Positions 1-64,000 of a DNA stretch of 64,000 nucleotides are shown one piece after another (positions within the stretch are counted from its first letter, which is position 1; each line of letters starts with the position of its first letter). The notes beneath the pieces are model-generated. The model was given only the letters and a program-made list of their open reading frames with translations, searched no databases and was not told the DNA's origin. This DNA comes from Psychroflexus halocasei. GTDB lineage: Bacteria; Bacteroidota; Bacteroidia; Flavobacteriales; Flavobacteriaceae. The DNA lies in contig NZ_FNQF01000002.1 in assembly GCF_900107595.1 (NCBI RefSeq), forward strand, positions 372,001-436,000, in the 5' to 3' direction. A program made the position numbers and the translations under genes.

Positions 1-714
1 AATGCTGCAAATATTCGTGTGATGGAAGGTTATGGATTAACGGAAACCTCTCCAGTTATTGCTGTTAACGACATGAGAGATCATGGTTTTAGAATTGGTA
101 CAGTCGGCAAACCAATTCCTGAAACAATTGTAAAAATTGCTGAAGATGGTGAGATTTTAGTCAAAGGTCCACAAGTGATGAAATCTTACTACAAAGATGA
201 AGAGAAAACTAACGAGGCTCTCGTCGATGGTTTTTTCCATACTGGTGACATAGGTGAAATTGATAGTGATGGTTTCTTAAAAATTACCGATCGTAAAAAA
301 GAAATGTTCAAAACCTCTGGCGGAAAGTATGTAGCTCCACAAATCTTAGAAAATACAATGAAGCAATCTCGTTTTATTGAACAGATCATGGTGATTGGTG
401 AAGGTGAAAAAATGCCAGCTGCTTTCATACAACCAAATTTTGAATTTGTTATAGAATGGGCTGATCGCAAAGAGATTAATCTAGGAAATACACCTCAAGA
501 AATTGTTAAGAATAATGACCTTATCAGCCGAATTGAAGAAGAGGTTACTTATTACAATAAAAAATTTGGTAATTGGGAAAAAATCAAAAAATTTGAGCTT
601 ACTGGAGAAATTTGGACAATTGAAGATGGACATTTAACACCAACATTAAAACTAAAAAGAAGAAATATTAAAGAAAGATATTTGAATCTCTACAATAAAA
701 TTTACGGTTATTAA
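1..714 (+). CDS. Long-chain acyl-CoA ligase (AMP-binding), C-terminal part
   Basis: The gene is cut by the left window edge; about 237 C-terminal residues remain, and the reading frame is open from base 1. It would activate fatty acids to acyl-CoA through an acyl-AMP intermediate at the inner face of the membrane. Visible adenylation motifs are YGLTETSP near the start, TGD followed by the hinge block DRKKEMFKTSGGKY in the middle, and TPTLKLKR near the end, which supplies the C-terminal catalytic lysine. This layout fits the FadD15-like long-chain family rather than acetyl-CoA synthetases. The gene converges on a lipoprotein gene only four bases away. ATG or GTG codons near the left edge are internal, not starts. 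Confidence 0.9.
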   Translation, partial: NAANIRVMEGYGLTETSPVIAVNDMRDHGFRIGTVGKPIPETIVKIAEDGEILVKGPQVMKSYYKDEEKTNEALVDGFFHTGDIGEIDSDGFLKITDRKKEMFKTSGGKYVAPQILENTMKQSRFIEQIMVIGEGEKMPAAFIQPNFEFVIEWADRKEINLGNTPQEIVKNNDLISRIEEEVTYYNKKFGNWEKIKKFELTGEIWTIEDGHLTPTLKLKRRNIKERYLNLYNKIYGY

Positions 715-729
715 TCAATTATTGATTAA
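711..729. repeat. Short perfect inverted repeat across two convergent stop codons
   Basis: Two 9-base arms (TTAATCAAT and ATTGATTAA) flank a single T. The repeat overlaps the stop codons of both the acyl-CoA ligase gene and the convergent lipoprotein gene. It lacks a GC-rich stem and a T-run, so it is a poor intrinsic terminator, though it could slow readthrough in either direction. Confidence 0.35.
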
Positions 730-2131
730 CCAACTCTAATAAATTAGATTCTATTTTATTACTTGAAAAGGGGATATTGCTTTTTGTAATATGCCCTTTT
801 TTATTGATTAAGAACATACGGTTAATGTGGTTTATTATAAATCTAACTTCTCGGTTTTCAGCATTCGGCTTCAACAACAATTTATATTCCTTAGACTTGT
901 CTATGCCAAATTTATTGAGCCTTTGCTTCCATAACTCTGCACTTTCTGTATCAAAATTTAAACCTATAAATTTTATTTCAGGATATTTATTTTGAAGATT
1001 TTTCACCTTATTGACTTGATAGTTTTTATATGCAGGTGAATGAAAAGACCATGAAGATATTGCTAAAGGCTTCTTATTGATAAGATCGCTCACTGTAATC
1101 GTATCAAGTTCTGATGTCACTAATTGCTGATTGCCTAAATATTTATTCTCAAGGAAATTCTTTTGGATTCTGGTTGAAGCTAAAAGATCTTTTTTTACAT
1201 CATCAGATAAATTACAATTTTTGATTAAAGATTTTGTGTCTTCTAATTGATTTTCATTTTTAGAAAATAAAATTTCTTCTTTGACAAAGCGTTTATAAAA
1301 ACGGTTACGGATGGCATCATTCGTAAATAAATCGTCTGCAATTGTCAAACGCTTTTTAACATTCTTAAAGCTGTTAATTTTAAAGCAATCTACATCATTT
1401 TCATCACAGTCCTTAATAGACTTATTTTTTAGATAATTATCTAAAAATCTTAAATACCCAAAATGGTTTAATAATTCATCGTCATTAAAATCAATTGTAT
1501 CTCTATAATTGAAAAAATCATCACTAAAATCTTTTTTACGTTCTTTGAAATACTTTTGAATTAAAAAAGCATAACGCTCTCTCATATCATAAAACTCGTA
1601 AACAATACTTTTTTTAGCGATACGGTTGAAGTAATCAGAAAAGTCATAACGTTGATGCAAATCTTCAAGTGAACTCAAACGCATTTGTCTGATAGAATCA
1701 GTTTTAAAAGAAAAATCTGAAGGTTTAACTTTGTAATATTTTAAAATCAGGTTATCGTTCTTTTCATTCATCAAATACATATTGATGAGAAAGTTGTTTT
1801 CAGCTGCCGACGACCCACCAAAAGCTAAGGATTCATCAAAAGCCTTCATATTCACCCTAAAAACAAGACTATCATTTGGTTTTAAATAAATCAGTTGCCA
1901 TTCTGGGACATGGTGAAAAGTATAAATACCTTCTTCTTCAATATATATAGAGTCAGAAAAGCGGTTGTTAGAATCAATCTTTATATGCTTTATCAGTTCG
2001 CCGTCTTTACTAATAGATACAACACTATCAAGCGGATGAATCACTTCACCACCTATGTAGGTCATTTCATTTTCAGTTTTTGTACAGCCTGCAATAAAAC
2101 TGATAAAAACTAAAGACAATAAAATTCGCAT
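719..2131 (-). CDS. TlpA-like lipoprotein without a CXXC motif
   Basis: A 470-residue exported lipoprotein. The N-terminus is a type II signal peptide with lipobox SFIAGC, giving lipidated Cys16. An N-terminal beta-rich part resembling DUF4369 proteins is followed by a helical middle and a C-terminal thioredoxin-like region (about residues 345-470). In TlpA/ResA proteins the segment after the first strand reads WASWCGPC; here it reads ISSWSFHSPAY, so both redox cysteines are missing. It therefore cannot act as a thiol-disulfide oxidoreductase by the usual mechanism and may be a binding or structural derivative. It is a single gene, with a -7 box (TATATTTG on the minus strand) at 2157-2164. 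The precise role is unknown. Confidence 0.75.
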   Translation of the reverse strand: MRILLSLVFISFIAGCTKTENEMTYIGGEVIHPLDSVVSISKDGELIKHIKIDSNNRFSDSIYIEEEGIYTFHHVPEWQLIYLKPNDSLVFRVNMKAFDESLAFGGSSAAENNFLINMYLMNEKNDNLILKYYKVKPSDFSFKTDSIRQMRLSSLEDLHQRYDFSDYFNRIAKKSIVYEFYDMRERYAFLIQKYFKERKKDFSDDFFNYRDTIDFNDDELLNHFGYLRFLDNYLKNKSIKDCDENDVDCFKINSFKNVKKRLTIADDLFTNDAIRNRFYKRFVKEEILFSKNENQLEDTKSLIKNCNLSDDVKKDLLASTRIQKNFLENKYLGNQQLVTSELDTITVSDLINKKPLAISSWSFHSPAYKNYQVNKVKNLQNKYPEIKFIGLNFDTESAELWKQRLNKFGIDKSKEYKLLLKPNAENREVRFIINHINRMFLINKKGHITKSNIPFSSNKIESNLLELVNQ

Positions 2132-2156
2132 AAGATTTAATCCTGTTGGTCCCGTA

Positions 2157-2164
2157 CAAATATA
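2157..2164 (-). promoter_or_regulatory. -7 promoter box of the TlpA-like gene
   Basis: On the minus strand this reads TATATTTG, a full match to the Bacteroidota -7 consensus TAnnTTTG, 25 bases before the ATG. No TTTG was found at the usual 19-base spacing, so only the -7 half is supported. Confidence 0.4.
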
Positions 2165-2237
2165 TATTTAGCAAATCTATTTTGATGTTAAGCAGTCGTT
2201 AAAAGCTATATTTTGAGTCCTTTATAATGTGGATTAA

Positions 2238-3893
<1,656 letters not shown>

Positions 3894-3919
3894 TTTTATC
3901 GGATTTTTTTATAAAGCTT

Positions 3920-3953
3920 AAAAGGCTGCTTTTTGATAAAAGCAGCCTTTTTT
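3920..3953. terminator. Bidirectional rho-independent terminator (ABC-F / carB)
   Basis: A perfect 12-base stem (3921-3932 with 3939-3950) surrounds a 6-base loop, with A-rich and T-rich flanks. It lies between the convergent ABC-F and carB genes and can terminate both. Confidence 0.85.
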
Positions 3954-3972
3954 AATAGATATAATTCAGTTA

Positions 3973-6825
3973 TTATTTACTTAAATACATGCGTCTTTTT
4001 GCATAAAGATTATAAAAATCATCATCTCGTAAACTATCGATAAATAAAATACTTTCTCCTGTACTTTTCATTTCAGGACCTAGTTGCTTATTCACATTAT
4101 GAAATTTATCAAAAGAAAAAACTGGTTGTTTTATCGCGTAACCTTCTAATTGTGGATTAAAATCAAAGTCTTTCACCTTTGCATGCCCTAGCATAACCTT
4201 GGTTGCAAAATTCACATATGGTTCGCCATAAGCTTTTGCGATAAAAGGAACCGTACGAGAAGCTCTTGGGTTTGCTTCAATAATAAAGACCTCATCATCT
4301 TTCACGGCAAATTGAATGTTGATTAACCCAACTGTATTAAGAGCAAGAGCGATTTTACGCGTGTGATCTTTGATTTGTTCAATCACTAAGTTTCCTAAAT
4401 TAAAAGGAGGTAATGTTGCGTTTGAGTCACCTGAATGAATTCCGCAAGGCTCGATATGCTCCATTATTCCGATAATATAAACATCTTCACCATCACATAT
4501 TGCATCAGCTTCTGCTTCAATAGCTCCATCTAAATAATGATCTAAAAGAAGTTTGTTATTTGGAATTTTACTTAACAAATCGACAACATGCGCTTCTAAC
4601 TCTTTTTTGTTGATCACAATTTTCATCCCTTGACCACCTAAAACATATGAAGGTCTTACAAGAATTGGAAAGTCTAATTCATCAGAGAGTTTTAAAGCTT
4701 GGTCTGCAGTTTCAGCAACACCAAACTCTGGATAAGGAATATCATTATCTTTTAATAAAGTTGAAAAGCTTCCTCTATCTTCAGCTAAATCTAAAGATTG
4801 ATAGTTTGTCCCTATGATATTTATACCGTATCTGTCTAACTTTTCTGCTAGTTTAAGCGCTGTTTGTCCGCCCAATTGAACGATCACGCCATCAGGTTTT
4901 TCATGCCTGATGATATCGTAAATATGTTCCCAAAAAACGGGTTCAAAATAAAGTTTATCAGCAATGTCAAAGTCGGTAGAAACTGTTTCTGGGTTACAGT
5001 TAATCATAATAGTTTCGTAACCACATTCGGAAGCAGCGAGCACACCATGAACACAGCAATAATCAAATTCTATTCCTTGGCCAATTCGGTTTGGTCCAGA
5101 TCCTAGAACAATAATTTTTTTCTTGTCTGAAACTTCACTTTCATTTTCAACATAAATTTCTCCATCAGCTGTTTCTATCTCTGCCTCAAAAGTTGAATAA
5201 TAATATGGTGTTTGTGCTTCAAATTCAGCGGCACAAGTATCAACAAGTTTATAAACGCGATTAATATTGAGGTCACTTCGTTTATTATAAACTTCACTTT
5301 CTAAACAATTCAGCATGTGTGCGATTTGTCTATCTGCAAAACCTTTTTGTTTCGCTTCAAGTAAAAGTGGCTTTTGAAGTGTTTCAATCGTAAACTTTTC
5401 TATTTCTTTTTCTAAAAAATGAAGTTCTTCATATTGTTTTAAGAACCACATGTCAATTTTAGTGATTTCATGAATTCGACTGAGAGGAATTCCCATTTGA
5501 ATGGCATCGTAAATGACAAAAACTCTATCCCAACTTGCAAATTCAAGTTTTTCTAGAATTTGATTATAATCTTTATAACCTTTTCCATCTGCACCTAAGC
5601 CATTTCGTTTGATTTCAAGCGACTGTGTTGCTTTGTGTAAGGCTTCTTGAAAAGAACGGCCGATTCCCATCACCTCACCGACAGCTTTCATCTGTAAACC
5701 TAAAGTTCGATCGGAACCTTCAAATTTATCAAAATTCCATCGTGGAATTTTAACAATAACGTAATCTAAAGTTGGCTCGAAGTAAGCTGAAGTTGTTTTG
5801 GTAATTTGGTTTTCAAGCTCATCTAAGTGATAGCCTATTGCGAGTTTTGTCGCAATTTTAGCAATTGGATAACCCGTTGCTTTAGACGCTAATGCGGAAG
5901 AACGAGAAACTCTAGGGTTAATTTCAATAGCGATGATATCCTCATTTTCATCAGGGCTTACTGCAAATTGCACATTACAACCTCCAGCAAAATCTCCAAT
6001 ACTTCGCATCATTTTGATAGCCATATCACGCATGCGTTGATATGTTTTATCGCTTAAGGTCATTGCTGGTGCAACAGTAATTGAGTCACCAGTATGGATT
6101 CCCATCGGATCCATATTCTCAATGCTACAAATAATAGTTACATTATCATTGGCATCACGCAATAACTCAAGCTCATATTCTTTCCAACCTAATAAAGCTT
6201 TATCGATTAAAACTTCATGTATCGGTGAAGCTTCAAGTCCACGATGAAGAAGTTTTTCAAACTGATCTTCAGTATGCACAAAAGAAGCGCCTGTCCCTCC
6301 TAGTGTAAAAGAAGCTCGAATAACTAGAGGAAAACCAAATTCTTGAGCAACTTCTTTTCCTTCAAGGTAAGAAGTTACAGTTTTTGAAGGTGCCACAGGA
6401 ATATCGATTTTCTGCATGAGTTTTCTGAACTCTTCTCGATCTTCGGTAATATTAATCGCATCAATATCGACACCGATAAGCTTGACATCAAAATCTTTCC
6501 ATATTCCTTTTTCGTCAGCTTCAATACAAAGATTTAATGCGGTTTGTCCTCCCATTGTTGGTAAAACAGCATCAATTTCTGGATGTAATTTAAGTATTTC
6601 AATAATCGACTTGATCGTTAATGGCTTAAGATAAACGTGATCTGCCATTGTTGGATCAGTCATTATAGTTGCTGGGTTTGAGTTGATCAATATCGTTTTG
6701 ATACCGTCTTCTCTTAGCGATCTTAAGGATTGTGAACCAGAGTAATCAAATTCGCAAGCTTGACCAATAACAATTGGACCAGAACCAATTAGTAAAACGT
6801 TTTTTAGATCGTGATTTTTAGGCAT
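3973..6825 (-). CDS. carB: Carbamoyl-phosphate synthase large subunit lacking the allosteric domain
   Basis: 950 residues. It makes carbamoyl phosphate from bicarbonate, ATP and ammonia (delivered by CarA) for pyrimidine and arginine synthesis. The N-terminus (NVLLIGSGPIVIGQACEFDYSGSQ) and the start of the second synthetase half (IIVLGSGPNRIGQGIEFDYCCVH) are both typical, so the two ATP-grasp halves are complete. The protein ends shortly after the second ATP-grasp region, whereas E. coli CarB has about 1073 residues and a C-terminal MGS-like domain binding UMP, IMP and ornithine. That domain is absent, as I recall for other flavobacterial CarB. There is no carA neighbour, so the small subunit is encoded elsewhere. 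Terminators bound the gene on both sides. Confidence 0.95.
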   Translation of the reverse strand: MPKNHDLKNVLLIGSGPIVIGQACEFDYSGSQSLRSLREDGIKTILINSNPATIMTDPTMADHVYLKPLTIKSIIEILKLHPEIDAVLPTMGGQTALNLCIEADEKGIWKDFDVKLIGVDIDAINITEDREEFRKLMQKIDIPVAPSKTVTSYLEGKEVAQEFGFPLVIRASFTLGGTGASFVHTEDQFEKLLHRGLEASPIHEVLIDKALLGWKEYELELLRDANDNVTIICSIENMDPMGIHTGDSITVAPAMTLSDKTYQRMRDMAIKMMRSIGDFAGGCNVQFAVSPDENEDIIAIEINPRVSRSSALASKATGYPIAKIATKLAIGYHLDELENQITKTTSAYFEPTLDYVIVKIPRWNFDKFEGSDRTLGLQMKAVGEVMGIGRSFQEALHKATQSLEIKRNGLGADGKGYKDYNQILEKLEFASWDRVFVIYDAIQMGIPLSRIHEITKIDMWFLKQYEELHFLEKEIEKFTIETLQKPLLLEAKQKGFADRQIAHMLNCLESEVYNKRSDLNINRVYKLVDTCAAEFEAQTPYYYSTFEAEIETADGEIYVENESEVSDKKKIIVLGSGPNRIGQGIEFDYCCVHGVLAASECGYETIMINCNPETVSTDFDIADKLYFEPVFWEHIYDIIRHEKPDGVIVQLGGQTALKLAEKLDRYGINIIGTNYQSLDLAEDRGSFSTLLKDNDIPYPEFGVAETADQALKLSDELDFPILVRPSYVLGGQGMKIVINKKELEAHVVDLLSKIPNNKLLLDHYLDGAIEAEADAICDGEDVYIIGIMEHIEPCGIHSGDSNATLPPFNLGNLVIEQIKDHTRKIALALNTVGLINIQFAVKDDEVFIIEANPRASRTVPFIAKAYGEPYVNFATKVMLGHAKVKDFDFNPQLEGYAIKQPVFSFDKFHNVNKQLGPEMKSTGESILFIDSLRDDDFYNLYAKRRMYLSK

Positions 6826-6860
6826 AATAATGGGCGTTGAAATTTCATTGAATTGTATAA

Positions 6861-6893
6861 AAAAAGGTGTTGCTTTTAAAAAACAACACCTTT
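6861..6893 (-). terminator. Rho-independent terminator of rpmH
   Basis: A 10-base stem (6863-6872 with 6884-6893, AAAGGTGTTG and its complement) is followed on the minus strand by a T-run. It lies between rpmH and carB and separates their transcription. Confidence 0.75.
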
Positions 6894-6917
6894 AAAATAT
6901 GATTAAGTGATCATAGA

Positions 6918-7079
6918 TTATCTTTTTCTCATGCTTAATTCAGATGACACAGATAATCTTTTTCTACCTTTTGCTCTTCTTCTTGAAAGAACCTTTCTTC
7001 CATTCTTAGAAGCCATTCTCTCTCTAAAACCATGTTTGTTCTTACGTTTTCTTTTCGAAGGTTGGAAAGTTCTTTTCAT
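6918..7079 (-). CDS. rpmH: 50S ribosomal protein L34
   Basis: A 53-residue, very basic protein starting [20 protein letters not shown] and ending SMRKR, the characteristic L34 sequence. It is a structural component of the large ribosomal subunit near the exit tunnel. It is the classic small gene missed by length cutoffs. A complete promoter, TTTG-N19-TATATTTG, lies upstream at 7123-7153 and a terminator follows at 6861-6893, so it is a monocistronic unit. An open frame on the opposite strand here is only its shadow. Confidence 0.97.
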
Positions 7080-7122
7080 TATCTTTATGTTTTATTAATC
7101 TTAGTATTTATTTTATCGCGTG

Positions 7123-7153
7123 CAAATATACAATAAAACCTTTTTTAAGCAAA
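7123..7153 (-). promoter_or_regulatory. Complete promoter of rpmH
   Basis: On the minus strand, a -33 TTTG (7150-7153), exactly 19 bases, then a -7 TATATTTG (7123-7130). This is a perfect match to the Bacteroidota housekeeping consensus TTTG-N19-TAnnTTTG, 43 bases before the rpmH start. Confidence 0.8.
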
Positions 7154-7185
7154 CTTGTACTTAAAGATTTTCTCATTCTTTTTTG

Positions 7186-7193
7186 TAAATTTG
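7186..7193 (+). promoter_or_regulatory. -7 box of the TPR membrane protein gene
   Basis: TAAATTTG matches TAnnTTTG and lies 21 bases before the ATG. No -33 TTTG lies at the usual distance. Confidence 0.4.
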
Positions 7194-7214
7194 CAAATTG
7201 ACTAAAACTTAAAC

Positions 7215-7730
7215 ATGTTCAATAAAAATTTAAAACTCATTATCGCCGGATTGATTATTGCATTTGGTATTTACCAAATCACCGAATCGTTTATTGGTAA
7301 CGGCATTTCGCTTATTTTATTCTCAGGAATTTTCATCTTTCTTTATTTTAAAAATGAAATGATTCTTTTGGCATTTTTAAGATTGCGTAAGCAAGATTTT
7401 GATGGTGCCAAAAAATGGCTCGACCGCATCAAAAATCCTGAATCGGCACTTACTCAAAAGCAATTAGGCTATTACAATTATTTACACGGTTTGATGCTTT
7501 CACAAAAAAACATGACGCAAGCCGAAAAGTATTTCAAAAAAGCGATTAAACTCGGTTTATCAATGGATCATGATTTGGCGATGGCAAAACTCAACTTGGC
7601 GGGAATTGCAATGACTAAACGCAGAAAAAGAGAAGCGCAAATGCTCCTTAAGGAAGCAAAAAAGCTAGATAAAAATGGGATGATGACCGACCAGATAAGA
7701 ATGATGAAGCAACAGATGAAAAAAATCTAG
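7215..7730 (+). CDS. Membrane-anchored TPR-like protein of unknown function
   Basis: 171 residues. Two N-terminal hydrophobic segments (about residues 7-25 and 30-47) form a hairpin anchor. The rest is helical and cytoplasmic, with TPR-like repeats such as GYYNYLHGLMLSQKNMTQAEKYFKKAIKLG, followed by a basic C-terminus. TPR domains mediate protein-protein contacts, so a scaffold role is possible, but no partner can be named. The stop codon overlaps that of the convergent AraC-like gene by four bases. It is a single-gene unit next to rpmH, transcribed divergently. Confidence 0.7.
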   Translation: MFNKNLKLIIAGLIIAFGIYQITESFIGNGISLILFSGIFIFLYFKNEMILLAFLRLRKQDFDGAKKWLDRIKNPESALTQKQLGYYNYLHGLMLSQKNMTQAEKYFKKAIKLGLSMDHDLAMAKLNLAGIAMTKRRKREAQMLLKEAKKLDKNGMMTDQIRMMKQQMKKI

Positions 7731-7921
7731 AGCTTTGATTTTCTGAAACTCATGGGCGTTTGTCCAAAACGTCTTTTGAAAACTTGATTTAAGCTTGAGA
7801 TAGAGTTGAAACCTAAATCAATCGCGATATCTTGAATTTTGAGATCTGTATTGATAAGTAGTTTTTCCACTTTCTCAAGTTTTTTTCTGCTATATATTGT
7901 CGAAGTGTTGGACATATCCAT
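7727..7921 (-). CDS. Half-length AraC-type HTH protein or gene remnant
   Basis: 64 residues. The C-terminal part LKIQDIAIDLGFNSISSLNQVFKRRFGQTPMSFRKSK is the second helix-turn-helix of AraC/XylS regulators, including the family ending G-x-TP-x-x-FR. The first HTH and any sensor domain are missing. No frameshifted remains of them are apparent in the 150 bases upstream. It may be a short free-standing DNA-binding protein or the surviving end of a decayed regulator. A 22-base palindrome at 7985-8006 lies between it and the divergent gene. Upstream Met codons MDM are the only plausible starts. Confidence 0.55.
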   Translation of the reverse strand: MDMSNTSTIYSRKKLEKVEKLLINTDLKIQDIAIDLGFNSISSLNQVFKRRFGQTPMSFRKSKL

Positions 7922-7984
7922 ATTATACGAAAAAAAGAATCATAACCAGAATTCTATCTTAATCTAAAGTAACTATTAAAATCA

Positions 7985-8006
7985 CTATTGAACTTGAGTT
8001 CAATAG
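7985..8006. promoter_or_regulatory. 22-base palindrome, candidate operator
   Basis: Two perfect 10-base arms (CTATTGAACT and AGTTCAATAG) flank TG. The centre is about 75 bases from each of the divergent starts (AraC-like gene on the minus strand, thioredoxin-fold gene on the plus strand). There is no T-run, so an operator is more likely than a terminator. Confidence 0.5.
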
Positions 8007-8075
8007 ATTAAATCTGTATTATATAACTGTAGGTTATCATTTTTTCCTAAATTTACAAATAACCAACCAAAACTA

Positions 8076-8783
8076 ATGCTAAAACTAATCACAATACTAT
8101 TCTTGTTTTTTCAATTATCTTATGCGCAAGATGATCAATCAAGCTTAGATGATTTTGTTTTTGAAAACGTACTCGCTAATCATAGAGAGTTTGATTACAA
8201 AATCCACAATGCATACCTCAATCAAGATTACGATAAGGTAGATAAAATATTTAGAGATTTTATCGAAGATAATCTTCATAATAAAATCATGAATGATTTC
8301 ACTTGGAATAAATTCAGGTCTAGGCATAAATCTCTTTATGACATTGATCTTCCTATTTATTTAATGACCAGAAGTTCATGGTCGCTTCCTAATATTGGCG
8401 AAATACCAGCAATTAATAGATTAGCCAAAAAGTACAAAAAAGAAATCAAATTTGTTGTTCTGTTTTGGGATAATAAGCAAAAAATGAAAAAGCAAGGACG
8501 CAAATACTCACGCCATGTCAACGTAGTTTATATTGATGAAATGCAAAATAAAGACGCTTATACTATCAAAGCTTTAAAACATGTTTTAGGAGTTCCAACT
8601 TCTTTTGTCATAAATAAAAACAAGCGTGTTATGGATGTTGACCGACCAGTAGCAACCCCTTTTCACGTTGAAGAAAGTCAAGCAAAACAAACTTGTGTTG
8701 AATCAATAGAAGAGAAAATTAATCGTGCCTTTGATAGTTCTTATAAACTTATTTCTGAAAAATCATCCGAAGACCGACAATAA
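8076..8783 (+). CDS. Secreted thioredoxin-fold protein without a CXXC motif
   Basis: 235 residues with a cleavable signal peptide (MLKLITILFLFFQLSYAQ, cleavage near residue 18). Residues about 90-200 look like a thioredoxin-like fold: a first strand LPIYLMTRSSW, then the helix region, a second strand EIKFVVLFWD, and a VPTSFVINKNKRV segment resembling the TlpA strand after the cis-proline. The position of the redox CXXC reads SSWSLPN, so disulfide chemistry is not expected. The single cysteine near the C-terminus (about residue 208) is not in a pair. The end overlaps the convergent permease gene by 35 bases. Function unknown. Confidence 0.6.
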   Translation: MLKLITILFLFFQLSYAQDDQSSLDDFVFENVLANHREFDYKIHNAYLNQDYDKVDKIFRDFIEDNLHNKIMNDFTWNKFRSRHKSLYDIDLPIYLMTRSSWSLPNIGEIPAINRLAKKYKKEIKFVVLFWDNKQKMKKQGRKYSRHVNVVYIDEMQNKDAYTIKALKHVLGVPTSFVINKNKRVMDVDRPVATPFHVEESQAKQTCVESIEEKINRAFDSSYKLISEKSSEDRQ

Positions 8784-9114
8784 GCATCAAAGCGCCAAAT
8801 AAACGCTTTAAAAGAGACTCACTAATTGTTACAGCCAATTTGGATCCTAAATAACCTCCTACAACAAAAAAAATCGCCATAATTAAGGCATACTTCCAGT
8901 TGACATGACCTTCTTGGTAATAATTATAAGCGGCTGCAAAAGTAACTGGTACTGCTAACACAGCTAAACTTGTCCCTTGAGCTTCTTGTTGAGAGCCTAA
9001 TAACAGAAGTAGTAAAGGCACCATAATAACGCCGCCTCCTACACCAAATATTCCACTCATGAAACCACTTAAAAGACCAATTAAAACCAGAAAAAACAAA
9101 AATGAAGCTGACAT
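8749..9114 (-). CDS. Half-size TauE/SafE-family membrane permease
   Basis: 121 residues with about four hydrophobic segments. The N-terminal motif SGFMSGIFGVGGGVIMVPLLLLLLG is the signature of the TauE/SafE (DUF81) family of anion or sulfur-compound exporters. Typical members have about 250 residues and two copies of this unit; here there is one, so the protein would need to act as a dimer. The flanking genes abut closely (5 bases to the transglycosylase gene, overlap on the other side), so there is no room for a lost second half. Single-unit members occur in Bacteroidota as I recall. Substrate unknown. Confidence 0.7.
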   Translation of the reverse strand: MSASFLFFLVLIGLLSGFMSGIFGVGGGVIMVPLLLLLLGSQQEAQGTSLAVLAVPVTFAAAYNYYQEGHVNWKYALIMAIFFVVGGYLGSKLAVTISESLLKRLFGALMLIVGLRMIFQK

Positions 9115-9119
9115 AAAGT

Positions 9120-10067
9120 TTATTTTAAAAGTGGAATTTTAATTTCATAATTTTTACGAGAAGCATTGTTCAAATGCGTATCTCTCAGCCATGTATTGTA
9201 ATTTTTAAAAGTTTTGTAAGATAAATTGTAGTTTTTAGCAAAGTCAGCAAAATCTGAAACAACTGTATCTACTTCAACAATCTTTGTTGGCATCAATTCA
9301 TAAAGATCACCCTTCTTATAGTGATAGCCATAATCACTAGGGTCTGTCATAATTGTTTTGATTGCCAAAATTCTAAAAACATAACGTCTTGTTTCTTCAT
9401 TGAGAAGTAAATCATAATAATTATCTGTTTTCTGACGCTCCATTTGTCTGCTAATTCCTGACATACCTCTATTATAAGATGCTGCAGCTAAGCTCCATGT
9501 TCCAAATTTCTCTTTAGCTTTTTTAAGATATTGACAAGCTGCTCGTGTTGATTTTTCAATATGGTAACGCTCATCTACATTACTATTAACTTCAAGCCCG
9601 TATTCGCGTCCCGTTTGAGAAAGTATTTGCCAAAAACCTGTTGCTCCAGCAGGAGAAACAACCTGAGTTAAGCCACTTTCAGCAACGGCTAAGTATTTGA
9701 AATCTTCTGGCACACCCTCTTCTTTGAGGATAGGTTCGATTAACGGAAAATATTTGTGCGCTCTTTTAATCAACAACAAAGCATTTGATTGCCAATATGT
9801 ATTAACCAAAAGTTCTCTATCAAGTCTTTCATGGATGTCTGGATCATCAAGCGGCACATTTTCACCTGCAAAATCAATTTGATTTGGAACCTCTAAAGCG
9901 AAAACATTGTAATCTTCTTTAAAAGATTTTTGACGTTCTTCCTTTTTTGTTCTTTGCTCCTTTGCACTAGTTTGCGTAAAACTGGTGACACCTAAATAAG
10001 CGATAAATAGAAGCGCAAGTGCTCCTGTTAATTTTAGTGCTTGATTAAAAATCTTTGTCATTGACAT
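9120..10067 (-). CDS. Membrane-anchored lytic transglycosylase (MltD-like)
   Basis: 315 residues. It cleaves peptidoglycan glycan strands, releasing 1,6-anhydromuramyl ends, in the periplasm. An N-terminal membrane segment (about residues 12-30) precedes an SLT domain (about 105-215) with catalytic glutamate E130 in AVAESGL, then GATGFWQI and the AASYNRG motif that completes the fold. The C-terminus (NYNLSYKTFKNYNTWL) resembles a degenerate LysM repeat. It is six bases downstream of the alpha/beta hydrolase gene and just upstream of the TauE-like gene, forming a probable three-gene operon. Confidence 0.85.
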   Translation of the reverse strand: MSMTKIFNQALKLTGALALLFIAYLGVTSFTQTSAKEQRTKKEERQKSFKEDYNVFALEVPNQIDFAGENVPLDDPDIHERLDRELLVNTYWQSNALLLIKRAHKYFPLIEPILKEEGVPEDFKYLAVAESGLTQVVSPAGATGFWQILSQTGREYGLEVNSNVDERYHIEKSTRAACQYLKKAKEKFGTWSLAAASYNRGMSGISRQMERQKTDNYYDLLLNEETRRYVFRILAIKTIMTDPSDYGYHYKKGDLYELMPTKIVEVDTVVSDFADFAKNYNLSYKTFKNYNTWLRDTHLNNASRKNYEIKIPLLK

Positions 10068-10073
10068 AATTTA

Positions 10074-10724
10074 TTATTTTAGTAATTCTGGCAAATGTTC
10101 ATTAAACCATTTGTAACGATTGAGTATCATTATATGTGTTCCTCCTTTGATAGTGATACAGTTTGTGATATTTTTAATAGGAAAAACGATATCCTCATCA
10201 CCTTGTATGTGAATCAAATCTTCATCTGGCACTGCATTTTTCCAATTTAGAACTTTATCTATAGACCAATCTAAATAAGTTTTATTATTCATCACCATAT
10301 AATTTTTATAAAGTTCAATTCTTTTACGAATCGTATTCCCCACTGGTAATCTTTCTATTTGGTCTAAATAATTGAGTAAACCCGTTGGCAATATTTTATA
10401 AAAACTTGTATCACGTGCTAAATTCATATGAGTTGGCAACTCGGTATGAGATTTTACACTTGAAATAATGATTACTTTTTTGACGTTCAAAAATTTTTTC
10501 ATTTCCTGAACCAAAATCCCTCCGAAGGAAACACCGATTAAGATAATATTTTCATGAATAACATCTTTAGCCATACGCTGTGCATAATCTTCAAGAGACT
10601 CGCCTACCTCTGGTAATTTCCAACTCAACCAATGCATTTCAAAATGCTTTTCTGGTAATTTTATTCTTTCAAAAATCCTTGGACTGGCAGCCATTCCAGG
10701 CATAAAATAAACATGTGTCAGCAT
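10074..10724 (-). CDS. Alpha/beta hydrolase
   Basis: 216 residues, cytoplasmic. The nucleophile elbow ILIGVSFGGILVQ gives the catalytic serine; a late acidic region (HIQGDEDIVFP) gives the likely aspartate, and KGGTHIMI the histidine, completing the triad in the expected order. The substrate cannot be deduced. A second in-frame Met (MPGMAAS, residue 8) is an alternative start. It heads an operon with the lytic transglycosylase and the TauE-like permease. A -7 box, TAGCTTTG on the minus strand at 10752-10759, lies 27 bases upstream. Confidence 0.7.
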   Translation of the reverse strand: MLTHVYFMPGMAASPRIFERIKLPEKHFEMHWLSWKLPEVGESLEDYAQRMAKDVIHENIILIGVSFGGILVQEMKKFLNVKKVIIISSVKSHTELPTHMNLARDTSFYKILPTGLLNYLDQIERLPVGNTIRKRIELYKNYMVMNNKTYLDWSIDKVLNWKNAVPDEDLIHIQGDEDIVFPIKNITNCITIKGGTHIMILNRYKWFNEHLPELLK

Positions 10725-10823
10725 AAAGTCTGCATCTTATATTCCGTCTTACAAAGCTACGATTTAAACTTAATATGTTGTATTTTTATGGTGGATTTTC
10801 CTAATGATATAATACCAATTATA

Positions 10824-11126
10824 ATGAAAAATCAAAGCTCAAAATTAAGAAAAAATGAATTTCAAAGACAATTTGAAATGGAGACTGAAAAAGGTCTTAT
10901 CTCTCTTGAATATCAAGAGCAGCAACGACAAATTTTTTTAACAAAATTAAATCTTCCGCCTGAATTTGATGATCAAGATTTGATTGATCATTTCTTAAAA
11001 GAAGTGTTGAGTACTTTTGATGATGAACGCATCAGCGTGATGCCAACATCCCCAGATGTCGCTCAATTTTTCAAAAAAAACAGAAACAAATACAAAAATT
11101 TACTTCCAGCCGGAATCTCTATCTAA
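10824..11126 (+). CDS. YjdJ-like GNAT-fold protein, degenerate
   Basis: 100 residues from the chosen ATG (MKNQSSKL); longer in-frame starts at 10788 or 10713 extend into poorly conserved sequence and are less likely. The pattern NEFQ..FEMETEKGLISLEY, a central helix and a C-terminal MPTSPDVAQFFKKNRNKYKNLL matches the outline of small YjdJ-type GNAT proteins, which end in a similar CPFV..Y...HPEY block. The acetyl-CoA binding loop (R/Q-x-x-G-x-G/A) expected before the central helix is replaced by LNLPPEFDDQDL, so acetyltransferase activity is doubtful. It overlaps the convergent mtaB stop by four bases. Confidence 0.55.
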   Translation: MKNQSSKLRKNEFQRQFEMETEKGLISLEYQEQQRQIFLTKLNLPPEFDDQDLIDHFLKEVLSTFDDERISVMPTSPDVAQFFKKNRNKYKNLLPAGISI

Positions 11127-12451
11127 ACAGAAACTTCTTCATGCACAAAACTGCACTTCACCAAACCGTCTTCTGCAATTTCGTCAAGTCTAATTTCATG
11201 TAAAGTATTGACTAATTCGGGATTCCAAGGTGTTTTTATTTTAACGTAGTTTTCAGTAAACCCGTGTATATAACCCTTAATATTTTCGCCTTCAAATAAG
11301 ACCTCATGTGTTTTACCAATTTGTTTTTCGTAAAAAGCTCGACGTTTTTTAGCCGACAAACCTCTTAACATTTTGCTTCTTTTCTTACGCTTTGCATTAG
11401 AGACAACACCATCCATCTCTGCAGCTAAAGTGTTTTCTCTTTCAGAATAAGTGAAAACGTGTAAATAAGAAATATCAAGCTCGTTGAGGAAATTGTAAGT
11501 TTCTAAGAAATGTTCATCCGTTTCACCTGGAAAGCCAACAATCACATCAACACCAATACACGCATCTGGCATCAAAGATTTTATTTGCTCTACTCTATCA
11601 ACATAGAGCTCACGCATGTAACGTCGTTTCATTTTCTTGAGTAAATCATTACTTCCACTTTGTAAAGGAATATGAAAATGCGGAACAAATTTTTGACTAT
11701 TTGCTACAAAATCAATGGTTTCATTTTTCAATAGATTTGGCTCGATTGAAGAAATTCTCAAACGCTCAATTCCGTCAACTGTTTCAAGAGCTTTTACTAA
11801 ATCAAGGAAAGTGTGCTCATGCTTTTTGTTGCCAAATTCACCTTTTCCGTAATCACCAATATTTACACCTGTCAGAACGATTTCTTTGATGTCTTGATCA
11901 GAAATACCCTTTGCGTTTTTAAGAACATTTTCTAGCTTATCTGAACGTGAAATACCACGAGCCAAAGGAATTGTGCAATAAGTACATTTATAATCACATC
12001 CATCTTGCACTTTTAAGAAAGCTCTCGTTCGATCGCCTATTGAATAAGAACCGACATAAAAATCAGCTTCATCAATTTCACATGAATGCACTTCGCCAAA
12101 ATCATTTTTACTTAAATCGTTGATATAATCTGTAATTTTGAATTTTTCAGTTGCGCCTAAAACCAAATCGACACCATCAATAGCAGCAAGCTCTTCTGGC
12201 TTAAGTTGTGCATAGCAACCAATCCCGATAATAAAAGCATTTTCATTTACTTTTTGTGCTTGGCGCACAATGGTTTTAAAACGCTTATCAGCATTTTCAG
12301 TCACACTACACGTGTTGATCACAACAATATCAGCAGGCTTACCAAAATCTGTTTTAATATATCCTTTATCTTCAAATTGTCTTGATATTGTTGATGTTTC
12401 TGAGAAGTTTAACTTACATCCTAATGTATAAAAAGCGACTTTTTTCTGCAT
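11123..12451 (-). CDS. mtaB: tRNA t6A37 methylthiotransferase MtaB
   Basis: 442 residues. It adds a methylthio group to N6-threonylcarbamoyladenosine at position 37 of tRNAs. The N-terminal UPF0004 domain has FYTLGCKLNFSET, NTCSVTENADKR and GIGCYAQLKPEE, giving three cysteines for the auxiliary cluster. The radical-SAM domain has CDYKCTYCTIPLARG (CxxxCxxC), and a C-terminal TRAM-like region follows. The TLGCKLN start and NTCSVT are typical of the MtaB/YqeV branch rather than MiaB or RimO. The stop overlaps the convergent GNAT-like gene. Confidence 0.92.
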   Translation of the reverse strand: MQKKVAFYTLGCKLNFSETSTISRQFEDKGYIKTDFGKPADIVVINTCSVTENADKRFKTIVRQAQKVNENAFIIGIGCYAQLKPEELAAIDGVDLVLGATEKFKITDYINDLSKNDFGEVHSCEIDEADFYVGSYSIGDRTRAFLKVQDGCDYKCTYCTIPLARGISRSDKLENVLKNAKGISDQDIKEIVLTGVNIGDYGKGEFGNKKHEHTFLDLVKALETVDGIERLRISSIEPNLLKNETIDFVANSQKFVPHFHIPLQSGSNDLLKKMKRRYMRELYVDRVEQIKSLMPDACIGVDVIVGFPGETDEHFLETYNFLNELDISYLHVFTYSERENTLAAEMDGVVSNAKRKKRSKMLRGLSAKKRRAFYEKQIGKTHEVLFEGENIKGYIHGFTENYVKIKTPWNPELVNTLHEIRLDEIAEDGLVKCSFVHEEVSV

Positions 12452-12599
12452 TGTATCCGATTCTTCAGGTCTCTAAAAAACTTTTTGTATGCGAAATTCA
12501 GATTAGATTTTATCGCAAACTCACTGCCGCGGTGCGTTAATCTTCTTTATATTCGCATTAGAATTTGCAAATATACCAACTAAAATCTGTTTTACTAAA

Positions 12600-14201
12600 T
12601 TGAAAGATAGGCTTCTACATTTTTTTATTATAATTTTCATTGCAACGGCTTTATTTTCATGCAATTCAAATCAAAAAGAAGAACGTGACCACATGGTCTT
12701 TCGCTATAATGAACATGCCAATATCACTTCATTAGATCCTGCTTTTGCGAAAGATCAACGTAATATTTGGGCTTGCGAACAATTGTATAACACTTTGGTC
12801 AGATTGGATAATGAGCTAAATATTCAACCAGATATAGCTAAAAGCTGGACGATTTCTGAAGATGCTAAAACCTATCGTTTCAACTTAAGAGATGATGTTT
12901 TTTTTCATAAAAACAAAATTTTTGGAAAAGACTCAACACGTCAACTTGTTGCGAAAGATGTTGTTTACAGCCTCAATCGATTAACTGACCCTAAAGTTTC
13001 CTCCCCAGGAAGCTGGATTCTTGAAAAAGTAAAACACATCAAAGCGATTGATGAATCGACTATTGTAATTGAACTTAAAGAAGCTTTTCCTGCATTTCTT
13101 GGGACTTTAAGTATGAAGTATTGTAGTATTCTACCTCAAGAAGCCGATGGAATTAACCTTAGAAAAAATCCAATTGGCACTGGTCCATTTAAATTTAAAC
13201 GTTGGATTGAAAATGAAAAATTAGTTTTTAGAAAAAATGAACTTTATTTTGAAACTGATAAGAATGGAGAGCGACTTCCCTATTTAGAAGCTGTTGCGAT
13301 TACTTTTCTACCAGATAAACAAAGTGAGTTTATGGCTTTTGTTCAAGGAAAAATAGATTTTTTAAGTGGTCTTGATCCGAGTTATAAAGATGAGTTACTG
13401 ACAAATACTGGCCAGCTACAAAAGCAATATCAAGATGATATCGTTCTAGATAAATCACCTTATTTAAATACAGAATATTTAGGTTTTAACATGGAAAGTG
13501 AGTCTCCTGAAATACAATCCATTGATTTCAGACGCGCTGTCAATTATGCTTTTGACAGAAGAAAAATGATTAAATATTTGCGCAACGGCATTGGCAGACC
13601 TGCACATCACGGCTTTATCCCTGAAGGTTTACAGGGTTTTCAACAAATAGAAGCTTTCACCTATCAGCCTCAGAAAGCAAAAAAACTATTAGAGAAATTT
13701 AAAAATGAATCTGGTATAAAAAATCCTCAACTTCAAATTACAACAAACGCTAATTATTTAGATTTAGTTGAATACATTCAGAAATCACTTGAAGATATTG
13801 GAATTCAAGTTGCGATTGAAGTTTTGCCTCCGTCAACTATTCGACAGCAGAGATCGGCTGGTCAACTCGATTTATTTCGTGCCAGTTGGATTGCCGATTA
13901 TCCTGATGCTGAAAATTATTTGGGTTTATTTTACTCTCCTCAAAAAGCGCCAAAAGGACCAAACTACACACTTTTTGAAAATGCAGAATTTGACTCCATT
14001 TTTGAAAAAAGCCAAAGAACCACAACTGACAGTTTAAGATATCAGATGTACACAAAACTCGATCAACTGATTATTGAAGAAAGTCCGATTATTCCTTTAT
14101 ATTACGACGAAGTTACACGCTTCTATCATCAGAATGTCAAAGGTTTAGAAATGAATCCTATTAATTTATTAGTTTTAAAAACAGTTAAAAAAACAAAATG
14201 A
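12600..14201 (+). CDS. OppA-like peptide-binding lipoprotein
   Basis: 533 residues. A TTG start at 12600 is needed, because the signal peptide (FFIIIFIATALFSC) follows directly and the next in-frame ATG lies beyond it; the lipobox Cys is residue 21. The mature part is a family 5 solute-binding protein: FRYNEHANITSLDPAFAKDQ at the N-terminus and NPIGTGPFKFKRW in the middle are characteristic. Such proteins capture oligopeptides or nickel complexes for an ABC importer, but no permease or ATPase gene is next to it. It overlaps rmuC by four bases (ATGA), indicating co-translation. Confidence 0.88.
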   Translation: MKDRLLHFFIIIFIATALFSCNSNQKEERDHMVFRYNEHANITSLDPAFAKDQRNIWACEQLYNTLVRLDNELNIQPDIAKSWTISEDAKTYRFNLRDDVFFHKNKIFGKDSTRQLVAKDVVYSLNRLTDPKVSSPGSWILEKVKHIKAIDESTIVIELKEAFPAFLGTLSMKYCSILPQEADGINLRKNPIGTGPFKFKRWIENEKLVFRKNELYFETDKNGERLPYLEAVAITFLPDKQSEFMAFVQGKIDFLSGLDPSYKDELLTNTGQLQKQYQDDIVLDKSPYLNTEYLGFNMESESPEIQSIDFRRAVNYAFDRRKMIKYLRNGIGRPAHHGFIPEGLQGFQQIEAFTYQPQKAKKLLEKFKNESGIKNPQLQITTNANYLDLVEYIQKSLEDIGIQVAIEVLPPSTIRQQRSAGQLDLFRASWIADYPDAENYLGLFYSPQKAPKGPNYTLFENAEFDSIFEKSQRTTTDSLRYQMYTKLDQLIIEESPIIPLYYDEVTRFYHQNVKGLEMNPINLLVLKTVKKTK

Positions 14202-15520
14202 TGGATGTTTTCATTTTTAGTGGTGTTGCTATTCTATTTGCCGTAATTGGAATTATTTTGGGTCAAAAAATTCAAAAGAATAAGCTTTCAACTGAAATTA
14301 AATTGCTTAAAGAGCAGCACGAACAAAGCAAAAATGATGCTGCCAAGGAAAAAGAAAGATTATTTAAAAAAGTTAACGAATTAGCTCAAGAAAAAAATGA
14401 AGTTGAAATTCAGCTAGAGCGTAAAAATGTTGAAAACGAAAACTTAAATGAAAAACTAATTTATCAAAAAGATGATTTAGAAAAGCTTCAAGAAAAATTT
14501 AAAACAGATTTTGAAAACCTGGCTAACAAAATTCTAGAACAAAAATCTGCCAAATTCACCTCTCTCAATAAAGATAATATCTCTCAAATTTTAAATCCAC
14601 TGAAAGAACGAATTCAAGATTTTGAAAATAAAGTTGATAAGAATAATCTAGATTTCTTGAAAACGCATTCAGAATTAGGTGAAAAACTCAAAAACCTGAA
14701 TGACTTGAATCGAAAAATCAGCCAAGATGCAGAAAATCTAACCAAAGCACTTAAAGGTGACAACAAAGCTCAAGGCAATTGGGGTGAGCTTATTTTAGAA
14801 AGAGTTCTCGAAAAATCTGGACTCGTAAAAGGTGAAGAATACGAGGTACAGCAAAGTTTTGAGGATGAAACCGGCAGGCGTTATTTACCTGATGTTGTCA
14901 TCAATTTACCTAACAAAAAGCAGATGGTGATTGACTCGAAAGTTTCATTAATCGATTATGAAAAATATGCCAATTCAACAGATAAAAAAGAAAAAACAGA
15001 GCATTTAAAAGCGCATTTAAAATCATTAAAAACGCATTTAAAACAACTCAGTGAAAAAAAATATGAGAATTTAGGTCAGCGCCACTCACCAGATTTTGTA
15101 TTGATGTTTATTCCTATTGAACCTGCTTTATATCTGGCTCAAAATGAAGATCCTGCATTTTTTTATTCAGCCTTTGATCAAAATATTTTATTAGTCAGCC
15201 CGACAACATTACTTTCAACGCTGAGAACTGTTGAAACCATTTGGAAAAATGAAAAGCAACAACAAAACGCAAATGAAATTGCTAAACATGCTGGCAATCT
15301 TTATGATAAATTCAGTAGTTTGCTCAACGAATTAGAAAACATTGGTAAGCGTATCAAATCGACTGATACGGCTTACCAAAATGCTTTAAAAAAACTAACT
15401 GGCAATCAAAATCTAGTTAAGGATGTAAAAAAACTCAGAGAACTCGGCGTCTCGACATCCAAAAACTTAGATTCAGATTGGATTCCAAATGCCCAAAACC
15501 AAAAATTAAACCATGATTGA
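14198..15520 (+). CDS. rmuC: RmuC-family DNA recombination protein
   Basis: 440 residues. An N-terminal membrane segment (about residues 3-21) is followed by a long coiled coil (about 25-170), then the RmuC domain: DNKAQGNWGELILERVLEKSGL, RYLPDVVINLPNKK, IDSKVSL and FVLMFIPIEPAL, including the acidic and lysine residues of a restriction-endonuclease-like fold. In E. coli RmuC limits inversions at short inverted repeats. It overlaps the upstream OppA-like gene by four bases and the downstream thioesterase gene by eight, so the three form an operon. Confidence 0.9.
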   Translation: MMDVFIFSGVAILFAVIGIILGQKIQKNKLSTEIKLLKEQHEQSKNDAAKEKERLFKKVNELAQEKNEVEIQLERKNVENENLNEKLIYQKDDLEKLQEKFKTDFENLANKILEQKSAKFTSLNKDNISQILNPLKERIQDFENKVDKNNLDFLKTHSELGEKLKNLNDLNRKISQDAENLTKALKGDNKAQGNWGELILERVLEKSGLVKGEEYEVQQSFEDETGRRYLPDVVINLPNKKQMVIDSKVSLIDYEKYANSTDKKEKTEHLKAHLKSLKTHLKQLSEKKYENLGQRHSPDFVLMFIPIEPALYLAQNEDPAFFYSAFDQNILLVSPTTLLSTLRTVETIWKNEKQQQNANEIAKHAGNLYDKFSSLLNELENIGKRIKSTDTAYQNALKKLTGNQNLVKDVKKLRELGVSTSKNLDSDWIPNAQNQKLNHD

Positions 15521-16058
15521 TTACAAACACGCATCAGATTCAGAAGTCACAATTTCGCAATTAATGCTGCCATCACATTCTAATTTTGGCGGAAAAATAC
15601 ATGGTGGATTTATACTTTCACTTCTTGATCAAATCGCTTTTGCCTGCGCTTCAAAACATTCAGAAAATTACTGTGTCACTGCAAGTGTAGATCGTGTAGA
15701 TTTTTTAAATCCTGTGGAAGTTGGAGAGCTTTTAACCTTAAAATCTTCTGTTAACTATGTCGGCAAAACATCAATGGTTGTTGGCGTTAGAGTTGAATCT
15801 GAAAATATTCAAACAGGCATCAAAAAACATTGTAACTCATCTTATTTTACAATGGTTGCTAAAGATGGAAACGGAAAATCAACAAAAGTGCCTGGTTTGA
15901 TTCTTAAAAACGAAAATGACATTCGTCGTTTTTTGAAAAATATTAAAAGACAGGAATTGAGAAACCATCATGATGAGACCTTTGATGACTTTGAAGTCAA
16001 TCTTAAAACACATTTAGATATACTTGAAAAACACAATGCAAAAATAAAATTGGATTAA
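15513..16058 (+). CDS. Acyl-CoA thioesterase, hotdog fold (YciA-like)
   Basis: 181 residues. The hotdog core has HSNFGGKIHGGFILSLLDQIAFACASKHS, with the helix carrying a catalytic-site Asp (LLDQIA), then SVDRVDFLNPVEVGELLTLKSSVNYVGKTSM, the YciA/BACH pattern. These enzymes hydrolyse acyl-CoA esters in the cytoplasm. The C-terminal 45 residues are charged and not part of the fold. The start codon lies inside the end of rmuC (8-base overlap). Confidence 0.88.
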   Translation: MIDYKHASDSEVTISQLMLPSHSNFGGKIHGGFILSLLDQIAFACASKHSENYCVTASVDRVDFLNPVEVGELLTLKSSVNYVGKTSMVVGVRVESENIQTGIKKHCNSSYFTMVAKDGNGKSTKVPGLILKNENDIRRFLKNIKRQELRNHHDETFDDFEVNLKTHLDILEKHNAKIKLD

Positions 16059-16059
16059 C

Positions 16060-16767
16060 TTAATCTGAAATTTGAGGTGCGATGAGGCTTCCCCTTTGTT
16101 TATTAGCTTTCCAATGATCGAATAACTCAAAGAAGTCAATAGGTTCATCAGGTTTTTGAGATTCTAGAGAACCATTTTGAAAAGCTTGCATCAGTATGTT
16201 TTCGATGTAGAAATCTTCTTTGACTTCGAAAGGTTTATATGTTTCTTTAAGAGAAATGCTGAATAAACTAGCTGTTGTGTTGTACCAGAAGGCACGCCAG
16301 CCAGAACGAAGTTCTCGCACTGTTTCAAAAGTAGAAACACCAACTTGTCTATGCATTAATTTAACTAAGATCTGACCTTCAGTTTTAGTTAGATTTTTAA
16401 GTTCTTCACTAAATTCTTCTTCAATATAATTCTGAATCATCTTGGTATATTTACGTTTATTTCTCTTCGATTCAATACGTTTAAGCCGACTATTTAAACT
16501 ATCCAATCTCTGAGATGCCAGCACAGCATATGGCCAAACGCGTTTTACTTTTCGCCTTAAAATCAAATACTCATGAACATCAGAGCGATGAGATAATTTC
16601 AATTTAGGATAGATAATGACTTCATCAAGTTCAATGCTGCTCACCGGAATACTATCCATTCCTAAGATATAAAATTGTTTTCCCTCTTCTGGCTCAAGAA
16701 TTGTGTCTTGCGCAAGAGAAGAATAAAAATTAAATATTACACAAATTAAAAAAAAGGCATATTTCAT
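16060..16767 (-). CDS. Secreted DUF4294-type protein
   Basis: 235 residues from the Met at 16767, chosen because it gives a clean signal peptide (MKYAFFLICVIFNFYSSLAQ); an upstream ATG at 16785 would add six residues in front. The mature part contains YLILRRKVKRVWPYAVLASQRLDSLNSRL and GQILVKLMHRQ with a following WRAFWYNTTASLFSISLKE, which I recognise as the DUF4294 family of Bacteroidota. The family has no assigned function. A -7 box TAATTTTG (minus strand, 16794-16801) lies 26 bases upstream. Confidence 0.72.
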   Translation of the reverse strand: MKYAFFLICVIFNFYSSLAQDTILEPEEGKQFYILGMDSIPVSSIELDEVIIYPKLKLSHRSDVHEYLILRRKVKRVWPYAVLASQRLDSLNSRLKRIESKRNKRKYTKMIQNYIEEEFSEELKNLTKTEGQILVKLMHRQVGVSTFETVRELRSGWRAFWYNTTASLFSISLKETYKPFEVKEDFYIENILMQAFQNGSLESQKPDEPIDFFELFDHWKANKQRGSLIAPQISD

Positions 16768-16867
16768 AACAGGAAGAGCATCCAAAGTTGTACCAAAATT
16801 AAGTTTTTATAAAGGAAAAAGTCTTAATTTCTTTTCTAAATTCGCACTGGACTTTAAAAAATTAACA

Positions 16868-17938
16868 ATGGATAAAAATGCTTTAGAATTTTTAGAAAAA
16901 TATTTAAATAATGCAGCACCAACTGGCTATGAAGCTGAAGGTCAAAAAATGTGGATGGATTACCTGCGACCTTATGTAGATGAGTTTATCACTGATAATT
17001 ACGGAACTGCTGTTGGCGTTATTAATCCAGATGCAAAATACAAAGTTGTGATAGAAGGTCATGCTGATGAAATATCTTGGTATGTTAACTATATCACAGA
17101 TAATGGATTAATTTACGTGATTAGAAACGGAGGTAGTGATCACCAAATTGCTACATCTAGACGTGTCAATATTCATACAAAAAAGGGAATCGTTAAAGGT
17201 GTTTTTGGTTGGCCAGCAATTCATACAAGAGACAAATCTAATGAACAAGCACCAAAATTAGAAAATATCTGTATTGATGTTGGCTGCTCAACAAAAGAAG
17301 AGGTTGAAAAAATGGGCGTTCACGTTGGTTGTGTTATAACATATCCAGATGAATTTTTTATTCTTAACGAGAATAAATTTGTGTGTCGTGCACTTGACAA
17401 CAGAATGGGTGGTTTCATGATTGCTGAAGTTGCGAAAATGCTAAAGGAAAATAATGTCAAACTTGATTTTGGCTTATACATTACAAATTCTGTTCAAGAA
17501 GAAGTTGGTTTGCGCGGTGCAGAAATGATTACACAACGCATTAAGCCTGATGTTGCTATTGTGACAGATGTTTGTCACGATACAACAACACCAATGATTG
17601 AAAAGAAAAAAGAAGGTCATACTCAAATTGGTGATGGTCCTGTCATAAGTTATGCGCCAGCTATTCAGAATAATTTACGTGAGTTAATCATAGAAGCAGC
17701 CGAAGATAAAAAGATACCTTTTCAACGTCTTGCGGCAAGTCGTGTTACAGGAACAGATACTGATGCTTTTGCTTATAGCAATGGCGGCGTTCCTTCAGCT
17801 TTGATTTCGCTACCTTTGAGATATATGCACACAACTGTAGAAATGGTACATCGCGATGATGTTGAAAATGTTATCAAATTAATTTATGAAAGTTTATTGA
17901 AGATCAAAGACAATCATAATTTCAGTTATTTCCAATAA
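16868..17938 (+). CDS. M42 family zinc aminopeptidase
   Basis: 356 residues. M42 enzymes are cytoplasmic, usually tetrahedral dodecamers that trim peptides. Metal and catalytic motifs are present in order: EGHADEISW (first zinc His/Asp), RALDNRMGG (bridging Asp), QEEVGLRGAE (catalytic and metal Glu pair), TDVCHDTT (metal Asp) and, near the end, YMHTTVEMVH with the last metal His. The length agrees with the family. It is a single gene followed by a strong bidirectional terminator. Confidence 0.92.
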   Translation: MDKNALEFLEKYLNNAAPTGYEAEGQKMWMDYLRPYVDEFITDNYGTAVGVINPDAKYKVVIEGHADEISWYVNYITDNGLIYVIRNGGSDHQIATSRRVNIHTKKGIVKGVFGWPAIHTRDKSNEQAPKLENICIDVGCSTKEEVEKMGVHVGCVITYPDEFFILNENKFVCRALDNRMGGFMIAEVAKMLKENNVKLDFGLYITNSVQEEVGLRGAEMITQRIKPDVAIVTDVCHDTTTPMIEKKKEGHTQIGDGPVISYAPAIQNNLRELIIEAAEDKKIPFQRLAASRVTGTDTDAFAYSNGGVPSALISLPLRYMHTTVEMVHRDDVENVIKLIYESLLKIKDNHNFSYFQ

Positions 17939-17960
17939 AAGTTACTTTCTAAAAATATAA

Positions 17961-17996
17961 AAAAGCTGTTTTTAAATTTAAAAACAGCTTTTTTAT
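17961..17996. terminator. Bidirectional rho-independent terminator
   Basis: A perfect 14-base stem (17961-17974 with 17979-17992) and a 4-base AATT loop, with T-runs on both strands. It separates the M42 peptidase gene from the convergent TonB receptor gene. Confidence 0.85.
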
Positions 17997-18007
17997 AACC
18001 AATCAAA

Positions 18008-20290
18008 CTAAAAACTATATTTTAAGAAAAATGTAAAGTTTCGACCTGGCTCAAAGATTGATCGACCATTATAACCATATTGGTTCTTGAAAGAAAAACT
18101 CAAGTGATCACGGTAAGCCTCATCAAAAACATTAAGCGCCGCAACGCCGAATTCATATTTTTTATAGCGTAATCCTGCTTTTAAATCAACGGTTTGCCAA
18201 GAAGGTGTTTCAGTCTCACCAAAAGATGGCGCTATGTCGGATTGTTTGCTGACGTAATTATAAAATACATCTGCCCAAAATATGCCTTTTGCATATGATA
18301 AGTTTAAACGATTATTCCAAGGTGGTGTCAAAGGTAAGGACTCTCCTAAATCTTTATTTTTAGTATAAACGTAAGCAGTTCGCATGCCTAAAGAATAATT
18401 CTCAAGAAAATCAATATTTAAACTTGCTTCAAAACCTGTTTTATAAGCATCGTTTAAGTTTTGAAAAACTTTAGGATGCTTTGGCTCCATTTGAGGCATA
18501 AATTTTCTGTCTAAATCTTCATCAACAATACCTACTATATAATTATCAAATATTGAATAATAGGTTGAGAAATTGTATTCCAAACGATTAAGAAAACCTG
18601 TTCCTAAAGATGCACTTCCGCTCAAACCAATTTCAAATTGATTATTAACTTCTGCATCTAAATTAGGATTTCCAATATATTCAAATGGATCTGAACCAAC
18701 CGTAAAATGATTGATAAATCTTTCAGCCATTGTTGCTGATCGAACACCTCGACCGTAAGCCAATTCGAGATTTAAATTTTCATGAAGCTGTGTTTTATAA
18801 GATGCAGTCCAACTTAAATTATGCTCTTCTCTTTTATCAAGATCAGGATAATATGCTGCAAAATCGTCTTCAGGCATTTCAGTTTCTGCGACAACATAAT
18901 CATATCGTGCGCCTATCGTAACAAGTGATAATTCACTTAACTTCCATTTTGCTTCATTAAAAAATCCATAATTATTGACATAGGAGTCTTGCCAGATTTG
19001 GTCAACAAAAACTTTTGGTTCAGGCAAAGGATTTCCCATCATATCTTTTTTAATAATACGCGTTCTATCACCTTCACGAGAAATTTGGTAAGCATCTAGT
19101 CCACTAAAAACTCTAATATTATCAGCCAACTGCCAATCTAACTCTATTTTTCCACCACTTGTAAAAGATTCTACTGGTGAAGCAGCTTCTGTACTGCCAC
19201 GATTGGGTCTCCATAGATTTGACATTAAATGATCTACGTAGGAATAATATATCTTTGCTTTAAGACCGTTTATGTTATCAGAAATTTGACTCCATGAATA
19301 ATCTAGAGTTGCGATTGAAGAATCATCAAACTCTGTATCCATAGGCAAACCAGCATGCAAAACATCTCTACCAAAAGATTGCTTCCAACTTGCTTGTAAA
19401 CGTTGATTCTCAGTTAAATTATAGCCTAACTTTAAACCATAATCTATGCTTCTGAATTGACTTGGAATGGTAATCCCTTCACCATCTTCATAATTTCCAA
19501 AGTCACGATAACCCCAATTTCCGCTAATATCAAATTTATCTTTAACATAATTTAAACTCGCGGAGGTTGTCATGGCATCACCATTTGTTTCATAACCCGC
19601 AGAAACTGATCCTGATATACCGATTTTTTGATGCTGTGGTGATTTAGTCACCATATTCACAACGCCACCAAAGGTGGAACCATAACGCATACTAAAAGGC
19701 CCTTTAATGACTTCAATTTTTTGGATTTCTTCAGGAGAAACATGTGTTGTGATCGGGTCCATTCGACTAGGACAAGCATGGACTATTTTGGTGCCTCCAT
19801 CATATTGAACGTTGAGCTGCTCATACTGTGAAGCTCTGAAAGTGGGATCTATAGCGTAGTTACCGCGTTTGATTAATGAGAAACCGTTTAAATCCTGAAA
19901 TAAATCTCCAATATTTTTAGGCTGCACAACTCTTTCTGCCAAATTTGGTGTTGAAGTTGACAAGGCTGGATCTTGCATTCGGTTTCCAGTAATTAAAACT
20001 TCATTTAAGATGTTTATTTCTGGTTTAAGTAAAATGATGCTTGGTGTTTGATCTGTGATTTCAATCAAGAGATTCTGATATCCCATATGAGATATCACAT
20101 AAGTCTGCCCGACTTTTAATTTAATTTTCGCTGAATCGTTGGCAGGAATGATGCGCTGATTTTGTTGATTTTCAGCTGCAGCTAAAGTCAAATTCTCATT
20201 TGTCTTAGCATCTTTTATCTGGTAAAAATTGTTTTGTGCAATAAGTGTTAAATTGAAACACATAAATATTGCAATAAAGAAATATTTCAT
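18008..20290 (-). CDS. TonB-dependent receptor with OprC-like copper-binding residues
   Basis: 760 residues: signal peptide (MKYFFIAIFMCFNLTLIAQ), an N-terminal carboxypeptidase-like segment, a plug domain (about residues 95-215, with VIKGPFSMRYGSTFGGVVNM), and a C-terminal beta barrel ending in Phe (FFLKYSF), as outer-membrane proteins do. The plug has C173-x3-M177 in HACPSRMDP and the barrel has H354-x-M356 in VDHLMSNLW. As I recall, Pseudomonas OprC binds copper through CxxxM and HxM at residues 143/147 and 323/325, so both composition and separation match. I infer a copper importer. It is co-transcribed with the Cys-motif protein 48 bases upstream. Confidence 0.85.
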   Translation of the reverse strand: MKYFFIAIFMCFNLTLIAQNNFYQIKDAKTNENLTLAAAENQQNQRIIPANDSAKIKLKVGQTYVISHMGYQNLLIEITDQTPSIILLKPEINILNEVLITGNRMQDPALSTSTPNLAERVVQPKNIGDLFQDLNGFSLIKRGNYAIDPTFRASQYEQLNVQYDGGTKIVHACPSRMDPITTHVSPEEIQKIEVIKGPFSMRYGSTFGGVVNMVTKSPQHQKIGISGSVSAGYETNGDAMTTSASLNYVKDKFDISGNWGYRDFGNYEDGEGITIPSQFRSIDYGLKLGYNLTENQRLQASWKQSFGRDVLHAGLPMDTEFDDSSIATLDYSWSQISDNINGLKAKIYYSYVDHLMSNLWRPNRGSTEAASPVESFTSGGKIELDWQLADNIRVFSGLDAYQISREGDRTRIIKKDMMGNPLPEPKVFVDQIWQDSYVNNYGFFNEAKWKLSELSLVTIGARYDYVVAETEMPEDDFAAYYPDLDKREEHNLSWTASYKTQLHENLNLELAYGRGVRSATMAERFINHFTVGSDPFEYIGNPNLDAEVNNQFEIGLSGSASLGTGFLNRLEYNFSTYYSIFDNYIVGIVDEDLDRKFMPQMEPKHPKVFQNLNDAYKTGFEASLNIDFLENYSLGMRTAYVYTKNKDLGESLPLTPPWNNRLNLSYAKGIFWADVFYNYVSKQSDIAPSFGETETPSWQTVDLKAGLRYKKYEFGVAALNVFDEAYRDHLSFSFKNQYGYNGRSIFEPGRNFTFFLKYSF

Positions 20291-20338
20291 TGTTAGTGAT
20301 GAATTAATTAAACGTAAAATTTTAAATTGTTAAAACGT

Positions 20339-20716
20339 TTAACTCACTAATGGTGGCTTTAGGAAAGCTTGAGAAAATAAATAATTATAAAAATTATTAT
20401 AGATGTAGTTTGGTGAATGATTAATATTTATAACATCATTTTTAGGATTTTCAAAAGAAGTGATTGAAAAAACTAAATCTTTCTCAGCATGAATTTCAAA
20501 TCTTTTTTCTTCAGAAGAATCATCCTGATCGAGAACTTTTGATAAATAGCATTTACCATCACATTGAAGTTCCTCGTTATCTTGATTTACACAAAAATTC
20601 TCTATAAAGGTATCCGTAAAAACAGCATAATAACTCATAAAAAAAGCTGATTTGATTGTGAATGATAAAACGATCACGATCAGAAAATAAGCAATATGAG
20701 GTTTTCTAATTTGCAT
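20339..20716 (-). CDS. Small membrane-anchored cysteine-motif protein
   Basis: 125 residues. One N-terminal hydrophobic segment (about 8-30), then an exported region with three cysteines: FCVNQDNEELQCDGKCYLSK (C42, C52, C56). The CDGKCYL block resembles small Bacteroidota proteins I recall beside TonB receptors. It is the first gene of an operon with the copper-type receptor, so a metal-handling or receptor-assembly role is plausible; the cysteines could bind copper. The promoter has an upstream TTGAC-N4-ATCAT site and a -7 box ending four bases before the ATG, implying a nearly leaderless message. The exact function is unknown. Confidence 0.65.
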   Translation of the reverse strand: MQIRKPHIAYFLIVIVLSFTIKSAFFMSYYAVFTDTFIENFCVNQDNEELQCDGKCYLSKVLDQDDSSEEKRFEIHAEKDLVFSITSFENPKNDVININHSPNYIYNNFYNYLFSQAFLKPPLVS

Positions 20717-20720
20717 AAAA

Positions 20721-20764
20721 CAAAAATACGCTCATCTTAAACTTATAAAAATGATATTTGTCAA
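20721..20764 (-). promoter_or_regulatory. Activator-type promoter of the Cys-protein / copper receptor operon
   Basis: Read on the minus strand: TTGAC-AAAT-ATCAT (20764-20751), 22 bases, then TATTTTTG (20728-20721), then four bases to the ATG. There is no -33 TTTG. If transcription begins at the A of the ATG, the dyad is centred at -41.5, the class II position for Crp/Fnr activators. The same arrangement occurs at 21437-21480. Confidence 0.65.
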
Positions 20765-20768
20765 TTTA

Positions 20769-20800
20769 TTGATTAATCGGATAATTAAGTCTTATTTTTG
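20769..20800 (+). promoter_or_regulatory. Probable promoter of the crp/fnr gene
   Basis: A -7 TATTTTTG (20793-20800) lies 21 bases before the ATG, with a TTG (20769-20771) 21 bases further upstream as a weak -33. The neighbouring TTGAC-N4-ATCAT site (20751-20764) touches this promoter, so the regulator may also affect its own expression. Confidence 0.45.
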
Positions 20801-20821
20801 AAGTAAAATCCTACTTGATAA

Positions 20822-21418
20822 ATGGTTCCTGAAAACATTTTGAATGCTTACCAAGCATCTGTTGAAAAATATAAAAAAGATGAAGTTATTTTTGAAGAAA
20901 ATGATAATGCACATCATTACTTCCAAATCCATCAAGGTCAAGTCAAAATGAATAACTATAATGAAAATGGGAAAGAATTTATTCAAGGCATTTTTTACGC
21001 TGGAGATAGTTTTGGAGAGCCACCATTATTCGCCGATATCAAATATCCCGCGGCAGCTGTAGCGCTTGAGGATTCCTTGATTTATAAACTTTCAAAACCT
21101 AAATTGATCAACTTGCTTGAAGAGCAACCAAAAGTACACTTTCATATCACCGAGCGTTTATCAAAACGATTGTTTTATAAATCTTTGATGGCTTCAGAAA
21201 TCTCTTCAGAAGAACCTGAACACCGCATTGTAAGTCTTCTACATTTTTTAAAAAAACATGTCCACCATCTTAAAGATCATGAAGAATTTGAGGTTGATTT
21301 AAAACGTCAACAAATTGCTGACTTAACAGGGTTAAGAGTTGAAACAGTCATTAGAGCCTGTAAAAATTTAGAAAAGAAAAATAAAATTAGAATTATCAAA
21401 CGCAAAATATTCTTCTGA
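20822..21418 (+). CDS. Crp/Fnr family transcriptional regulator
   Basis: 198 residues: an N-terminal cyclic-nucleotide-binding-like beta barrel (about 15-115), a dimer helix, and a C-terminal winged HTH (about 150-195). The recognition helix reads LRVETVIRA with E174 and R178, matching the Glu and Arg by which CRP and FNR read the TGA half-site. The sensor lacks both known ligands: there is no N-terminal cysteine cluster (only C180 exists) and the cAMP-phosphate Arg is absent (ADIKYPAAAVAL). So it is neither an Fe-S FNR nor a cAMP sensor; heme or another signal is possible. Two TGA-N6-TCA operators flank it, in front of the operons on either side. Confidence 0.9.
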   Translation: MVPENILNAYQASVEKYKKDEVIFEENDNAHHYFQIHQGQVKMNNYNENGKEFIQGIFYAGDSFGEPPLFADIKYPAAAVALEDSLIYKLSKPKLINLLEEQPKVHFHITERLSKRLFYKSLMASEISSEEPEHRIVSLLHFLKKHVHHLKDHEEFEVDLKRQQIADLTGLRVETVIRACKNLEKKNKIRIIKRKIFF

Positions 21419-21436
21419 TAAAGCCTAAAATTCAAC

Positions 21437-21480
21437 TTGACTGAAATCATAAACTAAAAGATTTATTATATTTAAGTTTG
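21437..21480 (+). promoter_or_regulatory. Activator-type promoter of the membrane protein / globin operon
   Basis: TTGAC-TGAA-ATCAT (21437-21450), 22 bases, then TAAGTTTG (21473-21480), then 13 bases to the ATG. Both operator arms and the 22-base gap are identical to those of the divergent copper receptor operon. With a start point five bases after the -7 box, the dyad is centred at -41.5. Confidence 0.65.
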
Positions 21481-21493
21481 TAACAAAAAGATT

Positions 21494-21778
21494 ATGAGCG
21501 CATTACAAAACTTAAATCAGAAGTTTCAGGAAGAATATATGGCAAACGCAGTTCTAGGAATCATCTTATCAAGTTGTTTGGGATCTATTGCCGCCATGAT
21601 GATTTTGATTGATGGAAATACAATTTTCAATCTCATACATCTCACATGGATTGTGAGTGTCTGCATGATTTACAATATGGCTTTTATAGTTCATCTTAAG
21701 GAAAACTTAGTCCTGAACATACTTTACCTCAGTGTTGCATCAAGTTTATTAACAATCTTATATCACATTATATTTTGA
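21494..21778 (+). CDS. Small membrane protein linked to a truncated hemoglobin
   Basis: 94 residues with a short soluble N-terminus and three predicted membrane segments (about residues 19-39, 46-66 and 72-93). I do not recognise a named family. The stop codon overlaps the start of the truncated hemoglobin gene (TTGA), so translation is coupled and the products may work together at the membrane. The promoter carries a putative Crp/Fnr site at about -41.5. Confidence 0.65.
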   Translation: MSALQNLNQKFQEEYMANAVLGIILSSCLGSIAAMMILIDGNTIFNLIHLTWIVSVCMIYNMAFIVHLKENLVLNILYLSVASSLLTILYHIIF

Positions 21779-22170
21779 TTAAAAAAGATATTTCAAACAG
21801 AGCTGATGTCGAGTTATTGGTCAATACTTTTTATGATCGCATTCGTCAAAATGAAAAAATAGGGTTTTATTTCAATGAAACGATTTCAGATTGGGATAGT
21901 CATCTAGAAAAACTGACAGATTTTTGGGACACTCAACTTTTGAATGCGAGAAACTTTAAAGGTAATCCAAGAACTGCACATATCAAAGTCGATAATCGTT
22001 TCAATCATGAGATAACGACGAAAGAATTTGGCGAATGGCTCAACTTATGGTTTAAAACCGTGAATGAACTTTTTAAGGGTGAAGTTGCTCAAACAGCTAA
22101 AGACAGAGCTAGAAAAATGTCAACACATCTTTTTATGAACATGTATAGGTATAGAAAAGTTGACGCTTAA
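21775..22170 (+). CDS. Group III truncated hemoglobin
   Basis: 131 residues from a TTG start that overlaps the previous stop codon; no ATG is available in the N-terminal region. Key globin residues align with Campylobacter Ctb: Tyr B10 (FYDRI, Y20), His E7 (DSHLEKL, H43), the proximal His F8 (NPRTAHIKV, H69) and the Trp of EFGEWLNLW. Such globins bind O2 or NO at a ferrous heme and have been tied to microaerobic and nitrosative stress. Co-expression with the membrane protein and control by the adjacent Crp/Fnr regulator are inferred from the shared promoter motif. Confidence 0.9.
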   Translation: MIKKDISNRADVELLVNTFYDRIRQNEKIGFYFNETISDWDSHLEKLTDFWDTQLLNARNFKGNPRTAHIKVDNRFNHEITTKEFGEWLNLWFKTVNELFKGEVAQTAKDRARKMSTHLFMNMYRYRKVDA

Positions 22171-22174
22171 ACAA

Positions 22175-22210
22175 AAAAATCGCTTTGAAAATAATCTCAA
22201 AGCGATTTTT
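22175..22210. terminator. Bidirectional rho-independent terminator (globin / ftsZ)
   Basis: A 14-base stem (22175-22188 with 22197-22210) and an 8-base loop, A-rich on the left and T-rich on the right. It ends both the globin operon and the long division and cell-wall cluster. Confidence 0.85.
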
Positions 22211-22230
22211 ATATTTTAATTCAAAATCTA

Positions 22231-24174
22231 CTAATCTACATTATCATGTAAAAATGAATTATTAGATTTTAAAGTGATTCCGTCTTCATCATTTTGAATT
22301 GAAGTTCTTGAAATATTTTGTTGATGACGATCATGTTTTTCAATATCAACGCCTGCACGTTTGTATGCTGGTTGTTTCTCGATTTCTTCAATATTATTTC
22401 TATTTCTGAACTTATAATTAAACTGCTTCATCTTAGCACGACGTTCTTCTGCACGTGCAGCAAGATCAGCTATTGATGAATTAAAAGGATCAACTTCTTT
22501 TGGAGCAGATGCTTCTTGAGTTTCATTTTTTGGTAAACTAGGCTCTTCTCTTTTCGTAAATAAATCAGCTTTTAACGCAGGATTCTCATCAAGTTCTTGC
22601 TGCTTTTTTGACGCCTCAGGTTCTTGCGTTTGCTTTGGTTCAAAATCAACATCACTATTATAATCTTCAAAATCCTCTAAATTATAACGCTTTACTGATT
22701 CTGATTTCGCTTGTTCACTTTGACGATTTTGAGCATGGCCTTGTTGTGAATGAAAATGTTGATTTTCATCAGAATGAGATGTATAAACCTCTTCATGCTT
22801 AACTTCCTCTTCTTTTTTAGGTGAAGAAAAATCAAAGTCTAAAAATGTATCAGTTTCTTTTTTTTCTTCAACTTCAGGTTCTTGAGGTGTTTTATCATGA
22901 ATTTCAAAATCAAAATCTTGCTCAATTTCTCTTGATTCAGATTTCAAAGATTGTTCATCATTGGATTCAGGCTTTTCTGGCTGAGTCGGTTTAGGTTGAG
23001 TGGGTTCAGGTCTATTTTGCTGAGGCTGATTTGTGTTTTGTTCAGGTTCAGGCTTTGATTTACTGGGTTTTGGAATCGGTTGATCAAAAGTCGAACTTGA
23101 TTTTGATGCAGATAAATTTTGTTCTGCTTTTTGTTCATCTTCTAATGTATGAATAATCTTTTTTGTTTCAGTATTAACAATTTCATCCTGAGTTTCAGTA
23201 TTAAATCCTGTTGCAATAACTGTTACTGTAATTGATTCTTCAAGCGCCTCGTCTTCGCCGATACCCATAATGATATTAGCGCTATGTCCTGCTTGCTTCT
23301 GAATATGATCATTGATTTCTCCAATCTCATCAAGTGTAATTTCATCACGACCAGAAACAATAAGTAACAGCACATTTTGAGCTCCAGTAATTTTATTGTC
23401 GTTTAATAAAGGTGACTCTAATGCCTTTTCAATAGCCACATTTGCTCGGTTTGTACCAGATGCAGATGATGAACCCATAATTGCAGTTCCGCTGTCACTT
23501 AACACTGTTTTTGCATCACGCAAGTCAATGTTTTGTGTATAGTGATGCGTAATCACTTCAGCAATACCACGAGAAGCAGTTGCTAAAACTTCATCAGCTT
23601 TAGAGAAACCTGATTTGAATCCGAGGTTTCCATAAACTTCTCTCAATTTATTATTATTGATAACGATTAAGGAATCAACATTGTTTCTTAACTCCTCAAC
23701 ACCGATTTGTGCTTGTTCATTTCGAGTACGACCCTCGAATTGAAAAGGAATCGTCACAATACCAACCGTTAGAATATCTAATTCTCTTGCTGTTTTAGCA
23801 ATAACTGGTGCAGCACCTGTTCCTGTACCACCACCCATTCCGGCAGTTATAAAAAGCATTTTAGTATTTGTTCCTAAAAGATCTTTGATGTCTTCTACAG
23901 ATTCCTCTGCTGCTTGTCTTCCAATATCAGGATTAGCGCCAGCGCCAAGTCCTTCAGTTAAGTTCACACCTAATTGAATTTTATTTGGAACGGGGCTACT
24001 TTCTAAAGCTTGTGAATCTGTATTACAGATTACAAAGTCAACACCATTAATCCCTTGCCTAAACATGTGATTAATAGCATTGGATCCGCCACCTCCTACA
24101 CCTATAACTTTAATGACGTTCGATTGGTTTTTTGGTAAATCAAAAGCGATATTATTATCTAATTCCATGCTCAT
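22231..24174 (-). CDS. ftsZ: Cell division protein FtsZ with long C-terminal linker
   Basis: 647 residues. FtsZ polymerises at midcell with GTP. The N-terminal tubulin-like domain (about 20-330) has the GTP loop GGGTGTG (residues 114-120) and RGIAEVI. The next roughly 300 residues are a low-complexity linker rich in Gln, Pro, Glu and Ser. The end, ITLKSNNSFLHDNVD, is the conserved C-terminal peptide of Bacteroidota, expected to bind FtsA. Two starts are possible (MSMEL or MEL, two codons apart). It is the last gene of the dcw cluster, 24 bases after ftsA. Confidence 0.97.
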   Translation of the reverse strand: MSMELDNNIAFDLPKNQSNVIKVIGVGGGGSNAINHMFRQGINGVDFVICNTDSQALESSPVPNKIQLGVNLTEGLGAGANPDIGRQAAEESVEDIKDLLGTNTKMLFITAGMGGGTGTGAAPVIAKTARELDILTVGIVTIPFQFEGRTRNEQAQIGVEELRNNVDSLIVINNNKLREVYGNLGFKSGFSKADEVLATASRGIAEVITHHYTQNIDLRDAKTVLSDSGTAIMGSSSASGTNRANVAIEKALESPLLNDNKITGAQNVLLLIVSGRDEITLDEIGEINDHIQKQAGHSANIIMGIGEDEALEESITVTVIATGFNTETQDEIVNTETKKIIHTLEDEQKAEQNLSASKSSSTFDQPIPKPSKSKPEPEQNTNQPQQNRPEPTQPKPTQPEKPESNDEQSLKSESREIEQDFDFEIHDKTPQEPEVEEKKETDTFLDFDFSSPKKEEEVKHEEVYTSHSDENQHFHSQQGHAQNRQSEQAKSESVKRYNLEDFEDYNSDVDFEPKQTQEPEASKKQQELDENPALKADLFTKREEPSLPKNETQEASAPKEVDPFNSSIADLAARAEERRAKMKQFNYKFRNRNNIEEIEKQPAYKRAGVDIEKHDRHQQNISRTSIQNDEDGITLKSNNSFLHDNVD

Positions 24175-24198
24175 TTTTTTTGTCGTAATTTTCTTTAC

Positions 24199-25587
24199 TT
24201 ATTCTGCTTTATCTAAAAAATCCTTCACTTTGTCAAAAAACTTATCAAAAAAACTGCGTTTTGGTTCTGCAGGTTTCTTGGATTCGTAGTCTTCATGAAG
24301 AAACGAATCTTTGTCCCGGTGTATTTTTTTTTCAGTTTCTGATTGGTCAGTGATATTCTCTTCTATGTTTTCAGAGTTTTCCAACTCTTCTTGTTGCGCC
24401 TCCTGCGCTTCTCTTTTTTCTTCTACTTGACGTTTTAAACTATCCATCACAAGGCCTACAGCAGTTGCATACATTGGGCTTGCAATTTCATCATCTGTGT
24501 CACCTGCCAAATGCTCGTTAGGAAAACCAACACGCGTGTCCATGCCAGTCACATACTCAACTAACTGCTTTAAATGCTTGAGTTGTGCACCTCCTCCAGT
24601 AATCACAATCCCAGCAATTAATTTTTTCTTTTGCTCCTCGTGTCCGTAATTCTTAATTTCTAAAAAAACTTGCTCAATGATTTCTACCGCACGGTAATGA
24701 ATAATTTTTGAAAGGTTCTTTAAAGAAATCTCTTTTGGTTCACGACCTCTTAACCCAGGAATTGAAACGATTTCGTTTTCCTTATTTTCTCCTGGCCAAG
24801 CTGATCCAAATTTTATTTTTAGAAGTTCTGCTTGTTTTTCAATGATGGAGCAACCTTCTTTAATATCTTCAGTAATAACGTTTCCTCCAAATGGAATAAC
24901 AGCCGTATGACGAATAATACCGTCTTTAAAAATCGCTAAATCTGTTGTTCCACCACCGATATCTATGATGGCAACACCAGCTTCTTTTTCTTCTTGACTC
25001 AAAACTGCATCAGCCGAAGCTAATGGTTCCAAAGTCATTCCGTTGAGGTTGAGTCCAGAATTCTGAACGCAACGTGCAATATTTCTAATCGATGAAATTT
25101 GACCTACAACAACATGAAAGTTGGCTTCTAAACGACCGCCTGACATACCGCGAGGTTCAACAATTTCTGATTGGCCATCAACTTTATATTCTTGAGGTAA
25201 AACATGTATTATTTCTTCACCAGGAAGCATCACTAACTTATGAACTTGATCGCATAAGTTTTCGATATCTTCATCATTGATAACTTCCTCAGGATTTTGT
25301 CTTGTGATATAATCACTGTGCTGCAAACTACGGATATGCTGACCTGCAATACCAACAGTCACCTCTTCTACTTCAGTTTTTGAATTTGATTCAGCTTGTT
25401 GCAATGCTTGCTGAATTGATTGAATGGTTTGCGTAATGTTATTGACAACACCTCTATGAACACCTAAACTTTTCGTACGCCCGATGCCGAGAATTTCAAC
25501 TTTTCCGTATTGATTTTCACGACCAATCATGGCAACAATTTTAGTTGTACCGACGTCTAGACCTACTACAATATTATCATTTTCCAT
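24199..25587 (-). CDS. ftsA: Cell division protein FtsA
   Basis: 462 residues from the ATG at 25587 (MENDNIVVGLDVGTTKI); this start leaves an 8-base gap after ftsQ, while the longer frame would overlap it. FtsA is an actin-like ATPase that tethers FtsZ to the membrane. Visible are phosphate-1 GLDVGTTKIVAMIG, phosphate-2 VAIIDIGGGTTDLAIF and the adenosine motif GIVITGGGAQLKHL. The charged Glu-rich tail after about residue 400 ends in an amphipathic helix (FFDKFFDKVKDFLDK) suited to membrane targeting. Confidence 0.96.
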   Translation of the reverse strand: MENDNIVVGLDVGTTKIVAMIGRENQYGKVEILGIGRTKSLGVHRGVVNNITQTIQSIQQALQQAESNSKTEVEEVTVGIAGQHIRSLQHSDYITRQNPEEVINDEDIENLCDQVHKLVMLPGEEIIHVLPQEYKVDGQSEIVEPRGMSGGRLEANFHVVVGQISSIRNIARCVQNSGLNLNGMTLEPLASADAVLSQEEKEAGVAIIDIGGGTTDLAIFKDGIIRHTAVIPFGGNVITEDIKEGCSIIEKQAELLKIKFGSAWPGENKENEIVSIPGLRGREPKEISLKNLSKIIHYRAVEIIEQVFLEIKNYGHEEQKKKLIAGIVITGGGAQLKHLKQLVEYVTGMDTRVGFPNEHLAGDTDDEIASPMYATAVGLVMDSLKRQVEEKREAQEAQQEELENSENIEENITDQSETEKKIHRDKDSFLHEDYESKKPAEPKRSFFDKFFDKVKDFLDKAE

Positions 25588-25595
25588 GTTACAAA

Positions 25596-26315
25596 CTATT
25601 GCTTTAAAGTACAAACGACTTGATTACCAAATTGCAAATTAATCGTTTTGTAGTCTTTTAATTTTTTATCCTTTTTTGCTTTTAAATAAAAAGCTTTATA
25701 GTTAGAAATTTTCAGCTCTATATGTTCTGTTGTTCCAAAATCTATGGTATAGTCTTGATTTCTAACACTTAACTCAATTTGTGGTTTTCCCGCTTTTTTA
25801 CGGAGTGCAATGATATGTTTTTTTAAAAATTCATCCTTATAAAATGTCCTTAAAAGTGGATAAATTATAGAGATTTCTTCTTCTGAAAAACCAGATACCA
25901 AAGGCACACGTGCCGAATATAATTTTGACAACGGCATAATATCGCCATTTTTGTCTAAATACTGGTAGCTTTCATCATAAAAACGTGCTATTGGTTCACG
26001 CTGTAAAACGCGTACACCCAACTCACCTTTAATGTCTGAATAAATGTCAGCAGAAGCAATCATTTTATTTTCATTTAACATTTGTTCTAGTCCATTCAAA
26101 TCTAACATATATTTAGAAAAATTTAAACTGTCTGCCATATTTTCTTTCAACAAATTCTCTATTGTTTTTTCATCGATAAAAAGCGCTTGCACATCATCAA
26201 AGTAAACTTTGATACCACTTATTTCGCGTTTGTTATGATTCTTTTTTGCAAAGCCATATAAAGCCCCTGCAAAGACAAAGACAACTATTATTCTTATGAT
26301 AGACCAATTCATCAT
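25596..26315 (-). CDS. ftsQ: Cell division protein FtsQ
   Basis: 239 residues with one N-terminal membrane segment (about 6-23), then a periplasmic POTRA-like region (ISGIKVYFDDVQALFIDEKTI) and a beta domain. FtsQ recruits FtsL and links division proteins across the membrane. Sequence conservation is low, so position between murC and ftsA supports the call. It overlaps murC by four bases. Confidence 0.88.
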   Translation of the reverse strand: MMNWSIIRIIVVFVFAGALYGFAKKNHNKREISGIKVYFDDVQALFIDEKTIENLLKENMADSLNFSKYMLDLNGLEQMLNENKMIASADIYSDIKGELGVRVLQREPIARFYDESYQYLDKNGDIMPLSKLYSARVPLVSGFSEEEISIIYPLLRTFYKDEFLKKHIIALRKKAGKPQIELSVRNQDYTIDFGTTEHIELKISNYKAFYLKAKKDKKLKDYKTINLQFGNQVVCTLKQ

Positions 26316-27658
26316 AGTGCTATGGTTTTTAGTAGTTTCTGAACCTCTACACCAATATCTCCTGCGCCTAGCATGAGTACAATTCTATTTTTATTTTTAA
26401 ATACTTTATCCTTTATTTCTTCTTTTTCAATTATATATTTTTCTCTTTTAATTTTATGGTATAAAAACTCTGCATTAATCCCTTCAATCGGTTCTTCACG
26501 CGCTGGATAAATTTCTAATAAATTGACTTCATCAAAACCATTTAAAACCTTTATAAACTCATCTGCAAAATCTCTTGTTCGCGTGTAAAGATGTGGTTGA
26601 AAAATAACGGATTTTTTTTCATCAGGATACAAATCATTAACCGCATCGAGAACAGCTTCAATCTCTTTTGGGTGATGTGCGTAATCATCGATTAAAACGA
26701 GTTCATCAGTGTCAATGACTTTATTAAATCGACGCTGTATGCCTTCAAAATCAGACAATGCATCAGCATAAACCTGTGCATGTTCTGGCGCATAAGAAGT
26801 TGCTAAACTCAATGCCATAGCCGAGTTTATTACATTATGTTTTCCAGGTAAATTCGACTGAATATTTCTCAATTGAATGTCTTCTGAAATATAATCGAAG
26901 TAAAAATGTCCATTTTTAATACAAATATTTTCTATATATATCTCAGTATTAATTGAATTGAGAGATATTTTCTTTCCCTCTAAATCGATTTCTTCACTGA
27001 TAAATATTTGATCTTTTGAAGAAATTTTTTGTAAGAAATCAATAAAGGTTTTTTCAAAAGCTTCTTTTGTTTCATAAATATCAAGATGATCAGGATCCAT
27101 TGCGATCACACACGCATGCGTAGGAGATAGTGACATAAAAGATCGATCAAATTCATCAGCTTCAACAACAAACACATCGCTGCCCGTTGAGATATAATTA
27201 GAATTAAAATTATTAAGAATTCCACCTAAAAAACCTGTGACTTTCAAACCTGCTTTGTAAAGCATAAATGCAAGCATAGCTGAAGTTGTGGTTTTTCCGT
27301 GTGTTCCTGCAACAGCTAATGTTGGAGTGCCTGTAGTAATTTCTCCTAAAACCTTAGCTCGTTTAAGACACTTAAAATTTTGCTCATTAAAATATATCAG
27401 TAAGGGATTATTGGCTTGTATAGCAGCTGTATAAACAACAAGTGTTTCTTCTTTGGAAAATTCTTGAAGTGCTTTTAAATTGAATTCACTTATGAACTGA
27501 ACGCCTTCTTTTTCAAGATTTTGAATTAAATCAGTTTTTGTCCTATCGTAACCTGAAACGGCAAAACCGTTTTGATTAAAATAACGTGCAAGCGAACTCA
27601 TCCCGATACCACCAATACCGATAAAGAAAATATTTTTTATGTTTTTAAAAGCACGCAT
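26312..27658 (-). CDS. murC: UDP-N-acetylmuramate--L-alanine ligase
   Basis: 448 residues. It adds L-alanine to UDP-MurNAc, the first step of peptide stem synthesis. The Rossmann-like N-terminus has IFFIGIGGIGMSSLARYF, the ATP loop is LAVAGTHGKTTTSAM, and the catalytic centre has VVEADEFDRSF and IDDYAHHPKEI, all typical of MurC. The start overlaps the last base of the murG stop codon, and the end overlaps ftsQ. Confidence 0.96.
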   Translation of the reverse strand: MRAFKNIKNIFFIGIGGIGMSSLARYFNQNGFAVSGYDRTKTDLIQNLEKEGVQFISEFNLKALQEFSKEETLVVYTAAIQANNPLLIYFNEQNFKCLKRAKVLGEITTGTPTLAVAGTHGKTTTSAMLAFMLYKAGLKVTGFLGGILNNFNSNYISTGSDVFVVEADEFDRSFMSLSPTHACVIAMDPDHLDIYETKEAFEKTFIDFLQKISSKDQIFISEEIDLEGKKISLNSINTEIYIENICIKNGHFYFDYISEDIQLRNIQSNLPGKHNVINSAMALSLATSYAPEHAQVYADALSDFEGIQRRFNKVIDTDELVLIDDYAHHPKEIEAVLDAVNDLYPDEKKSVIFQPHLYTRTRDFADEFIKVLNGFDEVNLLEIYPAREEPIEGINAEFLYHKIKREKYIIEKEEIKDKVFKNKNRIVLMLGAGDIGVEVQKLLKTIAL

Positions 27659-28755
27659 TAAGATCTTGGTTTTTCTATTCGTTCTATTTCATCCACAATT
27701 TCCTTCGTTGCATTTGGCTTAGCTAATTTTTTAAAATTATGGCTTAAGTTTTCTTGTAACTCAATGTCTGAGGTAAGCTTATGCATGATATCGTCAAATT
27801 CCTTATCAAGATTATGTTCTTCTAACATTAAAGCAGCATCTTTATCAACAATAGCTTCAGCATTTTTGACTTGATGATTCTCGGCTACATTTGGCGAAGG
27901 AATGAATAAAACAGGCTTGCCAACAATTGCTAATTCACTTACAGAACCCGCGCCTGCTCTTGAAATAATGACATCACTAGCTGCATAAGTCAGATTCATG
28001 TCTTCGATATACTTTAAGACCTTGACGCTATCGTTTTCTAAATCTTTGTAACGTTCGTAATACAACTGACCTGTTTGCCAAATCACTTGGATATGATGCG
28101 ATTGAAACCAGTTCAATTTCTCTGCAATTAATTCATTTATTCTTTGTGAGCCAAGGCTTCCGCCCACAACAAAAACAGCTTGCTGACCAGTAGATAAACC
28201 TAGTTTTTGTTTTGCTTCTTCAGAAGATAATTTCTGATTCAATAAATTTAAACGGATCGGATTTCCAGTTAATTTAATTTTTGCTTCAGGAAAATAAGCG
28301 TCCATATTCTCATAAGCAACACATATTGATTTTGCACCAGGTGCTAACCATTTATTTGTGATGCCTGCATATGAATTTTGTTCCTGTATAAGTGTCGGAA
28401 TGCTTAACCAACTCGCTGCTTTCAATGCAGCTGCAGATGCAAAACCACCTGTACCAATTGCCATTGATGGCTGAAATTTGATCATGATCGCGACGGATTG
28501 CAACAAACTAAAAATGAGTTTAAAAGGAAAAAGAAAATTCTTCAAATCAAATTTTCTTTGAATCCCACTAATCCAAAGTCCTTTAATATTATAACCTAAT
28601 TGAGGAATTTTTTCCATTTCCATTTTTCCCTTTGCCCCTATAAAAAGAAATTCAGCTTCAGGGAAACGTTTTTTAAGTTCTTCCGCGATTGCAACGGCTG
28701 GATAAATATGTCCGCCTGTGCCTCCGCCTGATATGATGTATCTATGTTTTTTCAT
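27658..28755 (-). CDS. murG: Undecaprenyl-PP-MurNAc-pentapeptide GlcNAc transferase
   Basis: 365 residues. It transfers GlcNAc to lipid I, making lipid II at the inner membrane face. The N-terminal glycine-rich loop is ISGGGTGGHIYPAVAIAEEL, a second loop is FVVGGSLGSQRINEL, and the nucleotide-sugar site has VISRAGAGSVSELAIVGKPVLFIPSP. The start overlaps the ftsW end by four bases. Confidence 0.96.
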   Translation of the reverse strand: MKKHRYIISGGGTGGHIYPAVAIAEELKKRFPEAEFLFIGAKGKMEMEKIPQLGYNIKGLWISGIQRKFDLKNFLFPFKLIFSLLQSVAIMIKFQPSMAIGTGGFASAAALKAASWLSIPTLIQEQNSYAGITNKWLAPGAKSICVAYENMDAYFPEAKIKLTGNPIRLNLLNQKLSSEEAKQKLGLSTGQQAVFVVGGSLGSQRINELIAEKLNWFQSHHIQVIWQTGQLYYERYKDLENDSVKVLKYIEDMNLTYAASDVIISRAGAGSVSELAIVGKPVLFIPSPNVAENHQVKNAEAIVDKDAALMLEEHNLDKEFDDIMHKLTSDIELQENLSHNFKKLAKPNATKEIVDEIERIEKPRS

Positions 28756-29963
28756 ACAGTTTCACTTAAAACATCTAAAGGATTTTCTTCAGATTCATTT
28801 GCTTCGGTTTCGTCATTCGTTTTTTCAGATCTGTTTGATTTTTTACTAACACTCAACATCACGCCTAAAGCAACACATGTCATCCATATAGATGAACCTC
28901 CACTACTAATGAGTGGTAGAGTTTGCCCTGTAACCGGAATCAATTCTACAGCAACACTCATGTTAATCAATGCTTGAAAAATGATTGGTAAGCCAACAGC
29001 AATCGCTAAAAGCTTGGCATAAAAACTTGATGATTTCACAACAACAATTGTAAACCTGAAAAACAAGAATAAATAAGCTAACAAAACTGAAATACCACCA
29101 ATAAGTCCAAATTCTTCAACAATAATGGCGTAAATAAAATCTGATGATGATTGTGGCAGGAAGTGTCGTTGAACACTTTTACCAGCACCTTGCCCAAAGA
29201 TTCCACCAGTTGCAATGGCAATTTTTGCTTTTTCAACTTGATATTGCTCTTCTCCAGAAGCTTCAGAAAAATTCTCAATTCGGCTTATCCACGTATCGAC
29301 TCTATTTGGAAAAAGATCTGGAAAAGCTTTAGCTGTCAGTCCAAAAATCAAGAGGAAAGCAACACTAATACCTATCACATAACCTATAAATTTCATAGGA
29401 TACTGACCTATAAAAGCCAAAATAATCACCATCATAAATATCAAAGCTGCTGTTGATAAATTGGCAGGTAAAATAAGACCTGTCACAAAAAATACAGGTA
29501 TCCATAAAAAGAATACACTTTGCTTAAAACTGATTTCTTTATCTTTATATTTAGCGAGATACCGCGCTACATACATCAATAAAACAACTGACGCTAAACT
29601 TGAAGTTTGAAACGAAAGGTTGACATAAGGCACAAAAATCCATCGACTTGCATTCGCGCCGCCAATTGTTGTTCCTTGCGTTAATGTTATCACTAATAAT
29701 AAGATGACAAAAGGAATCATGATCATCGAGATCCCTTTGAAATAATGGTAAGGGACACGGTGAAAGAAATAAATTAGTGCAAAGCCTAAACTGAGATGTA
29801 CCAAATGCTTTAAAACATAAGAAAATGTGTTTCCATCGCCTCCGTTGATATATGCAAGATTACTACTTGCACTAAAAACAGGAACGATAGAAAATAAAGC
29901 CAGGATGGCAACAACTGCCCAAATAGCTCGATCTCCTTCAATATTTTTCAAAAACTTTAGCAC
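28752..29963 (-). CDS. ftsW: FtsW/RodA-type peptidoglycan glycosyltransferase
   Basis: 403 residues with about ten membrane segments, a SEDS-family polymerase that assembles septal glycan strands from lipid II together with FtsI. Conserved spots include the segment FAEASGEEQYQ...GGIFGQGAGKSVQRHFLPQSSSDFIYAIIVEE and the final GQTLPLISSGGSS. Location between murD and murG supports FtsW rather than RodA. The 30-residue cytoplasmic tail is acidic. Confidence 0.94.
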   Translation of the reverse strand: MLKFLKNIEGDRAIWAVVAILALFSIVPVFSASSNLAYINGGDGNTFSYVLKHLVHLSLGFALIYFFHRVPYHYFKGISMIMIPFVILLLVITLTQGTTIGGANASRWIFVPYVNLSFQTSSLASVVLLMYVARYLAKYKDKEISFKQSVFFLWIPVFFVTGLILPANLSTAALIFMMVIILAFIGQYPMKFIGYVIGISVAFLLIFGLTAKAFPDLFPNRVDTWISRIENFSEASGEEQYQVEKAKIAIATGGIFGQGAGKSVQRHFLPQSSSDFIYAIIVEEFGLIGGISVLLAYLFLFFRFTIVVVKSSSFYAKLLAIAVGLPIIFQALINMSVAVELIPVTGQTLPLISSGGSSIWMTCVALGVMLSVSKKSNRSEKTNDETEANESEENPLDVLSETV

Positions 29964-29973
29964 CTCTTATATG

Positions 29974-31314
29974 TTATAAATTATTCACTACTTTCTTAAA
30001 TTGATTTCCACGATCTTCATAATTTTCAAACAAATCAAAACTAGCACAAGCTGGTGAAAGCAACACTGCATCACCTGTTACAGCAAAATGTTGAGCTGCC
30101 AAAACCGCTTCTTCCATTGAATCTGTTTCAATCACATCATCAACGCTTTTTCCAAAAGCTTCAATAATTTTTGAATTATCTAAACCAAGACACACGATTG
30201 CTTTGACTTTATGATTCACTAAATTCAGTAAGTCTTTGTAAGCATTACCTTTATCAACACCACCAACTATCCAAACTGTTGGTTTTGTCATACTATCTAA
30301 AGCATAAAAAGTTGCGTTGATATTCGTTGCTTTTGAATCATTGATGTATGACACATTTTCAAATTTGCGGACATCTTCCAAACGGTGTTCAACACCTTTA
30401 AAGCTTTCCATACTTTCACGAATTGTTTGTTTTCTAATTTTCAACAAACGTGCTGCAGCTGATGCAGCCATTGCGTTTTGTGCGTTATGCGCACCTTTAA
30501 CGTTTAAATTATCTACTGACATACTAAATGACTTATCTAAGGGTAAATTGATTTGTATTTTATTATTTTCTATAAATGCTGACAGATCTTGCTGAAGATG
30601 TGTTCGGCTAAACGGAATCATTTGCACCGGGACATTGATTTGATTCAAGTATTCTGTAATCGATTTTTCATCTTTATTATAAATGAAAAAATCTTCAGAG
30701 GTTTGATTTTTTAAAATTCTAAATTTCGAGGCTCTGTAAAGTTCAAAACTGTCTTCATATCGATCTAAGTGATCAGGCGTTATTGAAGTTAAAATTGATA
30801 TATGCGGCTTAAAAGTCACACAACCATCGAGTTGAAAACTGCTGATTTCAAGAACATAATTATCAGCTTTTTGGGTAGCTAAATGCATTGCAAAACTATC
30901 GCCGACATTGCCTGCCATGGCAACAGATAATCCAGCAGATTTCAAAATATGATAAACCATTTTTGTGACTGTGGTCTTTCCGTTTGAACCTGTAATGGCA
31001 ATGATTTTAGCATCACAATATCTGAAGCCAAATTCTATTTCTGAGATCACTTCTATGCCTGCTTTGATAGAATCTTTAATCAAAGCAACAGAATCAGGGA
31101 TTCCAGGACTTTTGACAATTAAATCAGCTTCTGAAATTCGCTCTTTATTATGTTGTCCTTCTTCAAAAGAGATATCATATTCTTGAAGTAAGTTTTTATA
31201 CTTATTCTTTAATTGATTTCGATCAGATAAAAACACATCGTACCCCTTCACCTGCCCCAATATTGCAGCACCAACTCCACTTTCTCCTCCACCAAGTACA
31301 ACGAGCTTTTTCAT
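29974..31314 (-). CDS. murD: UDP-N-acetylmuramoylalanine--D-glutamate ligase
   Basis: 446 residues. It adds D-glutamate to UDP-MurNAc-L-Ala in the cytoplasm. The N-terminal motif is VVLGGGESGVGAAILG, the ATP loop IAITGSNGKTTVTKM, and later motifs are ITPDHLDRY and INDSKATNINATFYAL, the MurD-specific lysine and Asn region. It overlaps the mraY stop codon by one base. Confidence 0.96.
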   Translation of the reverse strand: MKKLVVLGGGESGVGAAILGQVKGYDVFLSDRNQLKNKYKNLLQEYDISFEEGQHNKERISEADLIVKSPGIPDSVALIKDSIKAGIEVISEIEFGFRYCDAKIIAITGSNGKTTVTKMVYHILKSAGLSVAMAGNVGDSFAMHLATQKADNYVLEISSFQLDGCVTFKPHISILTSITPDHLDRYEDSFELYRASKFRILKNQTSEDFFIYNKDEKSITEYLNQINVPVQMIPFSRTHLQQDLSAFIENNKIQINLPLDKSFSMSVDNLNVKGAHNAQNAMAASAAARLLKIRKQTIRESMESFKGVEHRLEDVRKFENVSYINDSKATNINATFYALDSMTKPTVWIVGGVDKGNAYKDLLNLVNHKVKAIVCLGLDNSKIIEAFGKSVDDVIETDSMEEAVLAAQHFAVTGDAVLLSPACASFDLFENYEDRGNQFKKVVNNL

Positions 31315-32531
31315 TATCTAATTTTTAGTGTTACAATTGTAATCACAGCTAATAAGATTCCGATAATCCAAAAGCGCACAACAATTTTACTTTCATGAAA
31401 TCCAAGTTTTTGGTAATGGTGATGCAAAGGCGACATTAAGAAAACACGTCGGCCTTCACCAAATCTTTTTCGTGTATATTTAAACCAACCTACCTGAAGA
31501 ACAACAGATAAATTTTCTATAAAAAATATACCACATAATATCGGAATTAAAAGTTCTTTACGTGTTGCAATTGCAATCACAGCAATGATTCCACCAATGG
31601 TTAAACTCCCCGTATCGCCCATAAAAATTTGAGCTGGATACGTATTATACCACAAGAAACCAATTAAAGCACCAACAAAAGCAGCGATATAAATCGTCAT
31701 TTCGCCAGATCGCGGAATGTACATGACATCGAGATAATCTGAAAAAATAAGGTTACCCGAAACCCATGCAAAAATACCTAAGGTAAGAACTATGATTGCC
31801 GAGCTTCCTGCTGCTAAGCCATCAACACCATCTGTGAGATTAGCTCCATTGGAAACAGCCGTGACAATAAAGATGACAATTGGTATGAAAATAATCCAAG
31901 CATAAGCGCCTAAATCTTCTGAAATCCAAGTCAATGCTTTTGAATAATCAAGTTCATTATTTTTAACAAAAGGAATTGTTGTCGTTGTTGACTTCACTTC
32001 ATTGGCTTGTTCAATTTTAGTTTCTTCAACTGTATTTTTGATCACTTTGGCTTCACGCACGGTGACATCGTCATGAAAATACATAGTTGCACCAACGATT
32101 AAGCCTAAACCAATTTGCCCTATAACTTTAAATTTCCCTTTTAAACCTTCTTTATTCTTTTTAAAAGTTTTGATGTAATCATCTAAAAAACCGATTGCTC
32201 CCATCCATAAAGTTGTGATGATGAGCAAAATGATGTAAATATTATCAAGCTGATTGAATAATAAAACGGGAATTAAAGTCGCAATAATAATTATCAAGCC
32301 TCCCATTGTTGGTGTTCCTGCTTTTTCAACTTGACCTTGTAACCCAAGTTCACGAACACTTTCGCCAATTTGTTTTCTTTGTAAAAACAAAATAATACGT
32401 TTACCAAAAATCGTTGAAATCAAGAGTGCAAAAATCAATGCAAATGCAGCCCTAAATGAAATATATTGAAACAATCTTGCGCCTGGCAAGTTGTAATTCT
32501 CTTCTATAAAATCAAATAAATAATAGAGCAT
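31314..32531 (-). CDS. mraY: Phospho-MurNAc-pentapeptide transferase
   Basis: 405 residues with about ten membrane segments. It transfers phospho-MurNAc-pentapeptide to undecaprenyl phosphate, forming lipid I. Active-site motifs are GFLDDYIK (Asp pair), [12 protein letters not shown], and [17 protein letters not shown] (histidine motif). It is about 45 residues longer than E. coli MraY because of an insertion around residues 155-205 ([15 protein letters not shown] onwards) in an extracytoplasmic loop, a length I recall as common in Bacteroidota. Confidence 0.96.
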
Positions 32532-32533
32532 GA

Positions 32534-34000
32534 TTAAAGATTAAAAAGTTTAAAATTAGTTGTCACATGCTCAACATCATCAAAGTCATTTTTAACGCCA
32601 TTGACATCTTGATAAGTTTCGTGTCCTTTTCCAGCAATAAGAATAATATCGTTTGCTTGAGCCATTTTACAAGCCGTTTTTATCGCCTGACCTCTGTCTG
32701 TTATTCTGATATATTTTGAAGTGTTTTGTGCTTCAACGCCAGCTTCAACATCATCGATTATTTCGTCTGGATTTTCAAAACGTGGATTGTCACTAGTAAA
32801 TATCACTTGTGTGCTTAAACTCGTCGCGATATTTCCCATCACAGGACGTTTTGTTTTATCTCGATTTCCGCCACAACCAACAATTGTTGTGAGTGTTTCG
32901 TTATTTGTACGAATAGAATTGAGTGTTTTTAACACGTTTTCTAAAGCATCTGGTGTATGCGCATAATCAACAACGGCATGAACTTTCTTTTTAGGAGAAA
33001 CAAGATGTTGAAAACGACCAGCTACTGGTTCTAATTTTGTTAATGCTTCAACAATTTCAAGTTCTGATAAATCAAACTGTGACGCAACTGCGTAAACTGC
33101 TAGAAGATTATAAACATTAAAATCTCCGATGAATCTCGACCAAACTTCAAGGCCATTTAATTCTAATTTTAAACCTTCAAAACTTTTTTCTAAAATTTTA
33201 GCCCTAAAATCTGCAATGGTTTTAATCCCATAGAAAACTTTTTTTGCAGAGGTGTTTTGTAAAATGAATTCACCATTTTTATCATCTTTATTACTGACCG
33301 CAACAGCAGTTTTTGGAAGTTGATCGAAAAGTCGTTTTTTGACATCGCGATATTCAGCAAATGAATGATGATAATCAAGGTGATCATGAGATAAATTCGT
33401 AAAAGCAGCGACATCAAAGTCTAAACCTAGAGTTCTTTTTTGATCGATTCCGTGTGAGCTCACTTCCATAAAACAATATTCAACACCAGCATCAACCATA
33501 TCTCTCATGTGCTTATTGATTGTTAATGAATCAGGTGTTGTTAATGAAGTTGAAATAGATTTCTCATTAATTTTAATCACAACGGTTGAAATCAAACCCA
33601 CTGGAAATCCAAGGTTTTGAAACAATTGATACATCAAACTCGTCGTTGTTGTTTTTCCGTTGGTTCCTGTCACACCGATTAATTTCAAAGACTTTGAAGG
33701 AGAATCGTAATAATGATTTGCCATATAAGCCAAAGCTTGACGAGAGTCATTCACCCTAACATAAGTCACATCATTCGAGATGTTTTTCGGCATTTCTTCA
33801 CAAATTACTGCAGTCGCACCAAGCTCAACAGCTTTTTCTATAAAATCATGTCCATTTGCTTTCTCGCCATCAATTGCTACAAAACAATCATTGGTTTTGA
33901 TTTCACGAGAATCAAAATGTATGGCATTGATGTCTTGATCTGTTCGACCGATAACTTCTTCAAGAGAAACTCTATATAATATGTCTTTTAATTGTTTCAA
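32534..34000 (-). CDS. murE: UDP-MurNAc-tripeptide synthetase (meso-DAP adding)
   Basis: 488 residues. It adds the third amino acid to the peptide stem. The ATP loop is [17 protein letters not shown]; the substrate-specificity motif is DNPR ([10 protein letters not shown]), which indicates meso-diaminopimelate rather than lysine. The first base after the gene continues directly into mraY spacing of two bases, and the start overlaps ftsI by four bases. Confidence 0.96.
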
Positions 34001-35961
34001 CCTAAAATTAAATTTATTTGTGTTTGAGATTTGATTTTTGTTCCTGCTGAAATAGATTGCTTCACGACTTTCCCTTCGCCGATTAGCTTTACATTAAGAC
34101 CATTATTTTCCAAAATAGAAATGGCATCCATTGCTGGCATTCCGACTAAATTTGGCATAATGGTTTTATACTTTCTAGCTATTTCATTGTAATTATCTGA
34201 TGATTCTTCTTCTTTTAATGAAGCAAATTGAACTTTTTCAATTTCATCAACCAATGGCGTATCGGAATAAATTTTCTTAGCAATACTTTTAAAAACAGGT
34301 GCTGCTACTTTACTTCCATAATAACCTATTTTCGGATTTGGTTTATGAATGACGATAATGCATGAATATTTTGGTTCGTCTGCTGGGAAATAACCTGCAA
34401 AAGAAGAGATGTATTTCCCTGAACCCTTCCAGTATTCAGTTTGACATGTGCCAGTTTTGCCTGCCATTGAGAAAGCTTCTGAGTAAATTCCTTCAGCAGT
34501 TCCTCGCTCAACAGCATTTTGCAAAATATTTCTTGCTTGTTTAGCTGTTTCTTCGGAGCAAACACTTCCTGAAATAATTGGCTCTTCATAGCTTTCAATA
34601 ATTCGATCACGATCTCTAACTGATTTAATAAATTTTGGTTTGACCAACATTCCATCATTTGCAATGGCATTATAAAAAGTTAATGTTTGTAAAGCCGTCA
34701 GCGAAACACCATATCCAAAAGACATCCACGGTAGAGTTGTTCCATACCAATTTGCATCATCAGGATGTGGTATATGCGGGTGTCCTTCTCCTTTTATTTG
34801 CAAACCTATTTTCTCATCTAATCCCATCATTTTTAAACGATTAGAGAATTGCTCTGGTTTGTCTTTATAATTGTTATAAATCATTTTTGCAAAAGCCGTG
34901 TTTGAAGATAACTCCAAAGCACGAGCAACAGAAATTTCACCATAACCACCCAAACGTGAATCTGTGACCACACGATCAAAATATTTAATACGCCCTTTTT
35001 CAGTGTCAATAACAGTGCTCGTGTCAACAACTTTATCCTCTAAAGCTGCAACTAAACTCATTAATTTAAAAGTTGAGCCTGGTTCATGCGTTTCGTAAAC
35101 AGCGTAATTTCTTTTTTCATAATATTTACCGAACTCTTTGCTCATCCCTAGGTTGGCGATCGCCTTTATTTCACCAGTTTTGGTTTCCATCACAATAGCA
35201 GTTCCGTGATCAGCTTCAAAAGCTTCAAGTTGTTTCAGCAAAGCATGATGTGTAATATCTTGAATGTTCACATCAATTGTCGTAACAACATCAAGACCAT
35301 CAACTGGTTCTATTTGATTTATATCTGTAATAGGTTTCCATTGACCTTTTGCTATTTTCTGTTTTAAACGTTGCCCTTTTTCTCCTTGTAAATAATCTTC
35401 AAAAGCACCTTCTAAGCCAACATTATTGTAGCCAACAGTTCTTTTTCCAACTTTCCCAAGTGGATATTCACGTACTGTAGATTGCTCAGCGATAAATCCG
35501 CCTTTATAGGCACCGAGATTAAACATCGGTAAGCTTTTCACTTTTAAATACGCAGAATAATCAAGGTTTTTTGCAATAAAAACGTAACGGTTATTGAGCT
35601 GACGTGCCTTCTTGAACTTTACTTGATAATGATTTGAAGAACGAGGAAAAATTTCTGCTAAACCATCTGCTAAAGGTTTAAGATATTTTTTGAAATCAGC
35701 ATCTGAAACAGAAATTGGATCAAAACGGATTTCATACTTTGTGACAGAAGTTGCTAACAGATTCATTTTTGAATCATAAACATTACCGCGATTTGGATCA
35801 ATTGTAAAAGTGCGATATACTGTACTTTGGGCTAAGTCTTCATATTTATCACCTTCGACAAATTGAATTGTAAAAAGCTTATAAACGATCAGCACTGCCA
35901 CTGCAAAAAATACAGCAAGAACAATGAAATAACGTTTGATTATGTGCTTTTCTTTATTCAT
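33997..35961 (-). CDS. ftsI: Penicillin-binding protein, septal transpeptidase FtsI
   Basis: 654 residues from the ATG at 35961 (MNKEKHIIKRYF), just before the membrane segment; a longer frame to 36021 would overlap ftsL far more and is less likely. It crosslinks septal peptidoglycan. Domains: one N-terminal membrane segment (about 12-32), a pedestal domain, a transpeptidase domain with active-site Ser in PGSTFKLM, SSNTAF and GKTGTC, then a single C-terminal PASTA domain starting at MPNLVGMPAMDA. PASTA on FtsI is usual in Bacteroidota as I recall. It overlaps ftsL by eight bases. Confidence 0.95.
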   Translation of the reverse strand: MNKEKHIIKRYFIVLAVFFAVAVLIVYKLFTIQFVEGDKYEDLAQSTVYRTFTIDPNRGNVYDSKMNLLATSVTKYEIRFDPISVSDADFKKYLKPLADGLAEIFPRSSNHYQVKFKKARQLNNRYVFIAKNLDYSAYLKVKSLPMFNLGAYKGGFIAEQSTVREYPLGKVGKRTVGYNNVGLEGAFEDYLQGEKGQRLKQKIAKGQWKPITDINQIEPVDGLDVVTTIDVNIQDITHHALLKQLEAFEADHGTAIVMETKTGEIKAIANLGMSKEFGKYYEKRNYAVYETHEPGSTFKLMSLVAALEDKVVDTSTVIDTEKGRIKYFDRVVTDSRLGGYGEISVARALELSSNTAFAKMIYNNYKDKPEQFSNRLKMMGLDEKIGLQIKGEGHPHIPHPDDANWYGTTLPWMSFGYGVSLTALQTLTFYNAIANDGMLVKPKFIKSVRDRDRIIESYEEPIISGSVCSEETAKQARNILQNAVERGTAEGIYSEAFSMAGKTGTCQTEYWKGSGKYISSFAGYFPADEPKYSCIIVIHKPNPKIGYYGSKVAAPVFKSIAKKIYSDTPLVDEIEKVQFASLKEEESSDNYNEIARKYKTIMPNLVGMPAMDAISILENNGLNVKLIGEGKVVKQSISAGTKIKSQTQINLILG

Positions 35962-36274
35962 CTTCTGACTTAACGACAATTTTGTAAGCTGGTTTAAGCG
36001 ACGTGTAAATTCCCCTTTCACTCATCATATCAGCTATATTTGACTCCATTTTCAAACGCATCAAGCGTTTTCTTGTATCAACAAATTCACTTCTTAATTC
36101 TTGCAATTCTTGATTGAGCTCTGCAACTTCATAAACTTTCTGTTCTGCTTGATGAGAACTCGCAATCATGATCATTGCTAAAACAGTGATATACACAATA
36201 AAAACCCATGTTTTCAATGAATCTTTACTGGTTAAAAAATCTCCTTTTAAAAAAGAAAAAAAACCATCTTGCAT
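35954..36274 (-). CDS. ftsL: FtsL-like cell division protein
   Basis: 106 residues: a short cytoplasmic N-terminus, one membrane segment (about 23-42), then a coiled coil (QKVYEVAELNQELQELRSEF). This small bitopic shape and the position between rsmH and ftsI identify FtsL, which forms a complex with FtsQ and FtsB to activate FtsW/FtsI. Sequence identity across phyla is low. Confidence 0.85.
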   Translation of the reverse strand: MQDGFFSFLKGDFLTSKDSLKTWVFIVYITVLAMIMIASSHQAEQKVYEVAELNQELQELRSEFVDTRKRLMRLKMESNIADMMSERGIYTSLKPAYKIVVKSEDE

Positions 36275-36276
36275 AC

Positions 36277-37182
36277 TTATACTTTTTCTGCAATACGAAG
36301 CTTTGCGCTTCTTGCTCGATTATTTTCTAAAATTTCGTTTTCTTGAGGAACAATTAATTTCCCCACCTTTTTAAGAGGTGCTAAATTATTACCATAAAAA
36401 TCTTTTTGAACCTGACCGGAAAAGTTTCCATCTCTTATAAAACGCTTAACCAACCTATCTTCTAATGAATGATATGTGATACAACTCAAGCGACCTCCTT
36501 GAGATAAAACATCTGGAGTTTGCTCAAGAAATTCTTCAAGCGCCAGCATTTCTTGATTGACTTCAATGCGAATGCCTTGATATATTTGTGCTAAAAATTT
36601 ATTTATTTTCGTTTTTGGTAACAGAGGCTCAACAATTGAATTGAGCTGCGTTGTCGTTTGTATTTTTTCATTTTGTCTAGCTTGAGAAATAACACGAGCC
36701 AATTTATGCGCCATTTTTAATTCGCTATAGCGTCTGAAAACACGTGTCAACTCTTCTTCCTCATATTCATTAATAAGTTCAGTAGCGCTCAATTCTGCAT
36801 TTTGATTCATTCTCATATCAAGACTTCCTTCAAAACGGGTTGAAAAACCTCTTTCTGCTTTATCGAATTGATGAGAAGACACACCAAAATCAGCTAAAAT
36901 CCCATCAACTTTTTTGACTTTATAAAATTTCAAAAAACGATTGATATGTCTAAAATTCGCTTCAATTAATTCAAATCTAGGATCATCTATTTTATTCAAA
37001 ACAGCATCTTGATCTTGATCAAAAGCATATAATTTTCCCTCATCACCTAAGCGTGATAAAATTTCACGTGAATGTCCGCCACCTCCAAAAGTAACATCAA
37101 CGTAAACGCCATCTGGCTTAATCGCCAAAGCATCGATTGATTCTTTAAGCAAAACTGGTATGTGATATGCTTTATTCGTCAT
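36277..37182 (-). CDS. rsmH: 16S rRNA (cytosine1402-N4)-methyltransferase
   Basis: 301 residues. It methylates N4 of C1402 in 16S rRNA near the P site. The SAM-binding motif is YVDVTFGGGGHSREIL; the characteristic GILADFGVSSHQFDKAERGFS and ITYHSLEDRLVKRFI are present. The start overlaps the end of mraZ by 11 bases, as in many dcw clusters. Confidence 0.96.
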   Translation of the reverse strand: MTNKAYHIPVLLKESIDALAIKPDGVYVDVTFGGGGHSREILSRLGDEGKLYAFDQDQDAVLNKIDDPRFELIEANFRHINRFLKFYKVKKVDGILADFGVSSHQFDKAERGFSTRFEGSLDMRMNQNAELSATELINEYEEEELTRVFRRYSELKMAHKLARVISQARQNEKIQTTTQLNSIVEPLLPKTKINKFLAQIYQGIRIEVNQEMLALEEFLEQTPDVLSQGGRLSCITYHSLEDRLVKRFIRDGNFSGQVQKDFYGNNLAPLKKVGKLIVPQENEILENNRARSAKLRIAEKV

Positions 37183-37627
37183 CTTGATCTCCCATTACTT
37201 CTTCTGCTAATTCAGCAAAATCATCAACATCGTTTAATACTTTTTCATAATTTTCTTTATCCCAAATCTCGATCATTTCACCGGCTGAAGACAAAACGAC
37301 TTCTTTTTGAAGCTCTGCAAAAGCTGATAAATCTTTTGGAACTAAAATTCTAGAGTTAGCATCCGCCTCTATCAACTTCACGCCAGCGGTAAATTTTCTA
37401 ACAAAATCGTTGTTTTTCTTTTTAAATTTATTCAAGCGGTTAATTTTGCCCATCAACTTGTCCCATTCCTGCATTGGATAAATTTCTACGCAGTTTTGAA
37501 ATACAGATCGCTTAAGCACCAAGCCGTCATCAACAACATTTGCTAACTGCTTTTTGAGTGCTGATGGCAATGTGAGTCGACCTTTAGCGTCGATTTTACA
37601 TTCATATGTTCCTATAAAGTTGAGCAT
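37172..37627 (-). CDS. mraZ: Transcriptional regulator MraZ
   Basis: 151 residues with two SpoVT/AbrB-like repeats: the first starts with GTYECKIDAKGRLTLPSALKKQL, the second with GVKLIEADANSRILVPKDL. MraZ is a ring-forming DNA-binding protein that controls its own dcw operon through TGGG-type direct repeats. Three such repeats at 10-base spacing occur upstream at 37663-37687. It is the first gene of the 13-gene cluster. Confidence 0.95.
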   Translation of the reverse strand: MLNFIGTYECKIDAKGRLTLPSALKKQLANVVDDGLVLKRSVFQNCVEIYPMQEWDKLMGKINRLNKFKKKNNDFVRKFTAGVKLIEADANSRILVPKDLSAFAELQKEVVLSSAGEMIEIWDKENYEKVLNDVDDFAELAEEVMGDQDDE

Positions 37628-37643
37628 TGCTAAAAATTACATT

Positions 37644-37651
37644 TCAAATAT
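37644..37651 (-). promoter_or_regulatory. -7 box of the dcw operon promoter
   Basis: On the minus strand TATATTTG matches TAnnTTTG, 16 bases before the mraZ ATG. The MraZ repeats occupy the region where a -33 element would be. Confidence 0.6.
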
Positions 37652-37662
37652 ATTGAAAAATT

Positions 37663-37687
37663 TCCCACATTTACCCACTTTTCACCA
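37663..37687 (-). promoter_or_regulatory. MraZ operator: three GTGGG-like direct repeats
   Basis: On the minus strand GTGGT, GTGGG and GTGGG start at 37687, 37677 and 37667, exactly 10 bases apart, with A/T-rich spacers. This matches the known MraZ box (TGGGN repeats with 5-base spacers). It lies just upstream of the -7 box, so binding there should compete with RNA polymerase. Confidence 0.8.
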
Positions 37688-37872
37688 CATTGTTGATAAG
37701 TTTTTACACAAGTCCATTTCTTAAAATTTGAAAAGCAAAGAATAGCGCAGCATTTCAAAGATTTGAAGTCAACTCATTGATAATGAATTTGTTTTCATTT
37801 AAAAATACATTAGCCTTAGAGAAATAATTTGAATTGAATTTAAAATCATAACAAGGCTTTTATAAATATCAT

Positions 37873-37880
37873 TATATTTG
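37873..37880 (+). promoter_or_regulatory. -7 box of the hydrolase/engB operon
   Basis: TATATTTG matches TAnnTTTG, 22 bases before the ATG. No clear -33. The 275-base gap between mraZ and this gene holds only this box, the MraZ operator and the dcw -7 box; the rest is A/T-rich without recognisable structure. Confidence 0.45.
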
Positions 37881-37902
37881 AGAATTCAAAGAACCGGATT
37901 TA

Positions 37903-38667
37903 ATGGAACAACATATACAGCAAGACGGTAAGTTTAAATTTTTTGAATATGGCGAAGGTCAACCACTAGTCATTCTTCATGGATTAATGGGTGGATTGAG
38001 TAACTTCGATGGTGTCATGAGTTTTTTTCCCGAAAAGGGTTATAAAGTTGTCATACCTGAACTTCCGTTGTACGACTTACCTCTTCTTAAAACAAACATT
38101 AAAGTTATCACCAAATTCATTAAAGAATTTATTGAGAAACGCGATTATGGACAAGTCATTTTAATTGGTAATTCCTTGGGCGGACATATTGGTTTACTCA
38201 CAACCAAACTTTATCCCGAATTAGTCAAAGCACTTGTTATTACTGGGAGTTCCGGTCTTTATGAAAGTGCCATGGGTGAAAGCTACCCTAAACGTGGTAA
38301 CTATGAATACATCAAAGAAAAGGCTGAAAATGTCTTTTACGATCCTGAAGTTGCGACTAAAGAAATTGTTGATGATGTTTATGAAACGGTCAATGATAGA
38401 TCTAAATTAGTCAGAACTTTAGCGATTGCAAAAAGTGCAATCCGTCACAATATGTCGAAAGATTTACCAGAGATGACAACGCCAACTTGCATTATCTGGG
38501 GAAAACAAGATAATGTAACTCCACCAAATGTGGCTGAAGATTTTAACAAATTACTTCCAGATTCTGAATTACATTGGATTGACAAATGCGGTCACGCTGC
38601 TATGATGGAGCATCCAAATGAATTTAATGAAGTGCTATACACTTGGCTTAAAAAGAGAAATCTTTAA
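37903..38667 (+). CDS. Alpha/beta hydrolase
   Basis: 254 residues. The oxyanion region [10 protein letters not shown], nucleophile elbow [12 protein letters not shown] (Ser91), acid residue region [11 protein letters not shown], and histidine region [11 protein letters not shown] complete an alpha/beta-hydrolase triad in the correct order. The cap region is helical (about 125-190). The substrate is unknown; relatives include esterases and C-C hydrolases. It is 11 bases upstream of engB, so the two are co-transcribed. Confidence 0.85.
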
Positions 38668-38678
38668 AAATTAATTTT

Positions 38679-39275
38679 ATGTTGATCAAATCTGCAAAAT
38701 TCGTTGAAAGCAACAGTGATGTGCTTAAATGCCCAAAATCTTCTTTACCTGAATATGCTTTTATCGGTCGAAGTAATGTTGGAAAATCTTCCTTAATCAA
38801 CATGCTGACTAACCATAAAAATTTAGCAAAGGTTTCTGGGAAACCAGGAAAGACAAGATTGATTAATCATTTCTTAATTAATGACAATTGGCATCTTGTC
38901 GATCTTCCAGGTTACGGTTATGCAAAAGTGAGCAAGAAGGAAAAACGAACTTTTCAAAAATACATCACAGCATATTTTGAAAAAAGGCCTCAACTGGTCA
39001 ACACATTTGTTTTAGTCGATATTCGACATGAAGTTCAGCCAATTGATCTTGATTTTATGATTTGGTTAGGCGAAAGCACAATTCCTTTTTCTATTATTTT
39101 CACAAAAGCTGACAAGTTAAAATCAACTCAAATCGAAAAAAATGTCGCTGCTTATTCTGCGAAATTGCTGGAGACTTGGGCTGAAATGCCACCTTACTTC
39201 ATCACTTCTTCAGCTCACAAAATTGGACGTGATGATATTTTAGATTACATCAACAATATCAACAAAAGTTTATAG
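38679..39275 (+). CDS. engB: Ribosome-biogenesis GTPase EngB (YihA/YsxC)
   Basis: 198 residues. G1 is [17 protein letters not shown]3 is [12 protein letters not shown]4 is FTKADKL and G5 is TSSAHKIG. The GYGYAKVSK segment and length are characteristic of EngB/YsxC, which helps the large ribosomal subunit assemble. It follows the hydrolase gene directly and converges on the lipid-kinase gene with a two-base gap. Confidence 0.95.
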
Positions 39276-39277
39276 TT

Positions 39278-40153
39278 TTAAGGGATAAGAATCGGCAATT
39301 TTCTCGTTGAGAGCTTAACTGAGACTTTTTCTTTTTCACCGCAATATTCTCCATCTATCTGAAATGATACAGGTTGATGACAAAAAACTTCTACTTCCTT
39401 AACAGGGAAAATCTCAACAATGTTTGGATCAAATTCGATTTCATTTGAAAGCGTTTTTAAAATTTCTTTGACATCAAAATCTTTAAAAATTAAAACTTCA
39501 AAAATACCATCATCCATTTTTGCATTTGGATTGACAACAGCACCTGTTCCATATTTTTGAGCATTGGAAAAAGCCAGAAAAACACCACTTCTTTTAATTT
39601 CCTTATCATTATATTTAATAGTAAAATCAAAAGGATATCTGCTTTCCCATAAAGTAGGAAGCGATTGTAATAAATATCCCATTTTACCACGAATGGCTGA
39701 TGCTTCATAATTTTTGATCAATTCAGCATTAAGTCCAAAATCACTGATATGTAAACAAATTTCATCTTCAATTTTCAACATATCTATTGATATTTTATTT
39801 CCACCCAAAGCAATATCAATTTGAGAATTCAAATTATCAGGAATATTAAGATTCACAGACAGTCCGTTAGCGGAACCTGTGGGAAATAAGGCGACTGCCG
39901 TAGTCTCATCCTTCAAAACCTCAGCAAGCATTTTTAAAGTTCCGTCTCCACCTAAAACAAAGATGCGATCAAACTTTTGTCTGTCGAGAATTTTCACTAT
40001 TTCAGCATGATCATTTTCTCCTGTGGTTTTATAAATTTCAAAAGCTATATTTTTTTCATTTAAAACACTGACAATTCTGTCAACAATATCTGTTTTGTCA
40101 ATGTTTCCTGAAATTGGATTGACGATTATTAAAACTTTTTGTAAATTTTCCAT
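39278..40153 (-). CDS. Diacylglycerol kinase family lipid kinase
   Basis: 291 residues. The DAGK catalytic domain has VLIIVNPISGNIDKT at the N-terminus, the nucleotide loop VLGGDGTLKMLAEVL and LFPTGSANGLSVNL, then a C-terminal beta-sandwich with FQIDGEYCGE. It belongs to the YegS/DgkB/BmrU family that phosphorylates diacylglycerol or related lipids. The neighbour, divergent by 67 bases, encodes an App1-type phosphatidate phosphatase, the opposite activity. Confidence 0.88.
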   Translation of the reverse strand: MENLQKVLIIVNPISGNIDKTDIVDRIVSVLNEKNIAFEIYKTTGENDHAEIVKILDRQKFDRIFVLGGDGTLKMLAEVLKDETTAVALFPTGSANGLSVNLNIPDNLNSQIDIALGGNKISIDMLKIEDEICLHISDFGLNAELIKNYEASAIRGKMGYLLQSLPTLWESRYPFDFTIKYNDKEIKRSGVFLAFSNAQKYGTGAVVNPNAKMDDGIFEVLIFKDFDVKEILKTLSNEIEFDPNIVEIFPVKEVEVFCHQPVSFQIDGEYCGEKEKVSVKLSTRKLPILIP

Positions 40154-40220
40154 TGTGGCGTCTTTCAGTTCATAAAATTAATTAATTTAAAGCAACAGAA
40201 TCACATTAAAACATCAAAAT

Positions 40221-41189
40221 TTGAAACTCGATCTCAAACTTTATCGCGGCTATGCAAATAACAATGAAATTAAAGTTTATGGACATGTTTTTAAGTCTTG
40301 GGCGCCTGATAAATTTCGCCTAGACAGAAAGGGAATCAAGCACGCTTTTTCTGTCATACATATGTTTAGGATAAAACCTTTAAAAAACATTGAGATTGAT
40401 TTTAAATTTCAAAATTTGACAGCACAAGCTGTAACTCGAGAAGATGGTTACTTTGAATTTAATGTCCCTTACGATGGCGATCTAAAAAGTGGCTGGCACA
40501 CCTATGAAGTCAGTTGCAAAATCAAAAAAATTGGTATTGTCGAAAAAGGAGAATTCCTAAAACCTTATGAATCTGAATATGCAATTATTTCAGATATAGA
40601 TGATACTTTTTTAATATCACACAGCAATAGTTTCTTAAAAAAACTATATGTGATGTTATCTAAAAACGTCAATAAACGAAAGATTTTTGATGATGTTGTT
40701 GACCATTATAAAGCTTTAAGTCAGGCAGGTCAAGAATCTAAAAAAGCATCTAATTCATTTTTCTATGTTTCCAGCAGTGAGTGGAATTTATATGCATTTA
40801 TTGAAAATTTTGCACAATTACATGAATTACCAAAAGCTGTTATTCAACTCAAAAAAATAAAAAAAGGAATTACTGACTTCTTGATGACTGGTCGAGGTCA
40901 GCACAATCATAAATTGGAAAAAATCAAAGACATCATTTCATTTTACCCTGAAATTTCTTATGTTTTACTAGGTGATGATTCTCAAAAAGATCCTTTTATT
41001 TATGAAAAAATTTGTCAAACTTATCCAAATCGTATAAAGGCGATTTATATAAGGCAAGTTGGAAGTAATCAAAAAAAAGAGGTCGTTTCAACTTTAAAGA
41101 AAATTGAAAACCAAGATGTTGAAGTCTGTTATTTTAAAGAAAGTTCAAAAGCGATTGAACATTCTAGGAAACATAAAATTATCACTTAA
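40221..41189 (+). CDS. App1-family phosphatidate phosphatase-like protein
   Basis: 322 residues starting at TTG, since no ATG is available upstream. The N-terminal beta region (YRGYANNNEIKVYGHVF) precedes a HAD-type catalytic domain with the nucleophile motif ISDIDDTFLISHS (DxDxT) and later SSSEWNLYAF and DDSQKDPFIYEKI, the APP1 (DUF2183) pattern. Yeast App1 dephosphorylates phosphatidate and other lipid phosphates. A divergent lipid kinase gene suggests a paired role in membrane lipid balance, which is inference. Confidence 0.8.
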   Translation: MKLDLKLYRGYANNNEIKVYGHVFKSWAPDKFRLDRKGIKHAFSVIHMFRIKPLKNIEIDFKFQNLTAQAVTREDGYFEFNVPYDGDLKSGWHTYEVSCKIKKIGIVEKGEFLKPYESEYAIISDIDDTFLISHSNSFLKKLYVMLSKNVNKRKIFDDVVDHYKALSQAGQESKKASNSFFYVSSSEWNLYAFIENFAQLHELPKAVIQLKKIKKGITDFLMTGRGQHNHKLEKIKDIISFYPEISYVLLGDDSQKDPFIYEKICQTYPNRIKAIYIRQVGSNQKKEVVSTLKKIENQDVEVCYFKESSKAIEHSRKHKIIT

Positions 41190-41194
41190 AATAA

Positions 41195-41228
41195 GCTGAT
41201 CTCATCTTTAATTGCAGACAAGATCAGC
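41195..41228. terminator. Weak hairpin between app1-like gene and gldC
   Basis: An 8-base stem, GCTGATCT (41195-41202) with AGATCAGC (41221-41228), and an 18-base loop, between convergent genes. It has no strong T-run on the plus strand; on the minus strand a short T-rich stretch follows. Confidence 0.35.
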
Positions 41229-41236
41229 ATTTGAAA

Positions 41237-41572
41237 CTATTCTTTCTTCAACTCTAATTTTTCAGCAAAGTAATCACAGAAATCGTGGAAAGTTGCTGTC
41301 ATTTTCTCATCATCTGTTGCACGCTGAAAGGTGTTAGCCATACTGACTAAGGTTTGATGAAAAAACTTCTGCATCTCATCAACAGGCATATCTTTCGTCC
41401 ATAAATCAATACGTAAAGTTTCTTGCGCTTTATGATCCCAGATTGACAACATTGCTGCTTTTGCTTCAGCGTTTTCTATGCCGCCATCTTTTGCAGACCA
41501 TCTAATTTTTTCTGGAACTTTATTCTCATCTGTTTCTAGATTGATATTGATATCAGCTTTTCTTTTTGACAT
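41237..41572 (-). CDS. gldC: Gliding motility protein GldC
   Basis: 111 residues, soluble. The sequence ININLETDENKVPEKIRWSAKDGG and WDHKAQETLRIDLWTKDMPVDEM is the characteristic GldC pattern. GldC assists gliding in Flavobacterium johnsoniae, though its biochemical role is unclear; mutants glide poorly. It follows gldB by three bases. Confidence 0.93.
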   Translation of the reverse strand: MSKRKADININLETDENKVPEKIRWSAKDGGIENAEAKAAMLSIWDHKAQETLRIDLWTKDMPVDEMQKFFHQTLVSMANTFQRATDDEKMTATFHDFCDYFAEKLELKKE

Positions 41573-41575
41573 TTC

Positions 41576-42553
41576 TTAAGGTTTATAATTCGCTTTATTA
41601 AAAATTTCTATCGCTTTCATTTGTAACATTTCGGCTGGTGACACCTCAGGGTTTTCCTTCATAAAATCACGTACAATCTGCCACCCTATATATTGACCAA
41701 TTCTTGGTGAAGATTCATTATCAACACCTAAATAAAATTTTGAAAAAGGTGCCAAATTGATAAATCTTTCATTTAGATCAGTCTTTGTGGAATAGATCAT
41801 TTCTTGCTCTACAAAATGTTGCCAAGTTTGTTTTTCATTATTTTTCGCCCAATTCATTTGATCTTCAGTATAATGAATTTTCACAGCATCAGACTCAAAA
41901 GGAATCGTAATATCTTTAAAATACAATAATTTACCATAGTAAATCATTTTTGAAATAAATTGACGCGAATCTGCCTTTGGGGTTAGCGATTCAGCATAAG
42001 TTAGAGCGATGTCTGATAACATATATTTCTTGTCTTGATATTGACTGATATATGTTTCAAAATCCATGTAAAATTTATGATCTTTTCCTAAATAATTATC
42101 TAGAGACACAAACAATAAAGTGTCAACAACAACTGCTTTATTTTTGTAATCAACACTTTCAGCCAAAGTCAGAACAGTGGGTTTATTCACTTGAGGGAAA
42201 TAATGCTTAACATATTTAAAAAAACGCTCGATATCTTTCTTTTCTTCTGAAAAACTCTCAAAAGCCTCAGCTACTTCACTGTTAATTTCATTCTGTAAAC
42301 TATCATTCATTTTATCAATCCATAAGCTATCTTGAACATTAGGATTAAAAAAATAAGGATATTCCTTTTTAAGTTCAGGTAAATCTGAAGCCTCTGCATT
42401 AGCAAAAGTACGATCAAATCTATCGATTTTTATGTCGATATTTTGCGCTTCAACTTCTTTTAAAATTTTTGAATCCTCTTGATTTGAACATGATGTCATC
42501 AAAAATACAAATCCACTCAAAAAGAAAGTAATTCTAACCAATTGCTTCATCAA
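41576..42553 (-). CDS. gldB: Gliding motility lipoprotein GldB
   Basis: 325 residues with a lipoprotein signal peptide (FLSGFVFLMTSC). The mature protein includes IKIDRFDRTFANA and PRIGQYIGWQIVRDFMKENPEVSPAEMLQM near the end, typical of GldB. It is required for gliding in F. johnsoniae. It forms an operon with gldC, and its promoter overlaps face to face with the nadE promoter. Confidence 0.93.
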   Translation of the reverse strand: MMKQLVRITFFLSGFVFLMTSCSNQEDSKILKEVEAQNIDIKIDRFDRTFANAEASDLPELKKEYPYFFNPNVQDSLWIDKMNDSLQNEINSEVAEAFESFSEEKKDIERFFKYVKHYFPQVNKPTVLTLAESVDYKNKAVVVDTLLFVSLDNYLGKDHKFYMDFETYISQYQDKKYMLSDIALTYAESLTPKADSRQFISKMIYYGKLLYFKDITIPFESDAVKIHYTEDQMNWAKNNEKQTWQHFVEQEMIYSTKTDLNERFINLAPFSKFYLGVDNESSPRIGQYIGWQIVRDFMKENPEVSPAEMLQMKAIEIFNKANYKP

Positions 42554-42570
42554 AATTTATTTGGTTTTGA

Positions 42571-42578
42571 TATATTTG
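42571..42578 (+). promoter_or_regulatory. -7 box of nadE
   Basis: TATATTTG, a full match to TAnnTTTG, 39 bases before the nadE ATG. It lies five bases from the oppositely oriented -7 box of gldB. Confidence 0.45.
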
Positions 42579-42582
42579 ACTG

Positions 42583-42590
42583 CAAATGTA
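42583..42590 (-). promoter_or_regulatory. -7 box of gldB-gldC
   Basis: On the minus strand TACATTTG matches TAnnTTTG, 29 bases before the gldB ATG. It faces the nadE -7 box, so the two start regions cross and polymerases should exclude each other. Confidence 0.45.
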
Positions 42591-42617
42591 ATTATAATAA
42601 ATCTTAATCGAGAAGGC

Positions 42618-43394
42618 ATGCAATCTGAAAAAATCATAAACTTTATCAAAAATTGGCTTACAGATTATGTAGAAAAAGCACATCAAAAAGGTTTTGTCGT
42701 TGGTATCTCTGGCGGAATTGATTCAGCAGTGGTCTCAACTTTATGTGCCATTACAGGAAAACCGACCTTATGTGTTGAAATGCCAATCCATCAAGATAAA
42801 AATCAGGTTGATCGCGCTCAAAAACATATCGATTTTTTAAAAAATAAATATAAAAATGTCAGTTCGGTTGCTGTTGATTTAACTTCTACTTTTGAAACCT
42901 TTAAAAATGAAACACCTCCAACAGATTCGCCTCAGCTTGATTTAAGCTTAGCCAATACAAGAGCTCGACTACGCATGACATGTTTATATTATTTTGCAGG
43001 ACTTGGTAAACAACTGGTTGTTGGAACCGGAAATAAAGTTGAAGATTTTGGTGTTGGTTTTTTTACTAAATATGGTGACGGCGGCGTTGATATTAGTCCG
43101 ATTGCTGACTTAATGAAGTCTGAAGTTTTTGCATTAGCGAAAAAACTTGAAGTTATCGATGATATCCAAAAAGCTCAACCAACAGATGGTTTATTTGGAG
43201 ACGAAAGAAGCGATGAAGATCAATTGGGCGCGACTTACGATGAACTTGAATGGGCAATGACTTTTAAAGGAGATGTTACTCAACTTAGCAAAAGACAAAC
43301 TGAAGTTTTAGAAATATTTCAGCGTTTAAACAAGCAAAACCAACACAAAGTAACGCCAATTCCTATTTGTGAAATTCCTGAGAATCTTAAATAA
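42618..43394 (+). CDS. nadE: NAD synthase, ammonia-dependent
   Basis: 258 residues from the ATG at 42618, preceded by GAGAAGG at a good spacing for a ribosome binding site; the longer frame from 42561 contains the promoter. It converts nicotinate adenine dinucleotide to NAD. The PP-loop is GISGGIDSAVVSTL; TGNKVEDFGVGFFTKYGDGGVDISP and PTDGLF complete the active site. There is no glutaminase domain, so it uses free ammonia. The end overlaps dnaG by eight bases. Confidence 0.95.
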   Translation: MQSEKIINFIKNWLTDYVEKAHQKGFVVGISGGIDSAVVSTLCAITGKPTLCVEMPIHQDKNQVDRAQKHIDFLKNKYKNVSSVAVDLTSTFETFKNETPPTDSPQLDLSLANTRARLRMTCLYYFAGLGKQLVVGTGNKVEDFGVGFFTKYGDGGVDISPIADLMKSEVFALAKKLEVIDDIQKAQPTDGLFGDERSDEDQLGATYDELEWAMTFKGDVTQLSKRQTEVLEIFQRLNKQNQHKVTPIPICEIPENLK

Positions 43395-45342
43395 TACGAT
43401 TTAATTTTCTGGCAATTAGAACTTCAAGTTGCTTGTACTCCATCGTTTCTTGTAAAATCTCCATACGCTGATCATCATCAGCATTTTGGATTTCTTTCAG
43501 CATTTCTTCTACTTTTTGATGGATAAGAATACGTCTTAAATTAAGGATGGTTTCTGTCACTTCTGAAGGCTCGAGTTCATTTCTATCTTTAACAAAAATG
43601 TTCTGACTTTCCCATTTATGAATATCGTATTTATCAAATTGCATCACAACAGAGGTTGCTTCACTTGCTAATTCAGGGTTAAGCTTATTAATAAACGAAG
43701 AAATTTCAAATTTTTCTTGTGTTGACAAATTATCAATTAGTTTTTGATATAAATCTTTGAAAACATCATCAGTAAATTCAACTTCATCACTTTGAAGATC
43801 CATATAAATCTTCTCATAAACCTTATGTTCAGTCGAAATAGGTTTTAAAACTTCATTCCCTGTTTCATCAAAGTCAATTTCAAAATCTTCAAAATTCGCA
43901 GAATGAGAACCATATTTGAAAAGTAAACCGATAATAATACGTTCCAACTCTTTTTGCGGATCAACTTTTGGCAACTCAATGTCTTTAACTTTAGAGAGTT
44001 TTTCTGGCTGTTTCTGCTGTTGTTTATTCTTATTTTTAGATTGACGATTCAGCATCTGATCTAAAGTGCTAAAGAGAATCCCTTCAGACACTTTCATAAT
44101 ATCAGCACAGCTTTTGATGTATAATTCCTGCTTAATAGGATCAGGAATTTTAGCGATACTTTCAACAATATCGCGAGTCAGTTCTGAAGTTTTAACAGGA
44201 TCGTTCTGTGCTTCTTTAGCTAAAAGAGAAGCTTTATACTGAATAAAATCTTGCGCATTATTTTTTAAAAAATCAGAAACCTCTTCAAAAGTATTTTTTC
44301 TAGCAAAACTATCGGGATCTTCACCTTCTGGAAAGCTACAAATTTTGACATTCATGTCTTGTTCCAAAATCAAATCAACCCCACGCAAAGAAGCACGCTG
44401 ACCAGCGGCATCACCATCAAAAAGCACAGTGATATTTGAAGTTAAACGTTTGATGAGTCTGATTTGATCTGGCGTTAAAGCCGTTCCTGATGATGACACT
44501 ACATTTTTCAGACCGCTTTGGTTAAACTGAATAACATCAGTATAACCTTCAACTAACAAACAATTATCATTTTTAGCTATCGCTTGCTTGGCTTGGTATA
44601 GACCATAAAGAATTTTACTTTTATGGTAAATCTCGCTTTCTGGTGAGTTAAGATATTTAGCCGTTTTTTTGGATTGATCTAAAATACGCCCTCCAAAACC
44701 GAGCACACGCCCCGACATGGAATGAATCGGAAAAATAACGCGACCACGAAAAGCATCATAAGTGCGCTCACCACTTTTTTTGGTTAAACCTGTTGATAAA
44801 AGATAATCGAGTTGGTACTTTTCTTTCTGCGCACGGTCGGTTAATGCAGACCAATTTTCAGGTGAATACCCAAGTTCAAATTTCTTGATGGTTTCATTTG
44901 TAAAACCACGTTCTTTAAAATAGCTTAAACCAACAGATTTCCCCTCATCAGTTTTGAAAAGTTGCTTAACAAAAAAGTCACGTGCAAAAGCCGAAACCGC
45001 AAACATACTTTCTTTAACCGAAGCTTTTTCTTTTTCTTCATCTGTCTGTTCGGTCTCTTCAATTTCAATACCATATTTTTTGGCTAAATATCTGATGGCT
45101 TCAGGATAAGAATAATGCTCGTGCTCCATGATGAAGCTTATCGCATTTCCGCCTTTACCTGATGAAAAGTCTTTCCAGATTTGCTTCACTGGCGATACCA
45201 TAAAACTCGGTGTGCGTTCATCAGAAAAAGGACTCAAACCTTTAAAATTGGAGCCTGCTTTTTTGAGCTGAACAAAATCACCGATCACCTCTTCTACCCT
45301 TGCAGCATCAAATACTTTATCTATTGTTGCTTTTGATATCAA
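43387..45342 (-). CDS. dnaG: DNA primase with a zinc-free N-terminal domain
   Basis: 651 residues starting at TTG (TTG-ATA-TCA), matching the family start MISKATIDKV. It makes RNA primers on the replication fork. The TOPRIM motifs (LLVEGYTDVIQF and LFDGDAAGQRAS) are intact. In the N-terminal CHC2 domain all four zinc ligands are replaced: where E. coli has CCPFH and HCFGC, this protein has LSPFS and KDFSS (S37, S40, D58, S61), while the surrounding fold residues are conserved. From memory other Flavobacteriia share this. A C-terminal helicase-binding-like domain follows. Confidence 0.95.
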   Translation of the reverse strand: MISKATIDKVFDAARVEEVIGDFVQLKKAGSNFKGLSPFSDERTPSFMVSPVKQIWKDFSSGKGGNAISFIMEHEHYSYPEAIRYLAKKYGIEIEETEQTDEEKEKASVKESMFAVSAFARDFFVKQLFKTDEGKSVGLSYFKERGFTNETIKKFELGYSPENWSALTDRAQKEKYQLDYLLSTGLTKKSGERTYDAFRGRVIFPIHSMSGRVLGFGGRILDQSKKTAKYLNSPESEIYHKSKILYGLYQAKQAIAKNDNCLLVEGYTDVIQFNQSGLKNVVSSSGTALTPDQIRLIKRLTSNITVLFDGDAAGQRASLRGVDLILEQDMNVKICSFPEGEDPDSFARKNTFEEVSDFLKNNAQDFIQYKASLLAKEAQNDPVKTSELTRDIVESIAKIPDPIKQELYIKSCADIMKVSEGILFSTLDQMLNRQSKNKNKQQQKQPEKLSKVKDIELPKVDPQKELERIIIGLLFKYGSHSANFEDFEIDFDETGNEVLKPISTEHKVYEKIYMDLQSDEVEFTDDVFKDLYQKLIDNLSTQEKFEISSFINKLNPELASEATSVVMQFDKYDIHKWESQNIFVKDRNELEPSEVTETILNLRRILIHQKVEEMLKEIQNADDDQRMEILQETMEYKQLEVLIARKLNRII

Positions 45343-45350
45343 TTCAAATT

Positions 45351-46328
45351 TTATTTTTCGCGATTAATCACATAATCGACCATTAATAATAAAGAAGCTT
45401 TATAATCAGATTCAGGATATTTATTTAAATATCGAAGTGCTTCATCTTTATAGGCATGCATCTTTTGTTTTGCATAATCAAGACCTCCTGAATCTTTGAC
45501 ATATTGAATCACTTCTTGAACACGTTTAGAATCCTTATTATGGTTTTTAACAGAATTGATCAACCACTTTTTATCTTTTTTTGAAGCTTGATTTAAAGCA
45601 TATATTAAAGGTAAAGTCATTTTTTGCTCCTTAATATCTATACCTGTTGGTTTGCCAATTTTCTGCTGACCATAATCAAACAAATCATCTTTTATTTGAA
45701 AAGCCATCCCGATTAACTCGCCAAACTTTCGCATATCTTCAACATCTCGTGAATTAGGCTTAACGGCAGCAGCCCCCAAACTACAGCAAGCCGCAATTAG
45801 TGTTGCTGTTTTCTGACGAATGATATCATAATAAACATCTTCAGTAATGTCAAGTCGTCTTGCTTTTTCAATTTGTAAAAGTTCGCCTTCACTCATCTCA
45901 CGAACAGCAACTGAAATAATTTTCAACAAATCAAAATCATCATTATCAATTGAAAGCAGTAAGCCTTTTGATAATAAATAATCACCAACAAGCACAGCAA
46001 TTTTATTTTTCCACAAAGCGTTTATTGAGAAAAAACCTCGACGTTGGTTGCTATCATCCACAACATCATCATGAACTAAAGTTGCGGTATGAATAAGTTC
46101 AATAACGGAGGCACCGCGATATGTGCGATCGTTGACCTCACCTTTTGAAACCATTTTAGCCACAAGAAAAACAAACATCGGTCGCATTTGTTTTCCTTTA
46201 CGATTCACAATAAAGTGCGTGATTTTATTAAGCAGCGCAACCCTTGAAGACATAAAAAGCGAAAACTTTTTCTCGAAAAGTTCCATTTCATGCGCAATGG
46301 GTTCCTTAATTTTATAAACAATTTTCAT
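45351..46328 (-). CDS. Polyprenyl diphosphate synthase (IspB-like)
   Basis: 325 residues. It elongates isoprenyl diphosphates for the quinone side chain. Two aspartate-rich motifs are seen: LVHDDVVDDSNQRRG (first) and QIKDDLFDY (second). The long-chain type is indicated by length and by lack of bulky residues before the first motif, but chain length is not certain. Its -7 box ends four bases before the ATG (46333-46340), suggesting a leaderless message. It is followed by dnaG eight bases downstream. Confidence 0.88.
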   Translation of the reverse strand: MKIVYKIKEPIAHEMELFEKKFSLFMSSRVALLNKITHFIVNRKGKQMRPMFVFLVAKMVSKGEVNDRTYRGASVIELIHTATLVHDDVVDDSNQRRGFFSINALWKNKIAVLVGDYLLSKGLLLSIDNDDFDLLKIISVAVREMSEGELLQIEKARRLDITEDVYYDIIRQKTATLIAACCSLGAAAVKPNSRDVEDMRKFGELIGMAFQIKDDLFDYGQQKIGKPTGIDIKEQKMTLPLIYALNQASKKDKKWLINSVKNHNKDSKRVQEVIQYVKDSGGLDYAKQKMHAYKDEALRYLNKYPESDYKASLLLMVDYVINREK

Positions 46329-46332
46329 AAGT

Positions 46333-46340
46333 CAAAAATA
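46333..46340 (-). promoter_or_regulatory. -7 box four bases before the polyprenyl synthase ATG
   Basis: On the minus strand TATTTTTG, then ACTT, then ATG. Transcription five bases downstream of the box would begin at the A of the start codon. Confidence 0.5.
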
Positions 46341-46364
46341 GCAAAGTAAATATAAATTTCATTC

Positions 46365-46402
46365 ATAAAAGAAGCTAAGAATAATAAAAGAAGCTAAGAA
46401 TA
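46365..46402. repeat. Perfect tandem duplication of a 19-base unit
   Basis: The unit ATAAAAGAAGCTAAGAATA occurs twice in direct contact (46365-46383 and 46384-46402). It lies in the 288-base gap between the polyprenyl synthase gene and the T9SS cargo gene. The rest of that gap holds a short inverted repeat (CTCTA...TAGAG, 46477-46494) and the cargo promoter. Confidence 0.8.
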
Positions 46403-46554
46403 ATTTAAGAATAGAACTCGTTATTTTATTATGGCAACTTAATTATTCTGGATAAGAAAACTTTTTATCATCACTCTAAACCTCCTCTAGAGTTCAAGCA
46501 TGGCATACATTCTCTTAAAAAACAACAATCTTATTACTTTTTAACGAATAATTG

Positions 46555-46585
46555 TTTGGACTTTTTATGATTTATTATATCTTCA
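46555..46585 (+). promoter_or_regulatory. Promoter of the T9SS cargo gene
   Basis: A -33 TTTG (46555-46558), exactly 19 bases, then TATCTTCA (46578-46585), which matches TAnnTT-- at four of six fixed positions. The start codon is 31 bases further on. Confidence 0.45.
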
Positions 46586-46616
46586 CACCTGATTTAATAA
46601 CTTAAAATAAATTAAC

Positions 46617-47735
46617 ATGAAAAAAATTACTTTATTACTGATGATGTTTGTAGCATCATTGAGTTTAAATGCACAAGTTTTCTCTGAAGACTTTCAAAGT
46701 GAAACAACAATTCCAGCTACTTGGAATATAATCACTTCACATGCTAACCCTGATTCGAATTGGTCTCTTTTTGTAGACCCTCAATCTGGAGACCAATACG
46801 CAAATATTTTATATTCAGACATAGATCCTATGGACGAGTGGTTAATAACTCCTTCAATTGATATGACTAGCTTAAGCGACGCAGTATTAACAGTTGACTT
46901 ATTAATGAGTAACACTTGGATGATTACTGAAGCTGGTGCTGATTTATTTATTAAGGTATCTACTGACGGTGGAACAACTTGGACTGATGAATGGGTTGAA
47001 GAAGATTACGCAGGCACAATCGCTGATTTTGAGTGGTTTACACTTAACCTTCCTCTAACTAGTTATGTTAATGAAACAGATGTTAAAATTGCTTTTAATT
47101 ATGTAGGTAATGATGGAGCTCAGGTTTCTATTGATAATGTAATCGTTCAAGCTCCTGCTTCTGCTGCTCCAATGGCTGCAATCAATCCAGATCCTGCTGA
47201 TGGTGCAACAGTAAACCTTTTTGATACTGGAGAAACTGGTACAACAGGTCAACCTCTTTTAGCTTATGAATTTAGTTTTGAATTACCTGCAGGTTCTGAA
47301 GCTGCTTCAAGTTATACTTTTGATCTTGGCGATGATGCGACTGTTGCATTATTTAATACAACTTTGTCAAGCCCTGGAATAACTTTACAAGGTCTCGCTA
47401 TGAATTCCACTTATTATTGGAGAATTACAAGTACTAATACAGCAGGCTCTACCATAGGTTCTGTATGGTCTTTTACTACTTCTGGAACTTTAGGTTTAGA
47501 GGATATCAAAGCTGAAAAAGTTCTTGAGCATTTTGTAAACAACAACACTTTAACAATCAATGCTGAAAATGCAATTGATCAAGTTGAAATTTACAATATG
47601 TTAGGTCAATCAGTGAAAACTGTAAATCCAGCACAAAATAGTGCTAATGTTGATTTAGGTGATTTAAACTCAGGTATGTTTATCTCTAAAGTGACTATTG
47701 AAGGAAAAACTCAAACTTTCAAGTTTGTTAAATAA
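46617..47735 (+). CDS. Secreted T9SS cargo protein with choice-of-anchor/adhesin domain
   Basis: 372 residues. A signal peptide (MKKITLLLMMFVASLSLNAQ) precedes a jelly-roll-like domain (about residues 20-185) of the cleaved-adhesin / choice-of-anchor J type (EDFQSETTIPATWNII, DEWLITPSIDM, VSTDGGTTWTDEW, VSIDNVIV). An FN3-like region follows (about 190-295, YYWRITSTNTAGSTIGSVWSF). The last 75 residues form a type A sorting domain (QVEIYNMLGQSVKTV and a Lys-ended tail), which directs export by the type IX system. Likely a surface or secreted adhesin or enzyme accessory; the ligand is unknown. Confidence 0.88.
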   Translation: MKKITLLLMMFVASLSLNAQVFSEDFQSETTIPATWNIITSHANPDSNWSLFVDPQSGDQYANILYSDIDPMDEWLITPSIDMTSLSDAVLTVDLLMSNTWMITEAGADLFIKVSTDGGTTWTDEWVEEDYAGTIADFEWFTLNLPLTSYVNETDVKIAFNYVGNDGAQVSIDNVIVQAPASAAPMAAINPDPADGATVNLFDTGETGTTGQPLLAYEFSFELPAGSEAASSYTFDLGDDATVALFNTTLSSPGITLQGLAMNSTYYWRITSTNTAGSTIGSVWSFTTSGTLGLEDIKAEKVLEHFVNNNTLTINAENAIDQVEIYNMLGQSVKTVNPAQNSANVDLGDLNSGMFISKVTIEGKTQTFKFVK

Positions 47736-47757
47736 TCTAAGTTTTTCTTAGAATAAC

Positions 47758-47793
47758 AAAACCCAGAACTTTCGTTCTGGGTTTTCTTTTTTT
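47758..47793 (+). terminator. Strong rho-independent terminator
   Basis: A 12-base stem (47758-47769 with 47774-47785) around TTTC, followed by a T-rich run. It ends the T9SS cargo gene and may also serve the convergent rlmN. Confidence 0.9.
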
Positions 47794-47808
47794 CAAAGTA
47801 TTTTAAAT

Positions 47809-48849
47809 TTAATGCTTGTTAGCTAATTGTCCGCAAGCAGCATCAATATCTTTACCTCTTGAGTGTCTTAAAGTTACTGTTATTCTGTTTGCTTCAAGTG
47901 CATTTTTATATTTCGCAACAGCATCATCTGAAGCTTGTTGAAAATGTCCATCATCAATCGGATTGTACTCTATCAAATTAACTTTACAAGGAATGTGTCT
48001 GCAAAATTCAATTAATGCACGAATGTCTTGATGAGTATCGTTAATACCTTCCCACACGATGTATTCGTAAGTGACAGGTTTGTTTGTTTTCTCGTACCAA
48101 TAAATTAAAGCATCACGTAAATCTTCTAAAGGAAATCTTTCGTTAAAAGGCATAATTTGACTCCTAACTTCATTTCTTGCTGAATGCAATGAAACAGCTA
48201 AATTGAATTTCACTTCATCATCTGCCAATTTTATAATCATTTTCGGAACACCTGAAGTTGATAAAGTAATTCGCCTTGGTGACATTCCTAAACCTTCAGG
48301 TGATGTGATTTTCTCTATAGATTTGAGAACATTGTTATAATTCATCAAAGGTTCGCCCATTCCCATATACACGATATTTGACAAAGGCATATCGTTATAC
48401 AGACGGCTTTCTCTGTCAATAGCGACAACTTGGTCATAAATTTCATCGGCGTTCAGATTTCGCAAACGCTTTAATTGTGCTGTTGCACAAAATTTACAAT
48501 CTAAACTACAACCTACTTGTGAAGAAACACAAGCTGTTGTTCGGGAATAAGTCGGAATCAAAACAGATTCAACCGTAAAGCCATCATGAAGTTTGACAGC
48601 ATTTTTGATGGTTCCATCAGAACTGCGCTGCATGGTATCAACTTCGATGTTATTAATCACGAAGTTTTCCTGAAGCATTTCACGCGTTTGTTTTGAGATA
48701 TTTGTCATATCATCAAAATCATAACAAGCTTTTTGCCACAGCCACTCATAAACTTGAGTGCCACGAAATGATTTATCTCCCTGAGCCACAAAGAAATCTT
48801 GAAGTTCTTTTTTACTTAACGCGCGTATATCTTTCTTAGAATTTTTCAC
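47809..48849 (-). CDS. rlmN: 23S rRNA A2503 / tRNA A37 C2-methyltransferase RlmN
   Basis: 346 residues from a GTG at 48849 (VKNSKKDIRALSKKEL), which fits the usual flavobacterial N-terminus and length; a longer frame from an ATG at 48885 would contain the promoter. The radical-SAM motif is GCSLDCKFCATAQ, and the catalytic methyl-carrying cysteine is near the C-terminus (ACGQLANKH). Also visible are YMGMGEPLMNY and SLHSARNEVRSQIMP. A -7 box (48854-48861) ends four bases before the GTG. Confidence 0.93.
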   Translation of the reverse strand: MKNSKKDIRALSKKELQDFFVAQGDKSFRGTQVYEWLWQKACYDFDDMTNISKQTREMLQENFVINNIEVDTMQRSSDGTIKNAVKLHDGFTVESVLIPTYSRTTACVSSQVGCSLDCKFCATAQLKRLRNLNADEIYDQVVAIDRESRLYNDMPLSNIVYMGMGEPLMNYNNVLKSIEKITSPEGLGMSPRRITLSTSGVPKMIIKLADDEVKFNLAVSLHSARNEVRSQIMPFNERFPLEDLRDALIYWYEKTNKPVTYEYIVWEGINDTHQDIRALIEFCRHIPCKVNLIEYNPIDDGHFQQASDDAVAKYKNALEANRITVTLRHSRGKDIDAACGQLANKH

Positions 48850-48853
48850 ACTG

Positions 48854-48861
48854 CAAAGGTA
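48854..48861 (-). promoter_or_regulatory. -7 box four bases before the rlmN GTG
   Basis: On the minus strand TACCTTTG, then CAGT, then GTG. A TTG lies 21 bases upstream (48883-48885) as a weak -33. Same spacing as three other genes in the window. Confidence 0.4.
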
Positions 48862-48890
48862 AAGAGAAAAAATGAGCTGACTCAATCTTA

Positions 48891-49742
48891 TCAGAAAACC
48901 TGCATCGACTGATTATAAGCCGCCTCAAAACTCGTCATTTTGATATTGGTATCAACTTTATGCTGCGTGAAATAAGAAAGCATTTTTTCGGTTGGCATAT
49001 TTCCTGTCAGCTTATCTTTTGCCATCGGGCAACCACCAAAACCTTTAATCGCGCCATCAAAACGGCGACAACCTGCTTTATAAGCAGCATCAATTTTGTC
49101 GTGCCAAGCTGATGGTGTTGTATGCAAATGTGCGCCAAACTCAATTTTAGGATATTGAGGAATCAAATTTGAAAAGAGATATTCTATCGTTTCCCGATCA
49201 GAAGTACCCACAGTGTCAGAAAGTGATAAAATCTCGACACCGAGTTGAGCAAGTTTCTCTGTCCACTCAGCAACAATATCAACATTCCATGGATCTCCAT
49301 AAGGATTTCCAAAACCCATTGATAAATAAGCCACAACTTTTTTATCATGTCGATGTGCAACTTCAATAATAGATTTAAGAACCTCAACAGATTCTGCTAT
49401 GGTTTTATGTGTGTTTCGCATCTGGAAATTCTCAGAAATTGAAAAAGGATAACCCAAATAATCAATTTCGTCAAACTGACAAGCATCTTGAGCGCCACGT
49501 AAATTCGCAACAATTGCTAACAATTGACTTTGTGTTCGGCTTAAATCTAATTGACCTAAAACTTCAGCCGTATCTCGCATCTGTGGAATCGCTTTGGGCG
49601 AAACAAAACTTCCAAAATCAATGGTATCAAAACCACAATTCAACAAAGACTGTATGTATTTTGTTTTTTTATCTGTAGAAATAAAATTTTTGATGCCTTG
49701 CATAGCATCACGTGGGCATTCGATTATCTTCACTGATTCCAT
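48891..49742 (-). CDS. Hydroxymethylglutaryl-CoA lyase-like enzyme
   Basis: 283 residues, a DRE-TIM metallolyase. Motifs include IIECPRDAMQGI (family DRE-type start region), DFGSFVSPKAIPQM, LSLSDTVGTSD, FGAHLHTTPSAW (metal His pair) and GAIKGFGGCPMAKDKLTGNMPTE (active-site loop with the catalytic Cys), all typical of HMG-CoA lyase, which cleaves HMG-CoA to acetoacetate and acetyl-CoA. The start region reads PRDAMQG where many HMG-CoA lyases have PRDGLQN. A -7 box lies four bases before the ATG. Confidence 0.88.
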   Translation of the reverse strand: MESVKIIECPRDAMQGIKNFISTDKKTKYIQSLLNCGFDTIDFGSFVSPKAIPQMRDTAEVLGQLDLSRTQSQLLAIVANLRGAQDACQFDEIDYLGYPFSISENFQMRNTHKTIAESVEVLKSIIEVAHRHDKKVVAYLSMGFGNPYGDPWNVDIVAEWTEKLAQLGVEILSLSDTVGTSDRETIEYLFSNLIPQYPKIEFGAHLHTTPSAWHDKIDAAYKAGCRRFDGAIKGFGGCPMAKDKLTGNMPTEKMLSYFTQHKVDTNIKMTSFEAAYNQSMQVF

Positions 49743-49746
49743 GCCT

Positions 49747-49754
49747 CAAAGATA
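49747..49754 (-). promoter_or_regulatory. -7 box four bases before the HMG-CoA lyase ATG
   Basis: On the minus strand TATCTTTG, then AGGC, then ATG. Confidence 0.5.
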
Positions 49755-49825
49755 AGATTTTGCTGTATTTAATAAAGCTTTCAGTTAAATAAGTCCTTAT
49801 TACTTTATGAATACAAAATCATAAT

Positions 49826-50851
49826 TTAGGATTCTCTTTGTTGAAGAACAGCCTCATTAATGTCTTTTATAAGCTGAGGCCCTTTATAAATAAAACCAGT
49901 GTAAAGCTGAACTAAACTTGCACCTGCTTTAAATTTTTCCATTGCATCATCAGCGGTCATAATTCCGCCAACACCAATAATTGGAAACTTAGTTTGGCTA
50001 TTTTCTTTCAAAAATTTTATTACTTCAGTTGAACGCTTTGTCAGTGGTTTCCCACTCAATCCACCCATTTCATCTTTATCAGAAGAAGTTAAACCTTCAC
50101 GACTAATTGTTGTATTCGTTGCAATCACGCCAGCTATTTTTGTAGTTTCAACGATTGAAATAATATCTAAAAGCTGATCATCTGTTAAGTCTGGCGCAAT
50201 TTTTAATAAAATCGGTTTCTGCTTTTCTTTCGCTTTATTAAGCTTTTGTAAATGCAAAAGTAACTTTGTGAGTGGCTCTTTATCTTGTAAAGCTCTTAAG
50301 TTAGGCGTATTTGGTGAACTTACATTCACAACAAAATAATCAACAACATCAAACAAAGCTTGAAAACAAATCGCATAATCATTGAGTGCTTCTTCATTGG
50401 CTGTTATTTTATTTTTACCAATATTTCCGCCAATAATCACATCTTTATTGTCTTTCAATCTTCTGACAGTCGCTTCAACTCCTTCATTATTAAAACCCAT
50501 TCTATTGATAATCGCCTCATCTTCTTTAAGCCTAAATAAGCGTTTTTTTGGATTTCCATCTTGAGGTTTTGGCGTGACGGTTCCGATTTCTATAAAACCA
50601 AAGCCAAGACTTGACAGCTCTTTATAAAGTTTTGCATCTTTATCAAAGCCAGCAGCTAAACCAACAGGGTTTGGAAATTTAATACCAAAAACTTCAGTTT
50701 CTAACTTTTCAGATTTGACTTGATATTTTTTAAAAAATAAAGAATTGAAGCCAGGGATATTATGAAACTGGCGTAAAGTCTTGAAAGTAAAATGATGCAC
50801 TTTTTCAGGATCAAACTGAAAAAGAAGTGGTTTAAGAAGAGAATTATACAC
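49826..50851 (-). CDS. pyrD: Dihydroorotate dehydrogenase, class 2 (quinone-dependent)
   Basis: 341 residues from a GTG at 50851 ([23 protein letters not shown]), which aligns with the usual N-terminus; a 15-residue longer frame from a TTG contains the promoter and is rejected. It oxidises dihydroorotate to orotate at the membrane with quinone. Motifs: [61 protein letters not shown] (catalytic Ser of class 2) and [28 protein letters not shown]. The N-terminal helices bind the membrane. Confidence 0.93.
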
Positions 50852-50866
50852 GAGCCAATGTTTTTG

Positions 50867-50896
50867 CAAAAATAACTTAATAATAAGATTTCTCAA
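50867..50896 (-). promoter_or_regulatory. Promoter of pyrD
   Basis: On the minus strand TTG (50896-50894), 19 bases, then TATTTTTG (50874-50867), then 15 bases to the GTG start. This places the promoter inside the longer reading frame and supports the shorter start. Confidence 0.55.
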
Positions 50897-50930
50897 TTGA
50901 ATTTGAACAGAAAAGGAAAAATAAATTGCT

Positions 50931-50938
50931 TATTTTTG
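50931..50938 (+). promoter_or_regulatory. -7 box of the pepT-crcB operon
   Basis: TATTTTTG matches TAnnTTTG, 19 bases before the pepT ATG. A TTTG upstream is 25 bases away, too far for a standard -33. Confidence 0.5.
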
Positions 50939-50957
50939 AACATCAAAAAATAATAAC

Positions 50958-52202
50958 ATGCTGAATAATAAAGAGATTTTAGAACGATTTTTAACCTACG
51001 TCAAAATCGATACAGAAAGTGATCCAAATTCCAATGAAACACCAAGTACAGAAAAACAATGGGATTTAGCGAATTTACTAAAAAAAGAGCTTGAGGAAAT
51101 TGGGATGAGTGATGTCAGTATTGATGAAAATGCATACGTGATGGCAACTTTGCCTTCTAATTGTGATCATGATATTCCTGCCATTGGTTTTGTTTCACAC
51201 TTTGATACCTCTCCTGATTATACAGGTAAAAATGTCAACCCGCAAATTCATGAAAATTATGATGGGAAAGACATCGTTCTAAATCAAGAAAAAAATATTG
51301 TTTTGTCTCCAAGTTATTTTGACGATTTAAGAAGATATATCGGAAATACAATTATCACGACAGATGGCACAACGCTACTCGGTGCTGATGATAAGGCTGG
51401 TATTACAGAAATCATGTCTGCAATGGAGTACTTATTAAGAAATCCAGATATCAAACATGGAGACATTAAAGTTTGCTTTACACCTGATGAAGAAATCGGT
51501 CGTGGTGCGCATAAATTTGATGTCAAGAAGTTTGGCGCTGAATATGCATACACAATGGATGGTAGTGAAATTGGGGAATTGGAATACGAAAATTTTAATG
51601 CAGCTTCTGCTAAAGTCACAGTCAATGGTCGTATTGTACATCCTGGTTATGCCAAAGGAAAAATGATCAACTCCATGTATTTGGCTCAGAAATTCATCGA
51701 TAGTTTACCAAAAGGTGAAGTTCCTGAAAAAACTGAAGGTTACGAAGGTTTCTTTCATTTAACAGCGATTAATGGTGAAGTTGAAGAAACGAAACTCAAC
51801 TATATCATCCGTGATCATGACAAAGATAAATACGAGGCTCGTAAACAATTGATGGAAGATATTGTGAGAAATCTTAATGAAGAATATGGGCAAAATACTT
51901 TCGAAATTAAGATTGAAGATCAATATTTTAACATGAAAGAAAAAGTAGAACCTGTTAAACATATCGTTGATATTGCTGAAGAAGCGATGAAAGCTTTAGA
52001 TATTGAACCTATCATCAAACCGATTCGTGGTGGCACTGATGGCGCTCAATTAAGCTATATGGGATTACCATGCCCTAACATTTTTGCTGGAGGACATAAC
52101 TTCCACGGTAAATTTGAATATGTTCCTTTAGAAAACATGGTAAAAGCGACTGAAGTGATTATCAAAATCGCTGAATTGACAGCAGAAAAAAGTAAATCAT
52201 AG
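50958..52202 (+). CDS. pepT: Peptidase T (tripeptide aminopeptidase)
   Basis: 414 residues, M20 family zinc peptidase removing the N-terminal residue of tripeptides in the cytoplasm. Metal and catalytic motifs: [62 protein letters not shown] and, near the end, [30 protein letters not shown]. The stop codon ends one base before the crcB start, so the two are an operon. Confidence 0.95.
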
Positions 52203-52577
52203 ATGATTAAAAACCTCGCATTAGTCTTTATAGGTGGAGGTTTAGGAAGTATTTGTCGATACCTTATCGGCAAATACTTTTCTCAATTTAAGTGGGTTGA
52301 TTTTAATTTAGGTACACTGACAGTTAACATTGTTGGTAGTTTTCTTATCGGACTTTTTATAGGCTACTTTTTAAAAGATGAAAGTCAAAATCAAGATTTG
52401 TATCTTTTAACTGCAGTCGGCTTTTGCGGCGGCTTTACAACATTCTCTAGCTTTAGCGTCGATCAATTAAATCTTCTTAAAAACGGCGCATATCAAAGTT
52501 TTTTCATTTATCTTATACTGAGTTTAGTTTTAGGACTTACAGCAACATTCCTTGGTTTATTAATGACGAAAGCATGA
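52203..52577 (+). CDS. crcB: Fluoride ion channel CrcB (Fluc)
   Basis: 124 residues with four membrane segments. It exports fluoride as a dual-topology dimer. Conserved motifs are GGGLGSICRYLIGKYF and GFCGGFTTFSSFSVDQLNLL (the Phe and Ser/Thr residues line the pore). No fluoride riboswitch sits in front of it; it is expressed as part of the pepT transcript and overlaps the next gene by four bases (ATGA). Confidence 0.93.
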   Translation: MIKNLALVFIGGGLGSICRYLIGKYFSQFKWVDFNLGTLTVNIVGSFLIGLFIGYFLKDESQNQDLYLLTAVGFCGGFTTFSSFSVDQLNLLKNGAYQSFFIYLILSLVLGLTATFLGLLMTKA

Positions 52578-53566
52578 AAAAAGCACTTTATATTTTGCTT
52601 GCCATTATCCTGATTTTTTTAGGATTTTATTTATTTGTTCATTTTCAGAAAATAGAAACGAAAGCTTATGTCAGTCATGAGTTTGAAGTTCCTGAGGAAA
52701 TTGTTACTCAAAAATTAAATAACTTTGACTCATTTAGAAAAAATTGGCCTGTTGCAACAAAAACAGATTCGGTTAATATTGTTTTGAACTCAAATAAATC
52801 AAGTTACAGTAGTATTGAATTACTACCATCACAAAATAATTTCCCTGATCAAATTCATTTCAAAAATTGGATCAGCAATCAGTATGTCAATTTAGATTGG
52901 ACAGTTTCTAAGAACAAAAATAAATCAACTTCTGTAACCCTTAAAATTGACACGCAAGTCGACTTTTTTGATAAACTGAATCAATTGATCAATAAGGAAA
53001 CAGCCATTAAAATTGCTAAAAAACAATTTACTAAAGGTCTTGAGAATTTAGAGAAAAGTATCATTAAAGAAATGCAATCATTTGACGTCAAGCCTTTAGA
53101 AAACAAAAGCTTATCTGGTGGATTCTTGTTAAAATCCCCAATGCAAAGAAGTTCAGATTTGAATGCTGCCGTGAACAATGCAAATTCAATTTTTAAAGAT
53201 TTCAATCAAGCAGAAAAAGAAATCAATGTGACATTAGATTGCATCTTAATCAACAAAATTAGCTCTGATGAAGTTCAATATCAAGTAGCACAAATTCATT
53301 TAATTGAACCTGAATTGTCTCACGATTTAATCAATGCGGGTTACAATATTTCTCGCATCGAAAATCAAAATTACACACGGCATCGCTTATTAGGAAATTA
53401 TTCAAATATCGATAAACTATGGTATGAAAGTTTTCAAAGCATCAATCAATCTAATTCAGAAGTTTTAAACGAATTACCAATCATATATATGTTATCGAAA
53501 GATAACCAAAGAGAAATCAATCCTTCGAAATGGCATTCTGAGTTATGGATTCCTATCGACAATTAA
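52574..53566 (+). CDS. Membrane-anchored SRPBCC-like plus GyrI-like protein
   Basis: 330 residues with one N-terminal membrane segment (about 5-24). The first half (about 30-160) resembles an SRPBCC/START-like fold; the second half (about 170-330) ends with a pattern seen in GyrI-like effector-binding domains (a late NELPIIYMLSKDNQREINPSKWHSELWIPI). I am only moderately sure of this assignment. It may bind a small hydrophobic ligand. It overlaps crcB by four bases and the convergent dehydrogenase by four bases. Confidence 0.55.
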   Translation: MKKALYILLAIILIFLGFYLFVHFQKIETKAYVSHEFEVPEEIVTQKLNNFDSFRKNWPVATKTDSVNIVLNSNKSSYSSIELLPSQNNFPDQIHFKNWISNQYVNLDWTVSKNKNKSTSVTLKIDTQVDFFDKLNQLINKETAIKIAKKQFTKGLENLEKSIIKEMQSFDVKPLENKSLSGGFLLKSPMQRSSDLNAAVNNANSIFKDFNQAEKEINVTLDCILINKISSDEVQYQVAQIHLIEPELSHDLINAGYNISRIENQNYTRHRLLGNYSNIDKLWYESFQSINQSNSEVLNELPIIYMLSKDNQREINPSKWHSELWIPIDN

Positions 53567-54489
53567 TATTTCTTGGAGCGATCAACTTGATTTTTTAAAT
53601 CTTTTCCGTTTTTCATATTTTCAATATTCTCATAAATTTGATTAACAACAGATTGTGGATCCGTCATACTTGCGACGTGAGGTGTCACTAAAACTTTAGG
53701 ATGCGACCAATAAGGTGAATTTTTGGGTAAAGGTTCTTCATCAAAAACATCTAAAATAGCACTTGATAAATGCTCTTCATCGAGCAATTTCAGCAAATCA
53801 TCATCAACAACATGTGGCCCGCGTGCAAGGTTAATTATCTTTGCGCCTTGAGGTAGCTTTTTAAGGTTTTCATAATTTAAAACACCTTCTGTTTCTTCAG
53901 TTAACGGTAATAGGCAAATCAAAATATCGAGTTGTGACATAAATTCATCAAACTCATTTTCTGTAAAACTTCTAAAGGCTTTATTCTCTTTCTTTGATTT
54001 TGACCATCCTAAAACTTGAAAGTCATTTTGATTTAATTTTTCAGCGACAGCTTGTCCTAAAACACCCATTCCTAAAATACCAACTTTTGTTTCTTGTGGT
54101 TGTCGGTAAGCTTTTATTTGCCAATTTTTCTCTTGTTGCTGCGCTATATGAAAATTATAATTTCTGATATGAAACAGGGTATTCAACAAAGCAAAATCAG
54201 CCATATCGCGTGTCAGGTTTTCATCGACAATTCTTGTGATTTTCACATCATCAGGAATCGTTTGATCCTTCAAAACGTGATGAACTCCTGCTCCCATCGA
54301 TGCAATGACTTTTAAGTTGGGATAGTTCTTATAAATCCCCTCTGGATGACGCCAAGAAATGGCAAACTCAATATCATCAGGATTTTCAACTTCAGGATAA
54401 ACCTGAATATCTAAATCCGGATTTTTTTCATTAAAAGCCTTGAACCAAGGTTTTGAATCGCGATGTTGACAAACAAGTAATATTGACAT
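53563..54489 (-). CDS. D-2-hydroxyacid dehydrogenase (glyoxylate/hydroxypyruvate reductase A-like)
   Basis: 308 residues. The NAD(P)-binding domain has VGILGMGVLGQAVAEKLNQ; the catalytic Arg is in NLARGPHVVDDDLL, the Glu in DVFDEEPLP and the His in VTPHVASMTDP. The GhrA-type short N-terminal domain and the WSKSKK motif (arginine- or lysine-like at the NADPH phosphate site) suggest NADPH use. It likely reduces glyoxylate or hydroxypyruvate; substrate not proven. Confidence 0.85.
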   Translation of the reverse strand: MSILLVCQHRDSKPWFKAFNEKNPDLDIQVYPEVENPDDIEFAISWRHPEGIYKNYPNLKVIASMGAGVHHVLKDQTIPDDVKITRIVDENLTRDMADFALLNTLFHIRNYNFHIAQQQEKNWQIKAYRQPQETKVGILGMGVLGQAVAEKLNQNDFQVLGWSKSKKENKAFRSFTENEFDEFMSQLDILICLLPLTEETEGVLNYENLKKLPQGAKIINLARGPHVVDDDLLKLLDEEHLSSAILDVFDEEPLPKNSPYWSHPKVLVTPHVASMTDPQSVVNQIYENIENMKNGKDLKNQVDRSKKY

Positions 54490-54498
54490 ATTGTTATT

Positions 54499-55122
54499 TT
54501 AAGAAAAGTTATATTTATTTTCAACTGCATATTTCAGCAGCTCATTCTTACCCTTTAATTTTAATTTTGCAGCCATATTTTTTCGGTGTGTATAAACAGT
54601 CGAAATTGCACAATTTTGAACATCGGCAATCTCTTCAGAAGTTTTACCATTTGCGATTAGGCCAAGAATTTTCTGTTCTGTTGAAGATAATAATGAGTTA
54701 GGTATGAACTCTGTTGCTTGTTTTAAATCACGAGAAATATCTTTATCATAAAACGTATTTCCAGCAACGATTTTATGAATCGCTAAGACTAAAACATCAA
54801 GCGAAGAAGTTTTAAGAACGTAAGCATCAGCGCCAGCATCAGAGGCCTTTTTGACCGCTTCAGGTTGATCGAACATAGAGAAAACAATGACTTTGATTTC
54901 AGGAAAATTCTCTTTTATTTTTTGAGTTAACGCAAAACCATCCATATCCGGCATTTTCAGATCGGTAATAACAACATCAATTTTATTGTTTTCTAAAAGT
55001 TTAAGCATCTCGACTCCATTATGAGCCGCACCGATAAATTCAAAATTCGGTGTGTTCTCAAGAAGCATTTTAACGCCATCAATCAATGCTTGGTGGTCAT
55101 CTGCAAAAGCGATCTTAATCAT
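54499..55122 (-). CDS. NarL/FixJ-type response regulator
   Basis: 207 residues: an N-terminal receiver domain with FADDHQALIDGVKMLL and phospho-acceptor Asp in VVITDLKMPDMDGF, and a C-terminal LuxR-type HTH (LSSTEQKILGLIANGKTSEEIADVQNCAISTVYTHRKNMAAKLKLKG). It overlaps the histidine kinase gene by four bases, so the two are a cognate pair. The target genes are unknown. Confidence 0.93.
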   Translation of the reverse strand: MIKIAFADDHQALIDGVKMLLENTPNFEFIGAAHNGVEMLKLLENNKIDVVITDLKMPDMDGFALTQKIKENFPEIKVIVFSMFDQPEAVKKASDAGADAYVLKTSSLDVLVLAIHKIVAGNTFYDKDISRDLKQATEFIPNSLLSSTEQKILGLIANGKTSEEIADVQNCAISTVYTHRKNMAAKLKLKGKNELLKYAVENKYNFS

Positions 55123-56957
55123 AATTTTACATCTAAAATAATCGTGGTTCCTCTATTAATTCGTGTATCTATCTGCATATCTCCTTTCAAACTTTCCAAC
55201 CTTTTTTTGATACTTGACAATCCCATTCCGTTATTTTCTATTTTTTCAACATCAAAACCAACACCGTCATCTTCTACGATAATATTTAAACTACCATCAT
55301 AAAAATTGACATGGATTTCAACATTTTGAGCCTTAGCATGTTTAACAACATTCGCTAATAATTCTTGTAAAATTCTAAACAAACCAACTTCAAGATGCTG
55401 TGGTATTTTTTGATTTGTATTAAAGCTATGAATTTTAAATTTGATTTCATGAAGATCTTCTATTTGTTGACATAAATCTTTCAGCGCTACAAAAAAGATT
55501 TTATCAGCAATCATTTCAGAGTTTTTGTAATGTGAAAGTCCACGGATATCTTTATAAGTTGACCTCAGTAATTCATAAGTTTTCGCAAAAACTTCTGCAT
55601 CTTTAGTGTTTGACATTTTTTGTTTTAAAACTTCAAAATATGCGCTGATTGAAGCTAAGTTTGCTCCAACATGGTCATGTAAATCACTAGCTATTTGCTG
55701 ACGCTCTTTTTCTTGACCTTCAAGTAAAGCATCAATTGCTTTTAATTCTTGTTCTTTTAACTTTTTCTCAGTCCTATTAATTTTCAATTGACTTTTTTGT
55801 TGTTTAATCAATTGTTGTCTTTTAAAATTTTGATAATACAAGAATGAAAGAAGTAGTAAAACAGCGGAAATTCCAAAAGTTGAATAAATAACTATTCGAT
55901 TTTGTTCATTCTTTTGAGTGAGAATCAAATTTTCTTTTTCCTTCTTATCAGCCTGAAATCGTGTTAAGTTAATATTCTGCTTTTGAGCATTAAGACTATC
56001 TAAATAATTCATTGATTTTTCTAAATACACATAAGCCGAATCTGGTTTTTTTAAGGCCATAAAATCTTCGGCCATCAACTCGTAAACATAAGCACTCAAG
56101 TCATGATCAATACTTTTATTGCTTTGCTTGATCGTCATTTTAGCATAATTAATTGCTTTACTGTGATTGCCTTGAATTCGCTCTAATTCAGCCAAATTAT
56201 GATATGCTAAACGAATTTTATTCTGCAAACCTAATTTACGATTAATCCTAATGCCTTTATTATAATAATATTTTGCTGAATCTTTATCAAAAATATAATC
56301 CGTGTAATACATGCCTTTATAAGTATGAAGAATACCTAGTGTAAAAGGATTTTTATCTTGACTATTGTAGTCGTAGGCCTTATTTAAATGGGTTAAAAAA
56401 TCTTGATAAGTTGTATCAACTTCAATGCTATTAAAAGCTTTTTCTATTTCTAAAAAGCATAATTGATTCAGGTTGTCTAATTTTTTAGCGTTTTCAGCGT
56501 AAGCCTCGAGGTATTTAGGTTGAGATTTGCTGTAAAAAGTCGGGTCGAACATTGTGTAATAAATGTCCAAATTCAAATCATTATAGCGTAATTTATCGCC
56601 GATATCAAGATAACGTTTTTGGGCTTTTTGATAATGTTTAAATGCTAAGTCAAAATTACTGTTGTGATCATAGGCTTTCCCAAGAAAATGATGGTAATAC
56701 GCTAAATTTTTGTTACTAAGCTGAAGCGTATCAATGCTTAAAAGAATTTCAAAAGATTTCTCTAACTTCTTTTGAACAGTATAATAATTAGCAGTCACAA
56801 GCTGATCTTCAATACCTGAAAGTTCATTTTCGTTAAAAACAATTTGTTCAATTGAGTCTAATTGTGCACGTTTAAAAAAGCGATCCAGAGATTTATTTTG
56901 TGCGAAAGAAAAATGTACCCAGAATATGAGTAAGAGAATTAACTTGTATTTTGACAT
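55119..56957 (-). CDS. TPR-containing sensor histidine kinase (HisKA_3 type)
   Basis: 612 residues from the ATG at 56957, giving a signal peptide (MSKYKLILLLIFWVHFSFAQ). The periplasmic part has several TPR-like repeats (about 90-330), then one membrane segment (about residues 358-377), a coiled coil, the HisKA_3 dimerisation motif ASDLHDHVGANLASISAYF with the phospho-accepting His, and an ATPase domain ending NNGMGLSSIKKRLE. The TPR sensor type is common in Bacteroidota. The gene has a perfect promoter upstream (56976-57006). The signal is unknown. Confidence 0.9.
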   Translation of the reverse strand: MSKYKLILLLIFWVHFSFAQNKSLDRFFKRAQLDSIEQIVFNENELSGIEDQLVTANYYTVQKKLEKSFEILLSIDTLQLSNKNLAYYHHFLGKAYDHNSNFDLAFKHYQKAQKRYLDIGDKLRYNDLNLDIYYTMFDPTFYSKSQPKYLEAYAENAKKLDNLNQLCFLEIEKAFNSIEVDTTYQDFLTHLNKAYDYNSQDKNPFTLGILHTYKGMYYTDYIFDKDSAKYYYNKGIRINRKLGLQNKIRLAYHNLAELERIQGNHSKAINYAKMTIKQSNKSIDHDLSAYVYELMAEDFMALKKPDSAYVYLEKSMNYLDSLNAQKQNINLTRFQADKKEKENLILTQKNEQNRIVIYSTFGISAVLLLLSFLYYQNFKRQQLIKQQKSQLKINRTEKKLKEQELKAIDALLEGQEKERQQIASDLHDHVGANLASISAYFEVLKQKMSNTKDAEVFAKTYELLRSTYKDIRGLSHYKNSEMIADKIFFVALKDLCQQIEDLHEIKFKIHSFNTNQKIPQHLEVGLFRILQELLANVVKHAKAQNVEIHVNFYDGSLNIIVEDDGVGFDVEKIENNGMGLSSIKKRLESLKGDMQIDTRINRGTTIILDVKL

Positions 56958-56975
56958 TTTGGAGCGGGGTTTGCC

Positions 56976-57006
56976 CAAAAATATGAAATCTACAAACTAA
57001 TACAAA
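56976..57006 (-). promoter_or_regulatory. Complete promoter of the two-component operon
   Basis: On the minus strand TTTG (57006-57003), exactly 19 bases, then TATTTTTG (56983-56976), 18 bases before the kinase ATG. Perfect match to the Bacteroidota consensus. Confidence 0.8.
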
Positions 57007-57015
57007 AAGATATAA

Positions 57016-57204
57016 TTAATTATGAAGCACAAACTTCATTAAGAAAAGAATTATCAGGAAAACAAAAAAAGCATAAATTACATATCTTGAATTTTTATAA
57101 TGAATCGCTCGTAGCGCTTTGTCTTTTCGGTACATAAAGAAAATGACGATAACAAAAGCAACAAAAAATAACACTGCAAAAACAAGCTGACCTGTTGAAA
57201 ACAT
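57016..57204 (-). CDS. Small two-segment membrane protein
   Basis: 62 residues with two hydrophobic segments (about 8-25 and 43-60) joined by a basic loop (YRKDKALRAIHYKNSRY). I recall short proteins of this shape in Bacteroidota but no function. It lies between the kinase promoter and the deoxynucleoside kinase gene; the 31-base gap suggests it may share that upstream transcript. Confidence 0.6.
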   Translation of the reverse strand: MFSTGQLVFAVLFFVAFVIVIFFMYRKDKALRAIHYKNSRYVIYAFFVFLIILFLMKFVLHN

Positions 57205-57235
57205 AATAAAAAATTAAAGATTTAACAAAAGTTAA

Positions 57236-57850
57236 TTAAAATAACCCGTGTAATTCACCATCAATACGGTTGATGATTTCGCCTAAGTCTTCAGGCTCAT
57301 CAACAAAATTTAAACCATCAACATCAATAATAAGCAACTTCCCTTTATCATAATTACTGATCCATTCATCGTAACGTTCATTTAAACGATTGAGGTAATC
57401 GATTGAAATTGAATTTTCATAATCACGGCCACGACTTTGAATTTGCTTGACTAAATTAGGAACCGAACTTCTTAAATAAATCAACAAATCTGGTGATTCT
57501 GTCACGGATTCCATCAATTCAAATAATGAAGCATAATTCTGATAATCGCGATCAGACATATAGCCCATTTGATGAAGATTAGGCGCAAAAATAAAGGCAT
57601 CTTCATAAATTGTTCTGTCTTGAATTACATCTTTTTTACCTTCTCGAATATCTAGTATTTGTCGAAAACGGCTGTTTAAGAAGAAGATTTGTAAATTGAA
57701 AGACCAACGCTTCATGTCAGCATAAAAGTTTTCCAAATATGGGTTTTCAATCACATCTTCAAACTCAGGTTCCCAATTATAATGTTTTGCTAATAAACGT
57801 GTGAGCGTCGTTTTTCCTGCTCCTATATTTCCTGCAATTGCAACATGCAT
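57236..57850 (-). CDS. Deoxynucleoside kinase
   Basis: 204 residues. It phosphorylates deoxynucleosides for the salvage pathway. The P-loop is AIAGNIGAGKTTLTRLLA; the base-binding region includes WSFNLQIFFLNSRFRQI, and the catalytic and specificity region DRTIYEDAFIFAPNLH; the lid has QSRGRDYE. The sequence resembles dAK/dGK-type kinases. The gene lies 12 bases downstream of the secreted protein gene. Confidence 0.9.
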   Translation of the reverse strand: MHVAIAGNIGAGKTTLTRLLAKHYNWEPEFEDVIENPYLENFYADMKRWSFNLQIFFLNSRFRQILDIREGKKDVIQDRTIYEDAFIFAPNLHQMGYMSDRDYQNYASLFELMESVTESPDLLIYLRSSVPNLVKQIQSRGRDYENSISIDYLNRLNERYDEWISNYDKGKLLIIDVDGLNFVDEPEDLGEIINRIDGELHGLF

Positions 57851-57862
57851 ATCTTCAATGAT

Positions 57863-58645
57863 TTAGACAGTAATTTTGAAAAAATATACTTTTTTACCGT
57901 CGTAAAGATAGAGGTTTTCACCATTCAAATGAAAATCTTGAATAAGAATATCAGGAAGTTTTAGCTTTTTTTCATCTTCTGTTTTTAGATGAAGCAAAAT
58001 CAAATCTTCATTAGTTTTATACAAAAGTTGTCCCTGATTAAGTTTCATCTTCACTACTGGTTTAACATTAATAGATTTTACAAAAGTTGCATAAGTTGAG
58101 TAAATATATAACTGTTTTGATCCTGTATAAACAAAATTATTATAATCACTTGCAAAAGATTGATAAGGCGTCTCAAGCGGCAAACTTTCCGATATAACTT
58201 TTAAAGAATTAATATCAATATTTAAAAGGTTTCCACTTAATGCATCAACCACCCAAAGCTGATTTTTTCTAGAGAGTGAAGCAAATTCAGCAGATATTGG
58301 ATTTTCTAAACTTGAAAAATCAAGGCGTGTAATTTCATTGAGATGATTATCTAAAATAACAACTGTATTGGCATTTTTATAGAAAAGACTGATCCTGAGT
58401 GGGTTTAATAAATCAACATGCGTGATTTCTCCCAATTGAAAGTCTTGAAAACTGAGTTGCTTTTGTTTCGATTGTTTATAAAAAACACGATCCGCACTGA
58501 AATAAATTGCAGCAAAATCATCTACACCGAAAAACTTTTCAGCCTCTAACAAGAAATCTTTTTGAAATTCTAAATTCATGCTTTGTGCTGAAGCTTTAAG
58601 CATCAATAAGAAATTGATCAAAATCAAAAATACAATTTTTCGCAT
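57863..58645 (-). CDS. Secreted protein, probable beta-propeller
   Basis: 260 residues with a signal peptide (MRKIVFLILINFLLMLKASAQ). The rest has repeated strands such as TVVILDNHLNEITRLDF, LWVVDALSGNLLNIDI and LLYKTNEDLILLHLK, suggestive of a beta-propeller, but no family is recognised. It lies in a run of minus-strand genes, seven bases after the DUF6122-type gene and just before the deoxynucleoside kinase. Function unknown. Confidence 0.6.
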   Translation of the reverse strand: MRKIVFLILINFLLMLKASAQSMNLEFQKDFLLEAEKFFGVDDFAAIYFSADRVFYKQSKQKQLSFQDFQLGEITHVDLLNPLRISLFYKNANTVVILDNHLNEITRLDFSSLENPISAEFASLSRKNQLWVVDALSGNLLNIDINSLKVISESLPLETPYQSFASDYNNFVYTGSKQLYIYSTYATFVKSINVKPVVKMKLNQGQLLYKTNEDLILLHLKTEDEKKLKLPDILIQDFHLNGENLYLYDGKKVYFFKITV

Positions 58646-58652
58646 TGGTGTT

Positions 58653-59000
58653 TTAAATAGAGTTTTTCATCATTGTCATCAAGCAATCGACTTCATCAGT
58701 AATAAGATGAAATATTAAACCAAAGCTAATCAATTTCAGCCAACTTGATTTCGTTAAGAAATAGATTAAAATATAGATTAAAAAAGCATAAAGTGAATGA
58801 AAAGTATGATATCCAAAACTGCATCGATTGGCCTGAAAAATTGGAGTTGCCCATAAATGGTCGATATCAATCAACATGGTTGACAAAAAAATCAAATAAA
58901 TTTTAAAAACAGAAAAGTCAGCATGCTTGAATTTTAAAGCAAAAAAATAAATCACACCAAAGTGCATTCCGTAATGAATCAGCGCTTGTAGGTAGATCAT
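58653..59000 (-). CDS. DUF6122-type membrane protein
   Basis: 115 residues with about four hydrophobic segments. The motif MLIDIDHLWATPIF and the nearby Cys/His-rich stretch FQANRCSFGYHTFHS, with a later HLITDEVDC, are the features I associate with DUF6122 proteins of Bacteroidota. The Asp/His pattern could bind metal, as in LexA-like membrane hydrolases, but no function is known. Upstream, the minus strand reads TTTTG then four bases then ATG, an imperfect version of the close -7 arrangement. Confidence 0.65.
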   Translation of the reverse strand: MIYLQALIHYGMHFGVIYFFALKFKHADFSVFKIYLIFLSTMLIDIDHLWATPIFQANRCSFGYHTFHSLYAFLIYILIYFLTKSSWLKLISFGLIFHLITDEVDCLMTMMKNSI

Positions 59001-59042
59001 AAAACAAAAGTTAGATTAAGCAAAAGAATCAAAAGCAATGAT

Positions 59043-59050
59043 TATTTTTG
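59043..59050 (+). promoter_or_regulatory. -7 box of rpe
   Basis: TATTTTTG matches TAnnTTTG, 19 bases before the rpe ATG. No good -33 nearby. Confidence 0.5.
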
Positions 59051-59069
59051 TACAAATTAATATAAAATT

Positions 59070-59729
59070 ATGGATACCAAAATAATTGCTCCGTCTATTC
59101 TTGCTGCTGATTTTGCAAACCTTCAACGCGATGTAGAACTCGTTAACAGAAGCCAGGCTGAATGGCTTCATATCGATATTATGGATGGTGTTTTTGTACC
59201 AAATATTTCTTTTGGAATGCCTGTTTTAAAAGCGATACAAAAGCATACCAGCAAGTTTCTTGATGTTCACTTAATGATTGTTGAGCCTGAACGCTACATT
59301 GATGAATTTGCTAAACTTGGTGCAAACATGCTAACCATTCATTACGAAGCTTGCACGCATTTACATAGAAATTTGCAGGCGATTAAATTTAAAGACATGA
59401 AAGCTGGTGTGGCGATTAATCCGCATACAAATGTTGAGTTGCTTCGCGATACAATTACGGAGATTGATATGGTTTGCATTATGAGTGTTAATCCTGGATT
59501 TGGTGGTCAGCACTTTATAGAAAATACTTATGATAAAATCCGTGATCTTAAAAAGATTATTGAAGAAAAAGGCGCCTCGACAAGAATCCAAATCGACGGT
59601 GGCGTGACTGATAAAAATGCTAAAGATTTAATAACAGCAGGTGCTGATATACTTGTAGCAGGTAGTTTTGTATTCAAATCGGAAAATCCGACGCAAACTA
59701 TTGCTAATTTAAATTCTTTGATAAATTAA
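59070..59729 (+). CDS. rpe: Ribulose-phosphate 3-epimerase
   Basis: 219 residues. It interconverts ribulose-5-phosphate and xylulose-5-phosphate. TIM-barrel motifs: IAPSILAADFANLQ, HIDIMDGVFVPNISFG (metal His and Asp), DVHLMIVEPERYI, MSVNPGFGGQHFIENTYDKI and IQIDGGVTDKNAKDL, all typical. A short gap of six bases leads into the YpdA-like gene. Confidence 0.96.
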   Translation: MDTKIIAPSILAADFANLQRDVELVNRSQAEWLHIDIMDGVFVPNISFGMPVLKAIQKHTSKFLDVHLMIVEPERYIDEFAKLGANMLTIHYEACTHLHRNLQAIKFKDMKAGVAINPHTNVELLRDTITEIDMVCIMSVNPGFGGQHFIENTYDKIRDLKKIIEEKGASTRIQIDGGVTDKNAKDLITAGADILVAGSFVFKSENPTQTIANLNSLIN

Positions 59730-59735
59730 AATATT

Positions 59736-60692
59736 ATGACTTACGATGTATTGATTATTGGTGGAGGTCCCATCGGGATTGCTTGTGCTTTAGAAGCAAA
59801 AAAGAAAAATTTATCATACATCATTATTGAAAAAGGAACGCTCGTCAATTCGCTTTATCACTATCCTGAAAACATGACTTTCTTTTCAACTTCAGAAAAG
59901 TTGGAACTTGACAACATTCCTTTTATCAGTAAAAACCCTAAGCCGACAAAGCAAGAAGCTTTAGAATATTACAGACGAGTCGCCACTTCAAATCAAGTGA
60001 ATATCAAGCTTTTTGAAAAAGTTGAAAAGGTTGAAAAAACTGATGAGCATTTTGAAATTAAAAGTGATAAAGACACTTATTATACGAAAAACATTGTTGT
60101 CGCCACAGGCTTTTATGACATCCCGAATAAACTAAACGTTGAAGGTGAAGATTTACCAAAAGTGACACATTATTATAAAGATCCGCACTATTATGCAACG
60201 CAAGATGTCGTTGTTGTTGGCGCGAGCAATTCTTCTGTTGATGCAGCTTTAGAAATTTACAGAAAAGGCGGCAATGTCACCATGATTGTAAGAGGAAAAG
60301 ATATTGGTGAACGCGTTAAATATTGGGTTCGACCAGACATGATGAACAGAATTAACGAAGGAAGTATTAAAGCTTATTTTGAATCTGAAATCATAAAAGT
60401 AGAAAAAAATAAACTTCATTTTAAAGACAGTTACGGAAAAATACAGTCTATACCGAACGACTTTGTTTTAGCTTTAACGGGTTATCAACCTAACTTTTCT
60501 TTCCTTAAAAAATTAGGCGTTGAGCTCAGTGAAGATCAGTTAAGAAAGCCGATTTATAATCAGCAAACGATGCAAACAAACGTTGATGGCATTTACTTAG
60601 CAGGTGTTATTTGTGGAGGAATGGAAACACATAAATGGTTTATTGAAAATTCACGTATTCATGCAAAAGTTATCATGAATGCACTGAATTAA
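59736..60692 (+). CDS. ypdA: YpdA-family bacillithiol disulfide reductase
   Basis: 318 residues, a FAD- and NADPH-binding flavoprotein. FAD loop: VLIIGGGPIGIACALEA; NADPH loop: VVVVGASNSSVDAALEIYRKG; C-terminal FAD motif: VDGIYLAGVICGG. The region HYPENMTFFSTSEKLE is characteristic of YpdA, which keeps bacillithiol reduced. Bacillithiol is known in some Bacteroidota. There is no CXXC dithiol, consistent with YpdA and unlike thioredoxin reductase. Confidence 0.9.
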   Translation: MTYDVLIIGGGPIGIACALEAKKKNLSYIIIEKGTLVNSLYHYPENMTFFSTSEKLELDNIPFISKNPKPTKQEALEYYRRVATSNQVNIKLFEKVEKVEKTDEHFEIKSDKDTYYTKNIVVATGFYDIPNKLNVEGEDLPKVTHYYKDPHYYATQDVVVVGASNSSVDAALEIYRKGGNVTMIVRGKDIGERVKYWVRPDMMNRINEGSIKAYFESEIIKVEKNKLHFKDSYGKIQSIPNDFVLALTGYQPNFSFLKKLGVELSEDQLRKPIYNQQTMQTNVDGIYLAGVICGGMETHKWFIENSRIHAKVIMNALN

Positions 60693-60742
60693 GTGATAAA
60701 ATCTTTTTTTCGTATCTTTCAGCGATAACCATTAAATAATAT

Positions 60743-61828
60743 ATGCTGAACTTTGTGATTATTGGGGCTGCCCAAGCAGGACTTTCTATTGCTTACGAAT
60801 TAAAACAACGCGGATATACATTCTTAATTTTAGATAAAGAAAAAGAGATTGGTGCGTCGTGGCTTAACCGTTGGGATTCGCTCAAGTTATTCACACCAGC
60901 TGAATTTAACAACCTAAAAGGTTTCGAGTTTCCCGCACCAAATGGAAGTTATCCAAATAAATACGAAGTTGCAGATTATTTCAAGAAGTACGTCAAGCAT
61001 TTCAACTTTCCAATTCAGCTCAACACACTTGTGACCGAGGTCAAAAAAGAAAAGGATATTTTTGAAATTTCCCATTCTCAAGGGAAAACAATGGCGAGAA
61101 ACTTAATTGTTGCGACTGGTCCTTTTCACATTCCTTACACACCAAGATTTGCAGAAAAAATCAGTGATGAAGTCGTGCAATTGCACAGTAATTATTATGA
61201 AAATCCTGATCAGCTTCAAGATGGGAAATCTTTAGTTGTTGGTGATGGAGATTCTGGGTTTCAGATATTAAATGAAATTTCAAAGTCAACAACAAAAACA
61301 GTTTACTTTTCAGGAAACACTTCAGTACAAACTTTACCACAAGAGTTTTTAGGAAAAACACTATGGTGGTGGTTTACAAAAACAGGATTTTTAAGCATCA
61401 GTAAGGAATCTTGGTTAGGCCAAAAAATCATCAATTCAAGACAACCCATCATTGGCACAGATGTTAAGGAAATTATTTCAAGAGAAAATGTAGAATGTGT
61501 TGGTTTTACTCAGAATGCAGATGATAATCTTATAGAAGCAGAAAAAAAAGATATAAAAAATGTCAAAAATATTATTTGGGCAACTGGTTACCGTCCAAAT
61601 TTTGAATGGATCAAAGGTTTGGAGTTGGATAAAAATGCTTACCCAAAACATGAACGCGGCGTGAGTCACATGAAAGGTCTTTATTTTATAGGCTTACCAT
61701 GGCTTCACACAAGAGCTTCAGCAACTTTAGGCGGCGTTAAAGAAGACGCAGAATACATCGCAAATCATATTGAAAATCACGTTAAAAAAGAAGTTCCTCA
61801 AGAATTTTCAGAAGCAGAAGTTTCTTGA
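60743..61828 (+). CDS. Flavin-containing monooxygenase-like protein
   Basis: 361 residues. The first dinucleotide loop reads IIGAAQAGLSIAYEL (GxAxxG, where the usual motif is GxGxxG), the second VVGDGDSGFQIL. WLNRWDSLKLFTPAEFNNLKGFEFP resembles the FMO/CzcO family fingerprint region, and IWATGYRPNFEWI the ATG motif. The FAD-binding helix differs slightly from the standard, but overall composition is sound. Substrate unknown. The end overlaps the convergent ppx gene by 31 bases. Confidence 0.8.
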   Translation: MLNFVIIGAAQAGLSIAYELKQRGYTFLILDKEKEIGASWLNRWDSLKLFTPAEFNNLKGFEFPAPNGSYPNKYEVADYFKKYVKHFNFPIQLNTLVTEVKKEKDIFEISHSQGKTMARNLIVATGPFHIPYTPRFAEKISDEVVQLHSNYYENPDQLQDGKSLVVGDGDSGFQILNEISKSTTKTVYFSGNTSVQTLPQEFLGKTLWWWFTKTGFLSISKESWLGQKIINSRQPIIGTDVKEIISRENVECVGFTQNADDNLIEAEKKDIKNVKNIIWATGYRPNFEWIKGLELDKNAYPKHERGVSHMKGLYFIGLPWLHTRASATLGGVKEDAEYIANHIENHVKKEVPQEFSEAEVS

Positions 61829-62706
61829 TGATAAAGTGATTTTATAATACCATCTGATAAACCAATTTTAGGCACAAGTATCGAGCGTGCACCAACCCAT
61901 TTCATCGCAGAAAGATATATTTCAGCTGCAGGAATAATGACATCTGCTCTATCTTGATTAAGATTGAGTTGAGCTATTCTTTCTTCGTAAGTCAGTGATT
62001 TTAAAAGTTGATAATAAGACGTTAAGTATAAATATGACAAAGGTTTTCCTGCTTTCTTCCCACTTGATTTGAAAATATTATTGATATTACCTCCAGAACC
62101 AATCATCTGGATTTTATCATAAGATTTTGCCTTTTCTTTAATCCAATTTTTCGCATCATCCCAAACCTGCTCAGCAACTGTATCATTTAATAACCGGACT
62201 GTTCCTAATTTAAAAGATTTAGAGGTCACTGTTTTTCCTTTCGAAAAAAGGGTGAACTCAGTACTTCCACCACCAACATCAACATACAAATAAGTTTTGT
62301 GATCATCAATCATGCTATATAAATCTGTAGCTGCAATAATGGCGGCCTCATCTTTACCATCGATAATATTTATCGAGATACCCGTTTTATCTTTGATCTT
62401 ATCAACCAGGAGTTCATTATTTTCAGCATCTCGCATGGCTGAAGTTGCACAAGCTCTATACTTTTCAATATTATGACACTTCATTAAGTTCTTAAAAGCA
62501 TCCATCGCTGTCAACATTCTTTGACAATTGGTTTCAGAGATACGCCCTTCAGTAAAAACATCTTGCCCTAAACGAATAGGAACTCTAATTAAAGATGTTT
62601 TTTTAAAGTTTGTCGGTTTATTCTCAACTTCTGTAATTGTAGCAATAAGTAATCTCACTGCATTTGAGCCAATATCGATGGCTGCATATTTTTTGATAGA
62701 AAGCAT
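61798..62706 (-). CDS. ppx: Exopolyphosphatase (Ppx/GppA family)
   Basis: 302 residues, the short Ppx type without the C-terminal HD domain. Phosphate-1 is AAIDIGSNAVRLLIA; phosphate-2 is YVDVGGGSTEFTLFSKG; the ATP-like site is MIGSGGNINNIFK. It removes terminal phosphate from polyphosphate or hydrolyses pppGpp. It directly follows ppk1, which makes polyphosphate, so synthesis and breakdown are joined in one operon. Confidence 0.9.
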   Translation of the reverse strand: MLSIKKYAAIDIGSNAVRLLIATITEVENKPTNFKKTSLIRVPIRLGQDVFTEGRISETNCQRMLTAMDAFKNLMKCHNIEKYRACATSAMRDAENNELLVDKIKDKTGISINIIDGKDEAAIIAATDLYSMIDDHKTYLYVDVGGGSTEFTLFSKGKTVTSKSFKLGTVRLLNDTVAEQVWDDAKNWIKEKAKSYDKIQMIGSGGNINNIFKSSGKKAGKPLSYLYLTSYYQLLKSLTYEERIAQLNLNQDRADVIIPAAEIYLSAMKWVGARSILVPKIGLSDGIIKSLYHQETSASENS

Positions 62707-64000
62707 CTACTCTTCTAATTTTTTTAAATAATAATTATAAATTTCAAACTGACTTCTTATGGCTTTACCGCCTTGTCTTCTGTACTCATTCAACGGACTC
62801 GCATTTGTGATATCTCTGGCTTTAACATTATCACTCCAACTGATATCAAAAGTATCCATCAATTCTGCTTTTATATCTTCATCATAAATTGGGCAGGTGA
62901 CCTCAACACGATTGTCGAGATTTCTTGTCATCCAATCTGCTGAGGATATAAAAACTTTTGAGTCTCCAGCATTTTCAAAATAAAACAAACGCGTATGCTC
63001 TAAAAATTTATCAACGATACTAATGACGTGGATATTTTCACTTAAACCTTCAACTTGAGCTCTCAAGCAACAAATCCCTCTAACAATCAAATCAATTTTC
63101 ACACCTGCTTGACTCGCTTCGTAAAGTTTTTCAATCATTTTATAATCTGAAAAACTATTCATTTTCAATCGAATCTTAGATTTCAAACCTGCTTTATGAT
63201 TATCGATTTCTTGATCGATTAATTCTATAAATCTTTCTCTCGAATAATGTGGAGAAACAATTAAGTGCTTGTATTTTTTTATTTTGTAATTGACTTCAAA
63301 GAAATCAAAAACTTTTTTAATGTCTTTTAAAATTCCTTGATGTGAAGTGAAAAGTGTGTAATCTGTATAAACTTTAGCTGTTATCTCATTGAAATTTCCA
63401 GTACTGATAAATCCATATTTCCTCACCTTTTTATCCTCCAAACGATCAATGACACAGGTTTTTGCGTGAACTTTAAGTCCGACAACACCAAAGATTAATT
63501 TAACGCCTTCACGTTCCATTTTTTCAGCATATTTGATGTTATTAACCTCATCAAATCTGGCTTGGAGTTCAATAGATACGGTGACTTTCTTTCCATTTTT
63601 TGCGGCATTAATTAAGGAACTTGCTATATGAGAAACCTCAGCCAAACGATAAATTGTAATTTTAATCGCTTTCACTTTTGGATCTAAAGCAGCTTCTCTT
63701 AAAAACTTGACGGTGTATGAAAATGTATGATAAGGCGTAAATTGTATAAAGTCTTTATGCTTCAGTTTTGACAACAAACTCCCTTGCATATTTAAGCCTT
63801 TCACTGGAAGAGCTTCAATTTTATCATACAACAAATGCTTAGCTCCCAAATCAGGAAATGCCATATAATCTCGCCTGTTGTGATAACGACCACCAGGAAT
63901 CAGGCTATCAGTGTTATCGATGCCCATTTTCTGAAGGAGAAAATCTAAAGTATCTTGTTCGATTTCTTCATCATAGACAAATCTTACTGGATCGCCGTCA
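62707..64000 (-). CDS. ppk1: Polyphosphate kinase 1, C-terminal part
   Basis: The gene runs off the right window edge; 430 residues are present, and the frame stays open to the last base (DGDPVRFVYDEEIEQDTLDF at the edge). It polymerises ATP gamma-phosphate into polyphosphate. Catalytic region motifs: LKVHAKTCVIDRL (phosphohistidine), FISTGNFNEITAKVYTDYTLF, and near the end FLEHTRLFYFENAGDSKVFISSADWMTRNLDNRVEV with the second His. The stop codon ends directly against the ppx start. Confidence 0.96.
   Translation of the reverse strand, partial: DGDPVRFVYDEEIEQDTLDFLLQKMGIDNTDSLIPGGRYHNRRDYMAFPDLGAKHLLYDKIEALPVKGLNMQGSLLSKLKHKDFIQFTPYHTFSYTVKFLREAALDPKVKAIKITIYRLAEVSHIASSLINAAKNGKKVTVSIELQARFDEVNNIKYAEKMEREGVKLIFGVVGLKVHAKTCVIDRLEDKKVRKYGFISTGNFNEITAKVYTDYTLFTSHQGILKDIKKVFDFFEVNYKIKKYKHLIVSPHYSRERFIELIDQEIDNHKAGLKSKIRLKMNSFSDYKMIEKLYEASQAGVKIDLIVRGICCLRAQVEGLSENIHVISIVDKFLEHTRLFYFENAGDSKVFISSADWMTRNLDNRVEVTCPIYDEDIKAELMDTFDISWSDNVKARDITNASPLNEYRRQGGKAIRSQFEIYNYYLKKLEE

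Follow-up and report, generated by a model that had tools for sequence, protein, structure and literature searches.

Several described systems resemble parts of the locus studied here. According to the accessible parts of the published accounts, the FixL-FixJ-FixK2 system of rhizobia likewise combines a heme-PAS kinase, a receiver protein and a Crp/Fnr activator, with the cbb3 oxidase and nos genes among its targets, and Escherichia coli FNR and its relatives share the nTGA half-sites, the class II position and the target ompW. FNR targets also include dcu-aspA and hemN. In Campylobacter jejuni, the CRP-family protein NssR is associated with a group III truncated haemoglobin (Ctb), as is the regulator considered below, and its sites carry TAA half-sites. 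The NO regulators HcpR, DNR and NnrR are comparable in being FNR-like proteins without the Cys motif and with NO-metabolism targets, as far as the available part of PMC1274295 describes them; it gives cyanobacterial HcpR sites as TTGACnnnnGTCAA. The leader gene of the copper operon recalls CruR (Bordetella) and CutF (Rhodobacter), which the available portions of PMC9426467, PMC9973294 and PMC12914433 present as small exported first genes of copper operons with a Cys copper motif and a C-terminal proline motif, CruR having a near-constant motif spacing and heading a TonB copper-transporter operon, and CutF having a stem-loop ahead of the gene that follows it. For the flavobacterial low-oxygen response, the accessible text of PMC9723704 reports that cbb3 and haem genes rise under oxygen limitation and leaves the regulator unnamed, and our literature search found neither an operator nor a regulator named for this response.

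The features of the locus, which lies in a 64-kb window (the whole stretch of DNA analysed), are as follows.

18008..20290, minus strand: TonB-dependent receptor P0005, with TonB_dep_Rec and Plug domains; best NCBIfam match TonB-copper, below cut-off
20339..20716, minus strand: P0002, 125 aa, first ORF of the copper operon, with an N-terminal hydrophobic segment, CDGKC (CxxxC) and a C-terminal PP
20728-20721, minus strand: -7 box TATTTTTG of the copper operon, 22 bases from the operator
20764-20751, minus strand: operator TTGAC-AAAT-ATCAT of the copper operon, dyad centre -41.5; low-oxygen-regulon subtype, LLR -28.0
20769..20800, plus strand: probable P0001 promoter (TTG at 20769-20771, 21 bases, TATTTTTG at 20793-20800), from sequence only
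20822..21418, plus strand: Crp/Fnr-family regulator P0001, 198 aa, recognised by domains and alignment
21437-21450, plus strand: operator TTGAC-TGAA-ATCAT of the membrane protein/globin operon, dyad centre -41.5; P0001-adjoining subtype, LLR +9.2
21473-21480, plus strand: -7 box TAAGTTTG of the membrane protein/globin operon, 22 bases from the operator
21494..21778, plus strand: P0003, a 94-aa membrane protein with no family match above cut-off
21775..22170, plus strand: P0004, a group III truncated haemoglobin whose TTG start overlaps the P0003 stop

Both operators, their 22-base gaps and the -7 boxes were read directly from the sequence where the original prediction had placed them, the arms being identical between the two sites and the N4 (AAAT versus TGAA) the sole difference, and inspection by eye likewise found no -33 TTTG in either promoter. 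The flavobacterial sigma-A box lies at -12 to -5 according to the available part of PMC9723704, and therefore both dyads are centred at -41.5, as had been proposed. With the box at this position, the predicted +1 of the copper operon is 20716, the A of the P0002 ATG, and that of the membrane protein/globin operon is 21485, leaving a leader of 9 nt. Both sites are probably class II operators at which Crp/Fnr-family dimers reading an nTGA half-site would act as activators; the originally described class II placement of Crp/Fnr-type operators is kept in relatives. Some Crp/Fnr sites repress, and the two operators might accordingly be repressor or dual sites, with P0001, for instance, blocking transcription until NO releases it, but the -41.5 centre, the missing -33 TTTG and the fixed spacing fit activation, and we consider such a role improbable.

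The two sites are the only exact TTGACNNNNATCAT matches within the window, where the bare 14-mer with at most one mismatch gave 8 matches versus 9.8 in shuffles, which is nothing unusual. A whole-genome scan, as suggested with the original prediction, placed the composite motif far above chance: with at most two mismatches there were 18 matches versus 2 for the reversed pattern, the exact ones being three (both window sites and hemN). When the TGA-N6-TCA core was paired with the box at gaps from 18 to 26, 17 of the 51 pairs in the genome fell at gap 22, versus a mean of 4.25 matches for each of the other eight gaps (Poisson P 2.5e-6 for the excess).

Fourteen of these 17 sites were examined; thirteen lie upstream of a correctly oriented gene and one (C28:112172) does not. 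The same element precedes hemN, ccoN/O, ccoI, nosZ, nirK, dcu-aspA, ompW, hpf and usp in this genome, where hemN, ccoN/O, nirK, nosZ, dcu, aspA and hpf, and also OmpW, were identified above curated cut-offs, and at least one element match occurs in 130 of the 149 family genomes. The small, locally encoded regulon that had been proposed is hence not supported. Across the 149 genomes, which are related to one another, motif number per genome rises with orthologues of the receiver-Crp fusion P0006 (+7.3, t 11.4) and with FNR (+3.8, t 5.8), and shows no dependence on P0001 (coefficient -0.04, t -0.06). The median motif number is 0 in the 24 genomes that lack all of P0006, FNR and P0001. Against this trend, G048 and G147 (completeness 82 and 73) carry 9 and 7 sites although none of the regulators was detected in them. 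P0008, an FNR that has a CEQC motif, is present in 90 of the 149 genomes (92 matched, G036 and G124 being left out as they have a distant paralogue only) and is absent from this genome (G000), in which P0006 and P0001 are present.

P0006 contains cNMP_binding (61.4 bits) and HTH_Crp_2 (50.8 bits) domains above cut-off, plus Response_reg, and a FixL-like kinase is encoded just upstream of it. The PAS domain of this kinase matches FixL (1.4e-15); its His lines up with a FixL His which we take to be the heme ligand, and the aligned His is kept in all eight kinases examined. FixL heme-PAS kinases have an Arg in the GxGR stretch; seven of the eight kinases have Arg here, and the one from this genome has Lys. 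Directly after the receiver-Crp gene, G000 and 6 of 7 other such loci have an operator and a gene that was judged by eye to be usp-like. In our best explanation, the copper-operon operator would be part of a genome-wide low-oxygen/denitrification regulon, most likely run by P0006. The FixL-like kinase would phosphorylate P0006, which at low oxygen would turn on the genes for the cbb3 oxidase and for its assembly, HemN, NosZ and NirK, and the same switch would turn on outer-membrane uptake of the copper needed by CcoN, NosZ and NirK. Since the copper site probably belongs to the low-oxygen programme, copper uptake seems to be co-induced with copper-using low-oxygen respiration.

Another family member, CRP3 (P0007), was set aside as operator owner because its recognition stretch, judged by eye, has no Glu. 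It should also be mentioned that the accessible text of PMC8510549 predicts a Flavobacteriales CRP/FNR homologue to sense carbon and not oxygen; as far as that text goes, this prediction counts against the low-oxygen reading of our best explanation.

P0001 has cNMP_binding (71 bits) and HTH_Crp_2 (35.2 bits) domains above cut-off. The residues noted originally are as described: the Glu and Arg, which have contact roles in Crp/Fnr proteins, are kept in its recognition stretch V-E-T-V-I-R; there is no conserved Cys in P0001 and 22 aligned orthologues, and the N-terminal Cys cluster of an Fe-S FNR is absent from these 23 sequences; and the alignment has a conserved Y-P-A where CRP has the Arg-Ser that contacts cAMP, so that the 23 sequences do not have the contacts of a cAMP-CRP either. 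On the globin side, the profile of P0004 matches the group III truncated haemoglobin 2ig3 at 1.4e-19, with H68, W87 and W91 invariant in the alignment. P0003 orthologues are found in 30 of 32 genomes with P0001 versus 15 of 117 others (P 5e-18). The expected conservation of the operator was seen in 23 of 23 P0003 promoters, and in a second set, searched for TGA dyads, such a dyad is present in 55 of 55 and occupies the promoter position in 54.

Neighbourhoods were taken from the best 80 of 583 P0001 relatives. In 62 of these 80 loci P0001 is linked to a group III truncated haemoglobin, which bears out the proposed regulator-globin linkage. Genes for trHb, RIC, Hmp, qNor or hemerythrin lie within 5 kb in 77 of the 80, and NO-related genes excluding trHb in 17 of the 80, both being raw counts with no background rate. 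In G036, G051 and G138, hmp stands beside P0001 relatives and the operator abuts the regulator start. The signal of P0001 is most likely NO or nitrosative stress, upon which P0001, as the main owner of the globin operator, would activate the truncated haemoglobin, in the manner of NssR with Ctb in Campylobacter. Co-occurrence of P0001 with qNor genes is weak (9 of 32 versus 11 of 117 genomes, P 0.015). NO reductase was rejected as a core target: among 21 norB genes from 20 genomes, a P0001-type operator with box precedes one, that of G033. The norB of G000 itself has no such operator with box, and at L143 the norB dyad is present without the TAnnTTT box.

Operator subtypes were compared using 54 P0001-type sites (L215, with its dyad 19 nt before the ATG, was left out) and 90 regulon sites, among the matches listed, from 13 genomes without P0001. 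Leave-one-out classification was correct for 54 of 54 and 87 of 90 sites, although the training sites are largely orthologous promoters and common descent therefore explains part of the separation. The copper-operon site of the window falls on the low-oxygen regulon side (-28.0 bits) and the globin-operon site on the P0001 side (+9.2 bits, mostly from the AAA flank, the dyad alone giving +1.6), and the initial view of a shared operator is in this respect not supported. Copper-operon sites from 19 other genomes gave 18 on the regulon side and one at 0.0. Six promoters that are not homologous to that of P0003 (three hmp, norB, a remote trHb and RIC), each of which either adjoins a P0001 relative or comes from a P0001 genome, score +10.6 to +20.7. 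Less in keeping with this separation, two G000 sites, upstream of a usp gene and of a gene for a CcoN-like oxidase, fall on the P0001 side (+4.0 and +7.5), and G054, in which P0001 is present, has a second P0003 copy whose promoter scores -0.6. A scan for ATGATTNNNATCATAAA (46 of the 149 genomes) yielded only a few matches, P0003 sites among them.

The substrate of P0005 is probably copper; its score against TonB-copper (TIGR01778) is 228 bits, below the curated cut-off of 472. Of the copper-receptor operons, 20 of 27 carry the operator. Binding of both sites by P0001 as a local copper/globin regulon, with the wider motif family belonging to another regulator, would agree with the position of the P0001 gene between the two operons and with the identical arms and spacing of the two dyads. 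Of the 80 loci (the best 80 of 583), 5 also have a copper-like operon in the vicinity of P0001, two of them in Psychroflexus with close orthologues (L178 and L180) and three with distant relatives only (P0002-like genes at L240, L218 and L256, and P0005-like genes at the latter two). The copper sites at L180 and L240 score on the P0001 side (+9.8 and +6.9), which favours a local regulon in those species; L218 scores -1.1, and at L256 no site with box was found. However, the operator of the copper operon is kept in 14 of 21 genomes without P0001, P0001 occurs in 6 of 27 copper-receptor genomes, no more than expected by chance (P 1.0), and the copper sites of the window and of L178 (-28.8) fall on the side opposite to P0003 sites. 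With motif number independent of P0001 as well, its ownership of both sites, as put forward at first, appears rather improbable; a connection of copper uptake with respiratory or globin genes is supported, and a local regulon controlling both is not.

The globin site has a mixed character: TTGAC, its left half, is regulon-like, and as its score comes mostly from the AAA flank, it may answer to both regulators or to P0006 alone. Ownership of both sites and all others in the genome by P0006, with P0001 binding elsewhere or nowhere, would fit with P0006 and FNR accounting for the motif counts, with the identical recognition residues of P0001 and P0006 (E..IR), and with P0003 adjoining the receiver-Crp gene in G031 and G111. 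Seven loci were fetched from the 15 P0001-negative genomes with P0003: the promoter dyad is present in three, but these score -5.7, -23.3 and -1.7, and it is absent in the other four. As the distinct subtype also recurs at the six promoters without homology to P0003, and the association between P0001 and P0003 is strong, we regard P0006 as an unlikely sole owner. The analysis establishes sequence, positions, spacing, genome-wide enrichment, conservation, co-occurrence and subtype separation; we infer the protein that binds each site, its role as an activator and not a repressor, both signals and the copper substrate. Different family members would mainly use the two sites, P0006 the copper operator and P0001 the globin operator, a reading to which we assign a probability of about 0.6.

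The copper operon may be controlled further by its first ORF, P0002, which is followed by one more feature.

20293..20350, minus strand: predicted intergenic stem-loop, with its 5' arm from 20350 and its 3' arm ending at 20293; the P0005 ATG is at 20290

P121 and P122 are invariant in the 23 aligned P0002 sequences. Among the orthologues, which were picked by CxKC (5 of 27 copper-receptor loci have no CxKC ORF), Pro-Pro is found in 22 of 22, at 63-66 residues from the Cys motif in 19 of 22. The 5' arm of the stem-loop starts at the base right after the Pro-Pro codons (20350). Its folding z is -3.63 on 171 nt and -2.51 on 123 nt, and 22 relatives have a mean z of -2.08 versus -0.91 for 55 control intergenic regions (P 0.0013, a value which ignores relatedness and length). 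By its sequence, P0002 resembles the copper-sensing leader ORFs CutF and CruR. The leaderless P0002, with CxxxC and the invariant C-terminal Pro-Pro, could be a copper-sensing arrest peptide and their Bacteroidota counterpart, with ribosome stalling at Pro-Pro deciding if the start codon of the receptor gene is masked by the stem, which begins one base further on. The copper operon would then be gated twice, by low-oxygen transcription through the kinase and the receiver-Crp fusion and then by copper through the arrest peptide, a proposal that we make tentatively and at somewhat less than even odds.

The element is present in the majority of the sampled family genomes and allows regulon members to be predicted directly; these include N2O reductase, which bears on N2O sinks. 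For species without FNR, an oxygen route from a FixL-like kinase to a receiver-Crp fusion is proposed, with a separate NO route, and also a reason for copper uptake rising together with copper enzymes.

Compared with the known systems, P0002 differs from CruR and CutF in its spacing (63-66 and not 45), in having its start codon at the predicted +1, and in DUF2946 (PF11162), which was absent among the families matched by the 23 members at E up to 1; DUF6769 matched one of the 23 (E 0.0022). Unlike those of HcpR, P0001 sites mostly stand before the trHb operon and not hcp, and the HcpR2 motif GTAACnnnnGTTAC is unlike them. While NssR reads TAA, the half-sites here are TGA, and the response of P0001 would, by analogy, be to NO. 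P0001 and P0006 differ from E. coli FNR in having no Fe-S Cys cluster. Finally, in contrast to FixL-FixJ-FixK2, Response_reg, cNMP_binding and HTH_Crp_2 are here fused in one polypeptide, in Flavobacteriaceae and with TAnnTTTG promoters.

The two operator/-7 box elements of the window, before the copper operon and before the membrane protein/truncated globin operon (P0003/P0004), were read directly and have exactly the sequence and positions originally described; a pattern scan of the window for exact TTGACNNNNATCAT returned solely these two. The operator finding is real. According to PMC9723704, the sigma-A box TAnnTTTG of F. psychrophilum is located at -12 to -5, which places both window dyads at -41.5. 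The genome-wide scan that the original prediction proposed showed enrichment of the composite pattern (18 matches with up to 2 mismatches, compared with 2 for the reversed pattern). With the TGA-N6-TCA core alone and dyad-to-box gaps of 18-26 bases, gap 22 accounted for 17 of 51 matches, while the other eight gaps had a mean of 4.25. Thirteen of the 14 gap-22 sites inspected (17 in all) precede a correctly oriented gene, and one does not.

Targets of gap-22 sites in the genome containing the window
Oxygen-independent HemN, over curated cut-off
Fused CcoN/O, over curated cut-off
Copper nitrite reductase, over curated cut-off
Sec-type NosZ, after a cytochrome c gene, over curated cut-off
Anaerobic C4-dicarboxylate transporter and aspartase, over curated cut-off
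HPF/YfiA, over curated cut-off
OmpW, over Pfam cut-off
CcoI-like ATPase, under copper-ATPase cut-offs
Second CcoN-like oxidase, under ccoN cut-off
usp-like gene
205-aa protein, C28:86059
Both window operons

The small, local regulon first proposed is not the best reading for this genome; together the gap-22 sites look like a microaerobic/denitrification regulon. In the nirK promoter of the same genome (C32:47265-47308), AGGACAAGATTGTCTT stands between the operator and the -7 box, and the norB upstream region of locus L129 (C42) contains AGGATAAAATTGTCCT and AGGACAAATTTGTCCT; these have the look of an additional site of Rrf2/NsrR-like type. Divergent from the cytochrome-nosZ operon is an Rrf2-like gene (C30:166045).

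Three clear Crp/Fnr proteins are encoded in this genome (a fourth match is under the cut-off): the window regulator P0001; P0006, a 346-aa receiver-cNMP-HTH fusion; and P0007, which is without the recognition Glu. A search across 149 family genomes found P0008, an FNR with a CEQC motif, in 90 but not in this one; of four inspected loci, three (G049, G005 and G107; not G121) have it in divergent orientation to a ccoI-like gene. Orthologues of P0006 occur in 66 of these genomes and P0001 in 32, while 24 have none of the three regulators and a median of 0 motif copies. In a linear model of motif copies per genome, the coefficients were +7.3 for P0006 (t 11.4), +3.8 for FNR (t 5.8) and -0.04 for P0001 (t -0.06, no effect), t values that overstate significance because the 149 genomes are related to one another. 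P0006 is accompanied by a kinase, and among solved structures FixL and DosP are the best relatives of its PAS domain (1.4e-15). The PAS His of this kinase, conserved in 8/8 kinases of P0006-type loci, aligns with the heme-ligand His of FixL; the GxGR Arg is present in seven of the eight and is Lys in the window genome. An operator and a usp-like gene immediately follow the receiver-Crp gene here and in 6/7 other fetched loci.

In relatives, the dyad is found at all P0003 promoters adjoining P0001 (23/23 loci in one set and 55/55 in another, 54 of the latter at promoter position). The gap to the box is 22 in 12 of the 55 and 23 in 39, with the box unrecognised in 4. Relatives of the TonB receptor P0005 (top NCBIfam model TonB-copper, under cut-off) occur in 27/149 genomes (E 1e-100), and in 20 of these the dyad stands 21-23 bases before TAnnTTT(G/A). 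These 20 include 14 of the 21 that lack P0001, which argues against a local regulon.

Two operator subtypes could be distinguished. The consensus of P0003 promoters beside P0001 is TGATT-N3-(A/G)TCAT-AAA, and that of regulon sites, among the matches listed for 13 P0001-negative genomes, is TGA(T/C)A..T(A/G)TCATnTTT. A 17-column log-odds score of the former against the latter (positive on the P0001 side) correctly assigned 54/54 P0003-promoter and 87/90 regulon sites in leave-one-out assignment. The window copper-operon site scores -28.0 and the globin-operon site +9.2; the left half of the latter is regulon-like, and its dyad by itself scores just +1.6. Copper-operon sites in 19 other genomes were negative in 18 cases and 0.0 in one. 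Promoters of hmp (G036, G051, G138), norB and trHb (two promoters, both in G033) and RIC (G142), none P0003-homologous, score +10.6 to +20.7. Seven of the 15 P0001-negative genomes with P0003 were fetched; the P0003 promoter has a dyad in three (-5.7, -23.3, -1.7) and none in four. Counter to the split are the mixed make-up of the window globin-operon site, the scores of +4.0 and +7.5 before usp and ccoN2 in the window genome, and a value of -0.6 at the additional P0003 copy of G054. At L020 (C20:282223-285058), an operator of the P0001 subtype (+7.5) accompanies a 603-aa CcoN-like protein and a 337-aa cytochrome-c-type partner; this may be an oxidase or NO reductase of unusual type. In relatives, copper-operon operators (L089-L109) often have G first and C last, for example GTGAC-N4-GTCAC in place of ATGAT-N4-ATCAT.

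The P0001 neighbourhood was sampled in 80 loci (best 80 of 583 relatives), from Psychroflexus, Tenacibaculum, Salegentibacter, Flavobacterium, Aequorivita, Pedobacter and others. As a raw count, 77/80 carry an NO-related gene within 5 kb (trHb 62, RIC 9, qNor 4, hemerythrin 3, Hmp 2); with trHb left out, 17/80 keep one. The globin P0004 belongs to group III of the truncated haemoglobins (profile match 2ig3, 1.4e-19). The nearest named P0001 relative in this sample (L178, 75 percent) comes from a Psychroflexus MAG. Both operators are kept there, and the copper-operon gap is 23 bases; the window probably derives from this genus or a close one. Copper-like operons lie near P0001 in 5/80 loci, scoring -28.8 (L178), +9.8 (L180), +6.9 (L240) and -1.1 (L218); at L256 no site with a box was found. 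In some relatives, then, the copper operon may be under P0001 control. Pedobacter and Christiangramia (L218, L240, L256) have distant P0002-like genes no more than 5 kb from P0001, a hint that this neighbourhood is recurrent. In L258, L260 and L262 a flavohaemoglobin adjoins P0001 relatives and the operator abuts the start of the regulator; L258 and L260 also have an HPP-family or similar membrane protein. The 94-aa membrane protein family of P0003 (window 21494-21778; L118, L119) also adjoins the receiver-Crp gene in G031 and G111.

The first ORF of the copper operon is a candidate copper-sensing leader ORF.

Window 20339-20716, minus strand (family in L089-L114): P0002, with CxxxC and, at a nearly constant distance, an invariant C-terminal Pro-Pro; its start codon coincides with the predicted +1 of the operon

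The first in-frame start codon lies 0-3 nt from the predicted +1 in 14/18 genomes (8 ATG, 6 GTG). Among 22 orthologues selected through a CxKC motif, Pro-Pro comes 63-71 residues after the last Cys (63-66 in 19) and falls within the final 11 residues in 20/22, compared with 2/587 other ORFs. Cys42, Asn44, Cys52, Lys55, Cys56, Pro121 and Pro122 are invariant in 23 sequences, although for the CxKC part this follows from the selection. A stem predicted in the window (z -3.63) runs from the base after the Pro-Pro codons to 20293, with the P0005 ATG at 20290. The mean z of the intergenic region is -2.08 in 22 relatives versus -0.91 in 55 controls (P 0.0013, uncorrected for kinship and length); exact stem arms are not conserved across the 22. 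PMC12992588 describes Bacteroidota as an exception for copper-related RAPP/RGPP leader ORFs and the TonB-related class as present throughout Gram-negatives, and a figure legend of the CutF survey places Bacteroidota among its three main phyla; a survey of this kind may therefore already include P0002, differently named.

The most likely reading is that a low-oxygen and an NO route, each through a Crp/Fnr protein, converge on this locus. On the NO side, P0001 would act as NssR of C. jejuni does for Ctb (PMC4601167). On the copper side, the layout of P0002 resembles that of CruR and CutF (PMC9426467, PMC9973294), and the predicted stem before P0005 may be part of the likeness.
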